Below are positions 1 to 64,000 of a DNA stretch of 64,000 nt, piece after piece. The stretch is from positions 62,001 through 126,000 of the forward strand of contig NZ_LKEV01000006.1 in NCBI RefSeq assembly GCF_001412085.1, written 5' to 3'. The DNA is from Corynebacterium lowii (GTDB taxonomy: Bacteria; Actinomycetota; Actinomycetes; Mycobacteriales; Mycobacteriaceae). The notes beneath the pieces are model-generated. The model was not told the origin of the DNA. It worked only from the letters and a program-made list of their open reading frames with translations, and made no database searches. How positions within the stretch are numbered: position 1 is the stretch's first letter; every line of letters begins with the position of its first letter. A program made the translations under genes and the position numbers.

Positions 1-564
1 CACCGTGGGGGCAAGATCCAGGCGGCCGGTATCGCTGAGAATAATGCCGTCAATCTGGTGATCGCGCATGAGCTTCTTCTCCCCCGCCACGTCGCCGGGC
101 TGTGGGGAAATCACGCGGTGGCGCGCCGGGGCCTCGGCGCGCCGAGGCCGCTGGGATTGGCGCAGAACATAGAGGTTATCGGAATCCGCGGCCAATTCCG
201 CCACGAGTTCTGCGCCGGTGCCCTCCGCATCCACCAAGATGTGATGCCAGTGGAGCCGCGCCCAGCGGGCGGCCTCGGCCAGATCGGAGGTTTCTATCTG
301 CGGGGCAATATCCCAGCGGCGCGGCGAATAGGCCACCAGGGCCGCCCCGGTGGCGTGCGCGGCCTCGGCAATATCGGCGTGCGCGGGGTCGAAGGGATGG
401 GTGGCGTCCACGAGGGCGTCGATACGCTCGCGCACCACCAGGGCGGCCAGCTCGGCGGGGCTGGCGGGCAGGGCTGTGGTGACCTCCCACCCAGCCAGCG
501 TGAGGGAATGAGAAATGCCGGGAAAACCCGCCTCCCCCACGATCACCAAAACACGCATGCGCAT
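1..564 (-). CDS. cobK: CobK/CbiJ-like precorrin-6A reductase, partial (3' end beyond window)
   Basis: The frame is open from an ATG at 564 to the window edge, so the C-terminus is missing (188 codons seen). The protein starts with a Rossmann-like strand (VLVIVGEAGFPG) and has the motif DATHPF at about residues 53-58, typical of CobK/CbiJ, which reduces precorrin-6A with NADPH in corrin-ring synthesis. A strong Shine-Dalgarno sequence (aaggaggt, plus-strand 573-580) lies 8 bases before this ATG and decides it over the in-frame ATG at 558. It follows the SDR gene by 17 bases and is probably co-transcribed with it. Family assignment rests on the THPF motif and N-terminal fold; a fused or degenerate cob gene cannot be excluded without the rest. 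Confidence 0.68.
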   Translation of the reverse strand, partial: MRMRVLVIVGEAGFPGISHSLTLAGWEVTTALPASPAELAALVVRERIDALVDATHPFDPAHADIAEAAHATGAALVAYSPRRWDIAPQIETSDLAEAARWARLHWHHILVDAEGTGAELVAELAADSDNLYVLRQSQRPRRAEAPARHRVISPQPGDVAGEKKLMRDHQIDGIILSDTGRLDLAPTV

Positions 565-581
565 TGGAATAAACCTCCTTT

Positions 582-1301
582 TCATCGGGGCATTCTACGC
601 CACAGGGGGCGCGGCACCGCACGCATGACATAGGCCAACAGGCGCAGGCGCCCGGGAATCCACAGGGTGCGGCTGTTCTTGCCGTGCTGCACCTCGTGGG
701 CCACGGCCTCGGCCACATCGGCGGGATACACCGAAAGCGGCGCGGGCTTCATGCCCCGAGTCATCCTTCCGATCACAAAGCCGGGGCGCGCGGTGATAAG
801 GCGCAGCGGCCCGCCGTGGAGGCGATCGGCAAGGCCCTGGCAAAAGGCATCCAGCCCGGCCTTGGTGGAGCCATACACGTAGTTGGCGCGCCGGGCCCGC
901 CAGCCCGCGATGGAGGAAAAGGCCACGATCACCCCGCGCTCCATCACCTCGGCCAGCACCGTAAGCGCCACGACCTGCGCGGTGTAATCCACCGTGGCGA
1001 TCTCGGCGGCGTGCTCCTCGGAGGCCTCCGCGCGCGCCTGCTCGCCCAAGATGCCGAAGCACACCAGGGCTATCTCGGGATTCGCCTGCTTGACGACGCC
1101 CCGGTGGGCGCGCAAGTCCGTGGCCTCGAAGGGCACCACCTCGACGCTGCGGGCACCGGCGGCGCGTAGTTGGTCTGCGAGTTCTTCCAAGCCCTCGGTG
1201 CGGCGAGCGGCCAAGACCACGGGGCGGCCCGCGCACAGGCGCAGGGCCAACTCCCCGCCGATCTCGCTGGTGGCTCCCAGCACCAGCAGCGTGCCGCTCA
1301 C
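582..1301 (-). CDS. short-chain dehydrogenase/reductase
   Basis: A 239-residue SDR protein. The nucleotide-binding motif is GATSEIG (residues 9-15), a variant shared with the DprE2 type of SDR. CFG (81-83) sits where the family has NAG, the active-site Ser is near 130 (FSSIAG) and YGSTK gives Tyr143 and Lys147. It should be a soluble NAD(P)(H)-dependent oxidoreductase; the substrate is unknown. The start is GTG, and its first four bases overlap the peptidase stop (GTGA), so translation is likely coupled. The resemblance to DprE2 in the first motif does not prove a role in arabinan synthesis: no dprE1 or arabinosyltransferase lies nearby. Confidence 0.85.
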   Translation of the reverse strand: MSGTLLVLGATSEIGGELALRLCAGRPVVLAARRTEGLEELADQLRAAGARSVEVVPFEATDLRAHRGVVKQANPEIALVCFGILGEQARAEASEEHAAEIATVDYTAQVVALTVLAEVMERGVIVAFSSIAGWRARRANYVYGSTKAGLDAFCQGLADRLHGGPLRLITARPGFVIGRMTRGMKPAPLSVYPADVAEAVAHEVQHGKNSRTLWIPGRLRLLAYVMRAVPRPLWRRMPR

Positions 1302-2401
1302 TGCAAGGTCCTCGGCTGGTTATTCAGCCGCTCGCACCCGGTAGCGGTGACCACCACGATGTCCTCGATGCGGGCACCGCACTGGCCGTCTAAGTAAATG
1401 CCCGGCTCCACGGAAAAGGCCATGCCCTCCTCTAACACCAGGTCATTGCCCGCCATGATGAAGGGCTCCTCGTGGGTGGAAAGACCAATGCCGTGCCCGG
1501 TGCGGTGGAAGAAGGCCTCCCCGTAGCCGGCCTCCTCGATGATGGCGCGGGCGGTGGCGTCGATCTGCTCGGCGGTAACACCTGGGCGCACGGCGGCGCA
1601 GGCGGCTTCCTGGGCACGCCGCAGCACCTCGTACATGGCGGGCTCCTCGGTGGGCCCGCCCACGATATAGGTGCGGGTGCAATCCGAGTGGTAGCCCACC
1701 CCATAGGTACCGCCGATGTCTACCACCACCATCTCCCCTCGTTCCAGGACGCGCGGAGAATAAGAATGATGGGGGTTGGCCCCGTGCGGGCCGGACCCCA
1801 CGATGATGAAGTCCACCGCCTCGTGCTCAGCGAGGATCAGCGCGCGCAAATCCTCGGCCACCTCGGCCTCGGTGCGGCCGGGGGCGAGCAGAGCGGGCAC
1901 GCGAGCATGCACGGCGTCGATAGCCTGAGCGGCGGCGCGCAATTGGGTGATCTCGGCGGGGTCCTTGCGCATGAAGAGTTCCTTGAGCGCCGTGGCCGCC
2001 AGCACCATCGGATTATCAAAGCGCTCTTGCAGGGCCAGGATATGCGCGCTGGTGAGAGAGTCCCCCAGGCCGATGGCACCTGGGCTCGGCAGCTCGACGA
2101 GTCCGTGGGCATCGGTGCCATCGGACCAGGGCAAAACTGTGACCCTCAGTTCCGCTAACAGCGCGGGCTGAAAATCCGCCACATCGGACTTGGGCGCAAT
2201 CACATGCGGGGTGCCGGAGGCCGGAACAACCAGGGCACTAAAGCGCTCGTGGGTGCTGGGACCCGCGCCGATGAGATAGGCCATCTCCGCCCCCGTGCCG
2301 ATGACCAGGCCGCTTAAGCCCTGTTCGCGGCACAGCGCGGCGGCCCGGGAAAGCCGCTCGGCATACACGGTGGAATCAAAGCGTTCACTCATGGCAGCCA
2401 T
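1298..2401 (-). CDS. M24-family metallopeptidase (Xaa-Pro dipeptidase/aminopeptidase type)
   Basis: A 367-residue creatinase/prolidase-type protein. The N-terminal domain (about 1-140) is followed by the pita-bread catalytic domain. All five metal ligands are visible: Asp228 and Asp240 (VVVDIGG ... HSDCTRT), His303 (RTGHGIG), Glu332 (SVEPGIY) and Glu346 (ARIEDIV), so it should be an active di-metal Xaa-Pro peptidase in the cytosol. It lies 9 bases after helY, as an M24 peptidase (pepE) does near helY in Mycobacterium. Two starts are possible, ATG at 2401 or ATG at 2392; neither has a good ribosome binding site. It overlaps the SDR gene by 4 bases. Confidence 0.9.
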   Translation of the reverse strand: MAAMSERFDSTVYAERLSRAAALCREQGLSGLVIGTGAEMAYLIGAGPSTHERFSALVVPASGTPHVIAPKSDVADFQPALLAELRVTVLPWSDGTDAHGLVELPSPGAIGLGDSLTSAHILALQERFDNPMVLAATALKELFMRKDPAEITQLRAAAQAIDAVHARVPALLAPGRTEAEVAEDLRALILAEHEAVDFIIVGSGPHGANPHHSYSPRVLERGEMVVVDIGGTYGVGYHSDCTRTYIVGGPTEEPAMYEVLRRAQEAACAAVRPGVTAEQIDATARAIIEEAGYGEAFFHRTGHGIGLSTHEEPFIMAGNDLVLEEGMAFSVEPGIYLDGQCGARIEDIVVVTATGCERLNNQPRTLQ

Positions 2402-2410
2402 CGTAGCGCC

Positions 2411-5032
2411 CTAGAGACCCACGGCCACCACCCCACGGCGGATAGCCTCGGTGGCCCGGCGCGCCTGCGCCCTGGTCTCCTCGCTATAGGCGGTGGCCGC
2501 CACCTGGGCCAGCAGGTCCATCACCTGACGGCACCAGCGCACAAAGTCACCGGCGGTGAGTTCCGCCCCGCACTGGGCGGCCGCCGCCAGGCAATAACCC
2601 AGGGGGGCACCGGCGGTCCACTGGTGCATGGCCAGGGCAAAGGCCGCCTCCGGAGGCGAGGAGGGTGGGAGGCGGTGGCGCTGCTCATCGTGGGCGAGCT
2701 CGGCCCAGACGTGCTCGGTGGCGTTCATGGCGGCGGCCATCGGCTCGGTGGCCGCGGCGGCCTCCCCCTGGGTGCTCTTGCGGTTTTCAAAGACGCACAG
2801 GGAGGCCACGGCGGCGAGTTCGGCGGGGTCGAGGCCATCCCAGATACCGCGCCGCAGGCATTGGGCCACCAAGAGATCGGCAGCGGAATGGATACGCGCC
2901 AGGCGTTCGCCCTCCTCGGTGAGCGTATAGCCGGGCTCCACGTAGCACATCTGCGTGAGCAGATCGAGGATGCGGCGGAAGGTATGGGCCAGGGTATCGC
3001 TGCTGCGGGCCGCGGCCTCTTGGCGCTGTTCCTGGGCGCGGTAACGGGCGATCTTCTCAGCAAAGCGCGCCAAGTGTTCCCTATCGCTCGGCGGCCAGTG
3101 GTGCACCGGGTGGCGGCGTATCTCCTCGCGCAGCCGGGCGACCTCCTTGGAGGGGCGAATACGGGCCTTGGTTTTGAGCTTGGCCGGGCCGGTGAAGCGG
3201 TGCAGCCCACGCACCAGGGCCTTGGTATTTCTGCGGTAGTTTCCCGGCACCCGCATGTGGCCCAGGCGCACCGGGGCGTTGCCCAGGGTGCGGGCCTCGA
3301 TACGGCCGGTCCAGCCGTTTTGGGAGACCATCAGGGGGCGCGGATCCGTGGAACTGCGCGCGGGTTCGACCACCACGGCAATGAGGGGGCGCTTCTTACC
3401 CGGAAGTGCCAGCACCTCCCCCCTCTCCGCCGAGGCGAGCAGGCGAATGATCTCCTTATCCCGCTGCTCCCTGGCCCGGTGGCGATGCTCCTTTTCCTCG
3501 GCGGAAAGGCGCTGGCGCAGGGCAATGTACTCAAAGAGATCGTCGTGGGTACCGGGAGGACGCAGCGCCTCGAAAGCCTGGGCAAAGGCAGCCTCCTCGG
3601 AACGCAGCAGGGTGCGGGTGCGATCGAGGGTGCGGGCCTCATCCACCACGGAGGCATCGGCCTGGAACTGGGCAAAGGACATCTCTAGCAATTCCACGGC
3701 GCGCTCATAGCCGTGGAGGCCCAAGAGATTAACGGACATGTTATAGCCCGGCTGGAAGGTGGATACCAGCGGATAGGTGCGCGTGGAGGCTAGCCCCACC
3801 ACCGCGCGGGGGTCTATGGAGGGCACCCACTGGACCACGGCGTGACCCACGGAGTCGATACCGCGACGCCCCGCCCGCCCGGTGAGCTGGGTGTACTGGC
3901 CGGGGGTGAGATCCACGTGGGCCTCACCGTTGAACTTCACCAGGCGCTCCAAGACCACCGTGCGCGCGGGCATATTGATCCCCAGCGCCAGGGTCTCCGT
4001 GGCAAAGACCGCGCGCACCAGGCCCCGGGAGAAAAGATCCTCCACGATGTGCCTAAAGGCCGGCAACATGCCGGCGTGGTGGGCGGCAAAGCCCCGCATG
4101 AGCGCGCTGCGCCACTGGCGGAAGCGCAGCACCTCTAGATCCTCGGCGGGAATATCCTTGACTGCCGCGTCGATGATCTCACCGATGCGCTGGGCCTCCT
4201 CCGGGGTGGTCAGGTGCAGGTGGGAGCGTAGGCATTGGAACAGGGCGGAATCGCAGCCCGCGCGCGAAAACACGAAGGTGATGGCGGGCAGCATATCGCG
4301 GCGCTGAAGGGCCTTAATGATCTCCGGGCGCGCCGGGGGGCGGTAGCGCTCCTCGGTTTTGCGCTCTAGGCGATGCAGGAGGCTGCCGGATACCTGGGTG
4401 GGGTCGGCGGCGTCGAAAAGCGGGTACGGGGTGGTGCCCACCATCAACCACTGGTGCAACGGCACGGGGCGATCCTCGGAGACGATGACCTTGGTATCCC
4501 CGCGCACCGTGGAAAGCCAGCGGCCAAACTCCTCCGAGTTAGAGACGGTGGCCGAAAGGCCGACGATCTTCACCTGCTCGTCAAGCCCCAGAATCACCTC
4601 CTCCCATACCGCGCCCCGGGAGGCATCGGCCAGGAAGTGAATCTCATCCATCACCACGTGGCTGAGCAGGTCGAGGGCAGCGGAATCCGCGTACATCATG
4701 TTGCGCAGCACCTCGGTGGTCATCACCACGATGGGCGCGGAGCCGTTGATGCTTTGATCGCCGGTGAGCAGGCCCACCTGGTTCTCCCCGTAGCGGGCCA
4801 CGAGGTCGTGATACTTCTGATTGCTCAGCGCCTTGATGGGGGTGGTGTAAAAGCACTTGGTGCCCTGGGCGAGGGCCAGGGAGACGGCGAACTCCCCCAC
4901 GATGGTCTTGCCCGCCCCGGTGGGGGCGCAGACGAGCACGCCATGACCGGCCTCCACCGCCGTGCAGGCCCGGGCCTGGAACTCATCAAGGGGAAAATCA
5001 AGGGCGGCGGTGAATTGGTGGAGGTGGGTCAT
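2411..5032 (-). CDS. helY: Ski2/Mtr4-like superfamily 2 RNA/DNA helicase (HelY)
   Basis: An 873-residue helicase. Motif I APTGAGKT lies at residues 36-43, motif II is DEIH (129-132), motif III is SAT near 160, and motif VI QLTGRAGRRG lies near residue 390. After the two RecA-like domains comes a long C-terminal part with a charged helical segment (about 500-560) and a DSHCT-like end, as in mycobacterial HelY and eukaryotic Ski2/Mtr4. It probably unwinds structured RNA or DNA. Its ATG follows the tatC stop directly (TAAATG), and the tatA-tatC-helY order matches Rv2094c-Rv2092c, so co-transcription is likely. Its cellular substrate is not established. Confidence 0.93.
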   Translation of the reverse strand: MTHLHQFTAALDFPLDEFQARACTAVEAGHGVLVCAPTGAGKTIVGEFAVSLALAQGTKCFYTTPIKALSNQKYHDLVARYGENQVGLLTGDQSINGSAPIVVMTTEVLRNMMYADSAALDLLSHVVMDEIHFLADASRGAVWEEVILGLDEQVKIVGLSATVSNSEEFGRWLSTVRGDTKVIVSEDRPVPLHQWLMVGTTPYPLFDAADPTQVSGSLLHRLERKTEERYRPPARPEIIKALQRRDMLPAITFVFSRAGCDSALFQCLRSHLHLTTPEEAQRIGEIIDAAVKDIPAEDLEVLRFRQWRSALMRGFAAHHAGMLPAFRHIVEDLFSRGLVRAVFATETLALGINMPARTVVLERLVKFNGEAHVDLTPGQYTQLTGRAGRRGIDSVGHAVVQWVPSIDPRAVVGLASTRTYPLVSTFQPGYNMSVNLLGLHGYERAVELLEMSFAQFQADASVVDEARTLDRTRTLLRSEEAAFAQAFEALRPPGTHDDLFEYIALRQRLSAEEKEHRHRAREQRDKEIIRLLASAERGEVLALPGKKRPLIAVVVEPARSSTDPRPLMVSQNGWTGRIEARTLGNAPVRLGHMRVPGNYRRNTKALVRGLHRFTGPAKLKTKARIRPSKEVARLREEIRRHPVHHWPPSDREHLARFAEKIARYRAQEQRQEAAARSSDTLAHTFRRILDLLTQMCYVEPGYTLTEEGERLARIHSAADLLVAQCLRRGIWDGLDPAELAAVASLCVFENRKSTQGEAAAATEPMAAAMNATEHVWAELAHDEQRHRLPPSSPPEAAFALAMHQWTAGAPLGYCLAAAAQCGAELTAGDFVRWCRQVMDLLAQVAATAYSEETRAQARRATEAIRRGVVAVGL

Positions 5033-5935
5033 TTAGAGAATATCGTCGTAGTTCGTGAAAGCTGCGTTCCCAGGGGCTGCTTGTGGTACGGGGGCCGGGG
5101 TGGCGATGGCCGTGGCCTCTTCATCCTCGGTATCCAGCCAATCGGGGCGCTCCTTGGCCCGGCGCTTATCCTGCCAGCGGCAGAACTGCAAGGAGAGTTC
5201 CACCAGAGCCACCAGGGAGCAGGTGAGCACCAGCATGGTGAAGGGATCGCCGCCGGGGGTCATCAGCGCGGCAAAGATAGCCAGGATCACGATGATATAG
5301 CGGCGCTTATCCTTCACCTGATCGTAGGAGATAATTCCCGCGGTATTGAGCGCCGCGATAAGCAGCGGCACCTCAAAGCTCACCCCGAAGATGAGCAGCA
5401 GGTTAAACATGAAGCTAAAGTACTGCTGCCCGGTCAGCGCAACCTCCTGGGCTTGGTCACCGATAGTGAGCAAGAACTCCAGGCCATAGACCAGCACGAA
5501 GTACGCCAGGGTGGCCCCGGTGACGAAGAGAAACACCGCGATGGACACCACGGTGGCCGTCCAGCGCCGCTCGTTTTTGAGCAGACCGGGGGTGATAAAG
5601 CCCCAGATTTGAGCCAGCCACACCGGGGAGGCAAAAACGGCACCCACCAAGGCGCCGACTTTGAGGCGCAGCATGAACATCTCGAAAGGGCTGGTGGCCA
5701 GCAGGCGGCACTCCCCATCTCCGCTTAAGTCCACCCGCTTATCGGGGTCAAGGGCGCAGTAGGGGCCGCGCAAAATCTCCGCCAGCGTGGGAATACCGAA
5801 GGCGGAGTGCTGATACCAGATGAAGCCCACGATGGTGCCCACGCACAGGGCCAGCAGCGAGATGATGATGCGCCGCCGCAATTCCTGAATGTGCTCAACG
5901 ATGGACATGGTGCCATCGGGATTCTTCTTACTCAC
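5033..5935 (-). CDS. tatC: Sec-independent protein translocase TatC
   Basis: A 300-residue integral membrane protein with the six hydrophobic segments of TatC. The N-terminal [13 protein letters not shown] resembles the conserved SxxxHLxELRxR motif that recognises twin-arginine signals, and SFEVPLL with the PGGD turn marks the central and C-terminal helices. With TatA it forms the receptor for folded twin-arginine exports. The tail after about residue 255 is charged and cytosolic. The start is GTG, overlapping the tatA stop by 4 bases, so the two are translationally coupled. Length is usual for actinobacteria. Confidence 0.96.
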
Positions 5936-6159
5936 AGGGTATCGCGGTGATCTGCGGTGTTATAGGTGGTTTGGGCCTGGGGTTGCTCCTGGGCGATCTG
6001 CTTGGGAGCCTCGTCGTCCTTCTTCATCTCTTTGACCTCGGACTTGAAGATGCGCATGGAACGGCCCAGGGAGCGTGCGGCATCGGGCAGACGGCGCGCA
6101 CCGAAGAGCAGCACGAAGAGCAGCGCGATAATGATGATTTCGGTGGTACCTAGAGGCAT
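5932..6159 (-). CDS. tatA: Sec-independent protein translocase TatA
   Basis: A 75-residue protein with the TatA layout: a short N-terminus, one membrane helix (about residues 6-22, [18 protein letters not shown]), a Phe-Gly hinge, an amphipathic helix (about 23-45) and an acidic, Gln-rich tail. It oligomerises with TatC to form the export pore. The tatA-tatC overlap (GTGA) and the helY neighbour match the standard actinobacterial arrangement. It ends the Tat group; pafC lies 27 bases upstream on the same strand. Confidence 0.95.
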
Positions 6160-6186
6160 GATCGGCCTTTCTATCGGACGGGGAAT

Positions 6187-7113
6187 CTACCGGCCATCAT
6201 AGGCCCCGAGAGCCTGAGAAGCCCGGAGAGACACCTGTGAACTTACCTGGGAAGGGCTGGTAACTTTTAGGCGGTCCGCATTATTGAGCGCAAAGCGTAC
6301 CAACCACTCCGTGGAACCATAGGGCATGGTGGCGGGAATCCACTCCTGCTCGGGTGCCTCCCCCAGGCTAATCGGGAAGTAATCTGCCAGCCAAGCCGCC
6401 TCGCGGTGCACCAACAGGTGGGCCTGCTGGCCCAGGGAAAAGGAGGTGGGGGCCTGCGTGGGAGCCTGGGCAGCCGGGGTACTTAAGACCTCCGGGGCTC
6501 TCATGCGGTCCAGGCGGAAGATTCGGTGATCTTGGGCACTCTCCTCCCAGGCGCTGAGGTACTGGTGGCCGGAATCCACGAATACGCGCTGGGGAGAGAC
6601 CTCGCGCAGGCTCTCGGTATCGCTGCTGGCGGAGGAATAATAAAAGCGCAGTTGCTTCTTATCCCCCAGGGCCTGACGCACCACCTCCCCCACCTCGGAG
6701 CGTTCCTGCTGCGGGGTGGAATCAAAGATGGCATCGGCCTTGGTGATCTCGCGCAGCTTCGTGGCCGCGGAGCGCACCGCGGCGGCGTCGATAAGCCCCG
6801 GCTGATTTTCCAGAGATTCCAGCATGAGCAGGAGCACCGAGGCCTCCGCGGCGGTGAGCCTCAGCGCGCGGTCAAGCCCCTGATTATTGGTGATGCGCAC
6901 GGAGGTATAACTGTGCACCATATCCACGAGGTTATCCGGCATAAGCCCCGGCAGGCCGCAGCAAAAGAGCCGGTTGAGATCCGCCATGATCTCCTGCGGG
7001 GTGCTGCCCAGGTCCCGGGCGGCCTCAAAAACGGAGCGGCCAGGGTGTGCCTCAAAGTACGGAATGAGATTGAGCACGCGGGCCAGCTCGGCCACCCTGT
7101 GCAGGTTCGTCAT
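6187..7113 (-). CDS. pafC: WYL-domain transcriptional regulator PafC
   Basis: A 308-residue protein with an N-terminal winged-helix region (about 1-70), a WYL domain (about 130-210, with LRFYYSSAS and YLSAWEE) and a C-terminal WCX-like extension. In mycobacteria PafB and PafC together activate LexA/RecA-independent DNA-damage genes, with the WYL domain sensing single-stranded DNA. It overlaps pafB by 4 bases (ATGA), which supports a paired product. Despite the name, these regulators are not required for pupylation itself. The assignment rests on the domain order and on its place between tatA and pafB. Confidence 0.9.
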   Translation of the reverse strand: MTNLHRVAELARVLNLIPYFEAHPGRSVFEAARDLGSTPQEIMADLNRLFCCGLPGLMPDNLVDMVHSYTSVRITNNQGLDRALRLTAAEASVLLLMLESLENQPGLIDAAAVRSAATKLREITKADAIFDSTPQQERSEVGEVVRQALGDKKQLRFYYSSASSDTESLREVSPQRVFVDSGHQYLSAWEESAQDHRIFRLDRMRAPEVLSTPAAQAPTQAPTSFSLGQQAHLLVHREAAWLADYFPISLGEAPEQEWIPATMPYGSTEWLVRFALNNADRLKVTSPSQVSSQVSLRASQALGAYDGR

Positions 7114-8033
7114 AGCGCCTCCTTGAGCAGGGCGCGGACCTGCCCGCGCAGTTCTTCATCGTCGAGGAGAATCGCGTCCGGCCCACAGGAGGCCACGGTG
7201 CGCACCAACCAATCGCGGTCCACCCCGCGCAGATACACCACCTCGCCGCGTACCTCCCCGGCCTCGCGTAGCTCCCAGGCCTTTCCTGGGGCAAGGCGTA
7301 CCTTTGCATCCACGCGGTGACGGTGGTGCTCTAGGGCTTCTATCACGATCTGTTGCAGGTCACGGCCCTGCGCCTCGTGCTCGCGGGGGCCGACCTCGGA
7401 GAAATCGGAGGTGCGCAGCAGCCGGAAGGAACGCGGCTCGCCACGCTCCACGTCATAGCCCACCAGATAGAGCCGATCGCGGTGATTGACCACTCCCCAG
7501 GGGTCCATCACGCGCCGGGAACCCCCGCGATACTCGAACTCCACGCGGCGGCCCCTGCTAATCGACGCCACCAGGGTGGCCAGGGTGCGCGCAGAAAGCT
7601 GGTCCCAATCCCCACTGGCGGCATTGCTGAGTGAACCCAGATCGCGCTGCGCCCCACTGGCGGCGATCTTCGTCCACCCCGAACGCGCAAAGGTCCCCAA
7701 CTGCCCGCTGCGGCCCATCTCTCCGGCCACCCCCAGCACGGCGGCCTCCTCGGGGGTGAACTCCACGGGCGCCAGCTCGTATTCTTCCTCCCGCAAGCGA
7801 TACATCGGGGTGCCCTCGTGCACCTGCTTTTCTAAGGGCACCCCCGCCTGGGCCAGGGTGCGCAGATCGCGCTGCAAGCGCTTGCGGGCGGTGTCCTCGC
7901 TGACGTCGGCGTATCCGGGCACCCGCTCGCGCAGCCACCGGCCGGTGAGATAAGGGCTCCCGGTGCGCGCGGCGTCGAGGAAGGCAAAGGTGAGATTCAC
8001 CAATCGCTCTACATCATTGCTCTGCGTGCTCAT
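7110..8033 (-). CDS. pafB: WYL-domain transcriptional regulator PafB
   Basis: A 307-residue partner of PafC. The N-terminal winged helix (about 8-80, including a SEDTARKRLQRDLRTL recognition-type segment) is followed by a WYL domain (about 150-215: VEFEYRGGSRR, DRLYLVGYDVERG, FRLLR) and a C-terminal WCX-like region. It should form the DNA-damage-responsive PafBC activator. Its first 20 bases overlap the end of pafA, and its end overlaps pafC by 4 bases, so the three genes form one transcription unit. Confidence 0.92.
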   Translation of the reverse strand: MSTQSNDVERLVNLTFAFLDAARTGSPYLTGRWLRERVPGYADVSEDTARKRLQRDLRTLAQAGVPLEKQVHEGTPMYRLREEEYELAPVEFTPEEAAVLGVAGEMGRSGQLGTFARSGWTKIAASGAQRDLGSLSNAASGDWDQLSARTLATLVASISRGRRVEFEYRGGSRRVMDPWGVVNHRDRLYLVGYDVERGEPRSFRLLRTSDFSEVGPREHEAQGRDLQQIVIEALEHHRHRVDAKVRLAPGKAWELREAGEVRGEVVYLRGVDRDWLVRTVASCGPDAILLDDEELRGQVRALLKEAL

Positions 8034-9354
8034 AGTGCTCTTCCATATAGGCGATCAGGCCCTCCACCCGCTCATCGCAAGGGGCAAAGGGATCGCCTAA
8101 CTCGATGAACTGCGGCTCGGGCCGATTGACCTTCAAGCGTAGCCAGTCCACCGTCACTGGCGCACCCAATTGGCGCGCCCGGCGCAGAAAATCTCCGCGC
8201 AACCTCGCCCTGGTGCTCTGCGGCGGCTCCTCGACGGCCGCGCGTACTTCCGCCTCGGTGCTCCACCGTCGTATCAGGCCCTTGGCCTCTAGCACCCGCG
8301 CCAGGCCGCGGCCGGGGCGAATATCGTGGTAGGCCAGGTTAATTTGGGCGAGTTTGGGGTGCTCCCAGCCGCAATCAAGGCGCTCGCGGTAGCGGTTCAG
8401 CAGGGAATACTTGATGGCCCAATCGACCTCGCGGTCAATCCCGGAGTAATCGCCCGATACCAGGGCCTCTAAGGTGCGCCGCCACAGATCCACCACGGCG
8501 GTCAGGGAATCATCCTCGGGGCGCTGGGCGAGCCAGTTTTCTGCGGCCTCGCAAAAGGCGGACTGAATATCAAGCGCGCTGAGCGTGGTGCCATCGCTGA
8601 GTTCCAGGGGGGCCGTGGCGCTCTTATTGACCGCCCGGATCGCGGCGATGGGATCGGCCAGTTCCCAATCGGGCAGCGGGTAGCCCTCCTCTAGCATTTC
8701 CAGCATGAGCAGGGCAGAACCGATCTTCAGGGCCAAGGTGGGCTCGGCCATCACGGAATCGCCCACGATTACGTGCAGGCGGCGATAGCGGGAGGAATCG
8801 GCGTGGGGCTCATCGCGGGTATTGATGATGGGACGCGAGCGCGTGGTGGCCGAGGAAACCCCCTCCCACACCTGCTCGGCGCGCTGGGAAAAGCGAAAAC
8901 CGCCGTCGATATTTCCCGCCCCGCAAATAATCTGCCGGGTGACCATGAAGGCCAGCAATTGGCGGCCCAGGGTTTTGAGCACCGTGCCCCGGCTAATGAG
9001 GTAATTCTCGTGGCAGCCATAGGAATTACCCACGGAATCGAGATTATTCTTAAACAGATACAGCGGGGTATCTAGGGCGGTCTCGGCTCTGCGGGCCAGA
9101 TTATCCACGATCTCGTCCCCGGCGCGCTCGTGGGCGATGAGCTGGGAGATGCTATCACATTCCGCCGTGGCGACCTCCGGGTGCGCGCCCACATCCAGGT
9201 AGAGCCGCGAGGCATTGGGCAGGAATACATTGGAACTGGAATATTCCTCCACCACGGGGCGGAAGAGTTCGCGCGCCAATTCCTCGGGGCTTAATCCCCG
9301 GCGGCCGGTGCTCAGCCCGTATTCCGTTTCGATGCCAAAGATTCGGCGGAGCAT
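8014..9354 (-). CDS. pafA: Pup--protein ligase PafA
   Basis: A 446-residue carboxylate-amine ligase of the glutamine-synthetase superfamily. It attaches the C-terminal glutamate of Pup to substrate lysines using ATP. It begins with RRIFGIETEYGL, whose Glu residues bind ATP-Mg, and has the conserved RDEPHAD segment near residues 195-202. The frame extends upstream to 9405, but that would run into pup and adds an unrelated basic N-terminus. The ATG at 9354, 4 bases after the pup stop, fits the family. No prcB or prcA genes lie between pup and pafA. Confidence 0.95.
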   Translation of the reverse strand: MLRRIFGIETEYGLSTGRRGLSPEELARELFRPVVEEYSSSNVFLPNASRLYLDVGAHPEVATAECDSISQLIAHERAGDEIVDNLARRAETALDTPLYLFKNNLDSVGNSYGCHENYLISRGTVLKTLGRQLLAFMVTRQIICGAGNIDGGFRFSQRAEQVWEGVSSATTRSRPIINTRDEPHADSSRYRRLHVIVGDSVMAEPTLALKIGSALLMLEMLEEGYPLPDWELADPIAAIRAVNKSATAPLELSDGTTLSALDIQSAFCEAAENWLAQRPEDDSLTAVVDLWRRTLEALVSGDYSGIDREVDWAIKYSLLNRYRERLDCGWEHPKLAQINLAYHDIRPGRGLARVLEAKGLIRRWSTEAEVRAAVEEPPQSTRARLRGDFLRRARQLGAPVTVDWLRLKVNRPEPQFIELGDPFAPCDERVEGLIAYMEEHYEHAEQ

Positions 9355-9358
9355 GGGA

Positions 9359-9541
9359 TTATTGGCCGCCCTTCTGCACGTAGGAGTGCACAAACTCCTC
9401 CGCATTATCCTCTAAAAGGCCGTCAATCTCATCGAGGAGATCATCGGTGCCCTGGGTATTAATCTGTACCTGGCCTGCCTCTAGGGGCTCGTCCTCGTCT
9501 CCGGGGCCGGAATGACGGTGGATCTGGGTGTTCTCGGACAA
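9359..9541 (-). CDS. pup: prokaryotic ubiquitin-like protein Pup
   Basis: A 60-residue small modifier. The N-terminal half is disordered and hydrophilic, the middle (DLLDEIDGLLEDNAEEFVHSY) is the helix bound by the ATPase, and the tail ends in Gly-Gly-Gln. Because it ends in Gln, it must be deamidated to Glu by Dop before PafA can conjugate it. The start codon is TTG, with a Shine-Dalgarno aaggag (plus-strand 9550-9555) 8 bases upstream; this site sits at the end of dop. The usual actinobacterial neighbours prcB and prcA are missing. Confidence 0.97.
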   Translation of the reverse strand: MSENTQIHRHSGPGDEDEPLEAGQVQINTQGTDDLLDEIDGLLEDNAEEFVHSYVQKGGQ

Positions 9542-9556
9542 AGTATCTGCTCCTTA

Positions 9557-11062
9557 TTAGTAATAATGAATGGGATAGCCGCGCTTTTCTAAGGCGGAAA
9601 GTAATTCCGTGGCGCTGGTGGTGGCGCTGAGTTCGGCACCGATTTCGCTTTCGGTCAGCGACCCCACCTCCGGCATCGCCAGGCGCGCCCCGCTCAGCAC
9701 CAGGGATTGCCAACTCGCGGCCTCCACCTCGGTGGGAAAGCGCGCGGAGACGCTGCCGCGGAACCACGCCCGGGAATCCGGCGGCGGGGTGAGCGCCGCG
9801 CGCGCTATCTCCTCCTCGCTCAGCAGGGTGCGCATGCGTTTTTTGCGCACCAGCGCCGAGTACAGGCTGCGCTGGGGATCGACGTCGCTGTACTGCAAGT
9901 CGATGAGGTAGAGGCGGGGGTCATCGGCCGCCATACCGCGCTGCCGGTAGGCGCGGATCAGCGCGTACTTGGCCACCCAATCGAGCAGGTGCGCGGCCTT
10001 CATCGGGTCCTGAGCCAGCAGGGCCGCGGCCTCATCCCAGGCGTCCAGCACCCGCTTATCGACGCCCCCCTGGGGGCGCACCCGTGCCCGGTACTGCCCC
10101 AGAATCTCTAGCGCGGTGAGTTCGCGGCCATCCTTGAGCGCCAAGCGCTCGGTGAGGCTGAGATCCCGGGACACCCTGGTGAGATCACCCACGGGGTCGG
10201 CCAGGCGCAGATCGGAGAAGTCAGTGCCCTCCTCGATGGCGTCAATGACCAGGGAGGTCATGCCCAATTTGAGCAGGGTGGAGGTGTGCGAGCGGTTGGC
10301 ATCGCCCACGATCACGTGCAGGCGGCCATAGCGCTCGGCATCGGCGTGGGGCTCATCGCGGGTATTGATGATCCCGCGGTTGAGGGTGGTCTCCAGCGAG
10401 ACCTCCTGGCGGAAGTAATCGGCGCGCTGGGAAATCTGAAAGCGGTGCTCCTGCCCCTCCTCCCCTACTCCCATGCGCCCGGCCCCGATGAGCACCTGGC
10501 GGGTGACGAAGAAAGGGATAAGCCCCTGCGCCAGGGCCTCAAAATCGGTGGAACGGGAGTACTGATAGTTCTCGTGCGCCCCGTAGGAGGCCCCCTTGCC
10601 GTCCACGTTGTTCTTATAGATGCGCAGCGGCGGGCAGGGCTCGTGGCCCTTGAGAACGGAGGTATTCTGCGCCGTTAGCGCCGCCACATCGCAGGTGGCC
10701 TGGTGGGCGATGAGATCGCCGGCGGCGTCGTAAAGCATGGCCTGCCAGGCGTTCGAGCACTCCGGAGAGGAATACTCCGGGTGGGCGTGATCCACGTAGA
10801 AGCGCGCCCCATTGTGGAGCATGACGTTAGCCACCCCCACGGCATTGGGGTCTACCACCGGCACGGTGTGGTAACGGCGCAGGTCAAAGCCACGGGTATC
10901 GCGCAGGGGGGACTCATCCTCATAGTCCCAGCGCGAGGGCGCCCCCGTGTGCGCGGCGGCGTGAGCCACCACCGCATGCGTGGAGGTGATGATGGGGCTG
11001 AGGGAGGGATCGCTGGGCGTGGCGATCCCGTATTCCGTTTCAGTTCCCAGGAAGCGCGTCAT
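9557..11062 (-). CDS. dop: deamidase/depupylase Dop
   Basis: A 501-residue paralogue of PafA. It deamidates the C-terminal Gln of Pup and removes Pup from conjugates. The signature [18 protein letters not shown] opens the protein, [10 protein letters not shown] (near 90-100) and [11 protein letters not shown] (near 230-240) are conserved, and a longer segment between them corresponds to the Dop loop. The ATG at 11062 fits the family N-terminus; a start at 11074 would add MVRA. Its 5' end overlaps the mpa end by about 23 bases, and pup follows after 15 bases. It should act in the cytosol with Mpa. Confidence 0.95.
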
Positions 11063-12602
11063 GGCTCTCACCATATCGAAGGGCCCGGGCCTCGATCACG
11101 CGGGCGTCCTGGCGGCCGATGATGCGCGACCACTCCTCCGGATTGGAGGTATTGGGAAGGTCCTCGCTTTCGCGCTGCTCGGCGGCTACCGCCTCGCGCA
11201 TGTGGCGGGCGGAGATACCCGCCTGGGAGGCCTCGGCCAGGTGCTCCTTAATGGCGATCTTCTTGGCCCTATCCACCACGTTGGCAATCATCGCCCCGGA
11301 GGTGAAATCGCCGTAGTGCAGCACCGCCGTGCTGCCATTGCTTAAGGTCAACTCCACGTAGGGGCGTGGGGCAAACATCTCCTCCACGGCGGCCTCGATG
11401 AGGGCTTCCGGGGGATCAGCCACCGGAATATCCCCGCCTATGTAGCGGCGGAAAATATCGCGGGCGGCCTCGGGGCCGGGGCGCTCAATGCGAATCTTCA
11501 CGTCCAGGCGGCCGGGGCGCAAAATGGCGGGATCAATGAGCTCCTCGCGGTTGGTGGCCCCAATGACGATGACGTTGTGCAGGCCCTCCACCCCATCGAG
11601 TTCGGTGAGCAACTGCGGCACGATGGTGGTTTCCACGTCCGAACTGCGCCCGGAGCCGCGGGTGCGGAAGAGCGATTCCATCTCATCGAAGAAGATAATC
11701 ACCGGACGCCCCCCAGAGGCCAGCTCTCGGGCGCGCTCGAAGATGGTGCGGATCTGGCGCTCCGTCTCACCCACGTACTTATTGAGCAATTCCGGGCCCT
11801 TGACGTTAAAGAAGTACGTCGCCGAGCCGCTGCGTTTAGAAAGGGAGTGCGCCACGGCCTTGGCGATGAGGGTCTTGCCGCAGCCGGGAGGCCCGTAGAG
11901 CAGCACGCCCTTGGGCGGGCGCAGGTCATAGGCCGCATAGAGTTCCGGGTGGGTAAAGGGCAGCTCCACGGCGTCGTGAATCTGCTCGATCTGGCTATCG
12001 AGGCCCCCGATGTCCGCATAGGTCACATCGGGAATCTCCTCCAGGGCCAGCTGAGCCACCTCGGAGCGGGGAATCACCTCAAAGCCATAGGCGGACTTGG
12101 GATCGCACAGCAGGGTATCGCCCACCTTGGGCGGGGTCTCCAGCAGCGGGCGGGCCAGGCGAATCACCTGCTGATCCCCGGTGGAATCCTCCACCACCGC
12201 CCGGTGGCGGCCCAATAGCTGCTGCACGGTGACCAGTTCCCCGGTGGTGCGAAAGCCCGTGGCCTCCAAGAGCTGGTGGCCCTGACCTAGGCGCACCTCT
12301 ACCCCCGGCATGAGATCGCCCAGGCAGACCATCGGGGACATCGGCACGCGCAGCCTGCGGCCCTGGCTCATAATCTCCGCCGAGGAGCCATCATCGGAGC
12401 GCTCCAAAAAGGTGCCATAGGTGGACGGCGGGGCCGCCATGTCCTCGATCTGCTGGTAGAGATTGGATAACTTATCCCTGGAGGATTTCAGCATCTCCGC
12501 CAGCTTGGTATTGCGCTCCCCCAGGTACCTGTTATTGCGTTTGAGCTCCTTGACCTCATCGGCAAGGTCGATCATCCGGGCATCAGGACGCGGGCTAGTC
12601 AT
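11040..12602 (-). CDS. mpa: AAA+ ATPase ARC/Mpa (Pup-dependent unfoldase)
   Basis: A 520-residue ring ATPase. The N-terminal coiled coil (about 10-55) captures Pup, two OB-fold domains follow (about 60-190), then a AAA module with Walker A GPPGCGKT (near 235), Walker B IIFFDEME (near 300) and sensor GATNRE (near 348). The C-terminus ends SHDALPGN. It lacks the hydrophobic-Tyr-X tail that opens the 20S proteasome gate, consistent with the absence of prcBA here. In such species ARC is thought to unfold pupylated proteins without proteasomal degradation. Its start is 29 bases after trmI; a sequence resembling a DtxR box overlaps the start. Confidence 0.96.
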
Positions 12603-12620
12603 GTGTCTAGCCTAGCCTAA
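12602..12620 (-). promoter_or_regulatory. possible DtxR-like iron box overlapping the mpa start
   Basis: Read on the minus strand, this stretch (TTAGGCTAGGCTAGACACA) agrees with the 19-base DtxR consensus TTAGGTTAGGCTAACCTAA at about 14 positions, mainly in the left half and centre; the right half-site is poor. It lies in the 29-base trmI-mpa gap and runs into the mpa ATG, where repressor binding could block transcription or initiation. A chance match is quite possible, because TAGG repeats are common in this sequence. Confidence 0.25.
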
Positions 12621-12631
12621 GCAAGGTTGGC

Positions 12632-13468
12632 CTATCGACGCGCCTTGCGTTGCGGCCGCGGGGGCGTGACACCATCGGCCAAACGACGCGCGCTGACCAG
12701 GAAGGCCGTGTGCGCATTCATGCGGTGTTCGGGGCGCGTGGCCAGGCCCTCCACGCGCCAATCGCGCACCAGGGACTCCCAGGCGCGGGGCTCGGCAAAG
12801 CACTTGAGGCCGCGAATCGTCTCCATCGTGTTCATCAACTGCGGCACGGTGGCCACGTACGTCATCAACACCCCGCCGGGAATAAGCAGGTTCCGGGCGG
12901 TATCCATGAAGTGCCAGGGCTCCACCATGTCCAAGATGATGCGATCCACCGGGCCGCCCAGATCCTCTAGGGTGACCTCCCCGAAGTCGCCTAAGCGCGG
13001 GTGCCAATTGGCCGGGCGGCCGCCAAAGTACTCGTCCACGTTATTCTCGGCGTATTCCAGGTGATCCTTGCGGATCTCGTAGGAGAACACCTCGCCCTTC
13101 TCCCCCACGGCGCGCAGCAGGGACATGGATAGCGCACCCGAACCCGCACCGGCCTCTAGGACGCGCGCGCCGGGGAAAATATCGCCCTCCACCAGGATTT
13201 GAGCGGCGTCCTTGGGATAGATCACCGCCGCCCCGCGAGGCATGGAAAGAACGTGATCCACCAACAGGTGACGGAAAAGCAGGAACTCGCTGCCCTGCAC
13301 GGAGCGCACCACGCTGCCCTCGTCAAGCCCGATGATGTCATCGTGGAAGATCTGGCCCTTGTGGGTGTGGAACACCCCGCCCTCGGTGAGCACGATGGTG
13401 AAGTGCCGCCGCTTGGCGTCGGTAAGCTGCACGCGGTCGCCGGGCTGGAAGGGGCCGGAATAGGCCAT
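12632..13468 (-). CDS. trmI: tRNA (adenine-58-N1)-methyltransferase TrmI
   Basis: A 278-residue class I SAM-dependent methyltransferase. The N-terminal beta domain (1-70, AYSGPFQPGDRVQLTD) is typical of TrmI. Motif I is VLEAGAGSGALSMSL (near 103-117), with DRIILDMVEPW (near 172) as the downstream catalytic segment. It methylates A58 in the T-loop of tRNA as a homotetramer. The C-terminal residues are basic (RPQRKARR). Its position beside mpa and a RecB-like nuclease matches Rv2118c. It lies 31 bases after the M18 peptidase gene on the same strand. Confidence 0.95.
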   Translation of the reverse strand: MAYSGPFQPGDRVQLTDAKRRHFTIVLTEGGVFHTHKGQIFHDDIIGLDEGSVVRSVQGSEFLLFRHLLVDHVLSMPRGAAVIYPKDAAQILVEGDIFPGARVLEAGAGSGALSMSLLRAVGEKGEVFSYEIRKDHLEYAENNVDEYFGGRPANWHPRLGDFGEVTLEDLGGPVDRIILDMVEPWHFMDTARNLLIPGGVLMTYVATVPQLMNTMETIRGLKCFAEPRAWESLVRDWRVEGLATRPEHRMNAHTAFLVSARRLADGVTPPRPQRKARR

Positions 13469-13499
13469 GAGGGCGCTCTCCTTGGGAGGTCGGGGGAAC

Positions 13500-14720
13500 T
13501 TAGCTGTTGATTAAGTATGCCTCAAGGGCCTCCCGGAACCACACCATGTCCTGCGCCCCGCATACCTCGCGGGCCGAGTGCATGGATAGCAGCGGCACGC
13601 CCACATCCACGGTGTCAATCCCCAGGCGCGTGGCGGAAATCGGGCCGATGGTAGAACCGCAGGGCACCGCATTATTCCCGGCAAAAACCTGCGTGGGTAC
13701 CCCGGCCGCCGCACAGCAGCGCCGCCACATCGCCACCGTGGCCGGATTGGAGGCATAGCGCTGATTGGCGTTGATCTTAGTGACGGGGCCGTGATTCAAC
13801 AGCGGGTGATGCTCGGAATCGTGCTTCTCGGGATAATTCGGATGCACCGCGTGGGCGGCATCGGCCGAGACCATCGTGGAACGCGCAAACATCGGCGCGG
13901 TGCTCAGCCCACAGGAATCGGCAATGCGCTCCAAGACGCTGCCCAGCAGCGGCCCTGCGGCCCCGCGGGTGCTCGCACTGCCCACCTCCTCGTGATCGAA
14001 GGCCGCCAATACCCAAATGTCCTGGCTCTCCTCCCCGGAGGCCACGGCTCCTTGGAGGGCGCGCAGGCCCGCATACACGGAGGTGAGATTATCCAGCCTG
14101 CCCGCGGCCAGCAGATCGCCGCTGAGGCGGCCCGGCTGGGCGTCGGCAAGCATGAGCCAGTGGCCGAAGATGTCCTCCGGGGCCACCTCGGCGGCTTGGG
14201 CCACCACTTCCATCACCGAGGTTTCCTCCACCGTGAGGATGGGCTGCACGTGGGTTTGGCGGTTGACCTCCGGGGCACGGTCTAAGTGAATAGCCAGGTT
14301 CGGAATGCGCAGCACCGGCTCTGTGCGCACCAGGGTGCTGGAACCATCCGCGAGCACCACCTCCCCGGCCAGGCACAACTCCCGATCGAACCAGGAACGA
14401 AGAATCGGCCCGCCATAAACTTCCACCCCCGCCTGCGGCCACCCCGCACCACGGCGCTCCGGCTGCGGCTTGAGCACGAATCCGGGGGAATCCGTGTGCG
14501 CGCCGATGATGCGGAAACCGGAGGTGGAATCGACCTCCTCGGGAATCCAGAAGGCGATTATTGCCCCACCCTGGCGCAGCACATAACCACCGGGGCTCAG
14601 TTCCCATGCGGCGGTTGCGTCGAGGGCCTGAAAGTCCAGGCGGCGCTCCACCTCCCGGGCGGCGTGCGGGGCGCTGGGAGAGGCGGCGAGGAAATCGAGG
14701 AAATCTAGATTCTCATTCAT
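13500..14720 (-). CDS. M18-family aminopeptidase (aspartyl aminopeptidase type)
   Basis: A 406-residue zinc aminopeptidase of the M18 family. Key segments are IIGAHTDSPGFVLKP (His as metal ligand, near 91-105), FDHEEVGSAS (metal-binding Glu-Glu pair, near 240), a conserved DAAHAVHPNYPEKHD block (near 286-300) and a C-terminal LLSMHSAREVCG with the last His ligand. It removes N-terminal acidic or neutral residues from peptides in the cytosol. The stop lies 31 bases upstream of trmI. The start region is 36 bases from the divergent nuclease gene. Confidence 0.95.
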   Translation of the reverse strand: MNENLDFLDFLAASPSAPHAAREVERRLDFQALDATAAWELSPGGYVLRQGGAIIAFWIPEEVDSTSGFRIIGAHTDSPGFVLKPQPERRGAGWPQAGVEVYGGPILRSWFDRELCLAGEVVLADGSSTLVRTEPVLRIPNLAIHLDRAPEVNRQTHVQPILTVEETSVMEVVAQAAEVAPEDIFGHWLMLADAQPGRLSGDLLAAGRLDNLTSVYAGLRALQGAVASGEESQDIWVLAAFDHEEVGSASTRGAAGPLLGSVLERIADSCGLSTAPMFARSTMVSADAAHAVHPNYPEKHDSEHHPLLNHGPVTKINANQRYASNPATVAMWRRCCAAAGVPTQVFAGNNAVPCGSTIGPISATRLGIDTVDVGVPLLSMHSAREVCGAQDMVWFREALEAYLINS

Positions 14721-14756
14721 ACCCTCTAGTCAATCACGGTTAGGGTGGTAAGCATC

Positions 14757-15545
14757 ATGAGTTCTCCGGCACTATCCCCCTCGCGGGCCAACGATTATCA
14801 GCAATGCCCCCTGCTGTACCGCTTCCGCGCCATTGATAAACTCCCCGAACCCTCCACCGTGGCGCAGGTCAAGGGCACCCTCGTGCACGCCGTGTTGGAA
14901 GAAATGCACTCCTGGCCCCGCGAACAGCGCGAATACCCGGCGGCCGTCAAAAGGCTCAAGCCCCACTGGGAACGCATGTGCGCCGAGGACACCGAACTGA
15001 ATGAACTCGTCCCCGATACCCTCCCCTTCCTCGTGGAATGCCGCACCCTGCTCAAGGGCTACTTCATGATGGAAAACCCCCAGGGCTTCGACGCCCACTC
15101 CTGCGAGGAATACGTGGGCACCACCCTGCCCAACGGAGTGCCCGTGCGCGGATTCATCGACCGCATCGACATCGCCCCCACCGGGCAGGTGCGCGTGGTG
15201 GACTATAAAACCGGCAAGAAGCCCCTGCCCCGCTACTCCCAGGCCGCCCAGTTCCAGATGCGCTTTTATGCCCTGGTGTACTGGCGCCTCCACGGAAAGA
15301 TTCCCGATCAACTGCGCCTGATGTACCTCAAGGTGCACGACGACATGCTGCTGGCCCCCTCCAAGGAAGAGCTCGAATACTTCGAGCGCGACCTCGCCCG
15401 GTTATGGGAGGCCATCGTGAGCGATGGCGAGGCGGGCACCTTTGAGCCCAAGACCTCCAAACTCTGCGGCTGGTGTTCCTTCCAGGAATACTGCCCCGCC
15501 TTTGGCGGCACCCCGCCGGAGTATCCCGGCTGGCCTACCGCCTAG
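14757..15545 (+). CDS. RecB-family PD-(D/E)XK exonuclease with iron-sulfur cysteines
   Basis: A 262-residue single-domain nuclease of the Cas4/RecB C-terminal type. The catalytic core is visible as RGFIDRID (metal-binding Asp), VRVVDYKTGK (D-x-K) and a Gln-rich helix. One Cys near the N-terminus (YQQCPLLYRF) plus KLCGWCSFQEYC near the C-terminus make the four-Cys pattern of the iron-sulfur AddB/Cas4-like clamp. No helicase domain is attached and no CRISPR genes are present, so a DNA-repair role is more likely than Cas4. ATG 14757 is preferred; a GTG at 14745 is possible. A TAGGGT hexamer at 14741-14746 may be a -10 for a near-leaderless transcript. Confidence 0.88.
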   Translation: MSSPALSPSRANDYQQCPLLYRFRAIDKLPEPSTVAQVKGTLVHAVLEEMHSWPREQREYPAAVKRLKPHWERMCAEDTELNELVPDTLPFLVECRTLLKGYFMMENPQGFDAHSCEEYVGTTLPNGVPVRGFIDRIDIAPTGQVRVVDYKTGKKPLPRYSQAAQFQMRFYALVYWRLHGKIPDQLRLMYLKVHDDMLLAPSKEELEYFERDLARLWEAIVSDGEAGTFEPKTSKLCGWCSFQEYCPAFGGTPPEYPGWPTA

Positions 15546-15571
15546 GTCTTGTTGCGGTAAGCCCCAGCGCC

Positions 15572-17218
15572 TTAGAAGAGCCCGCTGATGGTTCCGTCGG
15601 AGGCGATGTCGATGGCATTGGCCGCCGGCTTCTTCGGCAGGCCCGGCATGGTCATCACGTCCCCGGTGAGCACCACCACGAACCCTGCCCCGGTGCGCGG
15701 AATCAACTCGCGCACGTGCAGGGTATGGCCCGAGGGAGCGCCCAGAGCCTTGGGATCATCGCTAAAGGAATACTGCGTCTTAGAGATGCACACCGGCAGG
15801 CGATCCCAGCCCCAGCGGCGCAACTGCGCGAGGTCTTTGCGGGCCCTAGGAGAAAACTCCACGTTCTGCGCCCCATAGATCTCGCGGGCAATGGTGGTGA
15901 TGGAGGCTTCCACGCCTTCTTCTGGATCGTAGAGCGGGTGCGAACCCTCACCAAGCGCGGCCATGACCTTGGCCGCGAGGTCGGCAGCCCCCTCCCCGCC
16001 CTTGGCCCACACCTCTACCTCGCTGAGCGCCACCCCGAACTCCTCGGCCCACTGCGCCATCACCTCGCGCTCGGCGGCGGTATCCGCGCTAAAGAGATTC
16101 AAAGCCACCACTGGCTCCACCCCGAACTTGCGCACATTGGTCACGTGGCGCTCTAGGTTCATCAAACCTCGGCGCAGGGCCTCGGTATCTTCTTTTGCGT
16201 AGTCGGAGGCCTCGCCATTGAACTTCAGGGAACGAATGGTAGCCACGATCACCGTGCCTGCCACCTCCAGGCCATAGCGGGCCTTGATGTCAAAGAACTT
16301 CTCCGCGCCGAGGTCGGAACCAAAGCCGGCCTCCGTAACCACCACATCACCACACTGCAAGGCCGTGCGGGTGGCCAGCAGCGTATTACAGCCGTGGGCG
16401 ATATTGGCAAAGGGGCCGCCATGCACCAGGGCCGGGGTGCCGCCCAGGGTTTGCACCAGGTTGGGATAAATCGCGTCCTTGAGCAGCACCGTCAGCGCCC
16501 CCTGGGCGCCGAGATCGGCGGCGGTGACAGGCTCCCCGGAGTAGGTATAGCCGATGGTGATACGCCCGATCCGCTCCTTGAGGTCCTCAAGGTCCTCTGA
16601 GAGGCCGAGCACCGCCATGATCTCGCTGGCCGCCGTGATGGTAAAGCCCGTCTCCGCAGGCACCCCGTGGGCCCGGCCACCTAGGCCGGTGATGACCCCG
16701 CGCAGGGAGCGGTCATTGACGTCCACGCAGCGCTGCCAGGTCACCTGGCGAGGGTCGATATTGAGAGCATTGCCCTGGTGAATGTGGTTATCAATCAAGG
16801 CCGCCAGGGTATTCGTGGCGGCCGCGATGGCGTGAAAATCGCCGGTGAAGTGGAGGTTAATATCCTCCATCGGCACCACCTGGGAATAACCGCCGCCAGC
16901 GGCCCCACCTTTGATACCCATGACCGGCCCTTGAGAGGGCTCCCGCAGCGCGGCCAGGGAATTGTATCCGGCGGCGCGCAGGGCGTCGGCAAGCCCGATG
17001 AGGACGGTGGACTTCCCCTCACCCGCCGGAGTGGGTGACATGCCGGTGACCAGTACGAGTTTTCCGGGCTTGCCTTCCTCAAGGAGAGACGGATTCACCT
17101 TGGCCTTGGTGGTGCCATAGGCGATGAGGGCACCCTCCGGGATTCCGGCGCGCCGGGCAATATCCGCGATGGGTTCGAGGGGATGGTTCTGGGCAATTTC
17201 GACGTCGCTGAGGCTCAT
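15572..17218 (-). CDS. fhs: formate--tetrahydrofolate ligase
   Basis: A 548-residue enzyme making 10-formyl-THF from formate, THF and ATP. The P-loop-like TPAGEGKST (near 60-70) and LREPSQGPVMGIKGGAAGGG (near 95-114) are family signatures, and PALVHGGPFANIAHG follows in the middle. The frame stays open further upstream to 17554, but that extension is low-complexity and lies across the divergent membrane-protein genes. The ATG at 17218 gives the normal family length. A TAGGCT -10 hexamer (plus-strand 17226-17231) lies 7 bases before it, implying a leaderless mRNA. It converges with the nuclease gene. Confidence 0.96.
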   Translation of the reverse strand: MSLSDVEIAQNHPLEPIADIARRAGIPEGALIAYGTTKAKVNPSLLEEGKPGKLVLVTGMSPTPAGEGKSTVLIGLADALRAAGYNSLAALREPSQGPVMGIKGGAAGGGYSQVVPMEDINLHFTGDFHAIAAATNTLAALIDNHIHQGNALNIDPRQVTWQRCVDVNDRSLRGVITGLGGRAHGVPAETGFTITAASEIMAVLGLSEDLEDLKERIGRITIGYTYSGEPVTAADLGAQGALTVLLKDAIYPNLVQTLGGTPALVHGGPFANIAHGCNTLLATRTALQCGDVVVTEAGFGSDLGAEKFFDIKARYGLEVAGTVIVATIRSLKFNGEASDYAKEDTEALRRGLMNLERHVTNVRKFGVEPVVALNLFSADTAAEREVMAQWAEEFGVALSEVEVWAKGGEGAADLAAKVMAALGEGSHPLYDPEEGVEASITTIAREIYGAQNVEFSPRARKDLAQLRRWGWDRLPVCISKTQYSFSDDPKALGAPSGHTLHVRELIPRTGAGFVVVLTGDVMTMPGLPKKPAANAIDIASDGTISGLF

Positions 17219-17249
17219 GCCTCCAAGCCTAGCGGTAGCATGGCGGCAC
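17219..17249. promoter_or_regulatory. compact divergent promoter, fhs / DUF202 gene
   Basis: The whole gap between the fhs start (17218) and the DUF202 GTG (17250) is 31 bases. It holds a minus-strand -10 TAGGCT (17226-17231) 7 bases from the fhs ATG and a plus-strand -10 TAGCAT (17236-17241) 8 bases from the GTG. Both transcripts would start at or next to the start codon. The -35 elements would have to lie inside the opposite coding sequence. Confidence 0.5.
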
Positions 17250-17606
17250 GTGATCTCTTTTGCCCGCCGTCTTTTCCCCCGCGGCACCGAGCCGGACCCT
17301 CGTTTTACTCTGGCCAATGAGCGCACCTTCCTCGCCTGGACGCGCAGCGCACTGGCCTTTATCGCCGCCGGGGTGGCGCTCAAAGCCTTTGGCGGTGAGG
17401 TGGCCGAGGGTGCCCTGTGCACCGCCCTGGCGGTGGGAGCCTGTTGCCTCGGGGTGCTCATCGCCGTGGGGGCGGCGGTGCGCTGGGTGCAGGTGGAACG
17501 CGCGATGCGGGAGGATCGACCCCTGCCCGTGCCCACCCTGGTGCCGGTGCTCATGCTGGGGGCCGTGGCGGCGGGAATCGGGGCGATGGTGGTGTTTCTG
17601 GAATGA
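17250..17606 (+). CDS. YidH/DUF202-family membrane protein (first of two)
   Basis: A 118-residue protein. The DUF202 signature is PDPRFTLANERTFLAWTRSA (near 16-35), followed by three hydrophobic segments. The GTG at 17250 is chosen because it begins just before the family domain and lies 8 bases after a -10 hexamer; the frame is open upstream but overlaps fhs. It overlaps the next gene by ATGA. The function of the family is unknown; an inner-membrane role is inferred from hydrophobicity. Confidence 0.85.
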   Translation: MISFARRLFPRGTEPDPRFTLANERTFLAWTRSALAFIAAGVALKAFGGEVAEGALCTALAVGACCLGVLIAVGAAVRWVQVERAMREDRPLPVPTLVPVLMLGAVAAGIGAMVVFLE

Positions 17607-17881
17607 GAGACCCCGGATTGCAGCCCGAGCGCACCGCCTTGGCCTGGGCGCGCACGACGGCCGCCCTGGCCACCACGGCGGCGTTGCTGCTGCGCTGGGT
17701 GCAGATGGGGTGGTGGCTGTGCATGCCGGTGGCCCTGCTGGTGGCGGCAGCCGGAACCATCTACGCAACGCAGCGGCGGCGCTACCAGCGCGACGGCGCG
17801 GAGGTGGCCGCCGTGCTGAGCTTGGGGGCCTGCGTGGGGCTGTGCGGGCTGTTGGCGGTGGCTCTGATCTGTGTGGCTTAG
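17603..17881 (+). CDS. DUF202-family membrane protein (second of two)
   Basis: A 92-residue protein in the same family, with QPERTALAWARTTAAL at the N-terminus matching the NERTFLAWxRTA signature of its upstream neighbour, then two or three hydrophobic helices. The ATG overlaps the upstream stop (ATGA), so the two are almost certainly co-translated and may form a heteromeric membrane complex. It converges with the transporter gene 50 bases downstream; that gap shows no clear terminator. Confidence 0.82.
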   Translation: MRDPGLQPERTALAWARTTAALATTAALLLRWVQMGWWLCMPVALLVAAAGTIYATQRRRYQRDGAEVAAVLSLGACVGLCGLLAVALICVA

Positions 17882-17931
17882 CGTTGTGGCCTAGTGACGC
17901 AGCTCAGCGCGGAGTGGTGGGGCGAAGCGGC

Positions 17932-19239
17932 CTAGAGGATCAGCGAGCCAAAGAGGTAGCCCAGCCCCACGGCGATGGCGGTATAGACTACTCCCGGAAT
18001 CAGGAAGGGATGGTTGAATACCGCCTTACCGATGCGGGTGGAGCCGGTATCGTCCATCTCCACGGCGGCGAGCAGGGTGGGATAGGTGGGCAGTACGAAG
18101 AGCGCCGAGACCGCCGGGAAGGCCGCCACCGCCGTGAGCGGGCTGACCCCCATCGCCAGGGCCGCGGGCATGAGGGCCTGCGCGGTGGCGGCCTGGGAAT
18201 AGAGCAGCGAGGCGGCGAAGAAGAGCACCACGGCCAACAACCAGGGGCTACTGTGCAGCACCGAGCCGGAGAGCGATTCGATGCCCTCCATATTGTTCTT
18301 GATAATCGTGGTACCCAACCAGGCCACGCCGAGCACACAGATGCAGGCGGACATGCCCGAGCGGAATACCTGAGTATCCAGAATCTCGCCGGCGGGAATC
18401 TTAGTGGCCACGACGATGGCCGTGGCGGCGCTGAGCATGAGCGCCATGATCGCCTCATTGCGCGGCAGGGTGGGATCGGCAATCAGGCCCACCTGCGAGG
18501 AGGTGAGCGTGGCATAAAACACCACGAGTACGATGGCGCCGAGGAAAATCCCCACGGAGGTACGAGCCGCCCGCGTGGGTTCATAGGAAGCGGCTATCGA
18601 CGCCTCCTTGACCAGCCCTTGACGCACCCGCTCCTGGTACACCGGGTCATCCTCCAAATCCTTGCCCAGGCGATTGCTCAGCCAGGCCGTAGGGAAAATG
18701 GCGAGGAAGGTAGCGGGGATCATCACGGCGAGCAGGGACAGATAGGAAACTCCCAGGGGTTCCAGGATGGAAGCCAAAAAGACCACCGCGGCGGAAATAG
18801 GCGAGGCCACAATGCCCATCTGGGCGGCCACCACCGCTACCGAGAGTGGACGCGAGGGGCGCACCTTGCCCTCCTTGGCCACCTCCACGATGACCGGGAG
18901 GGTGGAAAAAGAGGTGTGCCCGGTGCCCGCAAAGACCGTCATGAGATAGGTGACCACCGGGGCCCACAGAGTGATCTGGCGGGGATTGCGGCGCAGGAAG
19001 CGCTCGGCCCAATACACCAGGAGTTCCATGCCGCCCGCGCGCTGCATGGTGGCGATGGCGGCGATAACGGACATGATGATGCCGATGACATCGAAGGGAA
19101 TATCCTCCCGGCTGACCGGAACGCCGGTCAAACCCAGGAGGAGAACACCAAGGCCACCGGTGAAGCCGATGGCGATGGAACCGAGACGGGCACCGAGGAC
19201 GATCGCCGCGAGAACGATCACTATGTGCAGGATAAGCAT
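17932..19239 (-). CDS. anaerobic C4-dicarboxylate transporter, DcuA/DcuB family
   Basis: A 435-residue membrane protein with about ten to twelve hydrophobic segments. The segment FAGTGHTSFSTLPVI near 105-120 and the conserved ASPISAAV near 145-152 are typical of Dcu carriers, which exchange fumarate, aspartate or succinate. It lies 85 bases downstream of aspA on the same strand, so aspartate uptake, deamination to fumarate and dicarboxylate exchange probably form one module. DcuA- versus DcuB-type cannot be decided by eye. Confidence 0.92.
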   Translation of the reverse strand: MLILHIVIVLAAIVLGARLGSIAIGFTGGLGVLLLGLTGVPVSREDIPFDVIGIIMSVIAAIATMQRAGGMELLVYWAERFLRRNPRQITLWAPVVTYLMTVFAGTGHTSFSTLPVIVEVAKEGKVRPSRPLSVAVVAAQMGIVASPISAAVVFLASILEPLGVSYLSLLAVMIPATFLAIFPTAWLSNRLGKDLEDDPVYQERVRQGLVKEASIAASYEPTRAARTSVGIFLGAIVLVVFYATLTSSQVGLIADPTLPRNEAIMALMLSAATAIVVATKIPAGEILDTQVFRSGMSACICVLGVAWLGTTIIKNNMEGIESLSGSVLHSSPWLLAVVLFFAASLLYSQAATAQALMPAALAMGVSPLTAVAAFPAVSALFVLPTYPTLLAAVEMDDTGSTRIGKAVFNHPFLIPGVVYTAIAVGLGYLFGSLIL

Positions 19240-19324
19240 ATCCGAGAAGCCCCTTGCAGAGATACGGTTTCTAACACCGTAATTATCCTGCTGAGGAGCT
19301 TATCGGGGCAACTTATGTGAGCGG

Positions 19325-20803
<1,479 letters not shown>

Positions 20804-20870
20804 GTGGAAACGGCGTCCTTTCTCGATGGATCAATTGACGCCTCCATAGTAGCGATGATGTGGGTTTTGC

Positions 20871-21713
20871 CTAGATGCGCGCAATCCTCAGATCCGTGGC
20901 CAAAATCGCCTCCGCCCCTACCCCGGCGAGGGCATCCATGACGTCGTTAGCCTCCGAGCGCGGGATCATGGCGCGCACCGCCACCCAATCCTTCCTGGTG
21001 AGCGGCGAAACTGTGGGGCCGGAAAGCCCAGGGGTGATCGCCGTGGCTTCGTCAAGGCGATCGCGGGAGACGTTGTAATCGAGCACCACGTAATGATGAG
21101 CGTGGACGATGCCTTCAAATCTGCGTAACATCACACGTTGCTCGGGGGTGATTTCGGGGGTACGCCCGACGACGATCGCCTCGGAACGGCAGATCACCTC
21201 CCCGAAAGGCTCCAAGCCCTGCTGGCGCAGGGTGGCTCCGGTGGACACCACATCCGCGATAACATCGGCCACGCCGAGCTTGATGGAAATTTCCACCGCG
21301 CCATCGAGCCGAATAACGGTGGCCTCAATCCCCTTGCCTTCCAGGTAGGTGCGCACCAGGTGCGGGTAGGCGGTGGCCACGCGCTTTCCGGCCAATTTCT
21401 CCACCGTCCAATCCTGGCCCGCCGGGGTGGCAAAGCGGAAGGTGGAGGCCCCAAAGCCCAGGGGCAGCACCTCGGTGACCTCGGCCTGAGAGTCGGCGGC
21501 GAGATCGCGGCCGGTGATGCCGAGGTCGAGTTCCCCGGAGGCCACGTAAATGGCGATGTCCTTGGGGCGGAGGAAAAAGAACTCCACGTTATTGGCCCGA
21601 TCAATCACGTTGAGGGCCTTGGAATCCCGGCGGCTGGCGTACCCGGCCTCCTTGAGGATGGTGGCAGCTACCTCGGAAAGGGCGCCCTTATTGGGCACGG
21701 CAATGCGCATCAT
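20871..21713 (-). CDS. hisG: ATP phosphoribosyltransferase, long form with regulatory domain
   Basis: A 280-residue HisG that catalyses the first step of histidine synthesis from ATP and PRPP. The long form has two periplasmic-binding-like catalytic domains ([12 protein letters not shown]-like [11 protein letters not shown] near 80 and the PRPP-binding [14 protein letters not shown] near 155) plus a C-terminal ACT-like domain from about 200 that binds the feedback inhibitor histidine. A Shine-Dalgarno taggagaa precedes the ATG by 7 bases. It follows hisE by 12 bases, so hisE-hisG is one unit, the order known in Corynebacterium. Confidence 0.96.
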
Positions 21714-21725
21714 GGGTGGGTTCTC

Positions 21726-21989
21726 CTAAAGGTAGCGGTAGATATCTTCGGGGCTCAGGTCCCGGGAGAGCATGATGACCTGCACCCAGTACATCAGCTG
21801 GGAAATCTCTTCAGCCAGTTCCTCCTTGGATTGATACTCTGCGGCCATCCATACCTCGGCGGCCTCCTCCACCACCTTCTTGCCAATGCCGTGGACCCCG
21901 GAGGCGAGGGCGGCGGCGGTGGAGGATTCCTCCACGCTCGCCTGGGCGCGAGATTGTAGTTCCTGATAGAGGGAGTCAAAGTTCTTCAC
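21726..21989 (-). CDS. hisE: phosphoribosyl-ATP pyrophosphatase
   Basis: An 87-residue MazG-like enzyme that hydrolyses phosphoribosyl-ATP to phosphoribosyl-AMP, the second step of histidine synthesis. The helix with [14 protein letters not shown] (near 34-47) carries the acidic Mg2+ ligands. The start is GTG. A TAATCT -10 hexamer lies 6 bases upstream (plus-strand 21996-22001), so the hisEG message is probably leaderless and starts in the 14-base gap after the HAD gene. Confidence 0.94.
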
Positions 21990-21995
21990 GGAAGA

Positions 21996-22001
21996 AGATT
22001 A
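21996..22001 (-). promoter_or_regulatory. -10 element of hisE-hisG
   Basis: TAATCT on the minus strand, 6 bases before the hisE GTG. No Shine-Dalgarno sequence is present between them, consistent with a leaderless transcript. Confidence 0.5.
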
Positions 22002-22003
22002 TT

Positions 22004-22714
22004 TCATGCCTGGGTGCTCAGGGTGAACCATCTCTCAACATCGGCAGCTCGAACCCCCTCAAAGGAGCGCGAACCCCCGTGGAGGCTTTGCATGAGCAGC
22101 ACGCCCTCAACGAGGTCCGATTCATCCTCCGGCAGGCCGATGACCTGGCAACCAGCGGCCACGGCGGCGGTCATACCGGCCTGGGAGTCCTCAAAGACCA
22201 GGCACTCCTGCGGGGCCACCCCCAGGCGGCGGGCGGCCTCCACGTACATGTCGGGGGCGGGTTTAAATCGCCCGGCCTCGTCACCGGCCACGGAATCGCA
22301 GAAGAACTGCTCCCCCACGGCCTTGATAGAAGGGTCGGCAAGGGCGCGCTCGGTATTAGTGGTCACCATCATCGGCACGCCAAGAGCGCGCAGGCCTTCG
22401 AGCAGGGGGCGGACCCCAGGGCGTGGGGCGAGGGATTGCTCAAAGAGCCTGCCCACGCGGGCAAACATGGCGTCGTGAAGCTCCTTGGCCTGCTCGGGGC
22501 TCACCTCTACTCCGGCATGATCCGCGCAGACCTGAAGGGTGTGGTGGAAGGAACCGCCCACGGTGGCGGCGCGCAGTTCCGGGGTGAGGCGGCGGCCCAG
22601 GTGTTCACTGAGTTCGTAGGTGGCGATTCCCCACAGGGGCTCGGAATCTACCAGGGTGCCGTCCATATCCCAGAAGATCGCGCGGGGGCCGTTACTCCAA
22701 GATGGGGAGGTCAT
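22004..22714 (-). CDS. HAD-superfamily phosphatase, beta-phosphoglucomutase-like
   Basis: A 236-residue haloacid-dehalogenase-fold hydrolase. Motif I is FWDMDGTLVDSEPLW (near 14-28, nucleophile Asp), a helical cap domain follows, motif II is TTNT (near 118), motif III includes Lys in GRFKPAPDMY, and motif IV is VFEDSQAG (near 173). This is the pattern of subclass IA sugar-phosphate or phosphoglycolate phosphatases. The substrate cannot be read from sequence. Its start overlaps the preceding hypothetical gene by 23 bases, and hisE follows after 14 bases, so read-through transcription is possible. Confidence 0.88.
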   Translation of the reverse strand: MTSPSWSNGPRAIFWDMDGTLVDSEPLWGIATYELSEHLGRRLTPELRAATVGGSFHHTLQVCADHAGVEVSPEQAKELHDAMFARVGRLFEQSLAPRPGVRPLLEGLRALGVPMMVTTNTERALADPSIKAVGEQFFCDSVAGDEAGRFKPAPDMYVEAARRLGVAPQECLVFEDSQAGMTAAVAAGCQVIGLPEDESDLVEGVLLMQSLHGGSRSFEGVRAADVERWFTLSTQA

Positions 22715-23084
22715 GCAGCTCCTCTTCTGCTACTCCGGCACCGCGGGCGAGGGCGCGGAAGAGATCGTTGAGCTCCGCGTATTCCTCCGGCTCAAGCACG
22801 GCGCAGTGGTGCTTCTCGTTGAAAGCGTGCAATTCCTCGATGGTGGCGCGCAGGAACACCGGCACGGCTTCCGGGGGCTCGCCCTCTACCCGGTCCAGCA
22901 GGGTACCAAGGATACTGCGCAATTCCTCCAGGGCAGTGGGATCGAAGGGCTGATCCCAGAGTTCCTTTTCCTCCTCCTGGAGATAATCCCCGGAGACAAA
23001 GGTGCTTAGATCCTTCAAAAACTCGTCGATAGCCGGTTGAAACTCGCTGCGGATGTGGGCGGAGGGGGTACTCATGGCTTCCAT
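22692..23084 (-). CDS. conserved hypothetical acidic protein
   Basis: A 130-residue soluble protein, rich in Glu and Leu and predicted to be mostly helical. There is no signal peptide or membrane segment and no catalytic motif I recognise. The N-terminal MEAMSTPSAH allows a second start three codons in. It lies 15 bases after mshC and overlaps the HAD gene by 23 bases, so it belongs to that transcription unit. Function unknown; coding status is supported by the tight operon packing and normal codon use. Confidence 0.7.
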   Translation of the reverse strand: MEAMSTPSAHIRSEFQPAIDEFLKDLSTFVSGDYLQEEEKELWDQPFDPTALEELRSILGTLLDRVEGEPPEAVPVFLRATIEELHAFNEKHHCAVLEPEEYAELNDLFRALARGAGVAEEELHDLPILE

Positions 23085-23099
23085 TGTGAATCAAACCCC

Positions 23100-24332
23100 C
23101 TATATGCGCACGCCCAGCAGGGATTCCATCGCCAGGCTCACCGCGCTGCCCTGCCCCTCTGTCGAACAGGTGCACGCCCACTCGTCGAGCACCGCCAGGG
23201 CACCGGGGGTATCGAGGTCGTCGGAAAGCCGGGCGCGCAGTTCGGCCACCACGGATTCGGCGTGGTCGATGCTGCCACCGCGTTGGGCGGCCTCGCGCCA
23301 ATAGGCCAAGCGCTGCTCGGCCTCGGTGAGCACGGCCTGAGACCAATCGCGGTCGCTGCGGTAATGCGAGGAAAAGACGCCTAGGCGGATGGCATCGGGC
23401 TCATGGCCTGCACGTAGGAGATCGGAGACGAACACCAGATTGCCGAGGGACTTGGACATCTTCACCCCATCCAAGGCCATCATGCCGGCGTGCACGTAGT
23501 GCCCGGCCATGCGCTCGCAACCCAGGGCAGCCTCCGCGTGGGCGGCGGAGAACTCGTGGTGCGGGAAGGCGAGGTCGGAGCCACCGCCCTGGATAGCAAA
23601 GTGCGGCCCCAAGCGCTTGGTGGCGATGGCGGAGCACTCGATGTGCCAGCCGGGACGGCCCGGGCCGAAGGGAGAATCCCAGGCGGGCTCCCCCGGCCTT
23701 TGCGCGCGCCAAATCAGGGCATCGAGGCTGTGGGCCTTGCCGGGGCGCTCGGGGTCGCCGCCGCGCTCGGCAAAGAACTTCTCCATCTCGGCCCAGGAAT
23801 AGTGGGACTCGTAGCCGAACTGCTCGGTGGCGTCCACGGAGGCGTACACATCCGGGTATTCGGAATCATCCACGGTGTAGGCGGCCCCGCTATCGAGCAG
23901 GGCGGAGACCATCTCGATCACCTCGTCGATGGATTCCATCGCTCCCACATAATCGCGCGGCGGTAGCACCCGCAGGGCCTCCATATCCCTGCGGAACTTT
24001 TCTATCTGGGAGGTACCCAGTTCGCGCCAATCCACCCCATCGCGGGCGGCCCGCTCAAAGAGCGGATCGTCCACATCGGTGATGTTTTGCACGTAATGTA
24101 CCTCGTGGCTATTATCGCGCAGCACCCGATAAGCCAGGTCAAAGGCGAGGTAGGTGGCCGCGTGCCCCAAATGCGTGGAGTCGTAGGGGGTGATTCCGCA
24201 CACGTACATGCCCACCGGCCCGCTCTCGGGTACCTCCACCTCGCGCACGGTTTGCGCCGCAGTGTCGTAGAGGTGAAGCGGTACTGGGTTGCCGGGGGCC
24301 GTGGGAAGCTGAGGGGAGGGCCAAGAACGCAT
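23100..24332 (-). CDS. mshC: cysteine:glucosaminyl-inositol ligase MshC (mycothiol biosynthesis)
   Basis: A 410-residue class I aminoacyl-tRNA-synthetase-like ligase. It activates cysteine with ATP and joins it to GlcN-Ins in mycothiol synthesis. The HIGH-type motif is HLGHAATY, the KMSKS motif is intact (KMSKSLGN), and zinc ligands appear in [15 protein letters not shown] and FPHHEFS. The start MRSW at 24332 matches mycobacterial MshC (MQSW) better than the GTG at 24341. It is distinguished from CysS by its shorter C-terminus and by genomic context beside uppP. A TAGGGT hexamer lies 7 bases upstream. Confidence 0.95.
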
Positions 24333-24339
24333 GGGATAC

Positions 24340-24345
24340 ACCCTA
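24340..24345 (-). promoter_or_regulatory. possible -10 element of mshC
   Basis: TAGGGT on the minus strand, 7 bases before the preferred mshC ATG at 24332; no ribosome binding site is seen, so the transcript may be leaderless. It is a weak match (TAnnnT only). Confidence 0.35.
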
Positions 24346-24390
24346 TCCCCTTTGGCGCCTCCGTGGCCCAGCTGGGTGCGGAGGGTCCGC

Positions 24391-25263
24391 TTAGAGCAGG
24401 CCCACAGCCAGCAGAATCATCACCAAAATACCCAGCGGAATGCGGTAGGCGGCAAACCAGGAGAAGGAATGGTGCGCCACGAACTTCAGCAACCAGGCAA
24501 TACAGGCATAGCCCAAGACAAAGCAGATGAGGGTGCCCACTAGCAATTGCCCGCCCGAGGCCGCTTGCCCCACCGCGGGATCAAAAACGTCCTTGAGGGA
24601 GAACAGCCCCGAGGCCATCACGGCGGGGATGGCGAGCAGGAAGGAAAACCTCGTGGCCACCTCGCGCTCTAGGCCCAGGAAGAGGCCGCCGGAGATGGTG
24701 CCGCCGGAGCGCGAGACGCCGGGGATCAGCGCAAGACACTGGCACAGGCCCATGACCAGGGCGTCTTTCATGGTGAGTTCTTCATAAGAGCGTTCTTTGC
24801 GGCCGATCTTTTCCGCCAGGATGAACACGAAGGAGAACAAGATGAGCACGGTGGCGGTGATCCAGAGGTTGCGCAGCGTATCGCGGATGGCGTCCTGGAA
24901 GAGCACCCCGGCGATGCCGATGGGCAGGGAACCAGCAATCACCATCCACCCCATGCGGTAATCAAAATTACGGGCCTCGCGGTTAAAGAGACCCCGGAAC
25001 CATGCGGTGAGAATATTCCAAATATCGCGAGCAAAGTACACCACCACCGCCAGTTCCGTGCCCAGTTGCACCACAGCCGTGAAGGAAGCCCCTGCATCGG
25101 CCCCCCAGAACAGCTCTGAGACGATGCGCAGGTGGCCCGAGGAACTCACCGGCAAAAACTCGGTGAGCCCCTGGACGATGGAGAGCACGATCACCTGTAT
25201 CCAGGACATCTGCTCGGTATTGGCGGCAGCGGAGGCAAGCAAGGTCACGTCATTCACCCGCAT
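24391..25263 (-). CDS. uppP: undecaprenyl-diphosphate phosphatase UppP/BacA
   Basis: A 290-residue polytopic membrane enzyme that dephosphorylates undecaprenyl-PP to recycle the lipid carrier of cell-wall synthesis. Both active-site signatures are present: [15 protein letters not shown] (near 30-44) and the phosphatase-like PGVSRSGGT (near 180-188). About eight hydrophobic segments are visible. The start at 25263 gives an N-terminal stretch (LLASAAAN) before the first helix; an internal ATG at 25209 is possible, but a -10 hexamer 7 bases upstream favours 25263. Confidence 0.96.
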
Positions 25264-25287
25264 GACCCTACTACTAGGCTGGGACCG
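25264..25287. promoter_or_regulatory. compact divergent promoter, uppP / AKR-like gene
   Basis: The 24-base gap contains a near-palindromic CCTACTACTAGG. On the minus strand TAGTAG (25271-25276) is 7 bases before the uppP ATG; on the plus strand TACTAG (25272-25277) is 10 bases before the GTG at 25288. The same bases therefore offer a -10 element in both directions, with little or no 5' leader on either side. Confidence 0.45.
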
Positions 25288-26145
25288 GTGGATTTAAGAA
25301 CACTGGGGCAATCCGGTCTAAGAGTCTCCGAGCTGGGCCTGAGCACGGGGCATTGGGGAACACAGGTGGCTATCGACGCCGCCCCGGCCCTCTTGCGCGC
25401 CTTCCTCGACGAGGGAGGAAACCTGGTGGACGTGGCCTCCGCAGCGGCGATGGCCGAGGTCAATTCCGGGGTACACCGCCGCGAACTGGTGCTTTCTGCG
25501 GCCTCGGGGGTGAACCCGGCATCGCCCGCGGGGCGTCGGGTGGATTGCTCGCGGCGCGCCTTACTCAACGATCTCGATGATATTTTGGCCACTCTTGGCC
25601 TGGACCACCTCGACTTGTGGAGCGTGGCCTATTGGGACCCTCACACCCCCGTGGAGGAGGTTTGTGCGGCGCTGGATTATGCGGTGGATACCGGGCGGGT
25701 GCGCTACGCCGGGGTACGCGATTACGCCGGATGGCAATTGGCCGCCACCTACGCACAACGTCCCCTCGTGGCCACGCAGGTGCCCTATTCTCTCCTGGTA
25801 CGCGAGGCGGAATTGGAGGTTATGCCCGCCGCCGAATATCTGGGGGTGGGGTTGATCGCCGCCGATCCCCTCGCCCACGGGGTGCTCAGCGGAGAGATCG
25901 CCGCCGACGATCCCCATGCCCCGCGCTTTATGGGCCAGCGCTCGGAGAAGATCACAGAGGCGCTGCGCACGGCGGCTCAGGGGCTGGGGCTTTCGGCTGC
26001 CACGGCAGCGGTGGCCTGGGTACGCCAGCGGGCAGAAGTGGCCGCTACCTTGGTGGAAGCCCAGGAACCGGAGGACATATCCCGGTGCGCTCGGGCGACC
26101 TTGCCGGTGCCTATTCACAGGGCTCTTGACGATATATCTCGCTGA
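25288..26145 (+). CDS. aldo/keto-reductase-fold protein lacking a recognisable catalytic tetrad
   Basis: A 285-residue protein with a clear aldo/keto reductase backbone: [19 protein letters not shown] at the N-terminus, [20 protein letters not shown] in the middle and [14 protein letters not shown] after it. The catalytic residues look eroded. Where the family has DTAxxYG the protein reads [10 protein letters not shown] (Asp kept, Tyr lost); where it has the Lys (vlaTK) it reads LVLSAAS; where it has the His (LyqiH) it reads LWSVAYW. It may bind a nucleotide without normal reduction chemistry. The start GTG 25288 is chosen from domain position and a -10 hexamer; the frame is open further upstream across uppP. 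The lipoprotein gene follows 23 bases later. Confidence 0.82.
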
Positions 26146-26154
26146 GCACACTGC

Positions 26155-26160
26155 TAAAGT
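26155..26160 (+). promoter_or_regulatory. -10 element of the lipoprotein gene
   Basis: TAAAGT lies 8 bases before the GTG at 26169 with no ribosome binding site between them. A TTGACG at 26126-26131 could be a -35, but the 23-base spacing is too long, so the -35 is unclear. Confidence 0.45.
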
Positions 26161-26168
26161 TCCCTATT

Positions 26169-27203
26169 GTGAAGATGGCAAAGAAAGCGAAGTTCACGGC
26201 CATGCTCGCGCTGACGTGCACGGCGTTTTTGGCGGCTGGCTGCCAATCGCAGATTCCCTCGGATCTGGGTGATGAGATGGGCAATGCCCAGCCCGTTGCC
26301 TCGCCACCCAGCAGTGATCCCGCCGGTGAGGTGATCGCCCTGCCGGTGTCGGTAGCCAAGGTGCAGGCCGTGGAACGGGTGGGCAACACGCTGGCCGTGC
26401 GCTCGGCTGAGACCATCGCCCTGGGCACGGTGGAAGATTTCCGCTCCGGGGACGCCGTGGAGGTTTCTATCCCCGCCGAATGTGGCGAGCTGAGCGCCGC
26501 GAGCGATTCCTTCGTGCTGGCCTGTGGCCAGGAGGTGCGCCTCTACCCCGCCGATCATCCGCGCGAGGAGCAGGTGCGTTCCGTGGAGCACCGCGCCACC
26601 GCCGCCACCCTGCTCAGCAGCGGGGAGCTCGCCACCGCCAACGACAGCGAGGACGAGGTAGTCATATACCCCCCGCAGGGTGACCCCGTGGTGATCGGCG
26701 TGGAGGCCCCCACCACCCAATTGCTTTCCCAACCAATCAGCGGCGCCCCCGATGCCCTCGTGCGGACGTGGGCGGAGGATACGACGATCCAGGACATTGA
26801 CTGGACCAATGAACGCGAGGGAGGCCGCCTGCGCGTGGGCCTGGGCGTGGGGCGGATAAGCACGGGAACCGAGGAGCTGCTCTTGGCCTCGGATACCACC
26901 GGCGATCAATTGGCGGTGTACACCACCGATGACGTTGTGCGCTTGCACCAGACGGCACCGGTGCCGGATTCCCCTTGGGCGGTGGCCTGGGATGAATCTC
27001 ACCGCCTCGCCTGGGTGGCTTCTACCGCCGGTAATATACTGACTGGCTGGGATATTTCGCAGGGGGTCCCGGAGCAGCGTCACAGCCTGTCCACTGTGGC
27101 CAATGCCACCTCGCTCCTAGCGTTGGATAACGGCACCCTCGTGCTGGCCTCCGCGAGCGGCGAGGGCCTCCAAGTGATTAATAACCCCACCTCTTCCACG
27201 TAA
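26169..27203 (+). CDS. secreted lipoprotein, possible beta-propeller
   Basis: A 344-residue protein with a type II signal peptide: basic MKMAKKAK, a hydrophobic stretch and the lipobox LAAGC, giving a lipid-modified Cys at about residue 25. The mature part consists of repeated short beta-rich units (for example LAVRSAETIALG, ASDSFVLACGQEVRLY, LAWVASTAGNILTGWD), which suggests a beta-propeller-like extracytoplasmic domain. Function unknown. The start is GTG. pyrD follows after 9 bases and is preceded by a Shine-Dalgarno aagga, so the two genes are probably co-transcribed. Confidence 0.85.
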   Translation: MKMAKKAKFTAMLALTCTAFLAAGCQSQIPSDLGDEMGNAQPVASPPSSDPAGEVIALPVSVAKVQAVERVGNTLAVRSAETIALGTVEDFRSGDAVEVSIPAECGELSAASDSFVLACGQEVRLYPADHPREEQVRSVEHRATAATLLSSGELATANDSEDEVVIYPPQGDPVVIGVEAPTTQLLSQPISGAPDALVRTWAEDTTIQDIDWTNEREGGRLRVGLGVGRISTGTEELLLASDTTGDQLAVYTTDDVVRLHQTAPVPDSPWAVAWDESHRLAWVASTAGNILTGWDISQGVPEQRHSLSTVANATSLLALDNGTLVLASASGEGLQVINNPTSST

Positions 27204-27212
27204 GGATTTCTC

Positions 27213-28304
27213 ATGGGTGCTCTTCGCAATACCGCTTATCGTCTGGTTCTCAAAGGACTCTTCGTTATGGACCCAGAGAAGGTTCATGGCTTGGTCAGTG
27301 ATGTGTTGGGGGTTCTGCAATTCATGGGGCCACTCAATCGCCTCATCGGGCGAGTGATGCCTGTGCGCGATCCCATTCTGGCTCAGGAGGTTTTTGGCGC
27401 GGTATTTCCGCGTCCCCTGGGTTTGGCCGCGGGCTTTGATAAGTCCGCGCACTCCCCCGATCTATGGACTCCCATCGGCTTTGGTTATGCGGAGATTGGT
27501 ACCGTCACGGCCTCTCCCCAGCCCGGTAACCCCACACCGCGGCTTTTCCGCCTTAAGGCCGATCGCGGCATCCTCAACCGCATGGGCTTTAATAACCCTG
27601 GGGCCGCCCAGGTGGCCACCAACCTCTATCGACGCCGTTACGAGGACATCGTGGGCGTCAATATCGGCAAAACCAAGGTGGTGCCGCTGGAAAACGCGGT
27701 GGAGGATTATAAGCGCTCTGCCAATCTCCTAGAGCACCTGGCCACCTACCTCGTGGTCAATGTTTCCTCCCCCAATACCCCAGGATTGCGGGACCTCCAG
27801 GCAGTGGAATCCCTACGCCCCATCTTGCAAGCAGTTCAGGGGACCACAGATGCCCCGGTGTTGGTGAAAATCGCCCCCGATCTTTCCGATGAAGATATTG
27901 ATGCCGTGGCTGATCTGGCCTTGGAATTGGGGCTCGATGGAATTGTGGCTACCAATACCACCATCTCCCGCGAGGGCTTGGCTACCAAAAAGGTAGAGGA
28001 GATGGGGGCCGGAGGGGTTTCTGGCCCACCCGTGGCCGCCCGCTCCCTAGAGGTGCTCAAACGCTTGCGCGCCCGAGTAGGCGATGAGCTGGTGCTTATC
28101 TCCGTGGGGGGGATCGAGACCCCGCAGCAGGCCTGGGAGCGCATTGCCGCTGGGGCTACCCTGCTCCAGGGATATACCGGACTCATCTACGGTGGGCCGG
28201 ATTGGATTCGGGATATTCACCGTGGACTGGCTGATCAATTACGAGCCCAGGGTTTTGGCAATATCGCTGAAGCCGTGGGCTGCGGACGAGCCTGGGTGGA
28301 TTAA
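27213..28304 (+). CDS. pyrD: dihydroorotate dehydrogenase (quinone), class 2
   Basis: A 363-residue FMN enzyme that oxidises dihydroorotate to orotate and passes electrons to quinone. The N-terminal helical extension (about 1-45) marks the membrane-associated class 2. [11 protein letters not shown] (near 70) and GFNNPG are flavin-binding, [11 protein letters not shown] (near 184) carries the catalytic Ser and NTT is near 250. The C-terminal [25 protein letters not shown] holds the phosphate-binding loop. The stop overlaps the convergent PEBP gene stop by 4 bases (TTAA). Confidence 0.97.
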
Positions 28305-28822
28305 TTCTCGTACCAACCCCACAGGATTGCGCGACCCAGGGAATGGAAGTAAAGCTGAAAACCGAGCACCGTGGGGCTAGCGGTGGCGTCGATTTCTAGC
28401 TCTTCCACGTCTACCGCATGGACGGCAAAGAGATAGCGGTGCGGGCCGTGCCCCTCGGGCGGCTGGGGGCCATAAAAAGAGCGCTGCCCGCTATCGTTCA
28501 CTAGGGATAGCGCTCCTTCTATTTCTTCCCCGGCGGTGATCTCCGTGACGTTCACCGGGATATTGCACACCGCCCAGTGCCAGAAACCGGCGGCCGTGGG
28601 GGCATCGGGATCAAAGCATGTGATGGCGAGCGATTTGGTGCCCTCGGGCAGATCGGACCAGGCGAGGTGCGGGGAACGCGATGAGGGGGCGGCTATGTTC
28701 TCCGAGAGGCGCTGGCTTTCCTCGAAATCTTCGGAGCGGAGCGAGAACTCGGGGAGTTTCTTGAGCGGAGCATAGGGATCGGGGCCGGGGAAACGGGAAT
28801 CGTGGGCGTAGGAATAACTCAT
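28301..28822 (-). CDS. YbhB/YbcL-type phosphatidylethanolamine-binding-like protein
   Basis: A 173-residue PEBP/RKIP-fold protein. Conserved elements are [39 protein letters not shown] (the DPDxP and HW ligand-pocket motifs) and [22 protein letters not shown]. The fold binds anions or phospholipid heads; the bacterial role is unknown. The ATG at 28822 ([17 protein letters not shown]) fits homologues; a GTG at 28849 would add nine residues. It is transcribed towards pyrD, sharing the stop tetranucleotide, which leaves no space for a terminator. Confidence 0.9.
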
Positions 28823-28939
28823 GCCTTCCACTACTACACGAACTTCCACAGTTGTTATTTAAAAAGGTATCCTGAACTGCCAGTTTGTTGCTAAATGTGG
28901 GGTTGGGTTAAGGTAAACGTCGTTCGCATGAACCACCTT

Positions 28940-29025
28940 GCCCGGGTGGCGGAATGGCAGACGCGCTAGCTTGAGGTGCTAGTGTCCTATTAACGGACGT
29001 GGGGGTTCAAGTCCCCCTCCGGGCA
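28940..29025 (+). tRNA. tRNA-Leu (anticodon GAG)
   Basis: The acceptor arm gcccggg (28940-28946) pairs with tccgggc (29018-29024, one G-T pair) and the discriminator is A. The D arm, a 5-bp anticodon stem (ctagc/gctag) with loop TTGAGGT (anticodon GAG), a long class II variable arm (gtcctattaacggac) and a T arm with ggttcaagtcc are all visible. The long variable arm and the A discriminator fit leucine. CCA is not encoded. The 90 bases upstream hold its promoter, whose elements I could not place with confidence. Confidence 0.97.
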
Positions 29026-29035
29026 CAAGAGATAT

Positions 29036-29063
29036 AAGGCCCGCCGAAAGGCGGGCTCTTTTT
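29036..29063 (+). terminator. rho-independent terminator after tRNA-Leu
   Basis: GCCCGCC (29039-29045), a GAAA tetraloop and GGCGGGC (29050-29056) form a perfect 7-bp GC hairpin, followed by TCTTTTT (29057-29063). It ends the tRNA transcript just before the GNAT promoter. Confidence 0.95.
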
Positions 29064-29067
29064 CATT

Positions 29068-29073
29068 TAGGAT
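29068..29073 (+). promoter_or_regulatory. -10 element of the GNAT gene
   Basis: TAGGAT lies 7 bases before the ATG at 29081 with no Shine-Dalgarno sequence, directly after the tRNA terminator; the transcript is probably leaderless. Confidence 0.55.
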
Positions 29074-29080
29074 ATTCCCC

Positions 29081-29680
29081 ATGACTATTCGGCCTTATCA
29101 GCCCCACGACAGGGAAAGCGTGGTCCGCATCCTCGTGAGTGCTTTTCGTGAGGACCCCTCCTTTGCTCGCACCACGGCATTAGCCCTCTCGGATGATAAG
29201 AAGCAGGTATTGGAGGATATTTTTCGCCTCCAGATCGACCACGAATACGCTCCCCACGGGGTGATAGACCTCGTGGAAGAAGAAGGCCAGATCCTCGGCG
29301 TCGCCCTGTGGAACCGCCCCGATGGTGAACCCGGAGTGATCGACCAGCTCCGCAGCACCAGGCAATACACCCGTATCTTCGGGCGCAATATCGTCAAGGC
29401 CTACCTCCGGGAGCGCGAATCGGGGGCCTATCACCCCAAGTTCCCCCACTGGTACCTCTATACCCTGGCCGTCTCCCCCGCCGCCCAGGGCAAGGGGGTG
29501 GGCTCGGCCCTACTCAAGGCCGGATTGGAGCGCGCGGGTCATGAGGCAGTGTATTTGGAGGCCTCCACTCCCCGTTCCGCCAAACTCTATGCCACCCTTG
29601 GCTTCGTCCCCTTGGGCGAACTTCCCCGTCATGGTGCGGGGCCGAGCGAATTAGCCATGTGGCGCGCACCGGCCCTGTGA
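29081..29680 (+). CDS. GNAT-family N-acetyltransferase
   Basis: A 199-residue acetyltransferase. The acetyl-CoA pyrophosphate-binding motif A is LAVSPAAQGKGVGSALL (near 130-146, QxxGxG type), preceded by the beta-4 strand WYLYTL and followed by VYLEASTPRSAKLYATLGF, the usual GNAT C-terminal pattern. The middle part (70-125) is longer than in minimal GNATs. The acceptor substrate is unknown. Its stop overlaps the start of the VTT gene (GTGA), suggesting coupled translation. Confidence 0.9.
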   Translation: MTIRPYQPHDRESVVRILVSAFREDPSFARTTALALSDDKKQVLEDIFRLQIDHEYAPHGVIDLVEEEGQILGVALWNRPDGEPGVIDQLRSTRQYTRIFGRNIVKAYLRERESGAYHPKFPHWYLYTLAVSPAAQGKGVGSALLKAGLERAGHEAVYLEASTPRSAKLYATLGFVPLGELPRHGAGPSELAMWRAPAL

Positions 29681-30369
29681 TAGCTTTCCTTCGCCTCATA
29701 GCGCGCGACGCCCTCGCGGCGATACGCGGGTGGTCCTGGGCCAAGCGTGGGGTGGTACTCGGGGCGTCGATAGCTTTCATAGCCATCACCGCCTGGGTGG
29801 AGGTGCCCGCGGTGAGCACGCTGCGCGACTGGGCCGAACAATGGGGCGCGGGCTTTCCTCTGCTCTTTTGGACCCTCTACGTGGGTATTACGCAGTTCCC
29901 CGTGCCGCGCACCATGCTCACCTTGGCCTCGGGGATTCTCTTCGGCCCGTGGTGGGGGCTGGCCATAGCGCTCAGCGCCACGGCGGTATCGGCGTTGATC
30001 TCCTTGCTCATCGTGCGTGGACTGTTAGGCGAATGGATAAAGCCCCGTCTGCGCCACCCCGCCGTGGCAAAGATGAGCGCACGCCTGGAACAACGCGGCT
30101 GGCTGGCGGTGGGCTCGCTGCGTCTGATCGCCGGTATCCCCTTTAGCTTGCTCAATTACGTGGCGGCGTTAAGCCCCGTGCCGGTGCTTCCCTTCGTCGC
30201 GGCCACGGCCGTGGGCTCCGCTCCCGGAACGGCGGCGATAGTGCTGCTGGGCGATTCCCTGGCCACGCGGCCGAATCCCGCCCTCGTGGTGGTGATGGTG
30301 CTGCTCGCAGGAGTGGGCGTGGCCGGGGTGGTGATGGATCGTCGATTGCCAGTCAAGGCTGGGGAGTAG
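29677..30369 (+). CDS. VTT/DedA-like (SNARE-associated Golgi) membrane protein
   Basis: A 230-residue membrane protein with about five hydrophobic segments. The VTT-domain core is QFPVPRTMLTLASGILFGPWWG (near 75-95) followed by the re-entrant and LRLIAGIPFSLLNYVAAL segments, as in the TVP38/TMEM64 group. These proteins are implicated in lipid scrambling or membrane homeostasis. GTG 29677 overlaps the GNAT stop; a GTG at 29659 would add six residues. It is the second gene of a two-gene unit. Confidence 0.88.
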   Translation: MIAFLRLIARDALAAIRGWSWAKRGVVLGASIAFIAITAWVEVPAVSTLRDWAEQWGAGFPLLFWTLYVGITQFPVPRTMLTLASGILFGPWWGLAIALSATAVSALISLLIVRGLLGEWIKPRLRHPAVAKMSARLEQRGWLAVGSLRLIAGIPFSLLNYVAALSPVPVLPFVAATAVGSAPGTAAIVLLGDSLATRPNPALVVVMVLLAGVGVAGVVMDRRLPVKAGE

Positions 30370-30373
30370 ACGC

Positions 30374-30379
30374 TACACT
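30374..30379 (+). promoter_or_regulatory. -10 element of the HTH-protein gene
   Basis: TACACT, a good TAnnnT hexamer, is 6 bases before the ATG at 30386. The aagga run abuts the ATG and is too close to act as a ribosome binding site, so a leaderless transcript is likely. Confidence 0.5.
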
Positions 30380-30385
30380 AAAGGA

Positions 30386-30916
30386 ATGTTTGCCCTTCAT
30401 GCTCGGTATCGGGGGCGTGCCACGCGGCGCGCCGATCTGGTGTCCCGCTCGGCCCAGGCGCTGAGCACGTTGGATGGGGTGGGAACCTTTGAATCCCTCG
30501 GCGTGGAGGATATTCGCGCGGAGATCAGTACCCCGGAGGCCCTATGCAACGTGGTCATGGCCCTGCTTTCCGATGGCGACTGGGCCATCGGGCTGGGTCT
30601 GGGTACGCAGGCACTCGATGAGGCCACCGGCAGTCTGAGCCGCGCGGCCAGGCCGGGCACGGTGAGCGTGGGGGCGCACCCCCAGGCGGGCGATATAGCG
30701 GCGGTCTTTGCCCTGCTGGGCCAGGTATTAGCCAAGCGCACGGTGGAGGGCCGGGAGGCCACGGCCCTGGTGCGCGGCGGGCTGAGCCAGAATGAGGCGG
30801 CCGCGGAGCTGGGCATCTCCAAGCAGGCGATGTCCCAGCGCCTACAAGCCGCGGGATGGCAGGCGGAAAACGCCGGGTGGCAGCTGGCGGTGAACCTCCT
30901 GCGGCGGGCTAGTTAG
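30386..30916 (+). CDS. helix-turn-helix protein, unknown function
   Basis: A 176-residue protein. The C-terminal 50 residues contain a helix-turn-helix (GGLSQNEAAAELGISKQAMSQRLQAAGW, given as positions about 130-157), probably DNA-binding. The N-terminal 120 residues (RADLVSRSAQAL, WAIGLGLG, GDIAAVFALLG) resemble the SatD-like layout in which an alpha/beta domain precedes an HTH, but I do not recognise it firmly. No membrane segments. Its last 8 bases overlap the convergent SPFH gene. Confidence 0.72.
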   Translation: MFALHARYRGRATRRADLVSRSAQALSTLDGVGTFESLGVEDIRAEISTPEALCNVVMALLSDGDWAIGLGLGTQALDEATGSLSRAARPGTVSVGAHPQAGDIAAVFALLGQVLAKRTVEGREATALVRGGLSQNEAAAELGISKQAMSQRLQAAGWQAENAGWQLAVNLLRRAS

Positions 30917-32045
30917 AGCCCTCCTCCTTGACCAGCTCGGCCAGGGAGGGGTCCACGGGCTTATTAGCCACGGCATTAGCGGCCGCCACGGCGGCGGCGA
31001 TCTCGGGGGCGGATTCCGTGGAGAACCAGCTATCGGTATTCTCCGGCTCCGCCATTTCCTTGGTCTCGGCGTCCACGGCCTGCGGCTCGTAGCGGAACAC
31101 GCCCTCCTCGTCCTTCTTGGCCATCGCACGGGCGAATTGCTCCAGGGAATCGCCAAACTGGGAGGGCACCATCCACATCGTCGAGGCTTTGCCCTCGGCC
31201 ATCTTGGGTAGCTTCTCGAGGTACTGGTAGGCCAGCACCTCGGGGGTGAGCTTGGTGGACTTGATCGCGGCGTTGACCTTTTGAATGGCGCGGGCCTCAC
31301 CCTGAGCCTCCAGGTAGCGGGCGGCGCGGCGGCCCTCGGCACGCAGAATCTCCGCCTGACGGTCGGCCTCGGCGGCCAGGATGGCGGCGTGCTTCTCGCC
31401 CTCGGCCGCGAGGATACGGGCCTGCTTTTCACCCTCGGCGGTCTTAATATCGGATTCTCGCTGGCCCTCGGCGCTCAGAATGGTGGCGCGCTTCTCGCGG
31501 TCCGCCTTCATCTGCATCTCCATGGACTGTTGAATCGAGGGCGGCGGATCAATGGCCTTAAGCTCCACGCGGCTAATGCGCAGCCCCCACTTGGTAGTGG
31601 CGGCGTCGAGTTCTCCGCGCAGGCGGCGGTTGATGATCTCTCGGGAGGTCAGCGTTTCTTCCAGGGTCATTCCGCCTACGACGTCGCGCAGCGTGGCCAC
31701 GGAGATCTGCTCCACGCCCACGATGTAGTTATCCACTCCGTAGATGGCGCGGGCGGGGTCGTTGATTTGGAAGGTCACCACGGTATCAATGGCCACGGTG
31801 AGGTTGTCCTGGGTGATAACGGCTTGGGGTGGGAAGGACACCACGCGCTCGCGGGTGTCGATGCGGGCGCGCACCCGGTCGAGGAAGGGCACGAGGAAGG
31901 TTAGGCCGCCTTCCACGGTGCGGGTATAGCGGCCCAGGCGCTCAATCACGGCGGCCTGGCCCTGGGGAATAAGCGCGATGGCCTTGATAACTAAGAGGGC
32001 AATAAAAAGGATGAGAACTGCCAGAACAAGTAATCCTGGTTCCAT
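30909..32045 (-). CDS. SPFH/band 7 (stomatin/prohibitin, QmcA-like) membrane protein
   Basis: A 378-residue protein. One N-terminal membrane helix (about 5-25) precedes the SPFH domain (about 28-190: QGQAAVIERLGRYTRTVEGG, RVVSFPPQAVITQDNL), then a long Ala/Glu-rich coiled coil (about 190-260, with repeated EGEKQARILAAEGEK units) and a disordered acidic tail. Such proteins form cage-like membrane microdomains. The gene follows an NfeD gene directly (TAA then ATG), the standard NfeD-SPFH pair. Confidence 0.94.
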   Translation of the reverse strand: MEPGLLVLAVLILFIALLVIKAIALIPQGQAAVIERLGRYTRTVEGGLTFLVPFLDRVRARIDTRERVVSFPPQAVITQDNLTVAIDTVVTFQINDPARAIYGVDNYIVGVEQISVATLRDVVGGMTLEETLTSREIINRRLRGELDAATTKWGLRISRVELKAIDPPPSIQQSMEMQMKADREKRATILSAEGQRESDIKTAEGEKQARILAAEGEKHAAILAAEADRQAEILRAEGRRAARYLEAQGEARAIQKVNAAIKSTKLTPEVLAYQYLEKLPKMAEGKASTMWMVPSQFGDSLEQFARAMAKKDEEGVFRYEPQAVDAETKEMAEPENTDSWFSTESAPEIAAAVAAANAVANKPVDPSLAELVKEEGSN

Positions 32046-32483
32046 TTAAGTCTCCTTCCAGACGATAGCGACGGGACCGTCGATACGCACAACGGTGACG
32101 TACTCGCCCGCGTTGTACTCGGCGTGGGGATCAACGGTGGCGGCGGACCAGATGGTGCCGTCGAGCTTGATCTGCCCGCCGCCTTCGGTGACCGGCTCAA
32201 TGACCTCGGCGCGGTGCCCCACCAGGGCACCCGTGGAGGTATCGAGGGCGAGCGGCACCTGCATTCTGCGGCGTAGAAGGGGCTTGATGAAGAACAGCAG
32301 GCCGAGGGAGACGAGGGCAAAGGTGAGCACCTGCGCCCACAGTGGTGTTTCGAGCACCGCCATGCCGCTGGCGGCTAATGCTCCGCCGCCGAGCATGAGA
32401 AGGGTGAACTCCCCCACCGCTAGTTCTAGACCCGCCAGAGCAAGGGCTGCGATGAACCAAGCGATGATTTCCACCCCACCCAC
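32046..32483 (-). CDS. NfeD-family membrane protein
   Basis: A 145-residue short-form NfeD. Three hydrophobic segments (about 5-75) are followed by a C-terminal OB-fold domain (about 85-145: LVGHRAEVIEPV, GQIKLDGTIWSAA, GEYVTVVRIDG). It lacks the serine-protease domain of long NfeD proteins. It directly precedes the SPFH gene, and the two products are expected to act together in the membrane. It lies 9 bases after the DUF3097 gene. Confidence 0.92.
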   Translation of the reverse strand: MGGVEIIAWFIAALALAGLELAVGEFTLLMLGGGALAASGMAVLETPLWAQVLTFALVSLGLLFFIKPLLRRRMQVPLALDTSTGALVGHRAEVIEPVTEGGGQIKLDGTIWSAATVDPHAEYNAGEYVTVVRIDGPVAIVWKET

Positions 32484-32492
32484 CTTACCGGA

Positions 32493-33326
32493 TTAGAGGA
32501 GGTCCGATTTGCTGAGTTCGGGGGTGGTCACAAAGTCCACCAGCCGCTCCACGGCCCCGATGAGGGTGGAATCCACGTCCCGGAAGGAGCCCACGGCGTT
32601 ATACACCCGGCTCCACCCCTCCTTGGGATCGGACCATCCCAGGCGGCGGCACACCCCCGTTTTCCAATCCTCCCCGTAGGGCACCTCGGGCCAGGCCCGC
32701 ATGCCCAGACGCTCGGGCTTCACCGCCGCCCAGATGTCGATGTACGGGTGCCCGGTAACCAGCACGTGCGGTCCCACCTGTTGAGTCAATCGCGTTTCCT
32801 TCGAGCCCTCCACCAGGTGATCGGCCAGCACGCCTACGCGGCGGTCGGGGCCGGGCTGGAACTCCGCCAGCCGCTCGGGCAGATGATCGAGGCCTTCGAG
32901 GTATTCCACCACCACGCCCTCCACGCGCAGGTCATGGCCCCAAATCTTTTCCACGATGGCGGCGTCGTGAATACCCTCCACCCAAATCCGCGAGGGCGCG
33001 GCTACCTTGGCCTCCACATTGCGCACGCGGCGCGAGCCGGAATTAGAACGCTGCGGGGCCTGCGGGGGCACGTATCGGCTCAGGCTCACCCGCTGCCCCT
33101 CGTAGAGGAAGGCGCCGGGGCGCATGTGAAAGAGCCGCTGGGTGCCGCGGCGATCCTCTAGCCGCACGAAGTCGCCGTCGTACGTGCGCTCGGTGCCGAT
33201 GATCGCCCCCACGAAATCCTGGGCGGGTACCTCCACCACTTCCCCGGGTTTTGCGGGGATCGTCGGATAGCTGGGGCGCTGCGTGCGCGCATGCCCGGAG
33301 AAGATGTCTGCGCCGTAGGGATCCAT
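32493..33326 (-). CDS. DUF3097-family protein
   Basis: A 277-residue soluble actinobacterial protein, recognised by its conserved middle (RIWVEGIHDAAIVEKIWGHDLR, about 130-150; LVTGHPYIDIWAAVKP, about 205-220). The IWVEGIHDA block resembles a Toprim-like strand-loop (E-G-x-x-D), which would suggest metal-dependent nucleic-acid chemistry, but this is inference only. The ATG at 33326 lies 8 bases after a TAGTGT -10 hexamer on the minus strand, so it is probably leaderless. It heads the DUF3097-nfeD-SPFH unit. Confidence 0.85.
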   Translation of the reverse strand: MDPYGADIFSGHARTQRPSYPTIPAKPGEVVEVPAQDFVGAIIGTERTYDGDFVRLEDRRGTQRLFHMRPGAFLYEGQRVSLSRYVPPQAPQRSNSGSRRVRNVEAKVAAPSRIWVEGIHDAAIVEKIWGHDLRVEGVVVEYLEGLDHLPERLAEFQPGPDRRVGVLADHLVEGSKETRLTQQVGPHVLVTGHPYIDIWAAVKPERLGMRAWPEVPYGEDWKTGVCRRLGWSDPKEGWSRVYNAVGSFRDVDSTLIGAVERLVDFVTTPELSKSDLL

Positions 33327-33348
33327 GATGACCTACACTACTGGGATC
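33327..33348. promoter_or_regulatory. compact divergent promoter, DUF3097 / hypothetical gene
   Basis: In a 22-base gap, TACACT on the plus strand (33334-33339) is 9 bases before the ATG at 33349, and TAGTGT on the minus strand (33335-33340) is 8 bases before the ATG at 33326. The two -10 hexamers occupy five of the same bases, so only one polymerase could be bound at a time. Neither gene has a Shine-Dalgarno sequence. Confidence 0.6.
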
Positions 33349-34056
33349 ATGTCTATCCGCCTTCACGTGTATTCCCCCTTGCAACACAGCGCCCTCTGGC
33401 TGGGCGCATGGCTCTACGGCAGGCAATCCACCGATGCGCTTATCGACGCCCTCCTGGACCTCCAGCAGCCCACCTCCGTGGAGGTGCTGCACCGGCTGCG
33501 TGCCACAGCAAAGCTCCACGGGGAAGAACCCGCCGTGCGATTAGTGCTCGCCGGACCCGCCCAACCCAGCGGCCTGCCCGCACCCGCCGACGAGCACGGG
33601 GCGCTGCTTATTCCGGCCGGTGACGACCACTATCACATGCTCATCGCCTTGCCGGGTGAGGAGGAATGGCACTGGCAGATGGTGGAAAACCCACCCGCTG
33701 CTCTCTATCTTTCCCCCGGTGAGGCCGATCTACGCCTGGCCGAGGCCACCCGGCAGGCAGCCAGCCTCATTGAGGCCCAAGGCCTGCGCACCAGTTCCCT
33801 GAGCAATCCCCGCCTTACCGTGGGCATGCTCAGCGACTTTTATGAAACCCCCGGTATTCCCGAGGACACCCCGCCCCGGGCCGCCAAACTCATCGCGCGG
33901 GCCGACCGCGTGGCCGCGATTATCGAGGCGCTCCTCGATCAGGCGGGAGACCACAGCCTCGACCCCGAGCTATTGGGGCTGTGGCGCTATATCCGGGAGG
34001 CCAGAATGACGGCGGTGGACTATGCGGTGCGAGAAATGGGCCGCTTGGCGGGCTGA
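33349..34056 (+). CDS. conserved hypothetical protein
   Basis: A 235-residue soluble protein with no signal peptide, membrane segment or catalytic motif that I recognise. The middle (about 85-125, [29 protein letters not shown]) is rich in His and Trp; the C-terminal half is helical. It is placed between DUF3097 and hemH, a neighbourhood seen in corynebacteria. The start at 33349 rather than 33325 is chosen from the -10 position. Its last 37 bases overlap the convergent hemH gene, an unusually long tail-to-tail overlap. Confidence 0.75.
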
Positions 34057-35081
34057 CAACACCCATCGTGGCAGGGCTCCCCGTTGATGGTGCAGCCCTG
34101 CACCGTGGTATTGCCCAGCATCTCGGGGGTGCGACCGGCGGTGATTTCCTCGATGAGGTCCACCACCATCGCGGTAAAGAGCTCCGTGGGGCCCGCGGTG
34201 CGGGTGCGCTCCATGTGCATGCCGCGCTCGTCGGTAGCCTGGCGCAACTCCGTATCGAGGTCCCACACCACCTCCATGTGATCGGAGATGAAGCCGATGG
34301 GACACACCACGATGTTCTTGATTCCCTCCTCATCGTGGAGGGCGCTGGCGTGATCCACGATGTCCGGCTCCAGCCACGGAATAGCCGGGCTACCCGAACG
34401 CGATTGCCACACCAGGTCGTAGTTCTCGATCCCGGCTTCCTGGGCCACCAATCGGGAGGCCTCGGCCACCTGGCGCTCATAGAGCCCCGAATCCTCGGGG
34501 CCACCCGCTGCCGTATTGGCGCTGAGCGGCACCGAATGGGCGGTAAAAATGGTGCGGGGATTCTCGCCGGGAGCAAAGCGAGCGTGGGATTCCTTCAGGG
34601 CCTCGGCCATCGCGGTGATGAACTTGGGGTGATCGTAAAACTGGCGCAGCTTGGTGAAGGTGATCTCGGGGAGGTCGCGCTGCGCTAGGTGCTGGCGAAT
34701 ACGCTGAATATCCTCGTCATACTGGCGGCAACCGGAATAGCCACCCCAGGCGGAGGTACTGAAAACGATGGCATTGCGCACCCCATCGGCGGCCATTTGT
34801 TCGGCGGTATCTTCCCCCAGCGGGTGCCAATTCCTATTACCAAAGTAGACGGGAAGATCCATGCCGCGTCGGCTCAGTTCCCCCTCGACATTGGCGATGA
34901 TCTCCTTGTTCAACCTGTTCAGCGGGCTTACCCCGCCAAAGTGGAAGTAGTGCTCCCCCACCACTTCGAGGCGCTCACGCGGTATCCCACGGCCTCTCGT
35001 GACGTTTTCCAGGAAGGGCACAACCTCCTCCGGGGCCTCCGGGCCACCGAAAGAGAGAACGAGGAGGGCATCATAAGGCAT
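34020..35081 (-). CDS. hemH: coproporphyrin/protoporphyrin ferrochelatase
   Basis: A 353-residue HemH/CpfC that inserts Fe2+ into a porphyrin. [21 protein letters not shown] at the start, [16 protein letters not shown] (catalytic His, near 180) and [19 protein letters not shown] (near 255-272) are family motifs. Gram-positive-type enzymes use coproporphyrin III. Cysteines in [10 protein letters not shown] and the C-terminal [14 protein letters not shown] match the ligands of the [2Fe-2S] cluster of actinobacterial ferrochelatases. A TAATCT -10 hexamer is 6 bases before the ATG. It overlaps its convergent neighbour by 37 bases. Confidence 0.95.
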
Positions 35082-35087
35082 GACACC

Positions 35088-35093
35088 AGATTA
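35088..35093 (-). promoter_or_regulatory. -10 element of hemH
   Basis: TAATCT on the minus strand, 6 bases before the hemH ATG, with no ribosome binding site between; a leaderless transcript is likely. Confidence 0.5.
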
Positions 35094-35119
35094 CGACGCT
35101 GGGAAGAACCAGAGCAAAG

Positions 35120-36883
35120 CTACACCATGCGCACGGCGTACGGGCTCATTCCCGCCCAGCGCACCGGGGAAACCTGAACGTAGGAACCGGATTGAGGGGC
35201 TTCCACCATTTGGCCATCACCGAGGTAAATAGCCACGTGAGTATTGCCCGAGGGGCCGTAGAAGATCAGATCGCCGCGCTGCATATTGCTGGGGTCGATC
35301 TGCGTGCCGCGCTGGTACTGGTAACCCGTGTAGTGCGGCAGCGAGATACCGGCCCCGGCAAAGGCGTAGAGCACCAGGCCGGAGCAATCGAAGCCCACCT
35401 TGTTGTAATCACCGTAGGAATCGGCCACGCCGCCATCGCGGATACCCTGGCTGGGGCCACTGGCGGTACCGCCGCCCCAGGCATAGGGCTGCCCCACCTG
35501 GGAGAGCGCGCGGGCGATCACCGTCTCGATGATCTCGGAGCGAGCACCCTGGGCCGCGGAACTAGAGACCTCAGAGGAGCCACTGGAAGAACCCAGGGAA
35601 CTGGAACCGAGGGCATCCTCCTCGGCGGGTTCTTCCTCTACGACCTCTTCTTCCGTGGTCTCTTCCTCGATAACCTCTTCCACGGTGGAGGAGGCTGCCG
35701 CGGGCTCCTCGTACTGCTCGCCGCTCTCAGCCGTGGTATCAGCCTCGGCGGTGATAGCGGCAGCGGTCTCCTCGGCGGTGACCTCCTCTAGGTAGGTCTC
35801 CTCCTCGGTCGTCGTTTCCACGGGTGCTTCGGTTGCGGTTGTTTCCTCTGCCACGGGCTCCGGGCTTTGCCGCTCGGCCACCTCGGCGGGGCGGGCCTCT
35901 TCCTCCGTGGGATAGGGGTTGGTCAGCTCCGTGTGCACCGGCTGGCGGCTTTCCACGGCTGCGGCGGCGGCCTCGGCGGCCTTGCGCTGCGTATTCTTCT
36001 CGGACTGCTCTGTGGCTTTCTTGCGCGCTTCTTCCGCCTGGCGGGCCTGCTCCTGCTCGCGGCGCTTCTTCTCCTCGGCCTGATACTTTTCAAAGTCCTC
36101 GCGCTGCTGAAGAAGGTTCTCCGCATTGCCCTTGGCGGCGTCCAGTTGCGTCTGCGCCCACTGCTGCTGAGCGAGTAATTGATCGTGCTCCTGGGAACTC
36201 GCCTCTAGGGCACGCGAGTTCTCCTCGATGGCAGCCTGAGCGGATTGCTGGGCCTCGGTGGCCTCGGCCTCGCGCTGCTCTGCGAGATTACGGGCCTCGC
36301 GCAGCTGCGATTCCTTATTTGCCGTGGCGGTGCGCGCCCGATCGAGGGCCTCAATAGCGGCACGCTGCTTTTCAGAATTAGTGCGCAGGTAGGTGCTGCG
36401 ATCCAGGGAATCCTCCGAGGTGGTCTCGCCGGAGACTGCGCCTAAAGGATTCGAGGCCCCGCGGCGATACGCGGTGCGGGAAATCTCGTTGAGGGTCTTT
36501 TGAGCCTTCTCCAATTCCTTTTGGCTATCACCGAGCTCCGTTTTGGCTGCGGCGGCAGCCTGGCGCGCGCGCTCGGCGGTGCCCTGGGCATCGTGGAGAT
36601 CCACGAGCGATTTATTTACCGCCTCGCGCAGCTCTCCCACAGAGAGTTCAAGGCTGGCAATGCGCTCTTGGGCGGAGGTTACCTGCCCGGCCAGCTGAGA
36701 GACAGAGGCCGCGTCGTTTTCCAGTGCCGCCTGAGCGCGCTCAAGGTCGGTATCGCTGGGATTGGCCGGGGTGGCCGCGACAGGAGCCACGGTGGCCAAG
36801 GAGGAGGCGCACACGATCGTGGCGATGCTGGCTCGCATCATACGTTTCACGAGCGCGGTGTTTTTGGAAGCGGATGTTCCCAC
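35120..36883 (-). CDS. secreted NlpC/P60 peptidoglycan endopeptidase with long coiled coil
   Basis: A 587-residue secreted hydrolase. The start is a GTG at 36883 because aaggggag-type AAGGGAG (plus-strand 36890-36896) lies 6 bases before it; a frame to 36913 is open but lacks such a site. A signal peptide (about 1-40, ending near APVAATPA) is followed by a coiled coil (about 45-300), a disordered Glu/Thr/Val-rich linker (about 300-450), and an NlpC/P60 domain with catalytic Cys in GFDCSGLV and His in GNTHVAIYL. It should cleave D-Glu-mesoDAP bonds during cell separation, like RipA-type proteins. A long structured leader precedes it. Confidence 0.92.
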   Translation of the reverse strand: MGTSASKNTALVKRMMRASIATIVCASSLATVAPVAATPANPSDTDLERAQAALENDAASVSQLAGQVTSAQERIASLELSVGELREAVNKSLVDLHDAQGTAERARQAAAAAKTELGDSQKELEKAQKTLNEISRTAYRRGASNPLGAVSGETTSEDSLDRSTYLRTNSEKQRAAIEALDRARTATANKESQLREARNLAEQREAEATEAQQSAQAAIEENSRALEASSQEHDQLLAQQQWAQTQLDAAKGNAENLLQQREDFEKYQAEEKKRREQEQARQAEEARKKATEQSEKNTQRKAAEAAAAAVESRQPVHTELTNPYPTEEEARPAEVAERQSPEPVAEETTATEAPVETTTEEETYLEEVTAEETAAAITAEADTTAESGEQYEEPAAASSTVEEVIEEETTEEEVVEEEPAEEDALGSSSLGSSSGSSEVSSSAAQGARSEIIETVIARALSQVGQPYAWGGGTASGPSQGIRDGGVADSYGDYNKVGFDCSGLVLYAFAGAGISLPHYTGYQYQRGTQIDPSNMQRGDLIFYGPSGNTHVAIYLGDGQMVEAPQSGSYVQVSPVRWAGMSPYAVRMV

Positions 36884-36901
36884 AAGAGTCTCCCTTCGGA
36901 A

Positions 36902-36935
36902 GCGAATCGTCAAGCATTTACTCTTGACTATTCGC
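36902..36935 (-). promoter_or_regulatory. hairpin before the NlpC/P60 ribosome binding site (possible expression platform)
   Basis: Two 13-base arms (36902-36914 and 36923-36935) pair with one mismatch around an 8-base loop. There is no U-run, and the AAGGGAG ribosome binding site begins 5 bases further on. If the upstream segment is a riboswitch, this hairpin is the natural output element, acting on initiation or as part of an alternative fold. Confidence 0.55.
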
Positions 36936-36939
36936 CCCG

Positions 36940-37075
36940 TGAAGCATGCCTACACGGAGGTGACGCACGGGCCGCATGGGGCCTTTGCGATGGAGAAGGT
37001 GATTCGCGGCAGGCTTCCCCACGTGCCCGAATCATCTCCCCACAGCTGCATACTCAAGCCTCACGGCTTGAAGAT
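36940..37075 (-). ncRNA. candidate ydaO-type (c-di-AMP) riboswitch
   Basis: Read on the minus strand, the ends GTATGC (37048-37053) and GCATGC (36944-36949) form a 6-bp closing stem. Inside are GGGGAAGCC (37012-37020) followed by CGCGAATCACC, similar to the ydaO pattern GGGGAACC ... GGGTGAATC, and near the 3' end GTCACCTCCGTGTAGGC (36948-36964), similar to GTCAGCTAACCTCGTAGGC. ydaO elements are known upstream of NlpC/P60 and Rpf cell-wall hydrolases in actinobacteria. The match is by eye, and the GCTAA core is shortened, so the class is tentative. Confidence 0.5.
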
Positions 37076-37237
37076 GGCCTCATGCAACTCGTGAGTCAAT
37101 ACTGAAACCATATGACACCTTGCCCCCTCTAGTCTCATTCACGTCAATATTCACACCAGTCAAACGTGTTTCATGGGGCGCTAAATGTGGGCTATCCAGC
37201 GGGAATGAAGAGAGGTTGCGTTGATTTGTGATTTCTA

Positions 37238-37750
37238 TTACATAATCGGGCGATGTGCGTGTCGCTGCCGCGCCGTCAAGTTTTCCCTCTTGACTCTTGC
37301 ATACCCCGATAGAGGCAAAACGATGCAGAGAAGTAGAAGGGAAAGGGATGTGGGAACCCAGGGGATCGACGAGCTATCCAGGTGCTGAGGATATTCGCGG
37401 ATGGCGGTGGCGTAATTCGACGTGGTGAGGAAGTCCTGTTGCGCGCGCTCTAGATCATTGCGGGGATAGATAGAACTTACGACGGCCCCCGATTGCGGAG
37501 AGCGCACGAGGATCGTGTCGATCTCGGTGGAGTCGTGAAGCTCTTGGGCGACGTCGCGCAGATCGGATGTGTCTTTGGGGGTGAAGTCGAGGATTGCTAC
37601 CCCGAAGGTTCCTTTGCCGGTGGCCTCGGCGGCGTCGATAGCTGCCACGAGGTCTCGGTACTGTGCGTCGGTGGTGCCACTTTTTACCGCTACCCCGTCC
37701 TTGCTGAGCTCTGCGCTCAGGGCGGTGAGGTCAAGCCGGTCCGGGATCAT
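37238..37750 (-). CDS. DUF6676/Rv1476-like membrane-anchored protein
   Basis: A 170-residue protein. An alpha/beta N-terminal domain (about 1-110; TFGVAILDFTP, DTILVRSPQSGAVVSS) resembles the TPM-like fold of Rv1476-type proteins, and one membrane helix near residues 130-148 is followed by a short basic tail. This suggests a domain anchored by its C-terminus. It lies between the NlpC/P60 gene and acn, as in other corynebacteria. A Shine-Dalgarno agggaagga is upstream of the ATG, with AT-rich TATAAA-like sequence before it that may be the -10. Function unknown. Confidence 0.8.
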   Translation of the reverse strand: MIPDRLDLTALSAELSKDGVAVKSGTTDAQYRDLVAAIDAAEATGKGTFGVAILDFTPKDTSDLRDVAQELHDSTEIDTILVRSPQSGAVVSSIYPRNDLERAQQDFLTTSNYATAIREYPQHLDSSSIPWVPTSLSLLLLCIVLPLSGYARVKRENLTARQRHAHRPIM

Positions 37751-37838
37751 GCGCGTGCTTCCTTCCCTGTTATCTTCTGCCCCCTTTTATATAACGGGGC
37801 TTATAGAACGGGGGTGGCGCGGCGCGGGAGTTCATCAA

Positions 37839-37861
37839 CAGAACGGTCGTACTGTTATGAT
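37839..37861 (+). promoter_or_regulatory. acn promoter with AcnR operator
   Basis: CAGAACGGTCGTACTG (37839-37854) fits the AcnR operator pattern CAGnAC-N4-GTACTG known from C. glutamicum acn. It directly precedes a TATGAT -10 hexamer (37856-37861), so bound AcnR would block polymerase. No good -35 is visible. Transcription would start near 37868, leaving a leader of about 100 bases. Confidence 0.85.
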
Positions 37862-37896
37862 GCTGTGAAACGAGGAGCCGGTGTGAGCCGGATAGT

Positions 37897-37954
37897 AGAC
37901 TCGTGGACAAGCCTCGTGGTAATGCCGGACTCCGGCTCCGGCAACGAGTCTTTT
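37897..37954 (+). promoter_or_regulatory. leader hairpin of acn, attenuator-like
   Basis: AGACTCGT (37897-37904) pairs perfectly with ACGAGTCT (37944-37951), which is followed by TTT. The loop contains GCCGG-ACT-CCGGC, able to form a second small stem. The arrangement resembles an intrinsic terminator in the 5' leader, but the U-run is short and the loop is long. Confidence 0.4.
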
Positions 37955-37970
37955 CTCAACCCGTTAGGAA

Positions 37971-40805
37971 ATGGAGCTCACTGTGATAGAAAGCAAGAAC
38001 TCCTTTGACGCCAAGCGGAAGCTGAAGGTTGGCGACAAAGAGTACGACTACTTTGCTCTCGATGCCGTAGACGGCATGGACAAACTGCCCTATTCCCTGA
38101 AGGTGCTCGGTGAAAACCTCCTGCGCACCGAGGATGGCAAGAACGTCACCGCAGATCACATCCGTGCTATTGCGAACTGGGACCCCAAGGCGGAGCCCTC
38201 CACCGAGATTCAGTTCACCCCCGCTCGCGTGCTCATGCAGGACTTCACCGGCGTGCCCTGTGTGGTGGACCTGGCTACCATGCGCGAGGCCGTGACGGCC
38301 CTGGGTGGCAACCCCGATCAGGTGAACCCCCTCAACCCCGCCGAGATGGTGATTGACCACTCCGTGATCGTGGAGGCCTTCGGTGGCCCCGAGGCCCTGG
38401 CCAAGAACGTGGAGATCGAGTATCAGCGCAACGAGGAGCGCTACCAGTTCCTGCGCTGGGGCTCGGAGAACTTCTCCAACTTCCGCGTGGTGCCCCCCGG
38501 AACCGGCATCGTTCACCAGGTGAACATCGAATACCTCTCCCGCGTGGTCTTTGACAACGAGGGCGTGGCCTACCCCGATACCTGTATTGGTACGGACTCC
38601 CACACCACGATGGAAAACGGCCTGGGCATCCTGGGCTGGGGCGTGGGCGGCATTGAGGCCGAGGCTGCCATGCTGGGCCAGCCCGTCTCCATGCTCATCC
38701 CCAAGGTGGTGGGCTTCAAGCTCACCGGCGAAATCCCCGTGGGCGTGACCGCTACCGACGTGGTGCTCACCATCACCGATATGCTGCGTAAGCACGGCGT
38801 GGTGCAGAAGTTCGTGGAGTTCTACGGCAATGGCGTGAAGTCCGTGCCGCTGGCTAACCGCGCCACCATCGGCAACATGTCCCCCGAGTTCGGTTCCACC
38901 TGTGCGATCTTCCCGATCGACGAGGAGACCGTCAACTACCTGCGCTTGACCGGCCGCCCGGAGGAGCAGGTAGAGCGCGTGGAGGCTTATGCCAAGGCTC
39001 AGGGTATGTGGCTGGAGCACGACGCCCCCGAGGCCGAGTACTCCGAGTACCTGGAGCTGGATCTTTCCACCGTGGTTCCCTCCATCGCCGGCCCGAAGCG
39101 CCCGCAGGACCGCATCCTGCTCACCGATTCCAAGGCCACCTTCCGCGAGCAGTTGGGTACCTTCACCAACGATCCCATCTGCGAGGATGACTCCCCCGCT
39201 GCCGCCCGCATGGGTGCCGAGGGTGAAAACGAGGAGAACGCCGAGGTTTCCGTGGCGGGCTACAACTCCACCCCGCGCGGCCACGGCGAATCCGCCGCTG
39301 CCGGTGCCAAGGGGCGCCAGTCCAAGCCCGTGGTGGTGAAGTCCCCCAATGGCGGTGAGTTCACGGTGGATCACGGCATGGTGGCCATCGCCTCCATCAC
39401 CTCGTGTACCAACACCTCCAACCCGTCGGTGATGGTGGGTGCTGGTCTGATCGCCCGCAAGGCGGCCGCTAAGGGTCTGACCTCTAAGCCCTGGGTTAAG
39501 ACCATCTGCGCCCCCGGCTCTCAGGTGGTGGACGGTTACTTCAAGCGCGCCGATCTGTGGAAGGACCTGGAGGCCCTGGGCTTCTACCTTTCCGGCTTCG
39601 GCTGCACCACCTGCATCGGTAACTCCGGCCCCCTGCCGGATGAAATCTCCGAGGCGATCAATGAGAACGATCTCACCGCCACCGCCGTGCTCTCCGGTAA
39701 CCGCAACTTCGAAGGCCGCATCTCCCCCGATGTGAAGATGAACTACCTGGCCTCCCCGATCATGGTGATCGCTTACGCCATTGCGGGCACGATGGACTTC
39801 GACTTCGAGACTCAGCCCCTCGGCCAGGATCAAGAGGGCAACGACGTGTTCCTGCGGGACATCTGGCCCTCCACCGAGGAGATCGAGTCCACCATCGCGG
39901 AGTGCATCACCCGCGAGATGTACGTGGAGGATTACGCCGACGTATTCAAGGGCGACGAGCAGTGGCAGAACCTGGACGTTCCCACCGGCGAGACCTTCGA
40001 GTGGGATGAGGATTCCACCTACATCCGCAAGGCCCCGTACTTCGAGGGCATGCCTATCGAGCCCGCGCCGGTGGAGGACATCCACGGCGCCCGCGTGCTG
40101 GCCAAGCTGGGCGACTCCGTGACCACGGACCACATCTCCCCCGCTTCCGCCATCAAGCCAGGTACCCCGGCCGCGCAGTACCTCGATTCTCACGGCGTGG
40201 AGCGCCAGGACTACAACTCCCTGGGTTCTCGCCGCGGTAACCACGAGGTGATGATGCGCGGTACCTTCGCCAACATCCGCCTCCAGAATCAGCTGGTGGA
40301 CGTGCAGGGCGGCTATACCCGCGACTTCACCCAAGAGGGTGGCCCGCAGTCCTTCATCTTCGATGCCTGCCAGAACTACAAGGCCGCGGGCACCCCGCTC
40401 GTGGTCATCGCGGGCAAGGAGTACGGCACGGGTTCCTCGCGTGACTGGGCCGCCAAGGGCACCAACCTGCTGGGCGTGCGCGCGGTGATTACCGAGTCCT
40501 TCGAGCGTATTCACCGCTCCAACCTCATCGGCATGGGCGTGATCCCGCTTCAGTTCCCCGAGGGCTCCTCGCACGAGTCCCTGGGCCTGGACGGCACCGA
40601 GGTCTTTGACCTCACGGGTATCGCCGCGCTGAACGATGAGGCTGCGGGTATCCCGGAGACCGTGCACGTGACGGCCACCAAGAACAGCGGTGAGAAGATC
40701 GAGTTCGATGCCAAGGTGCGCATTGATACCCCCGGTGAGGCGGATTACTACCGCCACGGTGGCATCTTGCAGTACGTGCTGCGCTCGATGGCTAAGGCTC
40801 AGTAA
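37971..40805 (+). CDS. acn: aconitate hydratase
   Basis: A 944-residue aconitase A/IRP1-type enzyme that isomerises citrate to isocitrate in the TCA cycle. The [4Fe-4S] cysteines are in [12 protein letters not shown] (one) and [12 protein letters not shown] (two). [17 protein letters not shown] and the C-terminal [12 protein letters not shown] are signatures. It is almost identical in pattern to C. glutamicum acn, including the extra Ala/Gly-rich linker near 400-450. Two starts are possible: ATG 37971 (MELTV) with a weak site, or GTG 37983, which has TGGAG 6 bases upstream. It is repressed by AcnR, encoded 9 bases downstream. Confidence 0.97.
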
Positions 40806-40814
40806 CTTCTCATC

Positions 40815-41375
40815 GTGCCCGTCATCAGCGAAGAAGAGCTGGAACGGCGCCGCCACGAGATACTTGAAGGGGCACGCAAGTGCTTTGGAGAGTTTGGCTA
40901 TGAGGGAGCGACGGTGCGCCGCCTTGAGGCGGCCACCGGGAAATCGCGCGGGGCGATCTTTCATCACTTCGGTGATAAGGAATCGCTCTTCCTCGCCATA
41001 GCCCGGCAGGACGCGGAGCGTCAGGCCGATGTGGTGGCCGCCGAGGGCCTGGTGGAGGTGATGCGCGATATTCTGGATCACCCCGAGCGCCACGATTGGC
41101 TGGCCACTCGCCTAGAGATCGTGCGGCTTTTGCGCACCGATGCGGCTTTCCGTTCCCGATGGCAACAGCACCAGGAGGTGCTGGATCAGGCGGTGCGTTT
41201 CCGCCTACAGCGCAACGCAGAGCAGGATCGCATGCGTACCGACGTCCCGGTGGAGGTGCTTATCATGTACCTGGAAACCGTGATGGAGGGGCTTATCTCC
41301 CGGTTGGCCTCTGGGCAGCCGGTGGAGGGCTTGGCCCGCATGCTGGATCTTGTGGAGGCCTCCGTTCGTAAGTAG
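40815..41375 (+). CDS. acnR: TetR-family repressor AcnR
   Basis: A 186-residue TetR-type regulator. The HTH is at about residues 30-52 (YEGATVRRLEAATGKSRGAIFHHFGDKESLF region), followed by an all-helical ligand domain. AcnR represses acn and responds to citrate and Mg2+ in C. glutamicum. The start is GTG, 9 bases after the acn stop, and no separate promoter is seen, so it is co-transcribed with its target as a feedback loop. The operator upstream of acn matches its known site. Confidence 0.94.
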   Translation: MPVISEEELERRRHEILEGARKCFGEFGYEGATVRRLEAATGKSRGAIFHHFGDKESLFLAIARQDAERQADVVAAEGLVEVMRDILDHPERHDWLATRLEIVRLLRTDAAFRSRWQQHQEVLDQAVRFRLQRNAEQDRMRTDVPVEVLIMYLETVMEGLISRLASGQPVEGLARMLDLVEASVRK

Positions 41376-41420
41376 ACCGCTTAGTTCATATCTCCCCCGG
41401 GATGATATAGACTAAGCGGT
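41376..41420. repeat. perfect 10-bp inverted repeat filling the acnR / amidotransferase gap
   Basis: ACCGCTTAGT (41376-41385, starting right after the acnR TAG) and ACTAAGCGGT (41411-41420, ending at the next ATG) are exact inverted copies with a 25-base spacer. The right arm overlaps the likely -10 (TAGACT, 41408-41413). It could be an operator for the downstream gene or a stem-loop ending the acn-acnR message; there is no U-run. Confidence 0.7.
41408..41413 (+). promoter_or_regulatory. -10 element of the amidotransferase-like gene
   Basis: TAGACT lies 7 bases before the ATG at 41421 with no ribosome binding site; a leaderless transcript is likely. Confidence 0.5.
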
Positions 41421-42173
41421 ATGTCTTTGTTCCTCCTGCTTTCTCCCCGCCGCGGTGCAGCCGTGGCGGCCTCCGAATACCGGGACTTCCTGAACGCCAC
41501 CGGCCTGCGCTCGGAGCAGTTGGAACAACGAATGCTCGATTCCGCAGAATCCCGAGTGGGCTCACTGGAAGGATACGCGGGCATTTTCGTGGGAGGCAGC
41601 TCCCTCAACATGACCACTCCGGTCTACGATGCCTGGCAGCGCACCGTCATCCGCGAACTCTCCGCGCTTATCGACGGCCCCCTCCCCGTCTTTTTCGCCT
41701 GCTTCGGCACCGCACTCATCACCCAGGTACTCGGCGGCGAGATCGGTCACGAGTACGGGGAAAAGGCTGGGTCGAGCCAGGTGGAACTCACCGAGGCCGG
41801 GCGCGAGGATCCCCTCTTTGGCTCCCTGCCTTCTTCTTTTATGGCCCTGACCGGGCACACGGAGTGCGTGCTCACCCTGCCCCCGCAGGCCGTGGCGGTA
41901 GCCAGCGGCCCCACCTGCCCGGTGCAGGCGCTGCGGGTGGGCCGCCACACGTGGTCGAGCCAGTTCCACGCGGAGATGAACCCCGAGGGCATGGCCAGCC
42001 GCATGAGTTTTTATCGCAACCACGGCTATTTCAGCGAGGATGAGTATGACTCCATCGTGGAATCGCTGCGGGACGTGGATACCCAGCACGCGCACCAGAT
42101 TCTGCGCAACTTTGTGGAGTACTGCCGCTGCCTCATCCCCGATTACACTGGCAAGGTATGTATGCCATCATGA
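41421..42173 (+). CDS. class I glutamine amidotransferase-like protein
   Basis: A 250-residue protein of the GATase1 type. The nucleophile Cys is in FFACFGTALITQ (near 92), and the His/Glu of the triad appear in WSSQFHAEMNPEGM (near 177-190). The oxyanion region is GYAGIFVGGSS. No synthetase domain is fused and none is adjacent, so it may be a stand-alone hydrolase or partner an unlinked enzyme. It lies just downstream of acnR, as in C. glutamicum. Its last 16 bases overlap the ACT-protein gene. Confidence 0.87.
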   Translation: MSLFLLLSPRRGAAVAASEYRDFLNATGLRSEQLEQRMLDSAESRVGSLEGYAGIFVGGSSLNMTTPVYDAWQRTVIRELSALIDGPLPVFFACFGTALITQVLGGEIGHEYGEKAGSSQVELTEAGREDPLFGSLPSSFMALTGHTECVLTLPPQAVAVASGPTCPVQALRVGRHTWSSQFHAEMNPEGMASRMSFYRNHGYFSEDEYDSIVESLRDVDTQHAHQILRNFVEYCRCLIPDYTGKVCMPS

Positions 42174-42427
42174 CCGTCACCGGCGAGGACCACACGGGGA
42201 TCATCGCCGCAGTGACCACCGCCCTTGCCCACCAGGACATTAATATCCTCGATGTTTCCCAGACCCTCATGGATAAGTGGTTCACCATGATTCTGCGGGT
42301 GGAGTTTGAGGAGTCCCAGCGCGGTATCGCGGCCATACAGCAGGAGATGGCCGAGGTGGAAAAGGAGCAGGGTTTGACCATCCGCCTGCAATCGGAGGCG
42401 CTTTTTAGCGTCGTCAACGAGATTTAA
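42158..42427 (+). CDS. ACT-domain protein, UPF0237 family
   Basis: An 89-residue protein that is a single ACT domain (MTVTGEDHTGIIAAVTTALAHQDINILDVSQT), a small-molecule-binding fold. It begins at ATG 42158 inside the end of the amidotransferase gene; an ATG at 42170 is an alternative. It lies 9 bases upstream of the UPF0210 gene; UPF0237 and UPF0210 genes are paired in many bacteria, so the ACT protein is probably its regulatory partner. The ligand is unknown. Confidence 0.88.
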   Translation: MYAIMTVTGEDHTGIIAAVTTALAHQDINILDVSQTLMDKWFTMILRVEFEESQRGIAAIQQEMAEVEKEQGLTIRLQSEALFSVVNEI

Positions 42428-42436
42428 GGGGCGGCC

Positions 42437-43801
42437 ATGAGCTTGAGCTTTAACCCCGGATCGGTGCTGGATACCATCGAGATGATCCAGAAGTACCGCC
42501 TGGATATTCGCACCGTGACGATGGGTATTTCCCTGTTAGAGTGCCGCCGTTCCACGATGGCAGAAACCGCCGAGGCCATCTATGATCGCGTGACCACCCA
42601 GGCTGCTCGCCTGGTGGAGGTCTGCGAGGGCATTGAGGCGGAGCTGGGGATTCCCATTGTGAATAAGCGCATCAGCGTTACCCCGGTGGCCCTGCTCTGC
42701 GGTGGGTTGGAGGGCAACCCCGCCGATCTTGCCCGCGCGCTCGATCGCGCCGCCACCGAGGTGGGGGTGAACTTCATCGGCGGCTATTCCGCGCTGGTGG
42801 AAAAGGGCGCCACGGCTGCCGACGCCCGCTTGATCTCCTCCCTTCCCGAGGCCTTGAGCGAGACCAAGGTGGTGTGTTCCTCGGTGAACGTCGCCTCCTC
42901 TCGCGCGGGAATCAACATGAACGCGGTGCGGGATCTGGGCGTGGCCATCAAGGACGCCGCGCAGGCCACGGCGGATGATGCCGCCATTGCCTGCGCGAAG
43001 TTGGTGGTCTTTGCCAACGCCGTGGGCGATAACCCCTTCATGGCCGGGGCCTTCCACGGCGTCGAGGAGCCCGATTGCGTGGTTTCCGTGGGCGTTTCCG
43101 GCCCCGGCGTGGTGGGGCGCGCCCTGGGCTCCCTAGAGGGGGCGAGCCTGGATCAGGTGGCTGAGGAAGTGAAAAAGGCCGCCTTCAAGATCACCCGCAC
43201 CGGGCAACTCGTGGGAACGATGGCCGCGCAGCGCCTGGGCGTGCCCTTTGGGATCGTGGACCTCTCCCTTGCTCCCACGGCGGAATTGGGCGATTCCGTG
43301 GCGCATATCCTGGAGAACATGGGGCTGGGCCAGGTGGGCACGCACGGCACCACCGCGGCTTTGGCGCTGCTGAACGATGCCGTGAAGAAGGGCGGCATGA
43401 TGGCCTGCTCCCGGGTGGGCGGACTTTCCGGTTCCTTTATCCCGGTCTCCGAGGATAAGGGGATGATCGACGCGGTGCGCTCCGGGGCTATTTCCATCGA
43501 CAAGCTAGAGGCCATGACGGCCATTTGCTCGGTGGGCCTGGATATGATCGCCATTCCGGGGGATACCTCCGCCGAGACGATCTCCGCGATGATTGCCGAT
43601 GAATCCGCCATCGGGGTGATGAACCATAAGACCACAGCCGTCCGAGTGATCCCGGTGCCGGGAACCACCCCAGGCCAGGAGGTGAACTTCGGTGGGCTTT
43701 TGGGCTATGCCCCGGTGATTGAGGTGAACACGGTTCCTTCCACCGAGTTCATCCAGCGCGGAGGTTTTATCCCCGCGCCGGTGCACGGCTTCCGCAACTA
43801 G
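42437..43801 (+). CDS. UPF0210 (DUF711, PFL-like) family protein
   Basis: A 454-residue soluble protein of the DUF711 family. It has Gly-rich conserved segments such as [35 protein letters not shown] and [22 protein letters not shown]. The fold is related to pyruvate formate-lyase-like barrels, but the glycyl-radical motif is not seen. Biochemical role unknown. The preceding ACT gene suggests allosteric control. The stop CTAG is shared with the convergent acyl-activating enzyme gene (4-base overlap). Confidence 0.9.
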
Positions 43802-45468
43802 CTTTCGCTCGGCTGAGGAAGTTTGCGGGGCACGACCTTCCCGGCGTCGTTACGCGGGAGAGAATCCATCCAGCAGATGAAATCCGGGATATTGTGCTGG
43901 GCGAGGTGGGATCGCACGAGGTTGCGCACGGTATCGGCGCTGAGCCCGCGCCCGGCCTCGGATTCCTCGCGCACGATATAGGCATCTAGGCGGGCGATAA
44001 TGTCGTTGCGCACGCCGCGCACAAAGACGTCGGCAATGCCTTCTTGGCGCAGCAGGAAATCCTCTACCTCGCGCGGATACACATTTTCGCCGCCCTTAAT
44101 CACCATGTCATCGCAACGGCCGTGGACGTGGAGGAAGCCCTGGGCGTCGAAGTGCCCGTAGTCTCCCGTGCTGAGCATGTGGTCACGCACATCGACGCCA
44201 TCGCGCTTGGAGAGGTATCCGATCATGGATTCGGAGTTGGCGCTGTAAATGATGCCCTTCTCCCCCGGCGCGGCCAGGGAGCCATCTTCTTTGTATAGCG
44301 CGATGCGTACGCCGGGGGCGACGGTACCGGCACGGGTGGGATCCACGGTGAGTTCCGGTCCGCTGGCGGAGGCCACCGGGCCGTGTTCGGTGGAGCCATA
44401 GAAGTTGCACACCACGGGGCCAAAGCGGGCGTGAAGAGCCTGGATCAAGGTGGGCGGGATGGCATTGCCGGAGGAGGCGATGAACTCCGGGGGACGCAGC
44501 TGGCGCTGTTTCTCCTCGGGCAGAGCCTCTAGGGCCTTATCGAACTCGCGCAGGAATACCGCGGCGGAGAGGATACCCGTGACTCCGTAGCGCAGGCAAT
44601 CCTCCACGGCCTGCTGGGGATCGAAAACGCGGCGCAAAATGGTGGTGGACTTGGTGGCAAAGGTGAGATTGACGTTGAGCCAGCCCCAGGCGTGGTACGT
44701 GGAGCAGGTCATTTGAATCACGCCCTCGCGCCGCCAGGGAATCTTAGGCAGAAGGCTGGCGGCTACCGCGGGAGATTTGGGGACGCCGCGCACCACACCC
44801 TTGGGGGTGCCGGTGGTGCCTGAGGACATGATGACGGTGGGGCCAGGGGTGGGGCGGAATTGTAGGCGCGGGGCCGGGGCCTGCGCTAAAGCGGCTTGGT
44901 AAGAGACGGCATCGAGGCCTTCGGCATCGCCGTAGCCGACGATGATGGGGAGGCCGGGGACGTCAAGAGTGGGGATAAACTCCGCATCCGCGATCACCAC
45001 GGCGGCACCGTAATCCATGATGGTCCGCGAAATCTGCTGAGCGGAGGAACCGGGGTTGATAATCATGGGTACCGCACCCAGGTAGGTGCAGGCGGCCAGG
45101 GTCATGGGGGTGATGCGACTATTGCGCGCGATGATCGCTACCTGGGAACCCTGCTCTACTCCCCTGCTTTGGAGGGCCGCCGCCAAACTCAGGGCCTGGC
45201 GGTGCAGCTCCGCATAGGAGATTTCCCCCATGTCATCAATGATGGCCGTGCGCCTGGGGCAATAATGCGCCGCGGTGTTGAGGAAGGTGCCCACGGAGAA
45301 ACCCCACCGGGCGTAACAGCGAGCCCAGTTAGCGAGGTCGCTGGGGCTTTTCAGGCTGAGTATCCCGGCCCGCAGAATGTGCGGTACTGCGTGGACGAAG
45401 GATCGAGCCTGCTCTCCCAGCGGGACGGGTAGAGCGACAGGTTGTTCCATGCGGAAGCGATCAGACAT
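43798..45468 (-). CDS. AMP-forming acyl-activating enzyme (fatty-acid--CoA ligase-like)
   Basis: A 556-residue ANL-superfamily enzyme. The P-loop is [14 protein letters not shown] (near 237-250), the A5 motif is [10 protein letters not shown] (near 380), A7 is STGDYGHFD (near 450), and A8 is [16 protein letters not shown] with hinge Asp, followed by a C-terminal KVVPRKL carrying the catalytic Lys. It should adenylate a carboxylate, most likely a fatty acid, and transfer it to CoA or another thiol. The substrate is unknown. It follows the secreted esterase gene by 7 bases, so esterase release of an acyl group and its activation may be linked. Confidence 0.88.
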
Positions 45469-45475
45469 GATTCCC

Positions 45476-46312
45476 CTAGCTTGCGGCGACGATTTCGGAG
45501 GTCTTGGTCACGCCCAGGTCCGTCATGTGGATGGGGACGTTGCGGGGCTGGCCAAAGTCGATGGCGGCGCCATACCAGCGCTCACCATCGGGGGCGCACA
45601 TGCCGTGGCCCATCGAAGCGGAGCGCAGGTCGATGTACTGCACCCCTGCCTGGGCGGCGGCGTCGCGGTTCATGGCCTCTGCCATGTTTTCTAGATCGGT
45701 GGTCAGCGGCACGCCCTCGAAGGAATGAATGTTATTGCCCAGCTGCACCAGGCAGGTACCCACGTTATCGGAGATGGAGGGGTACCCCACTACCTTGATG
45801 GCGGCATTGGGGGCGGCCTGGCGGATGCGGTTGATCTGCTCCACCATCGCGGCCACAAAATTGCGGTGAATCTCCTCGGGCTTCTTCATATCCGCGAGGT
45901 TGAGATACGTGTCGTTGAAGCCGATTTGGATAAGCACCTCGCGGGTGCCGCCGTCGAGGGCGCCCTGTGCGATGGCGTCGTTAATCTGCGCGGAGATGCG
46001 CTTGCCGCCGGTGGAGGCGGAGGCGCCGGGGCAGGAATAATCGTGGGCCTCCATTCCCTTGAGGCGCGCCACCTGCTTAACCATGCCGTTGGGATCCGAG
46101 GCGCAGTGGTTGTGCACGTTCTGCTTTTGTTCCTCGGGGATGGGCAGGCCCGCGGAGAGGTGATCGAGGGCGCGCGGATTGGCCATCACGGAATCGCCAA
46201 AGCCAACGAGGGCATTGGGGGCGGCGGTGGCGGGTATGGTGCTCATCCCCAGTGCGATGGCAGCAGATACGGCGGTGACGAGGGCGCGGTGGGGCAGGGA
46301 ACGGAGACGCAT
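45476..46312 (-). CDS. secreted SGNH/GDSL-type esterase
   Basis: A 278-residue protein with a Sec signal peptide (about 1-30: basic start, hydrophobic core, ATAAPN cleavage area). Block I is GFGDSVMANP (near 37-46, nucleophile Ser), the Gly block is PGASAST, block III is QIGFNDTY (oxyanion Asn), and the end has a DLG element where the Asp/His pair would lie (VPIHMTDLG). Several Cys suggest disulfides outside the cell. It may hydrolyse acyl esters of cell-envelope lipids or glycans; the substrate is unknown. It is co-directional with the acyl-activating gene, 7 bases apart. Confidence 0.87.
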   Translation of the reverse strand: MRLRSLPHRALVTAVSAAIALGMSTIPATAAPNALVGFGDSVMANPRALDHLSAGLPIPEEQKQNVHNHCASDPNGMVKQVARLKGMEAHDYSCPGASASTGGKRISAQINDAIAQGALDGGTREVLIQIGFNDTYLNLADMKKPEEIHRNFVAAMVEQINRIRQAAPNAAIKVVGYPSISDNVGTCLVQLGNNIHSFEGVPLTTDLENMAEAMNRDAAAQAGVQYIDLRSASMGHGMCAPDGERWYGAAIDFGQPRNVPIHMTDLGVTKTSEIVAAS

Positions 46313-46506
46313 TGCTTTGGGCAGTCCTTACTCTATTGATGCGATACCTACGGGGTGGATGTTACTGGTGTGAATTGAGATCATACTAACCTCTTTATTA
46401 TTTTGTTGGCAAAATGTGCACCGATTGTCTGTGTTGCTTGCCAACGGTTCCAGCAACGTTCCAGGGATACTTTACTCATCGTGGGCCGTGATGGAACTGT
46501 TACCTA

Positions 46507-46533
46507 CCCCGCAGTTTCCGGGGCTCTGCGGGG
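46507..46533. repeat. perfect 8-bp GC hairpin upstream of metF
   Basis: CCCCGCAG (46507-46514) and CTGCGGGG (46526-46533) are exact inverted copies with an 11-base loop, followed on the plus strand by ATTTATATT rather than a clean U-run. It could be a weak terminator or a protein-binding site about 90 bases before the riboswitch. Confidence 0.45.
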
Positions 46534-46621
46534 ATTTATATTCACGGTGTGAGCAGGATAAATGGCGGATTGAGAGTAAAAACGTACCGCACGGTCTGTC
46601 TTGTCCTCTACGCTAGGCAGC

Positions 46622-46714
46622 AACCTATTCAGAGCGGCCGAGAGACCCGGCTCTACGACGCCGCAGCAACCCCCAGAGCCCTGGAAGGGTGCTACAGCCA
46701 GGTTCGATAGGGAG
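46622..46714 (+). ncRNA. SAM-I-class (S-box) riboswitch with reduced P4, controlling metF-metE
   Basis: The core aligns with the S-box consensus: CTATTCAGAGCGG, GAGAGA, GGCTC, TACGACGCC, GCAGCAACC and GGGTGCTAC. P1 is CCTAT (46624-46628) with ATAGG (46707-46711). P2 is AGAGC (46631-46635) with GCTCT (46650-46654). P3 is CCC/GGG plus CCAG/CTGG (46670-46676 with 46681-46689). The usual P4 hairpin is essentially absent: only about 8 bases separate the J3/4 region from the 3' strand of P1. The metF Shine-Dalgarno GGGAG (46710-46714) overlaps P1, so SAM binding should hide it and switch translation off. Confidence 0.85.
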
Positions 46715-46719
46715 CAACT

Positions 46720-47787
46720 ATGTCTACCGCACACCTCTACAGCGAGTACCGCCCCGGCGTGCCCGCTGCTACCCCCACGGTGTCCTTTGAGCTTTATCCC
46801 CCACGCAACCCCTCGCGGGGCTCCGGCGTGTGGGCTGGAATCAGCAGGCTCATCGACACCGCCCCCGATTACGTCTCCGTCACCTATGGCGCGGCTGGCA
46901 AGCGCACGGATACTCGGGATCGCTCTGTTCAGGTATTGCTCAATGTGCTTGACCGCCACCGCAATCTTCCCGCCGTGGCGCATTTAACGTGCCTGGGCTC
47001 GACCCGGGCGGAACTCACCCTCATCGTGCGCCTGCTGTTGCGGGCCGGGATTAGGGATTTTCTTGCCCTGCGCGGCGATCCCCCGGGAGGCGACCCCAAT
47101 TATCTGCCCGCCGAGGGCGAGCCCGCCCGGGCAGTGGATCTGGTGCGCCTCATTCGTGAGATTGCGGCGGAGGAACTACCCCTGGGCGTGGGGCGCGGTT
47201 ATAACGGCGCCGGTGCCACCAGTGCGCCACGCCCGGAGGATTACGTTTCCATCGCCGTGGCGGCTTACCCCGCGGCCACGGGCCAGGGCCGCGCCAATGA
47301 CATCGCGGCCCTGGTGGAAAAGGAACGCGCGGGGGCGGATTACGCCATTACCCAGGTGTTCTATTCCCCTCACGATTATGACTCGATGGTGCGCGAACTC
47401 AGCTTGGCGGGCGGGCGGCTGCCCATCGTTCCGGGCATTATGCCGCTGCACGATCTCAAGCGGCTGCGCGCTATGGAGAAACTAGCCGGTATCCCCGTGC
47501 CCAAGCATATTGAGCGCATTTTCTCCCAGGCCACCAGCCCGGATCGCCTGGTGCGCGAGACACTGAGCGCCACCGTGGATGTGATCGGCGGGGTGCTCGA
47601 TGCGGGTGCTCCGGGTATTCACCTCTACACCTTCAATCGTCCCCGTCCCACCCTGGACATCCTGGAATATCTCCGGGCCTCGGGGTATCTGGGCAGAACC
47701 GCCGGGGTGCGCACCCCGCGCGAACCCGAGGTGGATACGGAACTCGTATCCCTCGCTCTGCACCGCATGACCCCTAGTTACTACTGA
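46720..47787 (+). CDS. metF: 5,10-methylenetetrahydrofolate reductase
   Basis: A 355-residue (beta/alpha)8 flavoprotein that reduces methylene-THF to methyl-THF, the methyl donor for methionine. TVSFELYPPRNP (N-terminal strand with catalytic Glu), DYVSVTYGA, AHLTCLG and FLALRGDPPGG are family motifs, and ITQVFYS follows in the FAD-binding half. Its length is slightly above the bacterial norm. The ATG is 5 bases after GGGAG, the ribosome binding site held by the riboswitch. The stop overlaps the first possible metE ATG by one base, so metF-metE is one operon that supplies and uses methyl-THF. Confidence 0.95.
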   Translation: MSTAHLYSEYRPGVPAATPTVSFELYPPRNPSRGSGVWAGISRLIDTAPDYVSVTYGAAGKRTDTRDRSVQVLLNVLDRHRNLPAVAHLTCLGSTRAELTLIVRLLLRAGIRDFLALRGDPPGGDPNYLPAEGEPARAVDLVRLIREIAAEELPLGVGRGYNGAGATSAPRPEDYVSIAVAAYPAATGQGRANDIAALVEKERAGADYAITQVFYSPHDYDSMVRELSLAGGRLPIVPGIMPLHDLKRLRAMEKLAGIPVPKHIERIFSQATSPDRLVRETLSATVDVIGGVLDAGAPGIHLYTFNRPRPTLDILEYLRASGYLGRTAGVRTPREPEVDTELVSLALHRMTPSYY

Positions 47788-47813
47788 TGAGCAACGAAAA
47801 GAAAGGCATGACC

Positions 47814-50159
47814 ATGACCCACTTCCCCACCGCCACCGTGCTGGGTTACCCCCGCATCGGCGCCAACCGCGAGCTCAAGCGAGCCTTGGAATCCTTCTGG
47901 TCCGGGCGCGGCGGCAACCCGGCCACCACCGCCGAGGAACTGCGCGATACCCGCACGAACCGCCTGCGCGAGTTGGGTTTGGGTGAGGCTGCGGCCGTCC
48001 CGGAGGATTTCAGCTACTACGATCAGGTGCTTGACATCACCATCGCCACCGGCGCGCTGCCCAGCCGCTTTGCCCCAGAGCGCGAGGTGCTCAAGGCACA
48101 GGCCGCCACCCCGGAATCGGAGGAGGCGCTGCGCGCCCAGTTCACCGTGGCGCGCGGCCAGGGGGATCGCCCCGCTTTGGAGCTGACCAAGTGGTTTGAC
48201 TCCAATTACCACTACCTCGTGCCGGAGATCGGCCCGGAGACCGCCCTGGAATGGCTGGGTTCCCCCCGCGTGGCCACCGCGCAGCGCCTGGGTGAGGCCG
48301 TGCGCCCCGTGCTCGTAGGCCCGGTGACCTACCTGGCCCTGGCCAAAGCCAGCGAGGAGGCCCCCGAGGGCTATAACCCGCTGGATCGCCTGGACGACCT
48401 GGTGGCCGTGTACACCCAATACCTCCGCGCCCTCAAGGAGGCCGGGGTGCAGTGGGTGCAGTTCGACGAGCCCGCGTTGGTCACCCACCGTCACCGCACC
48501 CCGCAGGAGCGCGAGGCGCTTCTCGACGCCCTGCGCCGCGCCTACACCGCGCTGGGCAACGAGGGCGTTAACCTCGCCGTGGCACTCACCTATGGCCATG
48601 CTTTCGACGCCGTGGACGCGCTCGCTGAAACTCCCGTGCAGGCCGTGATTATCGACGTCGTTCGCGGCAAGAAGCCGGGTGCGGCCGAGCTGGAGCGCTG
48701 GGCTACGAGCCTCAAGGGCAAGACCCTGGGCGTGGGCGTGGTCTCTGGTCGCAACATCTGGCGTGCCGATCTGGATGCTGATTTGGCCGTGCTGCGCGAG
48801 ATCAAGGCGGGGCTGGGCGAGGCCGTGGCGGTGGCCGTGACCACTTCCACCTCCCTGCAACACGTTCCCCACGATGCCGAGCGCGAGACCCAGCTGGACG
48901 CCGAGCTGCGCTCCTGGCTCTCCTTTGCCGATCAGAAGGTGAAGGAAGTAGCCGTGCTCGCCCGCGGTCTGGCCGAGGGGGACGAGGCCATCGCCGCCGA
49001 ATTGGAAGCCTCCCGCGCGGCACAGGCCTCCCGCAAGGCTCACCCCGGCGTCGAAAAGGCAGAAGTTCGCCAGGCTACCGCCGCCGTGACCGAGGAGCAG
49101 CGCACGCGTGGCGACGCCGCCGAGCGCCACGATGCCCAGGCCGCAGCGCTAGGCCTGCCGGTGCTGCCCACCACCACCATCGGTTCCTTCCCGCAGACCG
49201 ACGAGATCCGCCGCGCCCGCGCCGCACACCGCAGCGGCAAGATCGACGATCAGGCCTATGAGGAGGCGATGAAGAAAGAGATTGCCGAGGTCATCGCGGC
49301 CCAAGAGGAAATTGGCCTGGACGTGTTGGTCCACGGCGAGGCCGAGCGCAACGATATGGTGCAGTACTTTGCCGAGAACTTCGAGGGCTTTGCCACCACC
49401 GCTCACGGCTGGGTGCAGTCCTATGGTTCGCGCTGCACGCGCCCCTCGATCCTGTGGGGCGATGTGACTCGCCCGGAGGCGATTACCGTGGAGTGGTCGC
49501 GCTACGCGCAGTCGCTGAGTAAGCGCCCGGTCAAGGGCATGCTCACCGGCCCGGTGACCATCATGGCCTGGTCCTTTGTGCGCGAGGACATCGCCTGGGG
49601 CGAAGTGGCCGATCAGCTCGGCCTGGCCCTGCGCGAAGAGGTGGGCGATCTGGAGGCCGCCGGCATCAAGGTCATTCAGGTTGATGAGCCCGCCATCCGT
49701 GAGCTGCTGCCCCTGCGTGAGGAGGACCGGGAGGATTACCTGGCTTGGTCGGTGGGTTCCTTCCGCCTGGCCACCGCCGGTGCCGCCCCGGCCACCAGTA
49801 TTCACACGCACCTGTGCTACTCGGACTTTGCCACTATCGTGGACGCCATCGATCGCCTCGACGCCGATGTCACCTCGATCGAGGCTTCCCGCTCCAAGCT
49901 CAAGGTGCTCCCCGCCGTGGCCGAGCACGGTTTCCACCGCGGCCTGGGGCCGGGCGTGTGGGATATTCACTCCGCGCGCGTGCCCTCCACCGAGGAGATC
50001 GCTGACCTGCTGCGCGTGGCCGTGGGCGCCCTGGACACTGAGCAGGTGTGGGTGAACCCGGACTGCGGCCTTAAGACCCGCGCTTGGGAGGAAACCTCCG
50101 CTACCCTGCGCAACCTCGTGGAGGCCACCCGCATCGTGCGCGAGGAAATCGCCCAGTAA
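47814..50159 (+). CDS. metE: cobalamin-independent methionine synthase
   Basis: A 781-residue enzyme that transfers a methyl group from methyl-THF-polyglutamate to homocysteine without B12. Two similar barrels are present; the N-terminal one opens with TVLGYPRIGANRELKRALE. The C-terminal catalytic half carries PTTTIGSFPQT, the zinc ligands His and Cys in IHTHLCYSDF, and a last Cys in NPDCGLKTR. ATG 47814 is preferred because AAAGG lies 7 bases before it; ATG 47787 and 47808 are in frame. It is controlled with metF by the SAM riboswitch. Confidence 0.95.
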   Translation: MTHFPTATVLGYPRIGANRELKRALESFWSGRGGNPATTAEELRDTRTNRLRELGLGEAAAVPEDFSYYDQVLDITIATGALPSRFAPEREVLKAQAATPESEEALRAQFTVARGQGDRPALELTKWFDSNYHYLVPEIGPETALEWLGSPRVATAQRLGEAVRPVLVGPVTYLALAKASEEAPEGYNPLDRLDDLVAVYTQYLRALKEAGVQWVQFDEPALVTHRHRTPQEREALLDALRRAYTALGNEGVNLAVALTYGHAFDAVDALAETPVQAVIIDVVRGKKPGAAELERWATSLKGKTLGVGVVSGRNIWRADLDADLAVLREIKAGLGEAVAVAVTTSTSLQHVPHDAERETQLDAELRSWLSFADQKVKEVAVLARGLAEGDEAIAAELEASRAAQASRKAHPGVEKAEVRQATAAVTEEQRTRGDAAERHDAQAAALGLPVLPTTTIGSFPQTDEIRRARAAHRSGKIDDQAYEEAMKKEIAEVIAAQEEIGLDVLVHGEAERNDMVQYFAENFEGFATTAHGWVQSYGSRCTRPSILWGDVTRPEAITVEWSRYAQSLSKRPVKGMLTGPVTIMAWSFVREDIAWGEVADQLGLALREEVGDLEAAGIKVIQVDEPAIRELLPLREEDREDYLAWSVGSFRLATAGAAPATSIHTHLCYSDFATIVDAIDRLDADVTSIEASRSKLKVLPAVAEHGFHRGLGPGVWDIHSARVPSTEEIADLLRVAVGALDTEQVWVNPDCGLKTRAWEETSATLRNLVEATRIVREEIAQ

Positions 50160-50168
50160 CTCCGCTAT

Positions 50169-50212
50169 GCTCATGGTCACTATTTTCCTGAGAAGGGATG
50201 GTGACCATGAGC
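50169..50212. repeat. perfect 12-bp inverted repeat across the MHS transporter start
   Basis: GCTCATGGTCAC (50169-50180) and GTGACCATGAGC (50201-50212) are exact inverted copies with a 20-base spacer. The right arm contains the preferred ATG (50207) and the spacer holds the AGAAGGG ribosome binding site. As RNA it would form a 12-bp stem closing the start codon; as DNA it could be an operator. It lies 9 bases after the metE stop. Confidence 0.75.
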
Positions 50213-51541
50213 ACTCCTACCCCGCAGCGCGCCTCCACGCTGAGCACCACTCGCACGATCATCGCCGCTTCTAGCGGCAACCTCGTGGAGTGGTTTGACT
50301 TTTATATCTACGCGTTCTTTAGCGTTTACTTTGCGGACAAGTTCTTCACCGGCACCGGGGAGACCGGAGCGCTGCTGAAATCCGCCGCCGTCTTTTTTGT
50401 GGGCTTCCTCATGCGGCCCCTCGGCGGCTATATCTTTGGCCGGATCGCGGACCGGCACGGACGCAAGAAATCCATGCTCATCGCCATCGTGATGATGTGC
50501 AGCGGCTCGCTGATGATGGCCCTGCTCCCCACTGCGGAAACGGTAGGTGCCCTGGCTCCGGTTCTGCTACTGATCGTGCGCTGTATCCAGGGTATCTCCG
50601 TGGGCGGCGAATACGGTTCCACCGCCACTTATATGTCCGAGGTAGCCGACCCACACCGCCGCGGTTTCTTTTCCAGCTTCCATTACGTCACCCTCATTGG
50701 CGGCCAACTTTTGGCGAGCCTGTTAGCGGTGGTGATGACCTTCTTCCTCACCGATGAGGAGATCGCTAATGGCTGGTGGCGCCTGCCCTTTGTGATCGGG
50801 GCCTGCGCGGCTATCGTGGCCCTGTGGCTGCGTTCCCACCTGCACGAAACCGCACCAAAGGAAAGCCGGGAGGAATCCTCGGCCGGAACCTTCCGCGAGG
50901 TTCTGGCCCATCCGCGTGCCTTTTGGGTGGTCATGGGGCTTACGGCAGCGGGTTCCCTGGCGTTCTACACCTTCACCACCTACATGCAGAAGTACCTGAT
51001 TAATACCGGCGGCTTTGCCAAGGGTGACGTGGCCACGGTGATGACGGCTTGCCTGCTGCTCTTCATGCTGTTGCAACCAGCCATCGGGGCGCTTTCCGAT
51101 AGGATCGGGCGCAAAAACTCCATGCTGATATTCAGCGCGGGTATGGTGATTCTCCCGGTCCCGCTCTTTGCCTTCCTCGGCGCTCAGGATTCTCTGTGGG
51201 TCAGTGCCGGGGCCATCGTGCTGGCGATGTTCTTCTTGACCTTCTATACCTCCATCTCGGGGATTGTGAAGGCAGAGATGTTCCCCGCCCATATACGCGG
51301 CCTGGGTGTGGGTTTTACCTACGCCATTGCCAATTCCCTCTTTGGTGGTTCGGCGGAATCGGTGGCCCTGGGCTTGAAGAACATCGGGGTGGCCTGGCTC
51401 TTCCCCTGGTATGTGGTGGCGGTGGCGCTGCTGGGGCTCGTGGCGGTGCTCTTCATGCGGGATAATCGCCAGCACTCCACGATTGATTTTCCGGAGGCTG
51501 GTGCGGCAGACACAGCAGGTGCGGCAGAGAGACCGGCGTGA
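50207..51541 (+). CDS. MHS-family (major facilitator) metabolite:proton symporter
   Basis: A 444-residue transporter with 12 predicted helices. The N-terminal SSGNLVEWFDFYIYAFFSVYF and GRIADRHGRKKSM (loop 2-3 motif) mark the metabolite:H+ symporter family (ProP, KgtP, ShiA). The substrate is unknown; candidates are organic acids or osmolytes. ATG 50207 is preferred (AGAAGGG 9 bases upstream) over ATG 50198. It follows metE by 47 bases, so it may be partly co-transcribed, but a striking inverted repeat covers its start. Downstream, hipBA operator copy 1 begins within its stop codon. Confidence 0.92.
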   Translation: MSTPTPQRASTLSTTRTIIAASSGNLVEWFDFYIYAFFSVYFADKFFTGTGETGALLKSAAVFFVGFLMRPLGGYIFGRIADRHGRKKSMLIAIVMMCSGSLMMALLPTAETVGALAPVLLLIVRCIQGISVGGEYGSTATYMSEVADPHRRGFFSSFHYVTLIGGQLLASLLAVVMTFFLTDEEIANGWWRLPFVIGACAAIVALWLRSHLHETAPKESREESSAGTFREVLAHPRAFWVVMGLTAAGSLAFYTFTTYMQKYLINTGGFAKGDVATVMTACLLLFMLLQPAIGALSDRIGRKNSMLIFSAGMVILPVPLFAFLGAQDSLWVSAGAIVLAMFFLTFYTSISGIVKAEMFPAHIRGLGVGFTYAIANSLFGGSAESVALGLKNIGVAWLFPWYVVAVALLGLVAVLFMRDNRQHSTIDFPEAGAADTAGAAERPA

Positions 51542-51687
51542 TCGTGCCGTTTTGAGGCTAGGGCAGGCTGAAAATGGTGAAATAGGTGAAAATCGGCACG
51601 TTTGTGCCGTTTTTCGCTTATGTTGAGCAGCCACCTGGGCTAATGTTGGAGAGGTTCGGTTAATCGGTATGATCGTGCCGGTTTTGA
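51540..51687 (+). promoter_or_regulatory. hipBA promoter with three operator-like copies
   Basis: GATCGTGCCGTTTTGA occurs at 51540-51555 and, with one extra G, at 51671-51687. A palindromic pair AAAATCGGCACG/TTTGTGCCGTTTTT lies at 51589-51614. The common core is GTGCCGxTTTT. A -35 TTGGAG (51646-51651), 16-base spacer and -10 TATGAT (51668-51673) precede hipB; copy 3 overlaps the -10 and the probable start point. This is the layout expected for HipB autorepression with DNA looping. Confidence 0.7.
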
Positions 51688-51701
51688 CGGAGGGAGGGCG
51701 C

Positions 51702-51935
51702 ATGACCCCACAGGAAATTGGAGCGATAGCGCGGGAGCGCCGCCGAGAGTTGAGCCTGCGGCAACTGGAACTCGCCCAACTTTCTGAGGTGTCCGAGCGC
51801 TTTATCCGCGATCTGGAATCGGGAAAACCAGGTATGAGGCTGGATAAGTTGATAGCCGTGCTGGGCGTGCTGGGCTTTGATCTTACCGTGGAGGCACACG
51901 TGTCTGAGGTGCTGCAAGGACGGAGCCATGAGTAG
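51702..51935 (+). CDS. hipB: HipB-like antitoxin, XRE-type HTH regulator
   Basis: A 77-residue DNA-binding antitoxin that is almost entirely one XRE helix-turn-helix (IGAIARERRRELSLRQLELA ... VSERFIRDLESGKP), with a short C-terminal tail. It should neutralise HipA and, with it, repress the operon by binding the GTGCCG repeats upstream. ATG 51702 has GGAGGGAGGG just before it and is preferred over the open frame from 51669. It overlaps hipA by 8 bases. Confidence 0.88.
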   Translation: MTPQEIGAIARERRRELSLRQLELAQLSEVSERFIRDLESGKPGMRLDKLIAVLGVLGFDLTVEAHVSEVLQGRSHE

Positions 51936-53121
51936 TGCCCCCCGCGCCGTCGATAAGGCAAATGTATATGTGAGCGGCAAGGCAGCCGCCACCCTGGAAC
52001 GCCGCAATGGCGGCACCGAGTTCCGCTATCTTCCCGGCTATACGGGCCCCGCCGTGGCGAGCACTCTGCCGGTCACCTCCGAACCCGTTTTTAGCTCCTC
52101 GGGGGCGGTACCGGCCTTTTTTGCGGGCCTGCTTCCCGAGGGCAGAAGGCTCACGGCGCTGCGGAGATCAGTCAAAACCTCGGCGGACGATGAACTTTCT
52201 CTTCTCCTCGCCGTGGGGGCGGACCCCGTGGGTAATGTTTCCGTTTTTCCGCAGGGGTCTCAGCCTCGGCCGGTAGCTCCGCTCCTTGACTTCTCCGCCG
52301 GGTCGATGGACTTTGGGAGACTGTTGGAGGAGGCGGGAATACCCGATCCCGTTTCCTTGGCCGGAGTGCAGGATAAAGCTTCCGCACGCACCATCGCCAT
52401 CCCTACCTCTAGCGTGGGCGGGCATTCGGATGCCATCGTGAAAATATCCCCGCCAGAGTTCCCCATGCTGGTGGAAAACGAGGCTGAATCCCTGCGCGTG
52501 GCGCGTGGCCTGGGGAAAGCACTGCGCCTTAGTGTTGCCGACGCCGAGGTGGTGCACGATAAACACGGGCGTAGCGCTCTGCTCGTGCGGCGTTTTGACC
52601 GAAATGGGCAGCGCCGCTACCCCACGGAGGACGCCGCACAAATCATGGGGATATATCCGGCGGATAAGTACGCGGTGAATTATGAGGAACTTACCTTTGC
52701 GGTTTCCAATCTATGCCGCTCTCCCTTGCTTGCCAGGCGTTCCATTGCGGCACAATTGGCTCTGGCTTGGTTGACGGGAAACGGGGATATGCACGCAAAG
52801 AATATCTCCGTGGTGGATACTGGCCGGGGGCTTGAGGTGGCGCCCATCTACGATATTCCCTCCACAGTTCCTTATGGAGATACCACCTTGGCTTTGCCGG
52901 TGGCCGGTAGTAAGACGGGGCTGAGTAAAAAGCGCTTTCTAAGTTATTGCACCGAGGTGGGGTTGCCACAGGCCGTGGGCGAAAGCATCGCAGCGGCGGC
53001 GTTGGACCACACGCAGGATTACGCGAAAAGGCTCATCGCCGCCTGTTCCTTCGACCCCCGCCGAGCCCGTGACCTCAGGCGGGTACTGCGGGCGCGGCGT
53101 CGTCAGTGGGACGTCGATTAG
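51928..53121 (+). CDS. hipA: HipA-like serine/threonine kinase toxin
   Basis: A 397-residue HipA kinase. The N-terminal HipA_N domain (about 20-110, with the phosphate-loop-like LAGVQDKAS near 148) is followed by the kinase core: conserved RRFDR ... EDAAQIMG (near 215-235), catalytic LTGNGDMHAKN (near 283-293, Asp and Asn) and the metal-binding APIYDIPST (near 307). All key residues look intact. Homologues phosphorylate tRNA synthetases and slow growth. Its 3' end overlaps the convergent exporter gene by 47 bases. The start ATG 51928 is preceded by aaggacggag. Confidence 0.9.
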   Translation: MSSAPRAVDKANVYVSGKAAATLERRNGGTEFRYLPGYTGPAVASTLPVTSEPVFSSSGAVPAFFAGLLPEGRRLTALRRSVKTSADDELSLLLAVGADPVGNVSVFPQGSQPRPVAPLLDFSAGSMDFGRLLEEAGIPDPVSLAGVQDKASARTIAIPTSSVGGHSDAIVKISPPEFPMLVENEAESLRVARGLGKALRLSVADAEVVHDKHGRSALLVRRFDRNGQRRYPTEDAAQIMGIYPADKYAVNYEELTFAVSNLCRSPLLARRSIAAQLALAWLTGNGDMHAKNISVVDTGRGLEVAPIYDIPSTVPYGDTTLALPVAGSKTGLSKKRFLSYCTEVGLPQAVGESIAAAALDHTQDYAKRLIAACSFDPRRARDLRRVLRARRRQWDVD

Positions 53122-53977
53122 CTCGGCGCGAACCGATGGTGGTACCCATGCTGGCGGCGATGACGAGCGCGATAGCAAACCATTGCTCGGCGCGTAGCGT
53201 TTGGCTGAGCAGCAGCCACCCCGCCACGGCGGCGAAGGCCGGTTCCAGGCTGAGTAGCACCCCAAAGACACCGCGCGGCATGCGGCGCAGCGCCCCCATC
53301 TCTAAGGCGTAGGGCACCACCGAACCCAAAAGTGCGGTGCCCAGGGCAAACAGGAGAAGGTTGGGGTTGCTCACCAGGGTTTGTGCACCCTGGAAGCACA
53401 GAGGCAGGGGGACGAGGGAGCCGAAGAGCATGGCCACGGTGAGGCCGCTGAGCCCTGGGACCTTGACTCCCACGGTGGAGCTGGCCAGGATATAGCAGAT
53501 CCAAAAGCCACCGGCGATGAGTGCCAGGATTACCCCGGTGAGGCTGAGCGTCCCGGTAGCTAGGAGGGCGTCTTTGCCCAGGAGGGCCACGCCGCTAAAG
53601 GCCACGCCCACCCAGATGAGATCCGAGGCGCTGCGCGAGAGGAAGGCCGCGAGCAGGAGCGGACCGAGGAACTCGATGGTCACGGCGATGCCCAGTGGAA
53701 TGTGCTCCAGGGAAGCGTAGAAAAAGCTGTTCATGGCGCCCAGAGCCAGCCCGAAGCCTATGACGCTGCGCCAGGTATCGCGGCTCCACTGCCCGATCTG
53801 GGGCCGGGCGAGGGGAAGCAGGATCAAAGCGGCGAAGGCCAGGCGCACCGTGGTGGTGCCCCAGGCTCCGGCGTGGGGAAAGAGGTGGGTGGCGATGGCC
53901 GCTCCAAATTGGAGGGAGAGGCAGGAGCCCATCACCATGAGGATTCCTGCGGGGGTGGTGTGCTGGGTAGTGCTCAT
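53075..53977 (-). CDS. EamA/RhtA-type amino-acid exporter
   Basis: A 300-residue membrane protein of the drug/metabolite transporter superfamily with ten hydrophobic segments arranged as two EamA repeats; the second repeat carries the conserved LSLEPAFAAVAGWLLLSQTL. It is closest in pattern to RhtA, which exports threonine and homoserine. The C-terminus is a short polar tail. It diverges from a LysR regulator that probably controls it. The last 47 bases overlap hipA. Confidence 0.88.
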   Translation of the reverse strand: MSTTQHTTPAGILMVMGSCLSLQFGAAIATHLFPHAGAWGTTTVRLAFAALILLPLARPQIGQWSRDTWRSVIGFGLALGAMNSFFYASLEHIPLGIAVTIEFLGPLLLAAFLSRSASDLIWVGVAFSGVALLGKDALLATGTLSLTGVILALIAGGFWICYILASSTVGVKVPGLSGLTVAMLFGSLVPLPLCFQGAQTLVSNPNLLLFALGTALLGSVVPYALEMGALRRMPRGVFGVLLSLEPAFAAVAGWLLLSQTLRAEQWFAIALVIAASMGTTIGSRRANRRPTDDAAPAVPA

Positions 53978-54053
53978 GTCTTTGAGTATGCCGAGGCAAA
54001 AGAGGTAGGTCTAGCGACATTTTATAAGGGTTTATGCTAAGAATTACTAACAT
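53978..54053. promoter_or_regulatory. divergent promoter region of exporter and LysR genes
   Basis: This 76-base gap is markedly AT-rich. On the minus strand a TATAAA near 54020-54026 is a plausible exporter -10; on the plus strand TATGCT (54033-54038) is a plausible lysR -10. An interrupted dyad around AAGGGTTTATGCTAAGAA could be a LysR site, but it is not clear. Confidence 0.4.
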
Positions 54054-54959
54054 ATGGAGATGAACTTAACCCGACTGAGAATGTTGGTGGAACTGCGCAG
54101 GCAGGGCACGATTACGCAGGTGGCCCAGGCGCTGCGCTATACCCATTCCGCGGTATCCCAGCAGCTCGGGAAACTAGAGCGGGAAACCGGGCACCGGCTC
54201 TTGGAAAAGGTGGGCCGCAACGTGCGGCTTACCCGCCAGGGCGAGATCCTGGCCGATCATGCCGCGCGCATGCTGGCTATAGCGGACGACGCCGCCGCGG
54301 CGCTAGCCACCTCCGTGGATGAGGTGGGCGGCACCCTGCGGGTGGCTTCTTTCCAAACGGTGCTGGCCACCCTGGCCCCTCGGGCCTTGAACTCCCTAAG
54401 CCAGCAGTACCCGGAACTGCGGGTGGAGATATACCAGCGGGAGGTGGAAACCGCGATGGAGGGCCTGGCGGCCGGGGATTTCGATCTCATCTTGGGCGAA
54501 TCCTACGAGAACGCCGATATTCCCCTGCACCCCGGTATCCATAGAGAGAAACTTTTTAGCGACCCTCTGCTTTTGGTGCTCCCCCGCACCGGTCCGCTGA
54601 GCACTCCGCCCAGTAAGGTATCCGACCTCGCGCGCTACCCTTGGGCCATCGACCCCGCACATCTCGTATTGGGGCGCTGGGCCCGGGAATACTGCCGACG
54701 CCACGGTTTCGAGCCCCAAGTGCTCTTTGAAACCCCTGATCCCTTCTTGCAGATCTACCTCGCCCGCGACGGGCACGCCATCACCGTGGTACCGGCGATC
54801 ATCGCCGGTACTTTCCTCTCCGATGTGCAGGCCCTGCCTCTCGACGGCTCCCCCTCCCGAACCCTGTACACAGCCGTGCGGGTGGGCCACGAGAAAAGCC
54901 CGGCGATTCGGGCTTTCCGCGAGGACACCGTCGTGGCGGCGCGAGAACTAGCGGTTTAG
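54054..54959 (+). CDS. LysR-family transcriptional regulator
   Basis: A 301-residue LysR-type protein. The N-terminal winged HTH (about 3-62; GTITQVAQALRYTHSAVSQQLGKLERETG) is followed by a two-lobed effector domain (about 90-295). The divergent RhtA-like exporter is its probable target, in the manner of LysG/LysE, with an amino acid as likely inducer. ATG 54054 or 54060 may be the start; neither has a strong ribosome binding site. The stop TTAG is shared with the convergent metallo-hydrolase gene. Confidence 0.9.
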   Translation: MEMNLTRLRMLVELRRQGTITQVAQALRYTHSAVSQQLGKLERETGHRLLEKVGRNVRLTRQGEILADHAARMLAIADDAAAALATSVDEVGGTLRVASFQTVLATLAPRALNSLSQQYPELRVEIYQREVETAMEGLAAGDFDLILGESYENADIPLHPGIHREKLFSDPLLLVLPRTGPLSTPPSKVSDLARYPWAIDPAHLVLGRWAREYCRRHGFEPQVLFETPDPFLQIYLARDGHAITVVPAIIAGTFLSDVQALPLDGSPSRTLYTAVRVGHEKSPAIRAFREDTVVAARELAV

Positions 54960-56086
54960 CGCCTGCGAATCTCCCCGTAGTTAATTCCGCCGTGGCTGAT
55001 ACCGGGGATCAGCGGCCATTGGCGCTTCCAGTTCGCGCACTCGGAAGAAGGCAGAATCTGCTTCCAGCGGGGGTCCTTCTTGCAGTAGGAGGCCATCTCA
55101 AACTCCTTAATCATGGAGTCATACTGGTCAAGGGAGTCCTCCAAGGTGTTGCCGTTGAGCACCACGTCTCGCTCGTAGAACTTCGCCTGGGCTCGCACCC
55201 CTGGAATCTTGGAGAGCTCCGGCTGCCAGGAATCGGCGGCCATGCCGTTTTCCGAGGAGATCCACACCCCATCGGGGGTATTTACGCACAGGGAGTGGTT
55301 GCCGTCGGTGTGGCCGGGAGTCCACAACAGGGAGATTCCCACGCCTATTTCCACATCGCCCTGGAAGGTAGAAAGAGCCTCCCGCTCTACGCCATCGAGA
55401 CCTTCCTTGACGTACCAGGCGCGCTGCATAGGGTGCTGGGATTCAAAGGTGCCCAGCTCGGCCTCGTGCACGATCATGCGGGCGCGCGGGAAGATGGGCT
55501 GGTAGGGGGTGTTGACGGCGCCCAAGATCATGCGGCCATCCTGTACGTGGAGGTGGTCGAAGGAGACGTAATCTACGTCTGAGTTGTTCATGCCCAGCAT
55601 GGGCAGTATCTCATCTGGATCGTTGTAGTACTTGGCAAAAAGTCGCTCCCCTCCCCATTTAGCCCCAAAGCGGGCCAGTTTGTTGTAGAAGGGCGAGTTC
55701 TTGGAGCCGGTGGGTACTGTGGGCTCCCATACCAGGGTGCGCTCAACCCCGTTGAAGTCCTCATACTGGATGATAATCATGCGGTTGATGATGCTGATGA
55801 GGGGATTGAGGTTCACCGAGTATCCCTGGAAAGCAAAGCGCGCGGGATAGGGAGCGGCGGCGATATTAAAGGAGCGGACTCCCAAAACGGTGCCTTGTTG
55901 GAGGAATCGCTCGCGGTAGCTTCGGGCCGCCTCCCGCACGGCCTCTAGACGATCACCGCGTGGCCAAATCTCGTGAACCCCCTCAAACTCGGGGATGGGG
56001 CGGAAGGTGGGCTGATCTGCCAATCCCTGAGATTCAGCGTAGCCGGGAGTATAGCTATACGGTCCCTTGTATTGAGTATCTGCCAT
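54956..56086 (-). CDS. metallo-beta-lactamase-fold hydrolase, unknown substrate
   Basis: A 376-residue soluble protein of the MBL superfamily. Metal-binding segments are FDHLHVQD (near 180-187, H-x-H-x-x-D), HEAELGTF and TPGHTDGNHS (near 255-264). The N-terminal 100 residues (YSVNLNPLISIINRMIIIQYED) provide the first beta layer. There is no signal peptide, and the function is not known. ATG 56086 has a strong AAGGAGG 5-6 bases upstream, which decides it over a start at 56113. A -35 TTGGCT and -10 TGATAT are seen upstream. Confidence 0.82.
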   Translation of the reverse strand: MADTQYKGPYSYTPGYAESQGLADQPTFRPIPEFEGVHEIWPRGDRLEAVREAARSYRERFLQQGTVLGVRSFNIAAAPYPARFAFQGYSVNLNPLISIINRMIIIQYEDFNGVERTLVWEPTVPTGSKNSPFYNKLARFGAKWGGERLFAKYYNDPDEILPMLGMNNSDVDYVSFDHLHVQDGRMILGAVNTPYQPIFPRARMIVHEAELGTFESQHPMQRAWYVKEGLDGVEREALSTFQGDVEIGVGISLLWTPGHTDGNHSLCVNTPDGVWISSENGMAADSWQPELSKIPGVRAQAKFYERDVVLNGNTLEDSLDQYDSMIKEFEMASYCKKDPRWKQILPSSECANWKRQWPLIPGISHGGINYGEIRRR

Positions 56087-56122
56087 GATGGCCTCCTTGT
56101 GTGACGTGGACAATGTCTGTTC

Positions 56123-56150
56123 ATATCACCCTAGAGGTTTTCACAGCCAA
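56123..56150 (-). promoter_or_regulatory. promoter of the metallo-hydrolase gene
   Basis: On the minus strand, TTGGCT (56145-56150) and TGATAT (56123-56128) are separated by 16 bases and lie about 37 bases before the ATG. A CCAAA-TAC-TTTGG dyad partly overlaps the -35 and may be an operator. Confidence 0.55.
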
Positions 56151-56175
56151 ATACTTTGGTTTTGGGAAAATTAAT

Positions 56176-57807
56176 TTAAGCCAGTTCCACGATGTCCATG
56201 TATTCATCGCCCCAGAGGTCCTCCGTGCCGTCGGGCAGTACGATCACGCGCTCCGGTTCCAGGGCGCGCACGGCACCGGGATCGTGGGTCACCAGCACCA
56301 CGGCTCCGGTATAAGAGCGCAGGGCGTCGAACACCTGCTCGCGGGAGATGGGATCGAGGTTGTTGGTGGGCTCGTCGAGAAGCAAAACGTTGGCGCGGGA
56401 GGAAACCAGGGTTGCCAGGGCCAGGCGGGTCTTTTCGCCGCCGGAAAGGGTGCCCGCAGGCTGGTCGAGTTTTTCCCCGGAGAACATGAAGGCACCGAGC
56501 AGACCGCGCAGGTCCTGCTCCCCCGCCCCAGGGCAGGCGTCGATGGTGTTTTGCCACACGGACTTATCTGGGTCGATGGTGTCGTGCTCCTGCGCGAAGT
56601 ACCCCACCTTCAGGCCGTGCCCGGTGACGATACCGCCTTCGCCATCGGTGCGCTCCACCCCGGCGAGCAGTTTAAGCAGGGTGGTCTTACCCGCGCCGTT
56701 AAAGCCCAGCACCACTACGCGGGAACCCTTATCAATGGCTAGGTCAATGCCCGCAAAGACTTCCAGGGAGCCGTACATTTTGGTCAACCCCTTGGCAAAC
56801 ATGGGTGTCTTGCCGCAGGGAGCGGGCTCGGGGAAGGAAATATGAGCCACCTTATCGGCCACGCGCACCTCATCGAGCTCATTCATCATGCGCTCGGCGC
56901 GGGCCGCCATCTGCTTGGCCGCCTTGGCCTTGGTGGCCTTGGCACCGAGTTTTTCGGCCTGGGTGCGCAGCGCGGAGGCCCGCTTTTCGGCATTGGCGCG
57001 CTCGCGGCGTCGGCGGGCCTCATCGAGGGCGCGGGCGTCCTTGTACTTGCTAAAGCCCATGTTGTACACGTCGGCCTCGGCGCGCACGGCATCGAGATAC
57101 CAGATCTTATTGCACACGTCGTCCAGGAGTTCCACGTCATGCGAGATCATGATGAGCCCGCCCTCGTGCTTGCGCAGGAAACCGCGCAGCCAGGTGATCG
57201 AATCGGCGTCTAAGTGGTTGGTGGGCTCGTCGAGAAGCAGCGTGGTGGCGGACTTGCCGGAGCCCGCCGTGGCGGCGAAGAGAATCTGGGCCAGCTCCAC
57301 GCGGCGGCGCTGACCACCGGAGAGCGTATGCAACTGCTGATCCAGAATACGGGCGGGAAGGCCCAGGTTATCGCAGATTTGCGCGGCCTCGGAGTCCGCC
57401 TCGTAGCCGCCCAGGGAGTGATACTGCTCCTCTAGGCGCGAGTACTTGCGGATGGCCTTGTCCCGCTCGGCCTCCTCGGTGGTGTTCTCCATGATCGCCT
57501 GCTGGCGAGACATGGAGGAACGCAGGCGATCAAGCCCGCGTGCGGAAAGAACGCGGTCGCGCGCCGTCTGTTCGATATTGCCCTCGCGGGAATCCTGGGG
57601 CAGGTAGCCCACCTCACCCGAAACCGTCACCGAGCCACCGTAGGGCTGAGTCTCCCCCGCCAAGATACGCATGGTGGTGGTCTTGCCCGCGCCGTTGCGG
57701 CCCACTAGACCAATACGGTCCCCCGCCTGCACCCGAAGGTGCTGGCCGGGGGCCGTCAAGAGGGTGCGGGCGCCAACGCGAACTTCCAGATCATTGGTGA
57801 CAATCAC
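56176..57807 (-). CDS. ABC-F family ribosome-associated ATPase
   Basis: A 543-residue soluble protein with two ABC cassettes. Cassette 1 has Walker A GRNGAGKTT (near 40) and signature LSGGQRRRVELA; cassette 2 has GFNGAGKTT (near 368) and LSGGEKTRLALA. They are joined by a charged helical linker (about 225-320), the ABC-F hallmark. Such proteins act in the ribosomal E site. There is no membrane domain. GTG 57807 is preferred: a TACACT -10 hexamer lies 8 bases upstream, implying a leaderless transcript, and the frame upstream is unrelated. The gap to sufT is about 40 bases. Confidence 0.92.
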   Translation of the reverse strand: MIVTNDLEVRVGARTLLTAPGQHLRVQAGDRIGLVGRNGAGKTTTMRILAGETQPYGGSVTVSGEVGYLPQDSREGNIEQTARDRVLSARGLDRLRSSMSRQQAIMENTTEEAERDKAIRKYSRLEEQYHSLGGYEADSEAAQICDNLGLPARILDQQLHTLSGGQRRRVELAQILFAATAGSGKSATTLLLDEPTNHLDADSITWLRGFLRKHEGGLIMISHDVELLDDVCNKIWYLDAVRAEADVYNMGFSKYKDARALDEARRRRERANAEKRASALRTQAEKLGAKATKAKAAKQMAARAERMMNELDEVRVADKVAHISFPEPAPCGKTPMFAKGLTKMYGSLEVFAGIDLAIDKGSRVVVLGFNGAGKTTLLKLLAGVERTDGEGGIVTGHGLKVGYFAQEHDTIDPDKSVWQNTIDACPGAGEQDLRGLLGAFMFSGEKLDQPAGTLSGGEKTRLALATLVSSRANVLLLDEPTNNLDPISREQVFDALRSYTGAVVLVTHDPGAVRALEPERVIVLPDGTEDLWGDEYMDIVELA

Positions 57808-57815
57808 AAGGAAGC

Positions 57816-57821
57816 AGTGTA
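57816..57821 (-). promoter_or_regulatory. -10 element of the ABC-F gene
   Basis: TACACT on the minus strand, 8 bases before the GTG at 57807, with no Shine-Dalgarno sequence. Confidence 0.55.
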
Positions 57822-57846
57822 TCAACCCCGCCCTGTGAACAATTCC

Positions 57847-58211
57847 CTATACCGCGAAGCCCAGGGCCCGGAGCTGCTCGCGGCCTTCCTCTGTAATCAT
57901 GTGCGGGCCCCAGGGGGGCATCCACACCCAATTGATCTGGAGCTCATCAGCGGCGCCATTGCCCACCACCGCGGCCTCGGATTGATCCTCCAACATGTCG
58001 GTGAGCGGGCAGGCGGGCGAGGTGAGCGTCATGTTCACCACGGCCTTCTTGCCACCCTCCTCGGGGTGCTCCACCCAGATGTCATAGACCAAACCGAGGT
58101 CTACCACGTTGATACCCAGCTCCGGGTCGATCACATCGCGCAGGTACTCCTCGATGGCCGAGGCGTCGGCGGCGTCCTGCTCCGTCTGTTCTGGGCGTTC
58201 TGTCGGTTCCG

Positions 58212-58215
<4 letters not shown>
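57847..58215 (-). CDS. sufT: SufT-like iron-sulfur assembly protein (DUF59)
   Basis: A 122-residue protein of the MIP18/DUF59 family. After a disordered acidic start (about 1-18) comes IEEYLRDVIDPELGINVVDLGLVYDI and MTLTSPACPLTDML, with the conserved Cys in TSPACPL. It helps iron-sulfur maturation in the cytosol. It overlaps sufU by 4 bases and is the last gene of the suf operon. Confidence 0.92.
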
Positions 58216-60684
<2,469 letters not shown>

Positions 60685-60722
60685 GAGTGATTTCTCCTGA
60701 TCGTATGTGGCAGTGACGCGGC

Positions 60723-61892
60723 TTAGGCCGTCACGCGCTCTAGTTCATTGACAACGCGGGCTTCCAGCTCCTCGCGGATACCTTCCACCGGAATGTGGTT
60801 GATGACCTCGGTGAAGAAGCCGCGAATGATAAGGCGGCGGGCCTCGGCCTCGCTGATACCGCGGCTCATCAGGTAAAAGAGCTGCTCATCATCGAAGCGT
60901 CCCACCGTAGCGGCGTGACCGGCTCCGGCGATCTCGCCGGTTTCGATCTCTAGGTTCGGGATTGCATCGGCGCGGGCGGCCTCGCTGAGCACCAGGTTGC
61001 GGTTCGTCTCGTAGGTATCGGTGCCCTGCGCGTTGGCGCGGATAAGCACGTCTCCCACCCAGGTGGTGCGGGTATCGGGCCTATCGGTGTTCGGGTCACC
61101 TTGGAGGGCGCCCTTGTAGAGCACGTTGGATCGGCAGTTGGGCTGCGCGTGATCCACCAGCAGGCGGTTCTCAAAGTACTGGCCGTCATCGGCAAAGTAC
61201 ACGCCCAGCATCTCGGCGTCGCCGCCCTGATCCTGGAACTTCACGCGCGGAACCAGGCGCACCACCTCGCCGCCAAAGACGGCCACGTTGTGACGCAGCA
61301 CGGCATCGCGGCCCACTAGGGCGTTCTGGTTGGAGAGGTGAACGGCGTCATCCTCCCAATCGGCGTCCACGATCACGGTGAGGCGGGAGTTCGCGCCCAG
61401 CACAAACTGCACGTTATCGGCGTGGGTGCCGCTGCCCCGGTAGTTCAGGGCCACGGTAGCCTCAGCACCCTGTTCTAGTTCCACCACCACGGCACCGAAG
61501 GAGGTCACGCCCTCCCCCTTGCCGGTGACGGTGACGGTCACGGGCTTTTCCGTCACCGAATCCTTGGCGAAGGAAACCAGGGTGGCATTCTCCATCGAGG
61601 TCCAGGCCTGGGCACCCACGCGGTCGGAGGGAGCCCCGGCGCGAATGGCGCGCTCGTCGTCCTTGGCGATCTCCTCGGTGCGCACCTGGGCGCCCTCGGG
61701 AATCTCCACCGCGATGTCAGGGGCCACGGCCTCATCAAAGGAGCCGTTGTGCAGGCCGCGCAGGCGGCGCAGGGAGATAAAGCGCCACTCCTCGTCCTTG
61801 CCGCGCGGAACCTCGAAGTCCTCCACGTTGAAGGAGGTGAGCACGTCACCCTTGTTGTTGTGGGTAGTTGCGTTCTTGAGGGTCTCGGCCAT
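60723..61892 (-). CDS. sufD: Fe-S assembly protein SufD
   Basis: A 389-residue scaffold protein of the SufB/SufD family. A long right-handed beta-helix (about 110-300) is followed by the conserved C-terminal SufBD helix region ([35 protein letters not shown] region, about 325-358), which carries the conserved His near GAGHAATVG. It pairs with SufB and SufC. Its ATG immediately follows the sufB stop, consistent with stoichiometric translation. Confidence 0.96.
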   Translation of the reverse strand: MAETLKNATTHNNKGDVLTSFNVEDFEVPRGKDEEWRFISLRRLRGLHNGSFDEAVAPDIAVEIPEGAQVRTEEIAKDDERAIRAGAPSDRVGAQAWTSMENATLVSFAKDSVTEKPVTVTVTGKGEGVTSFGAVVVELEQGAEATVALNYRGSGTHADNVQFVLGANSRLTVIVDADWEDDAVHLSNQNALVGRDAVLRHNVAVFGGEVVRLVPRVKFQDQGGDAEMLGVYFADDGQYFENRLLVDHAQPNCRSNVLYKGALQGDPNTDRPDTRTTWVGDVLIRANAQGTDTYETNRNLVLSEAARADAIPNLEIETGEIAGAGHAATVGRFDDEQLFYLMSRGISEAEARRLIIRGFFTEVINHIPVEGIREELEARVVNELERVTA

Positions 61893-63338
61893 TTAGCCCA
61901 CCGATCCTTCCATCTGTAGCTCGATCAGGCGGTTGAGTTCCAGGGCGTATTCCATCGGCAATTCCTTGGCGATGGGCTCCACGAAGCCGCGGACGATCAT
62001 CGCCATCGCGTCGGCCTCGTCGATACCGCGGCTCATCAGGTAGAAGAGCTGTTCCTCGGAGACCTGGGAGACGGTGGCCTCGTGGCCCAGGGTCACGTGG
62101 TCATTGCGGATGTCGTTGTAGGGGTAGGTGTCCGAGCGCGAGATGTTATCCACTAGCAGGGCATCGCACTCCACGTTGGCGGTGCAGTGGTGCGCATTGG
62201 CGTTGATCTGCACCAGGCCGCGGTAGGCGGCTCGGCCACCGGAGCGGGCCACGGACTTGGAGACGATATTGGAGGAGGTGTACGGGGCCATGTGCACCAT
62301 CTTGGCGCCGGTGTCCTGGAACTGTCCCTCACCGGCAAAGGCGGCGGAGAGCACCTCGCCCTTGGCGTAGGGGCCGGTCATCCACACGGCCGGGTACTTC
62401 ATGTTCACCTTGGAACCGATGTTGCCATCGATCCACTCCATCGTGGCGCCCTCTTCTGCCTTGGCGCGCTGGGTGACCAGGTTATACACGTTGTTCGACC
62501 AGTTTTGGATCGTGGTGTAACGGCAGCGGCCGCCCTTCTTCACCACGATCTCCACCACGGCGGCGTGGAGGGAATCGGACTTATAAATCGGGGCGGTGCA
62601 GCCCTCCACGTAGTGAACATAGGCGTCCTCGTCCACGATGATGAGGGTGCGCTCGAACTGGCCCATGTTCTCCGTGTTGATGCGGAAGTAGGCCTGCAAG
62701 GGAATATCCACGTGCACGCCCTTGGGCACGTAGATGAAGGAGCCGCCCGACCACACGGCGGCGTTGAGCGCGGAGAACTTATTATCGCCGGCCGGAACCA
62801 CGGAGCCGAAGTATTCCTTGAACAGTTCCGGGTACTTGCGCACGGCGGTATCGGTGTCCACGAAGATCACGCCCTGCTCCTCCAGATCCTCGCGGATCTG
62901 GTGGTAAACCACCTCGGACTCGTACTGAGCGGCCACGCCCGCCACGAGGCGCTGCTTTTCCGCCTCGGGGATACCCAGGCGGTCATAGGTGGTGCGAATA
63001 TCGTCCGGGAGATCATCCCACGAGGTCGCCTGGGACTCCGTGGAGCGCACGAAGTATTTAATGCTATCGAAGTCGATGTTGCTCAGATCCGCACCCCAGG
63101 TGGGCACGGGCTTCTTATCAAAGATATTGAGGGCCTTGAGGCGCTGCTCCAGCATCCACTCGGGCTCGTTCTTCTGCGCGGAGATGTCACGGACAACCTC
63201 CTCGCTCAGGCCTCGCCGGGCCGCGGAGCCCGCGGCATCCGAATCGTGCCAGCCGTAGTTATAGCCGCCCATTGACTCGATGATCTCGTCATCGTTCATG
63301 GGCCGCTGCGCATCAAGGTTCTGCGTCGCCTGGGTCAT
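61893..63338 (-). CDS. sufB: Fe-S assembly protein SufB
   Basis: A 481-residue scaffold protein. [20 protein letters not shown] and [21 protein letters not shown] (near 205-225) are highly conserved, and [24 protein letters not shown] near 415-440 contains the Glu/His region. The Cys of VEGCTAPIY and of other conserved sites are sulfur acceptors. It assembles [4Fe-4S] clusters with SufC and SufD. It begins in the ATGA overlap with sufR, so the whole suf operon reads from sufR. Confidence 0.97.
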
Positions 63339-64000
63339 GAACCGCTCCTTTCCTCAGGAGAATTGGTGGGGTTAAGGGGAATATTCGTGGTGCAGATACC
63401 GTGACCACCGGCGATGGAGGCCAAGGGCTGCACGTGAGTGTTGAGGAGTTCCGAGATTACCTCGTGTTCTACCTCGCATAATTCCGGGTATTGCGCTGCC
63501 ACCTGGGAAACCGGGCAGTGGTGTTGGCAAATCTGAATGCCGCCGCCCGCGCTGTGCACGGTGGCGGCATAGCCGTGGTCGTCGAACGCCTTTGCCAGAG
63601 CGTACGCCGTCTCCTCGGTTGAATCGGGCGCGCTCTCGCGCACCTGGGCCACGATGGATTCCGTGCGCGCCCGCGCCAGATCGCGGACGGCCTGCCTACC
63701 CCCGTTGCGGCTGAGCGCCTCAAGGGCCAGGGCGGCCAGGGAATCGTAGTCGTGCCCAAAGTGCTCGCGCCCGCGAGGGGTAAGCCGGAAGTGCTTTGCC
63801 GGCCGGCCCCGCGTGGGAGACCGATGCGACTCCGCAGAGGCCAGTCCTTCTTCAAGGAGAATGTCCAGGTGCCTTCTCACGCCGGTGGCGGAAAGGCCAA
63901 GACGCTCGCCCAGAGCGCTCGCGGTCAGGGGGCCGTCGGTAAGCAGGCTGCGCATGATGGCATGGCGGGTATCGCCTTCTACAGACTGCGTAGAACGCAT
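63335..64000 (-). CDS. sufR: SufR-type iron-sulfur transcriptional repressor
   Basis: A 221-residue winged-HTH protein. The HTH is at about residues 15-65 ([28 protein letters not shown]) and the C-terminal part has the iron-sulfur cysteines in [26 protein letters not shown] (about 160-185). SufR represses the suf operon when iron-sulfur cofactor is plentiful. Its ATG is exactly at the window edge, so a longer start beyond 64000 cannot be excluded. It overlaps sufB by 4 bases; the promoter is outside the window. Confidence 0.93.

Follow-up and report, generated by a model that had tools for sequence, protein, structure and literature searches.

The RNA leader in front of metF-metE in Corynebacterium lowii holds a riboswitch of the SAM-I kind built from three helices, without the P4 stem, and it is best read as a cis-acting, SAM-responsive OFF switch that blocks translation of metF-metE through its P1 helix, the whole unit having probably come from a Georgenia- or Actinomyces-like donor. 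We give this reading a probability of roughly 0.8. Observed directly are the homology to SAM-I, the absence of P4, covarying pairs in P1, in P2 and in the pseudoknot, the position of the ribosome binding site and the gene context.

The aptamer lies at the end of the 407-base gap between metF and a divergent gene for a GDSL-type hydrolase (Table 1), within the stretch of 64,000 nucleotides that was analysed (the window) of a 2.35 Mb genome. Matches to PF02219, TIGR00676 and NF003556 support the metF-metE pair that an earlier reading of the sequence alone had placed downstream, and the metF found here is the sole match to a methylenetetrahydrofolate reductase in the genome. Close to C. lowii are C. 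mastitidis, C. oculi and the strain zg-331, with MetF proteins 87-89% identical.

Table 1. Features of the metF-metE locus of C. lowii, with positions in the window.
Feature	Positions	Strand	Basis and remarks
Divergent GDSL-type hydrolase gene	45476-46312	-	PF13472
Candidate promoter: conserved TACCGCACGGTCTGTCTTGT and -10-like TACGCT	46585-46604 and 46609-46614	+	The 20-nt block is unchanged in 4 of the 5 species compared
SAM-I-type aptamer without P4, three helices and pseudoknot	46622-46713	+	RF00162, 58.4 bits; own covariance model R1, built from 40 sequences with this aptamer among them, 90.3 bits
P1, 5' strand CCUAUU	46624-46629	+	Pairs with 46706-46711, last pair U.G; alignments A1 and A3
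P2	46634-46664	+	P2a 46634-46638/46660-46664; P2b 46642-46644/46651-46653; tandem-GA kink-turn between; alignments
Loop 2 ACCCGG, 5' strand of pseudoknot	46645-46650	+	Helix 98.6% paired over 86 distinct rows
P3 with conserved GCAACC and GGUGCU strands	46665-46693	+	Alignments; proximal pairs near-invariant, no covariation support
J3/1, 12 nt	46694-46705	+	3' strand of pseudoknot 46698-46702 (perhaps 46703), then linker of 2-3 nt where SAM-I RNAs carry P4
P1, 3' strand GAUAGG	46706-46711	+	Pairs with 46624-46629; alignments
Ribosome binding site GGAG	46711-46714	+	Sequence; first base in common with the end of P1
metF (methylenetetrahydrofolate reductase)	46720-47787	+	PF02219, 202 bits; TIGR00676, 203 bits, under its cut-off of 294
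metE (cobalamin-independent methionine synthase)	47787-50159	+	NF003556, 991 bits

Assignment of the aptamer to SAM-I

In regard to the class of the RNA, the sequence-only reading had recognized the S-box core, with P1, P2, P3 and their junctions, and covariance models bear this out. RF00162 matches at 46622-46713 above its gathering cut-off (58.4 against 44.4 bits, E 6.3e-11 in the 64-kb window), and this is both the only riboswitch match at Rfam cut-offs in the window and the only RF00162 match in the whole genome. Between 46200 and 46900, RF00162 alone matches up to E 10 when the best model of each clan is kept. J1/2 (AGAG), GCAACC and GGUGCU, whose columns follow RF00162, are all present together with P1-P3, and the GA/GA columns of P2 are invariant in the 40 rows of alignment A1, which points to a kink-turn fold in P2. 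With SAM-I (S box, RF00162) the RNA has in common the SAM-binding core, P1, the kink-turned P2, P3 and the association with methionine genes, and a loop-2 pseudoknot that a C.A mismatch interrupts in the C. lowii clade; it differs in the lack of P4, with three junction helices instead of four in an aptamer of 92 nt. The element is a three-helix SAM-I variant, real and conserved, and its core predicts SAM binding.

The same reading had also considered a SAM-IV-like variant. SAM-IV (RF00634) likewise combines the common SAM-binding core with a missing P4 and a loop-2 pseudoknot, PK-1 (PMC6890682), and a SAM-IV riboswitch has been reported at cg1478 of C. glutamicum (PMC3890552). However, neither RF00634 nor RF01725 matches at the locus up to E 10 (genome search with a heuristic first look), P2 has the kink-turn of SAM-I, and the ATG of metF at 46720, only 5 nt past GGAG, leaves no untranslated space for P5. 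Furthermore, PK-2, in which the P3 loop would pair with sequence further downstream and which is a mark of SAM-IV and of SAM-I/IV (RF01725), gave no signal in 89 aligned loci, where the mean best helix was 6.58 against 6.60 for shuffled sequences. The SAM-IV-like reading was accordingly abandoned, and membership of SAM-IV or SAM-I/IV with other peripheral parts (P5, PK-2) is highly improbable. SAM-I/IV belongs to the same clan, but it possesses P4 and lacks PK-1 (PMC6890682), while the RNA of C. lowii has no P4.

A SAM-I-derived aptamer that has turned to a different ligand would resemble the spermidine riboswitches, and variants of such a kind do exist (PMC10853860). Those variants are altered in J1/2 and in the P3 internal loop (PMC10853860), whereas here J1/2 and both conserved P3 strands keep to the SAM-I pattern, and the genes downstream are metF-metE; a change of ligand is therefore very hard to credit.

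Absence of P4, the pseudoknot and covariation

P3 and P1 are joined by only 12 nt (46694-46705), and the pseudoknot with loop 2 fills this connection up to 46702 or 46703, so that no room is left for a P4 stem. The loss of P4 noticed in the sequence-only reading thus stands: J3/1 contains no stem, and its length is 11-13 nt in all 89 aligned short-form loci. That reading had also held that the variant deserved a comparison of its own. The P4-less form is indeed real, but it is not unique to this locus, as all 63 aligned family-level SAM-I loci are without P4. Published consensus models of SAM-I count P4 among their four stems (PMC10853860), and P4 serves to tell SAM-I from SAM-IV (PMC7270179). 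In the open-access literature searched, we found no description of P4 loss in SAM-I.

The alignment behind these counts (A3) has 89 rows, 86 of them distinct, comprising 14 short forms from a set of 151 genomes, 63 family-level loci taken among the matches listed (115 of 401 family genomes are positive for RF00162) and 12 from metF loci, with the near-copies L035, L054-L057, L060, L061 and L083 excluded. The set of 151 genomes, which covers C. lowii, its genus and other families of the order, yielded 70 RF00162 matches. All 15 that are shorter than 96 nt have, on inspection, the short P3-P1 connection seen in C. lowii, and the P4 stem is present in 29 of 29 longer matches inspected by eye (L002-L031 without L023). 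Short P4-less and long SAM-I matches occur together in eight genomes (G103, G115, G119, G124, G132, G136, G140 and G146), the inspected long ones having P4.

Outside the family, 28 of the best phylum-level matches to R1 (L163-L191 without L170; 16 family codes) have a J3/1 of 10-12 nt and, in 25 cases, at least four pseudoknot pairs; since they were selected by a short-form model, they indicate spread and not frequency. Across the phylum, R1 has matches in 186 of 396 genomes, a count that includes P4-bearing forms. Judging from these sequences, the P4-less form is widespread in actinobacteria and represents a rule, not an accident, and if SAM is bound, P4 would be dispensable in RNAs across many actinobacterial families. 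Most aptamers of the aligned set are about 80-100 nt long. In three Actinomyces metF leaders (L088, L089, L091) the SAM-I aptamers measure about 82-83 nt, and P3 too is reduced to few pairs.

A3 was fitted to P1-P3, with the pseudoknot left unfitted. Overall, 92.9% of its cells are paired, and two-sided changes occur at 15 of 27 pairs (107 cells), values reached by none of 500 shuffles, a control that ignores the relatedness of the 89 rows, while structures slid along the alignment are only 29-50% paired. The pseudoknot, with 98.6% of cells paired, has two-sided changes at four of its five pairs. P1 is paired in 77% of cells: its three outermost model pairs are open in 40, 48 and 67 of the 86 rows, its inner five pairs are formed in nearly all rows, and within this core two-sided changes affect pairs 4 and 5, with both A-U pairs never varying. 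The proximal pairs of P3 are near-constant and hence uninformative. The covariation looked for in P1-P3 among relatives was therefore found in P1 and P2, and additionally in the pseudoknot, but not in proximal P3, which hardly varies. Alignment A1 (40 rows, MAFFT, unfitted) agrees with A3 on four of five measures, the fifth, the number of pair types, being equalled by 65 of 500 shuffles; a sixth pseudoknot pair tried in A1 was open in 33 of 35 rows.

At least four contiguous pairs between loop 2 and J3/1 are possible in 84 of the 89 aligned loci. The five that fall short are C. lowii, C. mastitidis, C. oculi and zg-331, where C46648 faces A46700, and G048, which has a bulged A. Five further metF leaders of the genus (those of C. 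uropygiale, G958, G993, G990 and G972) keep the equivalent pair intact, and C. uropygiale additionally presents a two-sided change in the pseudoknot, from C-G to U-A. The C.A mismatch of the C. lowii clade could be tolerated, but could also make binding weaker. A trade-off in pseudoknot length between P4-bearing and P4-less RNAs was considered and dropped, the P4-less model (A4) having misaligned the 3' ends of L002-L031; by eye, these P4-bearing loci have about four pseudoknot pairs.

Such damage to the pseudoknot, in the C. lowii clade as well as in G048, could also belong to a decaying SAM-I remnant that has lost both P4 and SAM control, and the shortness of P1 and the presence of a match in just 15 of 201 Corynebacterium genomes would fit the same scenario. 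On the other hand, the 92-nt aptamer is identical in C. lowii, C. mastitidis, C. oculi and zg-331 although their flanks have diverged, the pseudoknot of C. uropygiale has changed on both sides, the P4-less form is common to all the aligned loci, and A1 shows no variation in the core columns. Decay is thus decidedly unlikely, and a maintained three-helix SAM-I aptamer is preferred.

Ribosome binding site and proposed control of metF-metE

The sequence-only reading had noted that the ribosome binding site overlaps the 3' strand of P1, and this arrangement recurs in most of the aligned loci. In C. lowii, GGAG has one base in common with P1, and the longer AGGGAG (46709-46714) has three, its AGG lying within the helix. 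With the Shine-Dalgarno consensus that we assumed for these counts, a match of at least 4 nt is situated in or beside the 3' strand of P1 in 80 of the 89 loci, and it starts within the eight model columns of that strand in 78. Sequestration of the ribosome binding site in P1 has already been described as a mechanism of actinobacterial SAM-I riboswitches (PMC2258182), which limits the surprise of the C. lowii switch.

P1 of C. lowii consists of six pairs only. In ligand-free folding it is the preferred partner of its bases (0.53-0.83), and in nine other Corynebacterium leaders the P1 bases favour other partners or P1 does not exceed 0.06; a ligand-dependent helix could show such folding, which is not proof. 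According to the proposed mechanism, abundant SAM would bind the conserved core, dock P1 and P3 and stabilise P1. As the closed 3' strand holds the start of the metF Shine-Dalgarno sequence, initiation by the ribosome would be blocked and metF-metE silenced. With little SAM present, P1, a short helix rich in A and U, would open and leave the site accessible. A separate expression platform would be unnecessary, and the usual role of P4 would be filled, at least in relatives, by the pseudoknot running nearly to P1. In this scheme it is SAM binding, the OFF direction, the translational level and the compensation for P4 that we infer. Aptamers with a built-in ribosome binding site would make good minimal models and useful genetic parts.

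The SAM-I aptamer of the met operon in Xanthomonas campestris acts mainly on translation, but it has P4, a separate expression platform with an anti-Shine-Dalgarno hairpin and tRNA binding (PMC7270179). Its weak transcript-level effect, present alongside the translational one (PMC7270179), and the U-tract that follows P1 in five Corynebacterium relatives would agree with an aptamer acting mainly on transcription (through Rho or RNA polymerase) or on mRNA stability, and not on initiation. We consider this unlikely for C. lowii, where a simple pattern scan of 46300-46800 revealed no terminator-like site and where the feature conserved among the loci is the overlap with the ribosome binding site.

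Complementarity that might compete with the aptamer was also inspected. AACCT (46622-46626) can pair with AGGTT (46700-46704), as had been suggested for an alternative state excluding P1, but the state is not conserved: in C. uropygiale AGGTT has disappeared but P1 persists, its top pair retained by a one-sided change from U.G to U-A. As a conserved switch it was rejected, the ligand-free probability being 0.04 in C. lowii, 0.36-0.40 in C. mastitidis and about 0.03 in both C. oculi and zg-331. A 17-nt complementarity between the upstream hairpin (46516-46532) and P3 (46670-46686, 88%) was also set aside, its upstream arm not being conserved.

Methionine genes of Corynebacterium could alternatively be controlled by protein, notably by McbR, whose operator, known from work on C. 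glutamicum, is TAGAC-N6-GTCTA. In agreement with the sequence-only reading, no such site occurs within two mismatches in the 400 nt upstream of metF, and McbR was rejected as regulator of metF-metE here for lack of an operator. The genome contains five exact copies (L078, L079, L080, L081, L331), neighboured by metK, a PatB-type C-S lyase, a TsuA/YeeE-type thiosulfate transporter, a ROK-like regulator (our own label, without an NCBIfam match; sfnG lies about 1.9 kb to the other side of the site) and a TIGR04028 transporter of unstated substrate. Four of the five are sulfur-linked. When up to one mismatch is allowed, a reversed control pattern is commoner than the motif (57 against 24 matches per strand), and we therefore rely on the exact copies and what lies next to them alone. 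An McbR-type regulon seems to be alive in C. lowii, with metF-metE outside it. In 15 Corynebacterium metF loci without a riboswitch, an exact copy was found in one, a one-mismatch copy in none and a two-mismatch copy in six (raw count). If SAM is bound, metF-metE would be under RNA control in a genus in which McbR is otherwise regarded as the regulator of sulfur genes, and the locus would allow one to study how an operon with a riboswitch establishes itself where a protein repressor is already present. McbR has been described as repressing sulfur genes globally and as being inactivated by SAH (PMC2580772).

Main control by upstream DNA-binding proteins, with the RNA secondary, could draw on several elements. 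The 8-bp inverted repeats to which additional protein-based control had been ascribed do exist (46405-46412/46438-46445 and 46507-46514/46526-46533), and a one-mismatch McbR-type site is found upstream of the riboswitch, 150 nt before metF, in C. uropygiale (L084 and, with an identical leader, L276) and in G958 (L277). Two other upstream elements are kept in four of five species. However, the inverted repeats are not kept among the five species and find no support as conserved protein sites; as C. lowii also has no McbR-type site before metF, protein as the main control is very unlikely, and translational control by the aptamer remains the preferred reading.

The conserved block TACCGCACGGTCTGTCTTGT contains the near-palindrome ACCGCACGGT and is a candidate promoter, perhaps also a protein site. 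The -10-like hexamer that follows differs among species (TACGCT, TAGGCT, TAGGGT), and transcription would start near the 5' end of the aptamer. The palindrome ATTTTG-N4-CAAAAT at 46400-46415, kept in four of five species, overlaps the -35-like box for the divergent hydrolase gene and is possibly an operator of that gene.

Putative leader peptides in relatives and probable origin of the Corynebacterium unit

In relatives, P1 is frequently followed by a short reading frame. Among the 74 non-metF leader loci of A3, which are mutually related, 38 have a start codon at most 20 nt from P1 that opens a frame of up to 60 amino acids with [IV]D[LFHQEW], compared with 0.4 for shuffled tails. These frames frequently read RR.H[IV]DLCR (for example L071, L203, L193 and L067), and 31 of the 38 hold at least two cysteines. 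NCBIfam NF042934 (putative leader peptide) matches eight of ten tested frames at E ≤2.3e-5, five of them over the cut-off. Leader peptides with Cys runs are known upstream of actinobacterial cys operons (PMC1262725); the genomes studied in that paper yielded no conserved RNA structures ahead of their methionine operons. In the literature searched we met no description of a SAM riboswitch that gates a Cys leader peptide. The arrangement of these leaders suggests that a SAM switch may gate a cysteine attenuator in relatives.

Taken jointly, the observations would allow a wider reading, to which we give even odds. P4-less SAM-I would form a distinct, actinobacteria-wide subclass of three-helix aptamers, each a whole switch in itself, with a pseudoknot that extends as far as P1 in place of P4 and a ribosome binding site formed by the 3' strand of P1. 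In many relatives the direct output would be a conserved Cys-rich leader peptide instead of an enzyme, with SAM gating a cysteine-sensing attenuator, and the metF-metE version of Corynebacterium would be horizontally acquired.

The riboswitch is rare in Corynebacterium: across 201 genomes of the genus, R1 detects 16 sites, spread over 15 genomes, ten of them before metF-metE, five before an MRG[EQ]IFYDSG-type frame (the single one tested is MORN_2) and one before an acyl-CoA-dehydrogenase-like gene. At L032, L033, L312, L313 and L314, P1 of a P4-less SAM-I RNA is directly followed by a U-rich run (UUCUUUUU) ahead of a small MORN_2-like gene without evident sulfur link, and at L032 transposase-like frames lie after that gene.

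Among 80 metF loci from named genomes, a riboswitch is situated upstream in 13 (four from Corynebacterium and nine from Georgenia, Actinomyces, Cellulomonas and related genera), and the Arthrobacter loci all lack one. With the exception of L096, the 13 loci begin their metF frame no more than about 12 nt from P1, and all 13 have metE in the flank. MetF of C. lowii is 47% identical to that of Georgenia and 31-37% to those of 12 other Corynebacterium metF-metE operons; MetE is 55-61% identical to those of the nine other riboswitch-bearing loci, compared with 47-51% for the other Corynebacterium operons.

In the MetF tree, made from 64 of 132 extracted proteins hand-picked to thin Arthrobacter and the order-level set, with an arbitrary root, a programme warning of long branches meeting and a long L087, the ten riboswitch-bearing Corynebacterium proteins form one clade (100/100) that groups with Georgenia and Actinomyces (96/90). 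A wider group adds Cellulomonas and two loci without a riboswitch that group with it, L101 and L129 (99/95), and 15 other Corynebacterium proteins stand apart. Since MetF groups with riboswitch-bearing Georgenia and Actinomyces and not with the other Corynebacterium, horizontal acquisition is suggested, and the riboswitch-metF-metE unit was probably gained from a Georgenia/Actinomyces-like donor. Horizontal gain is the simplest reading, the alternative being loss in other lineages. In the same tree, MetF of L132, from a record labelled Sporosarcina, falls inside Arthrobacter, and this record is mislabelled, contaminated or the product of a transfer.
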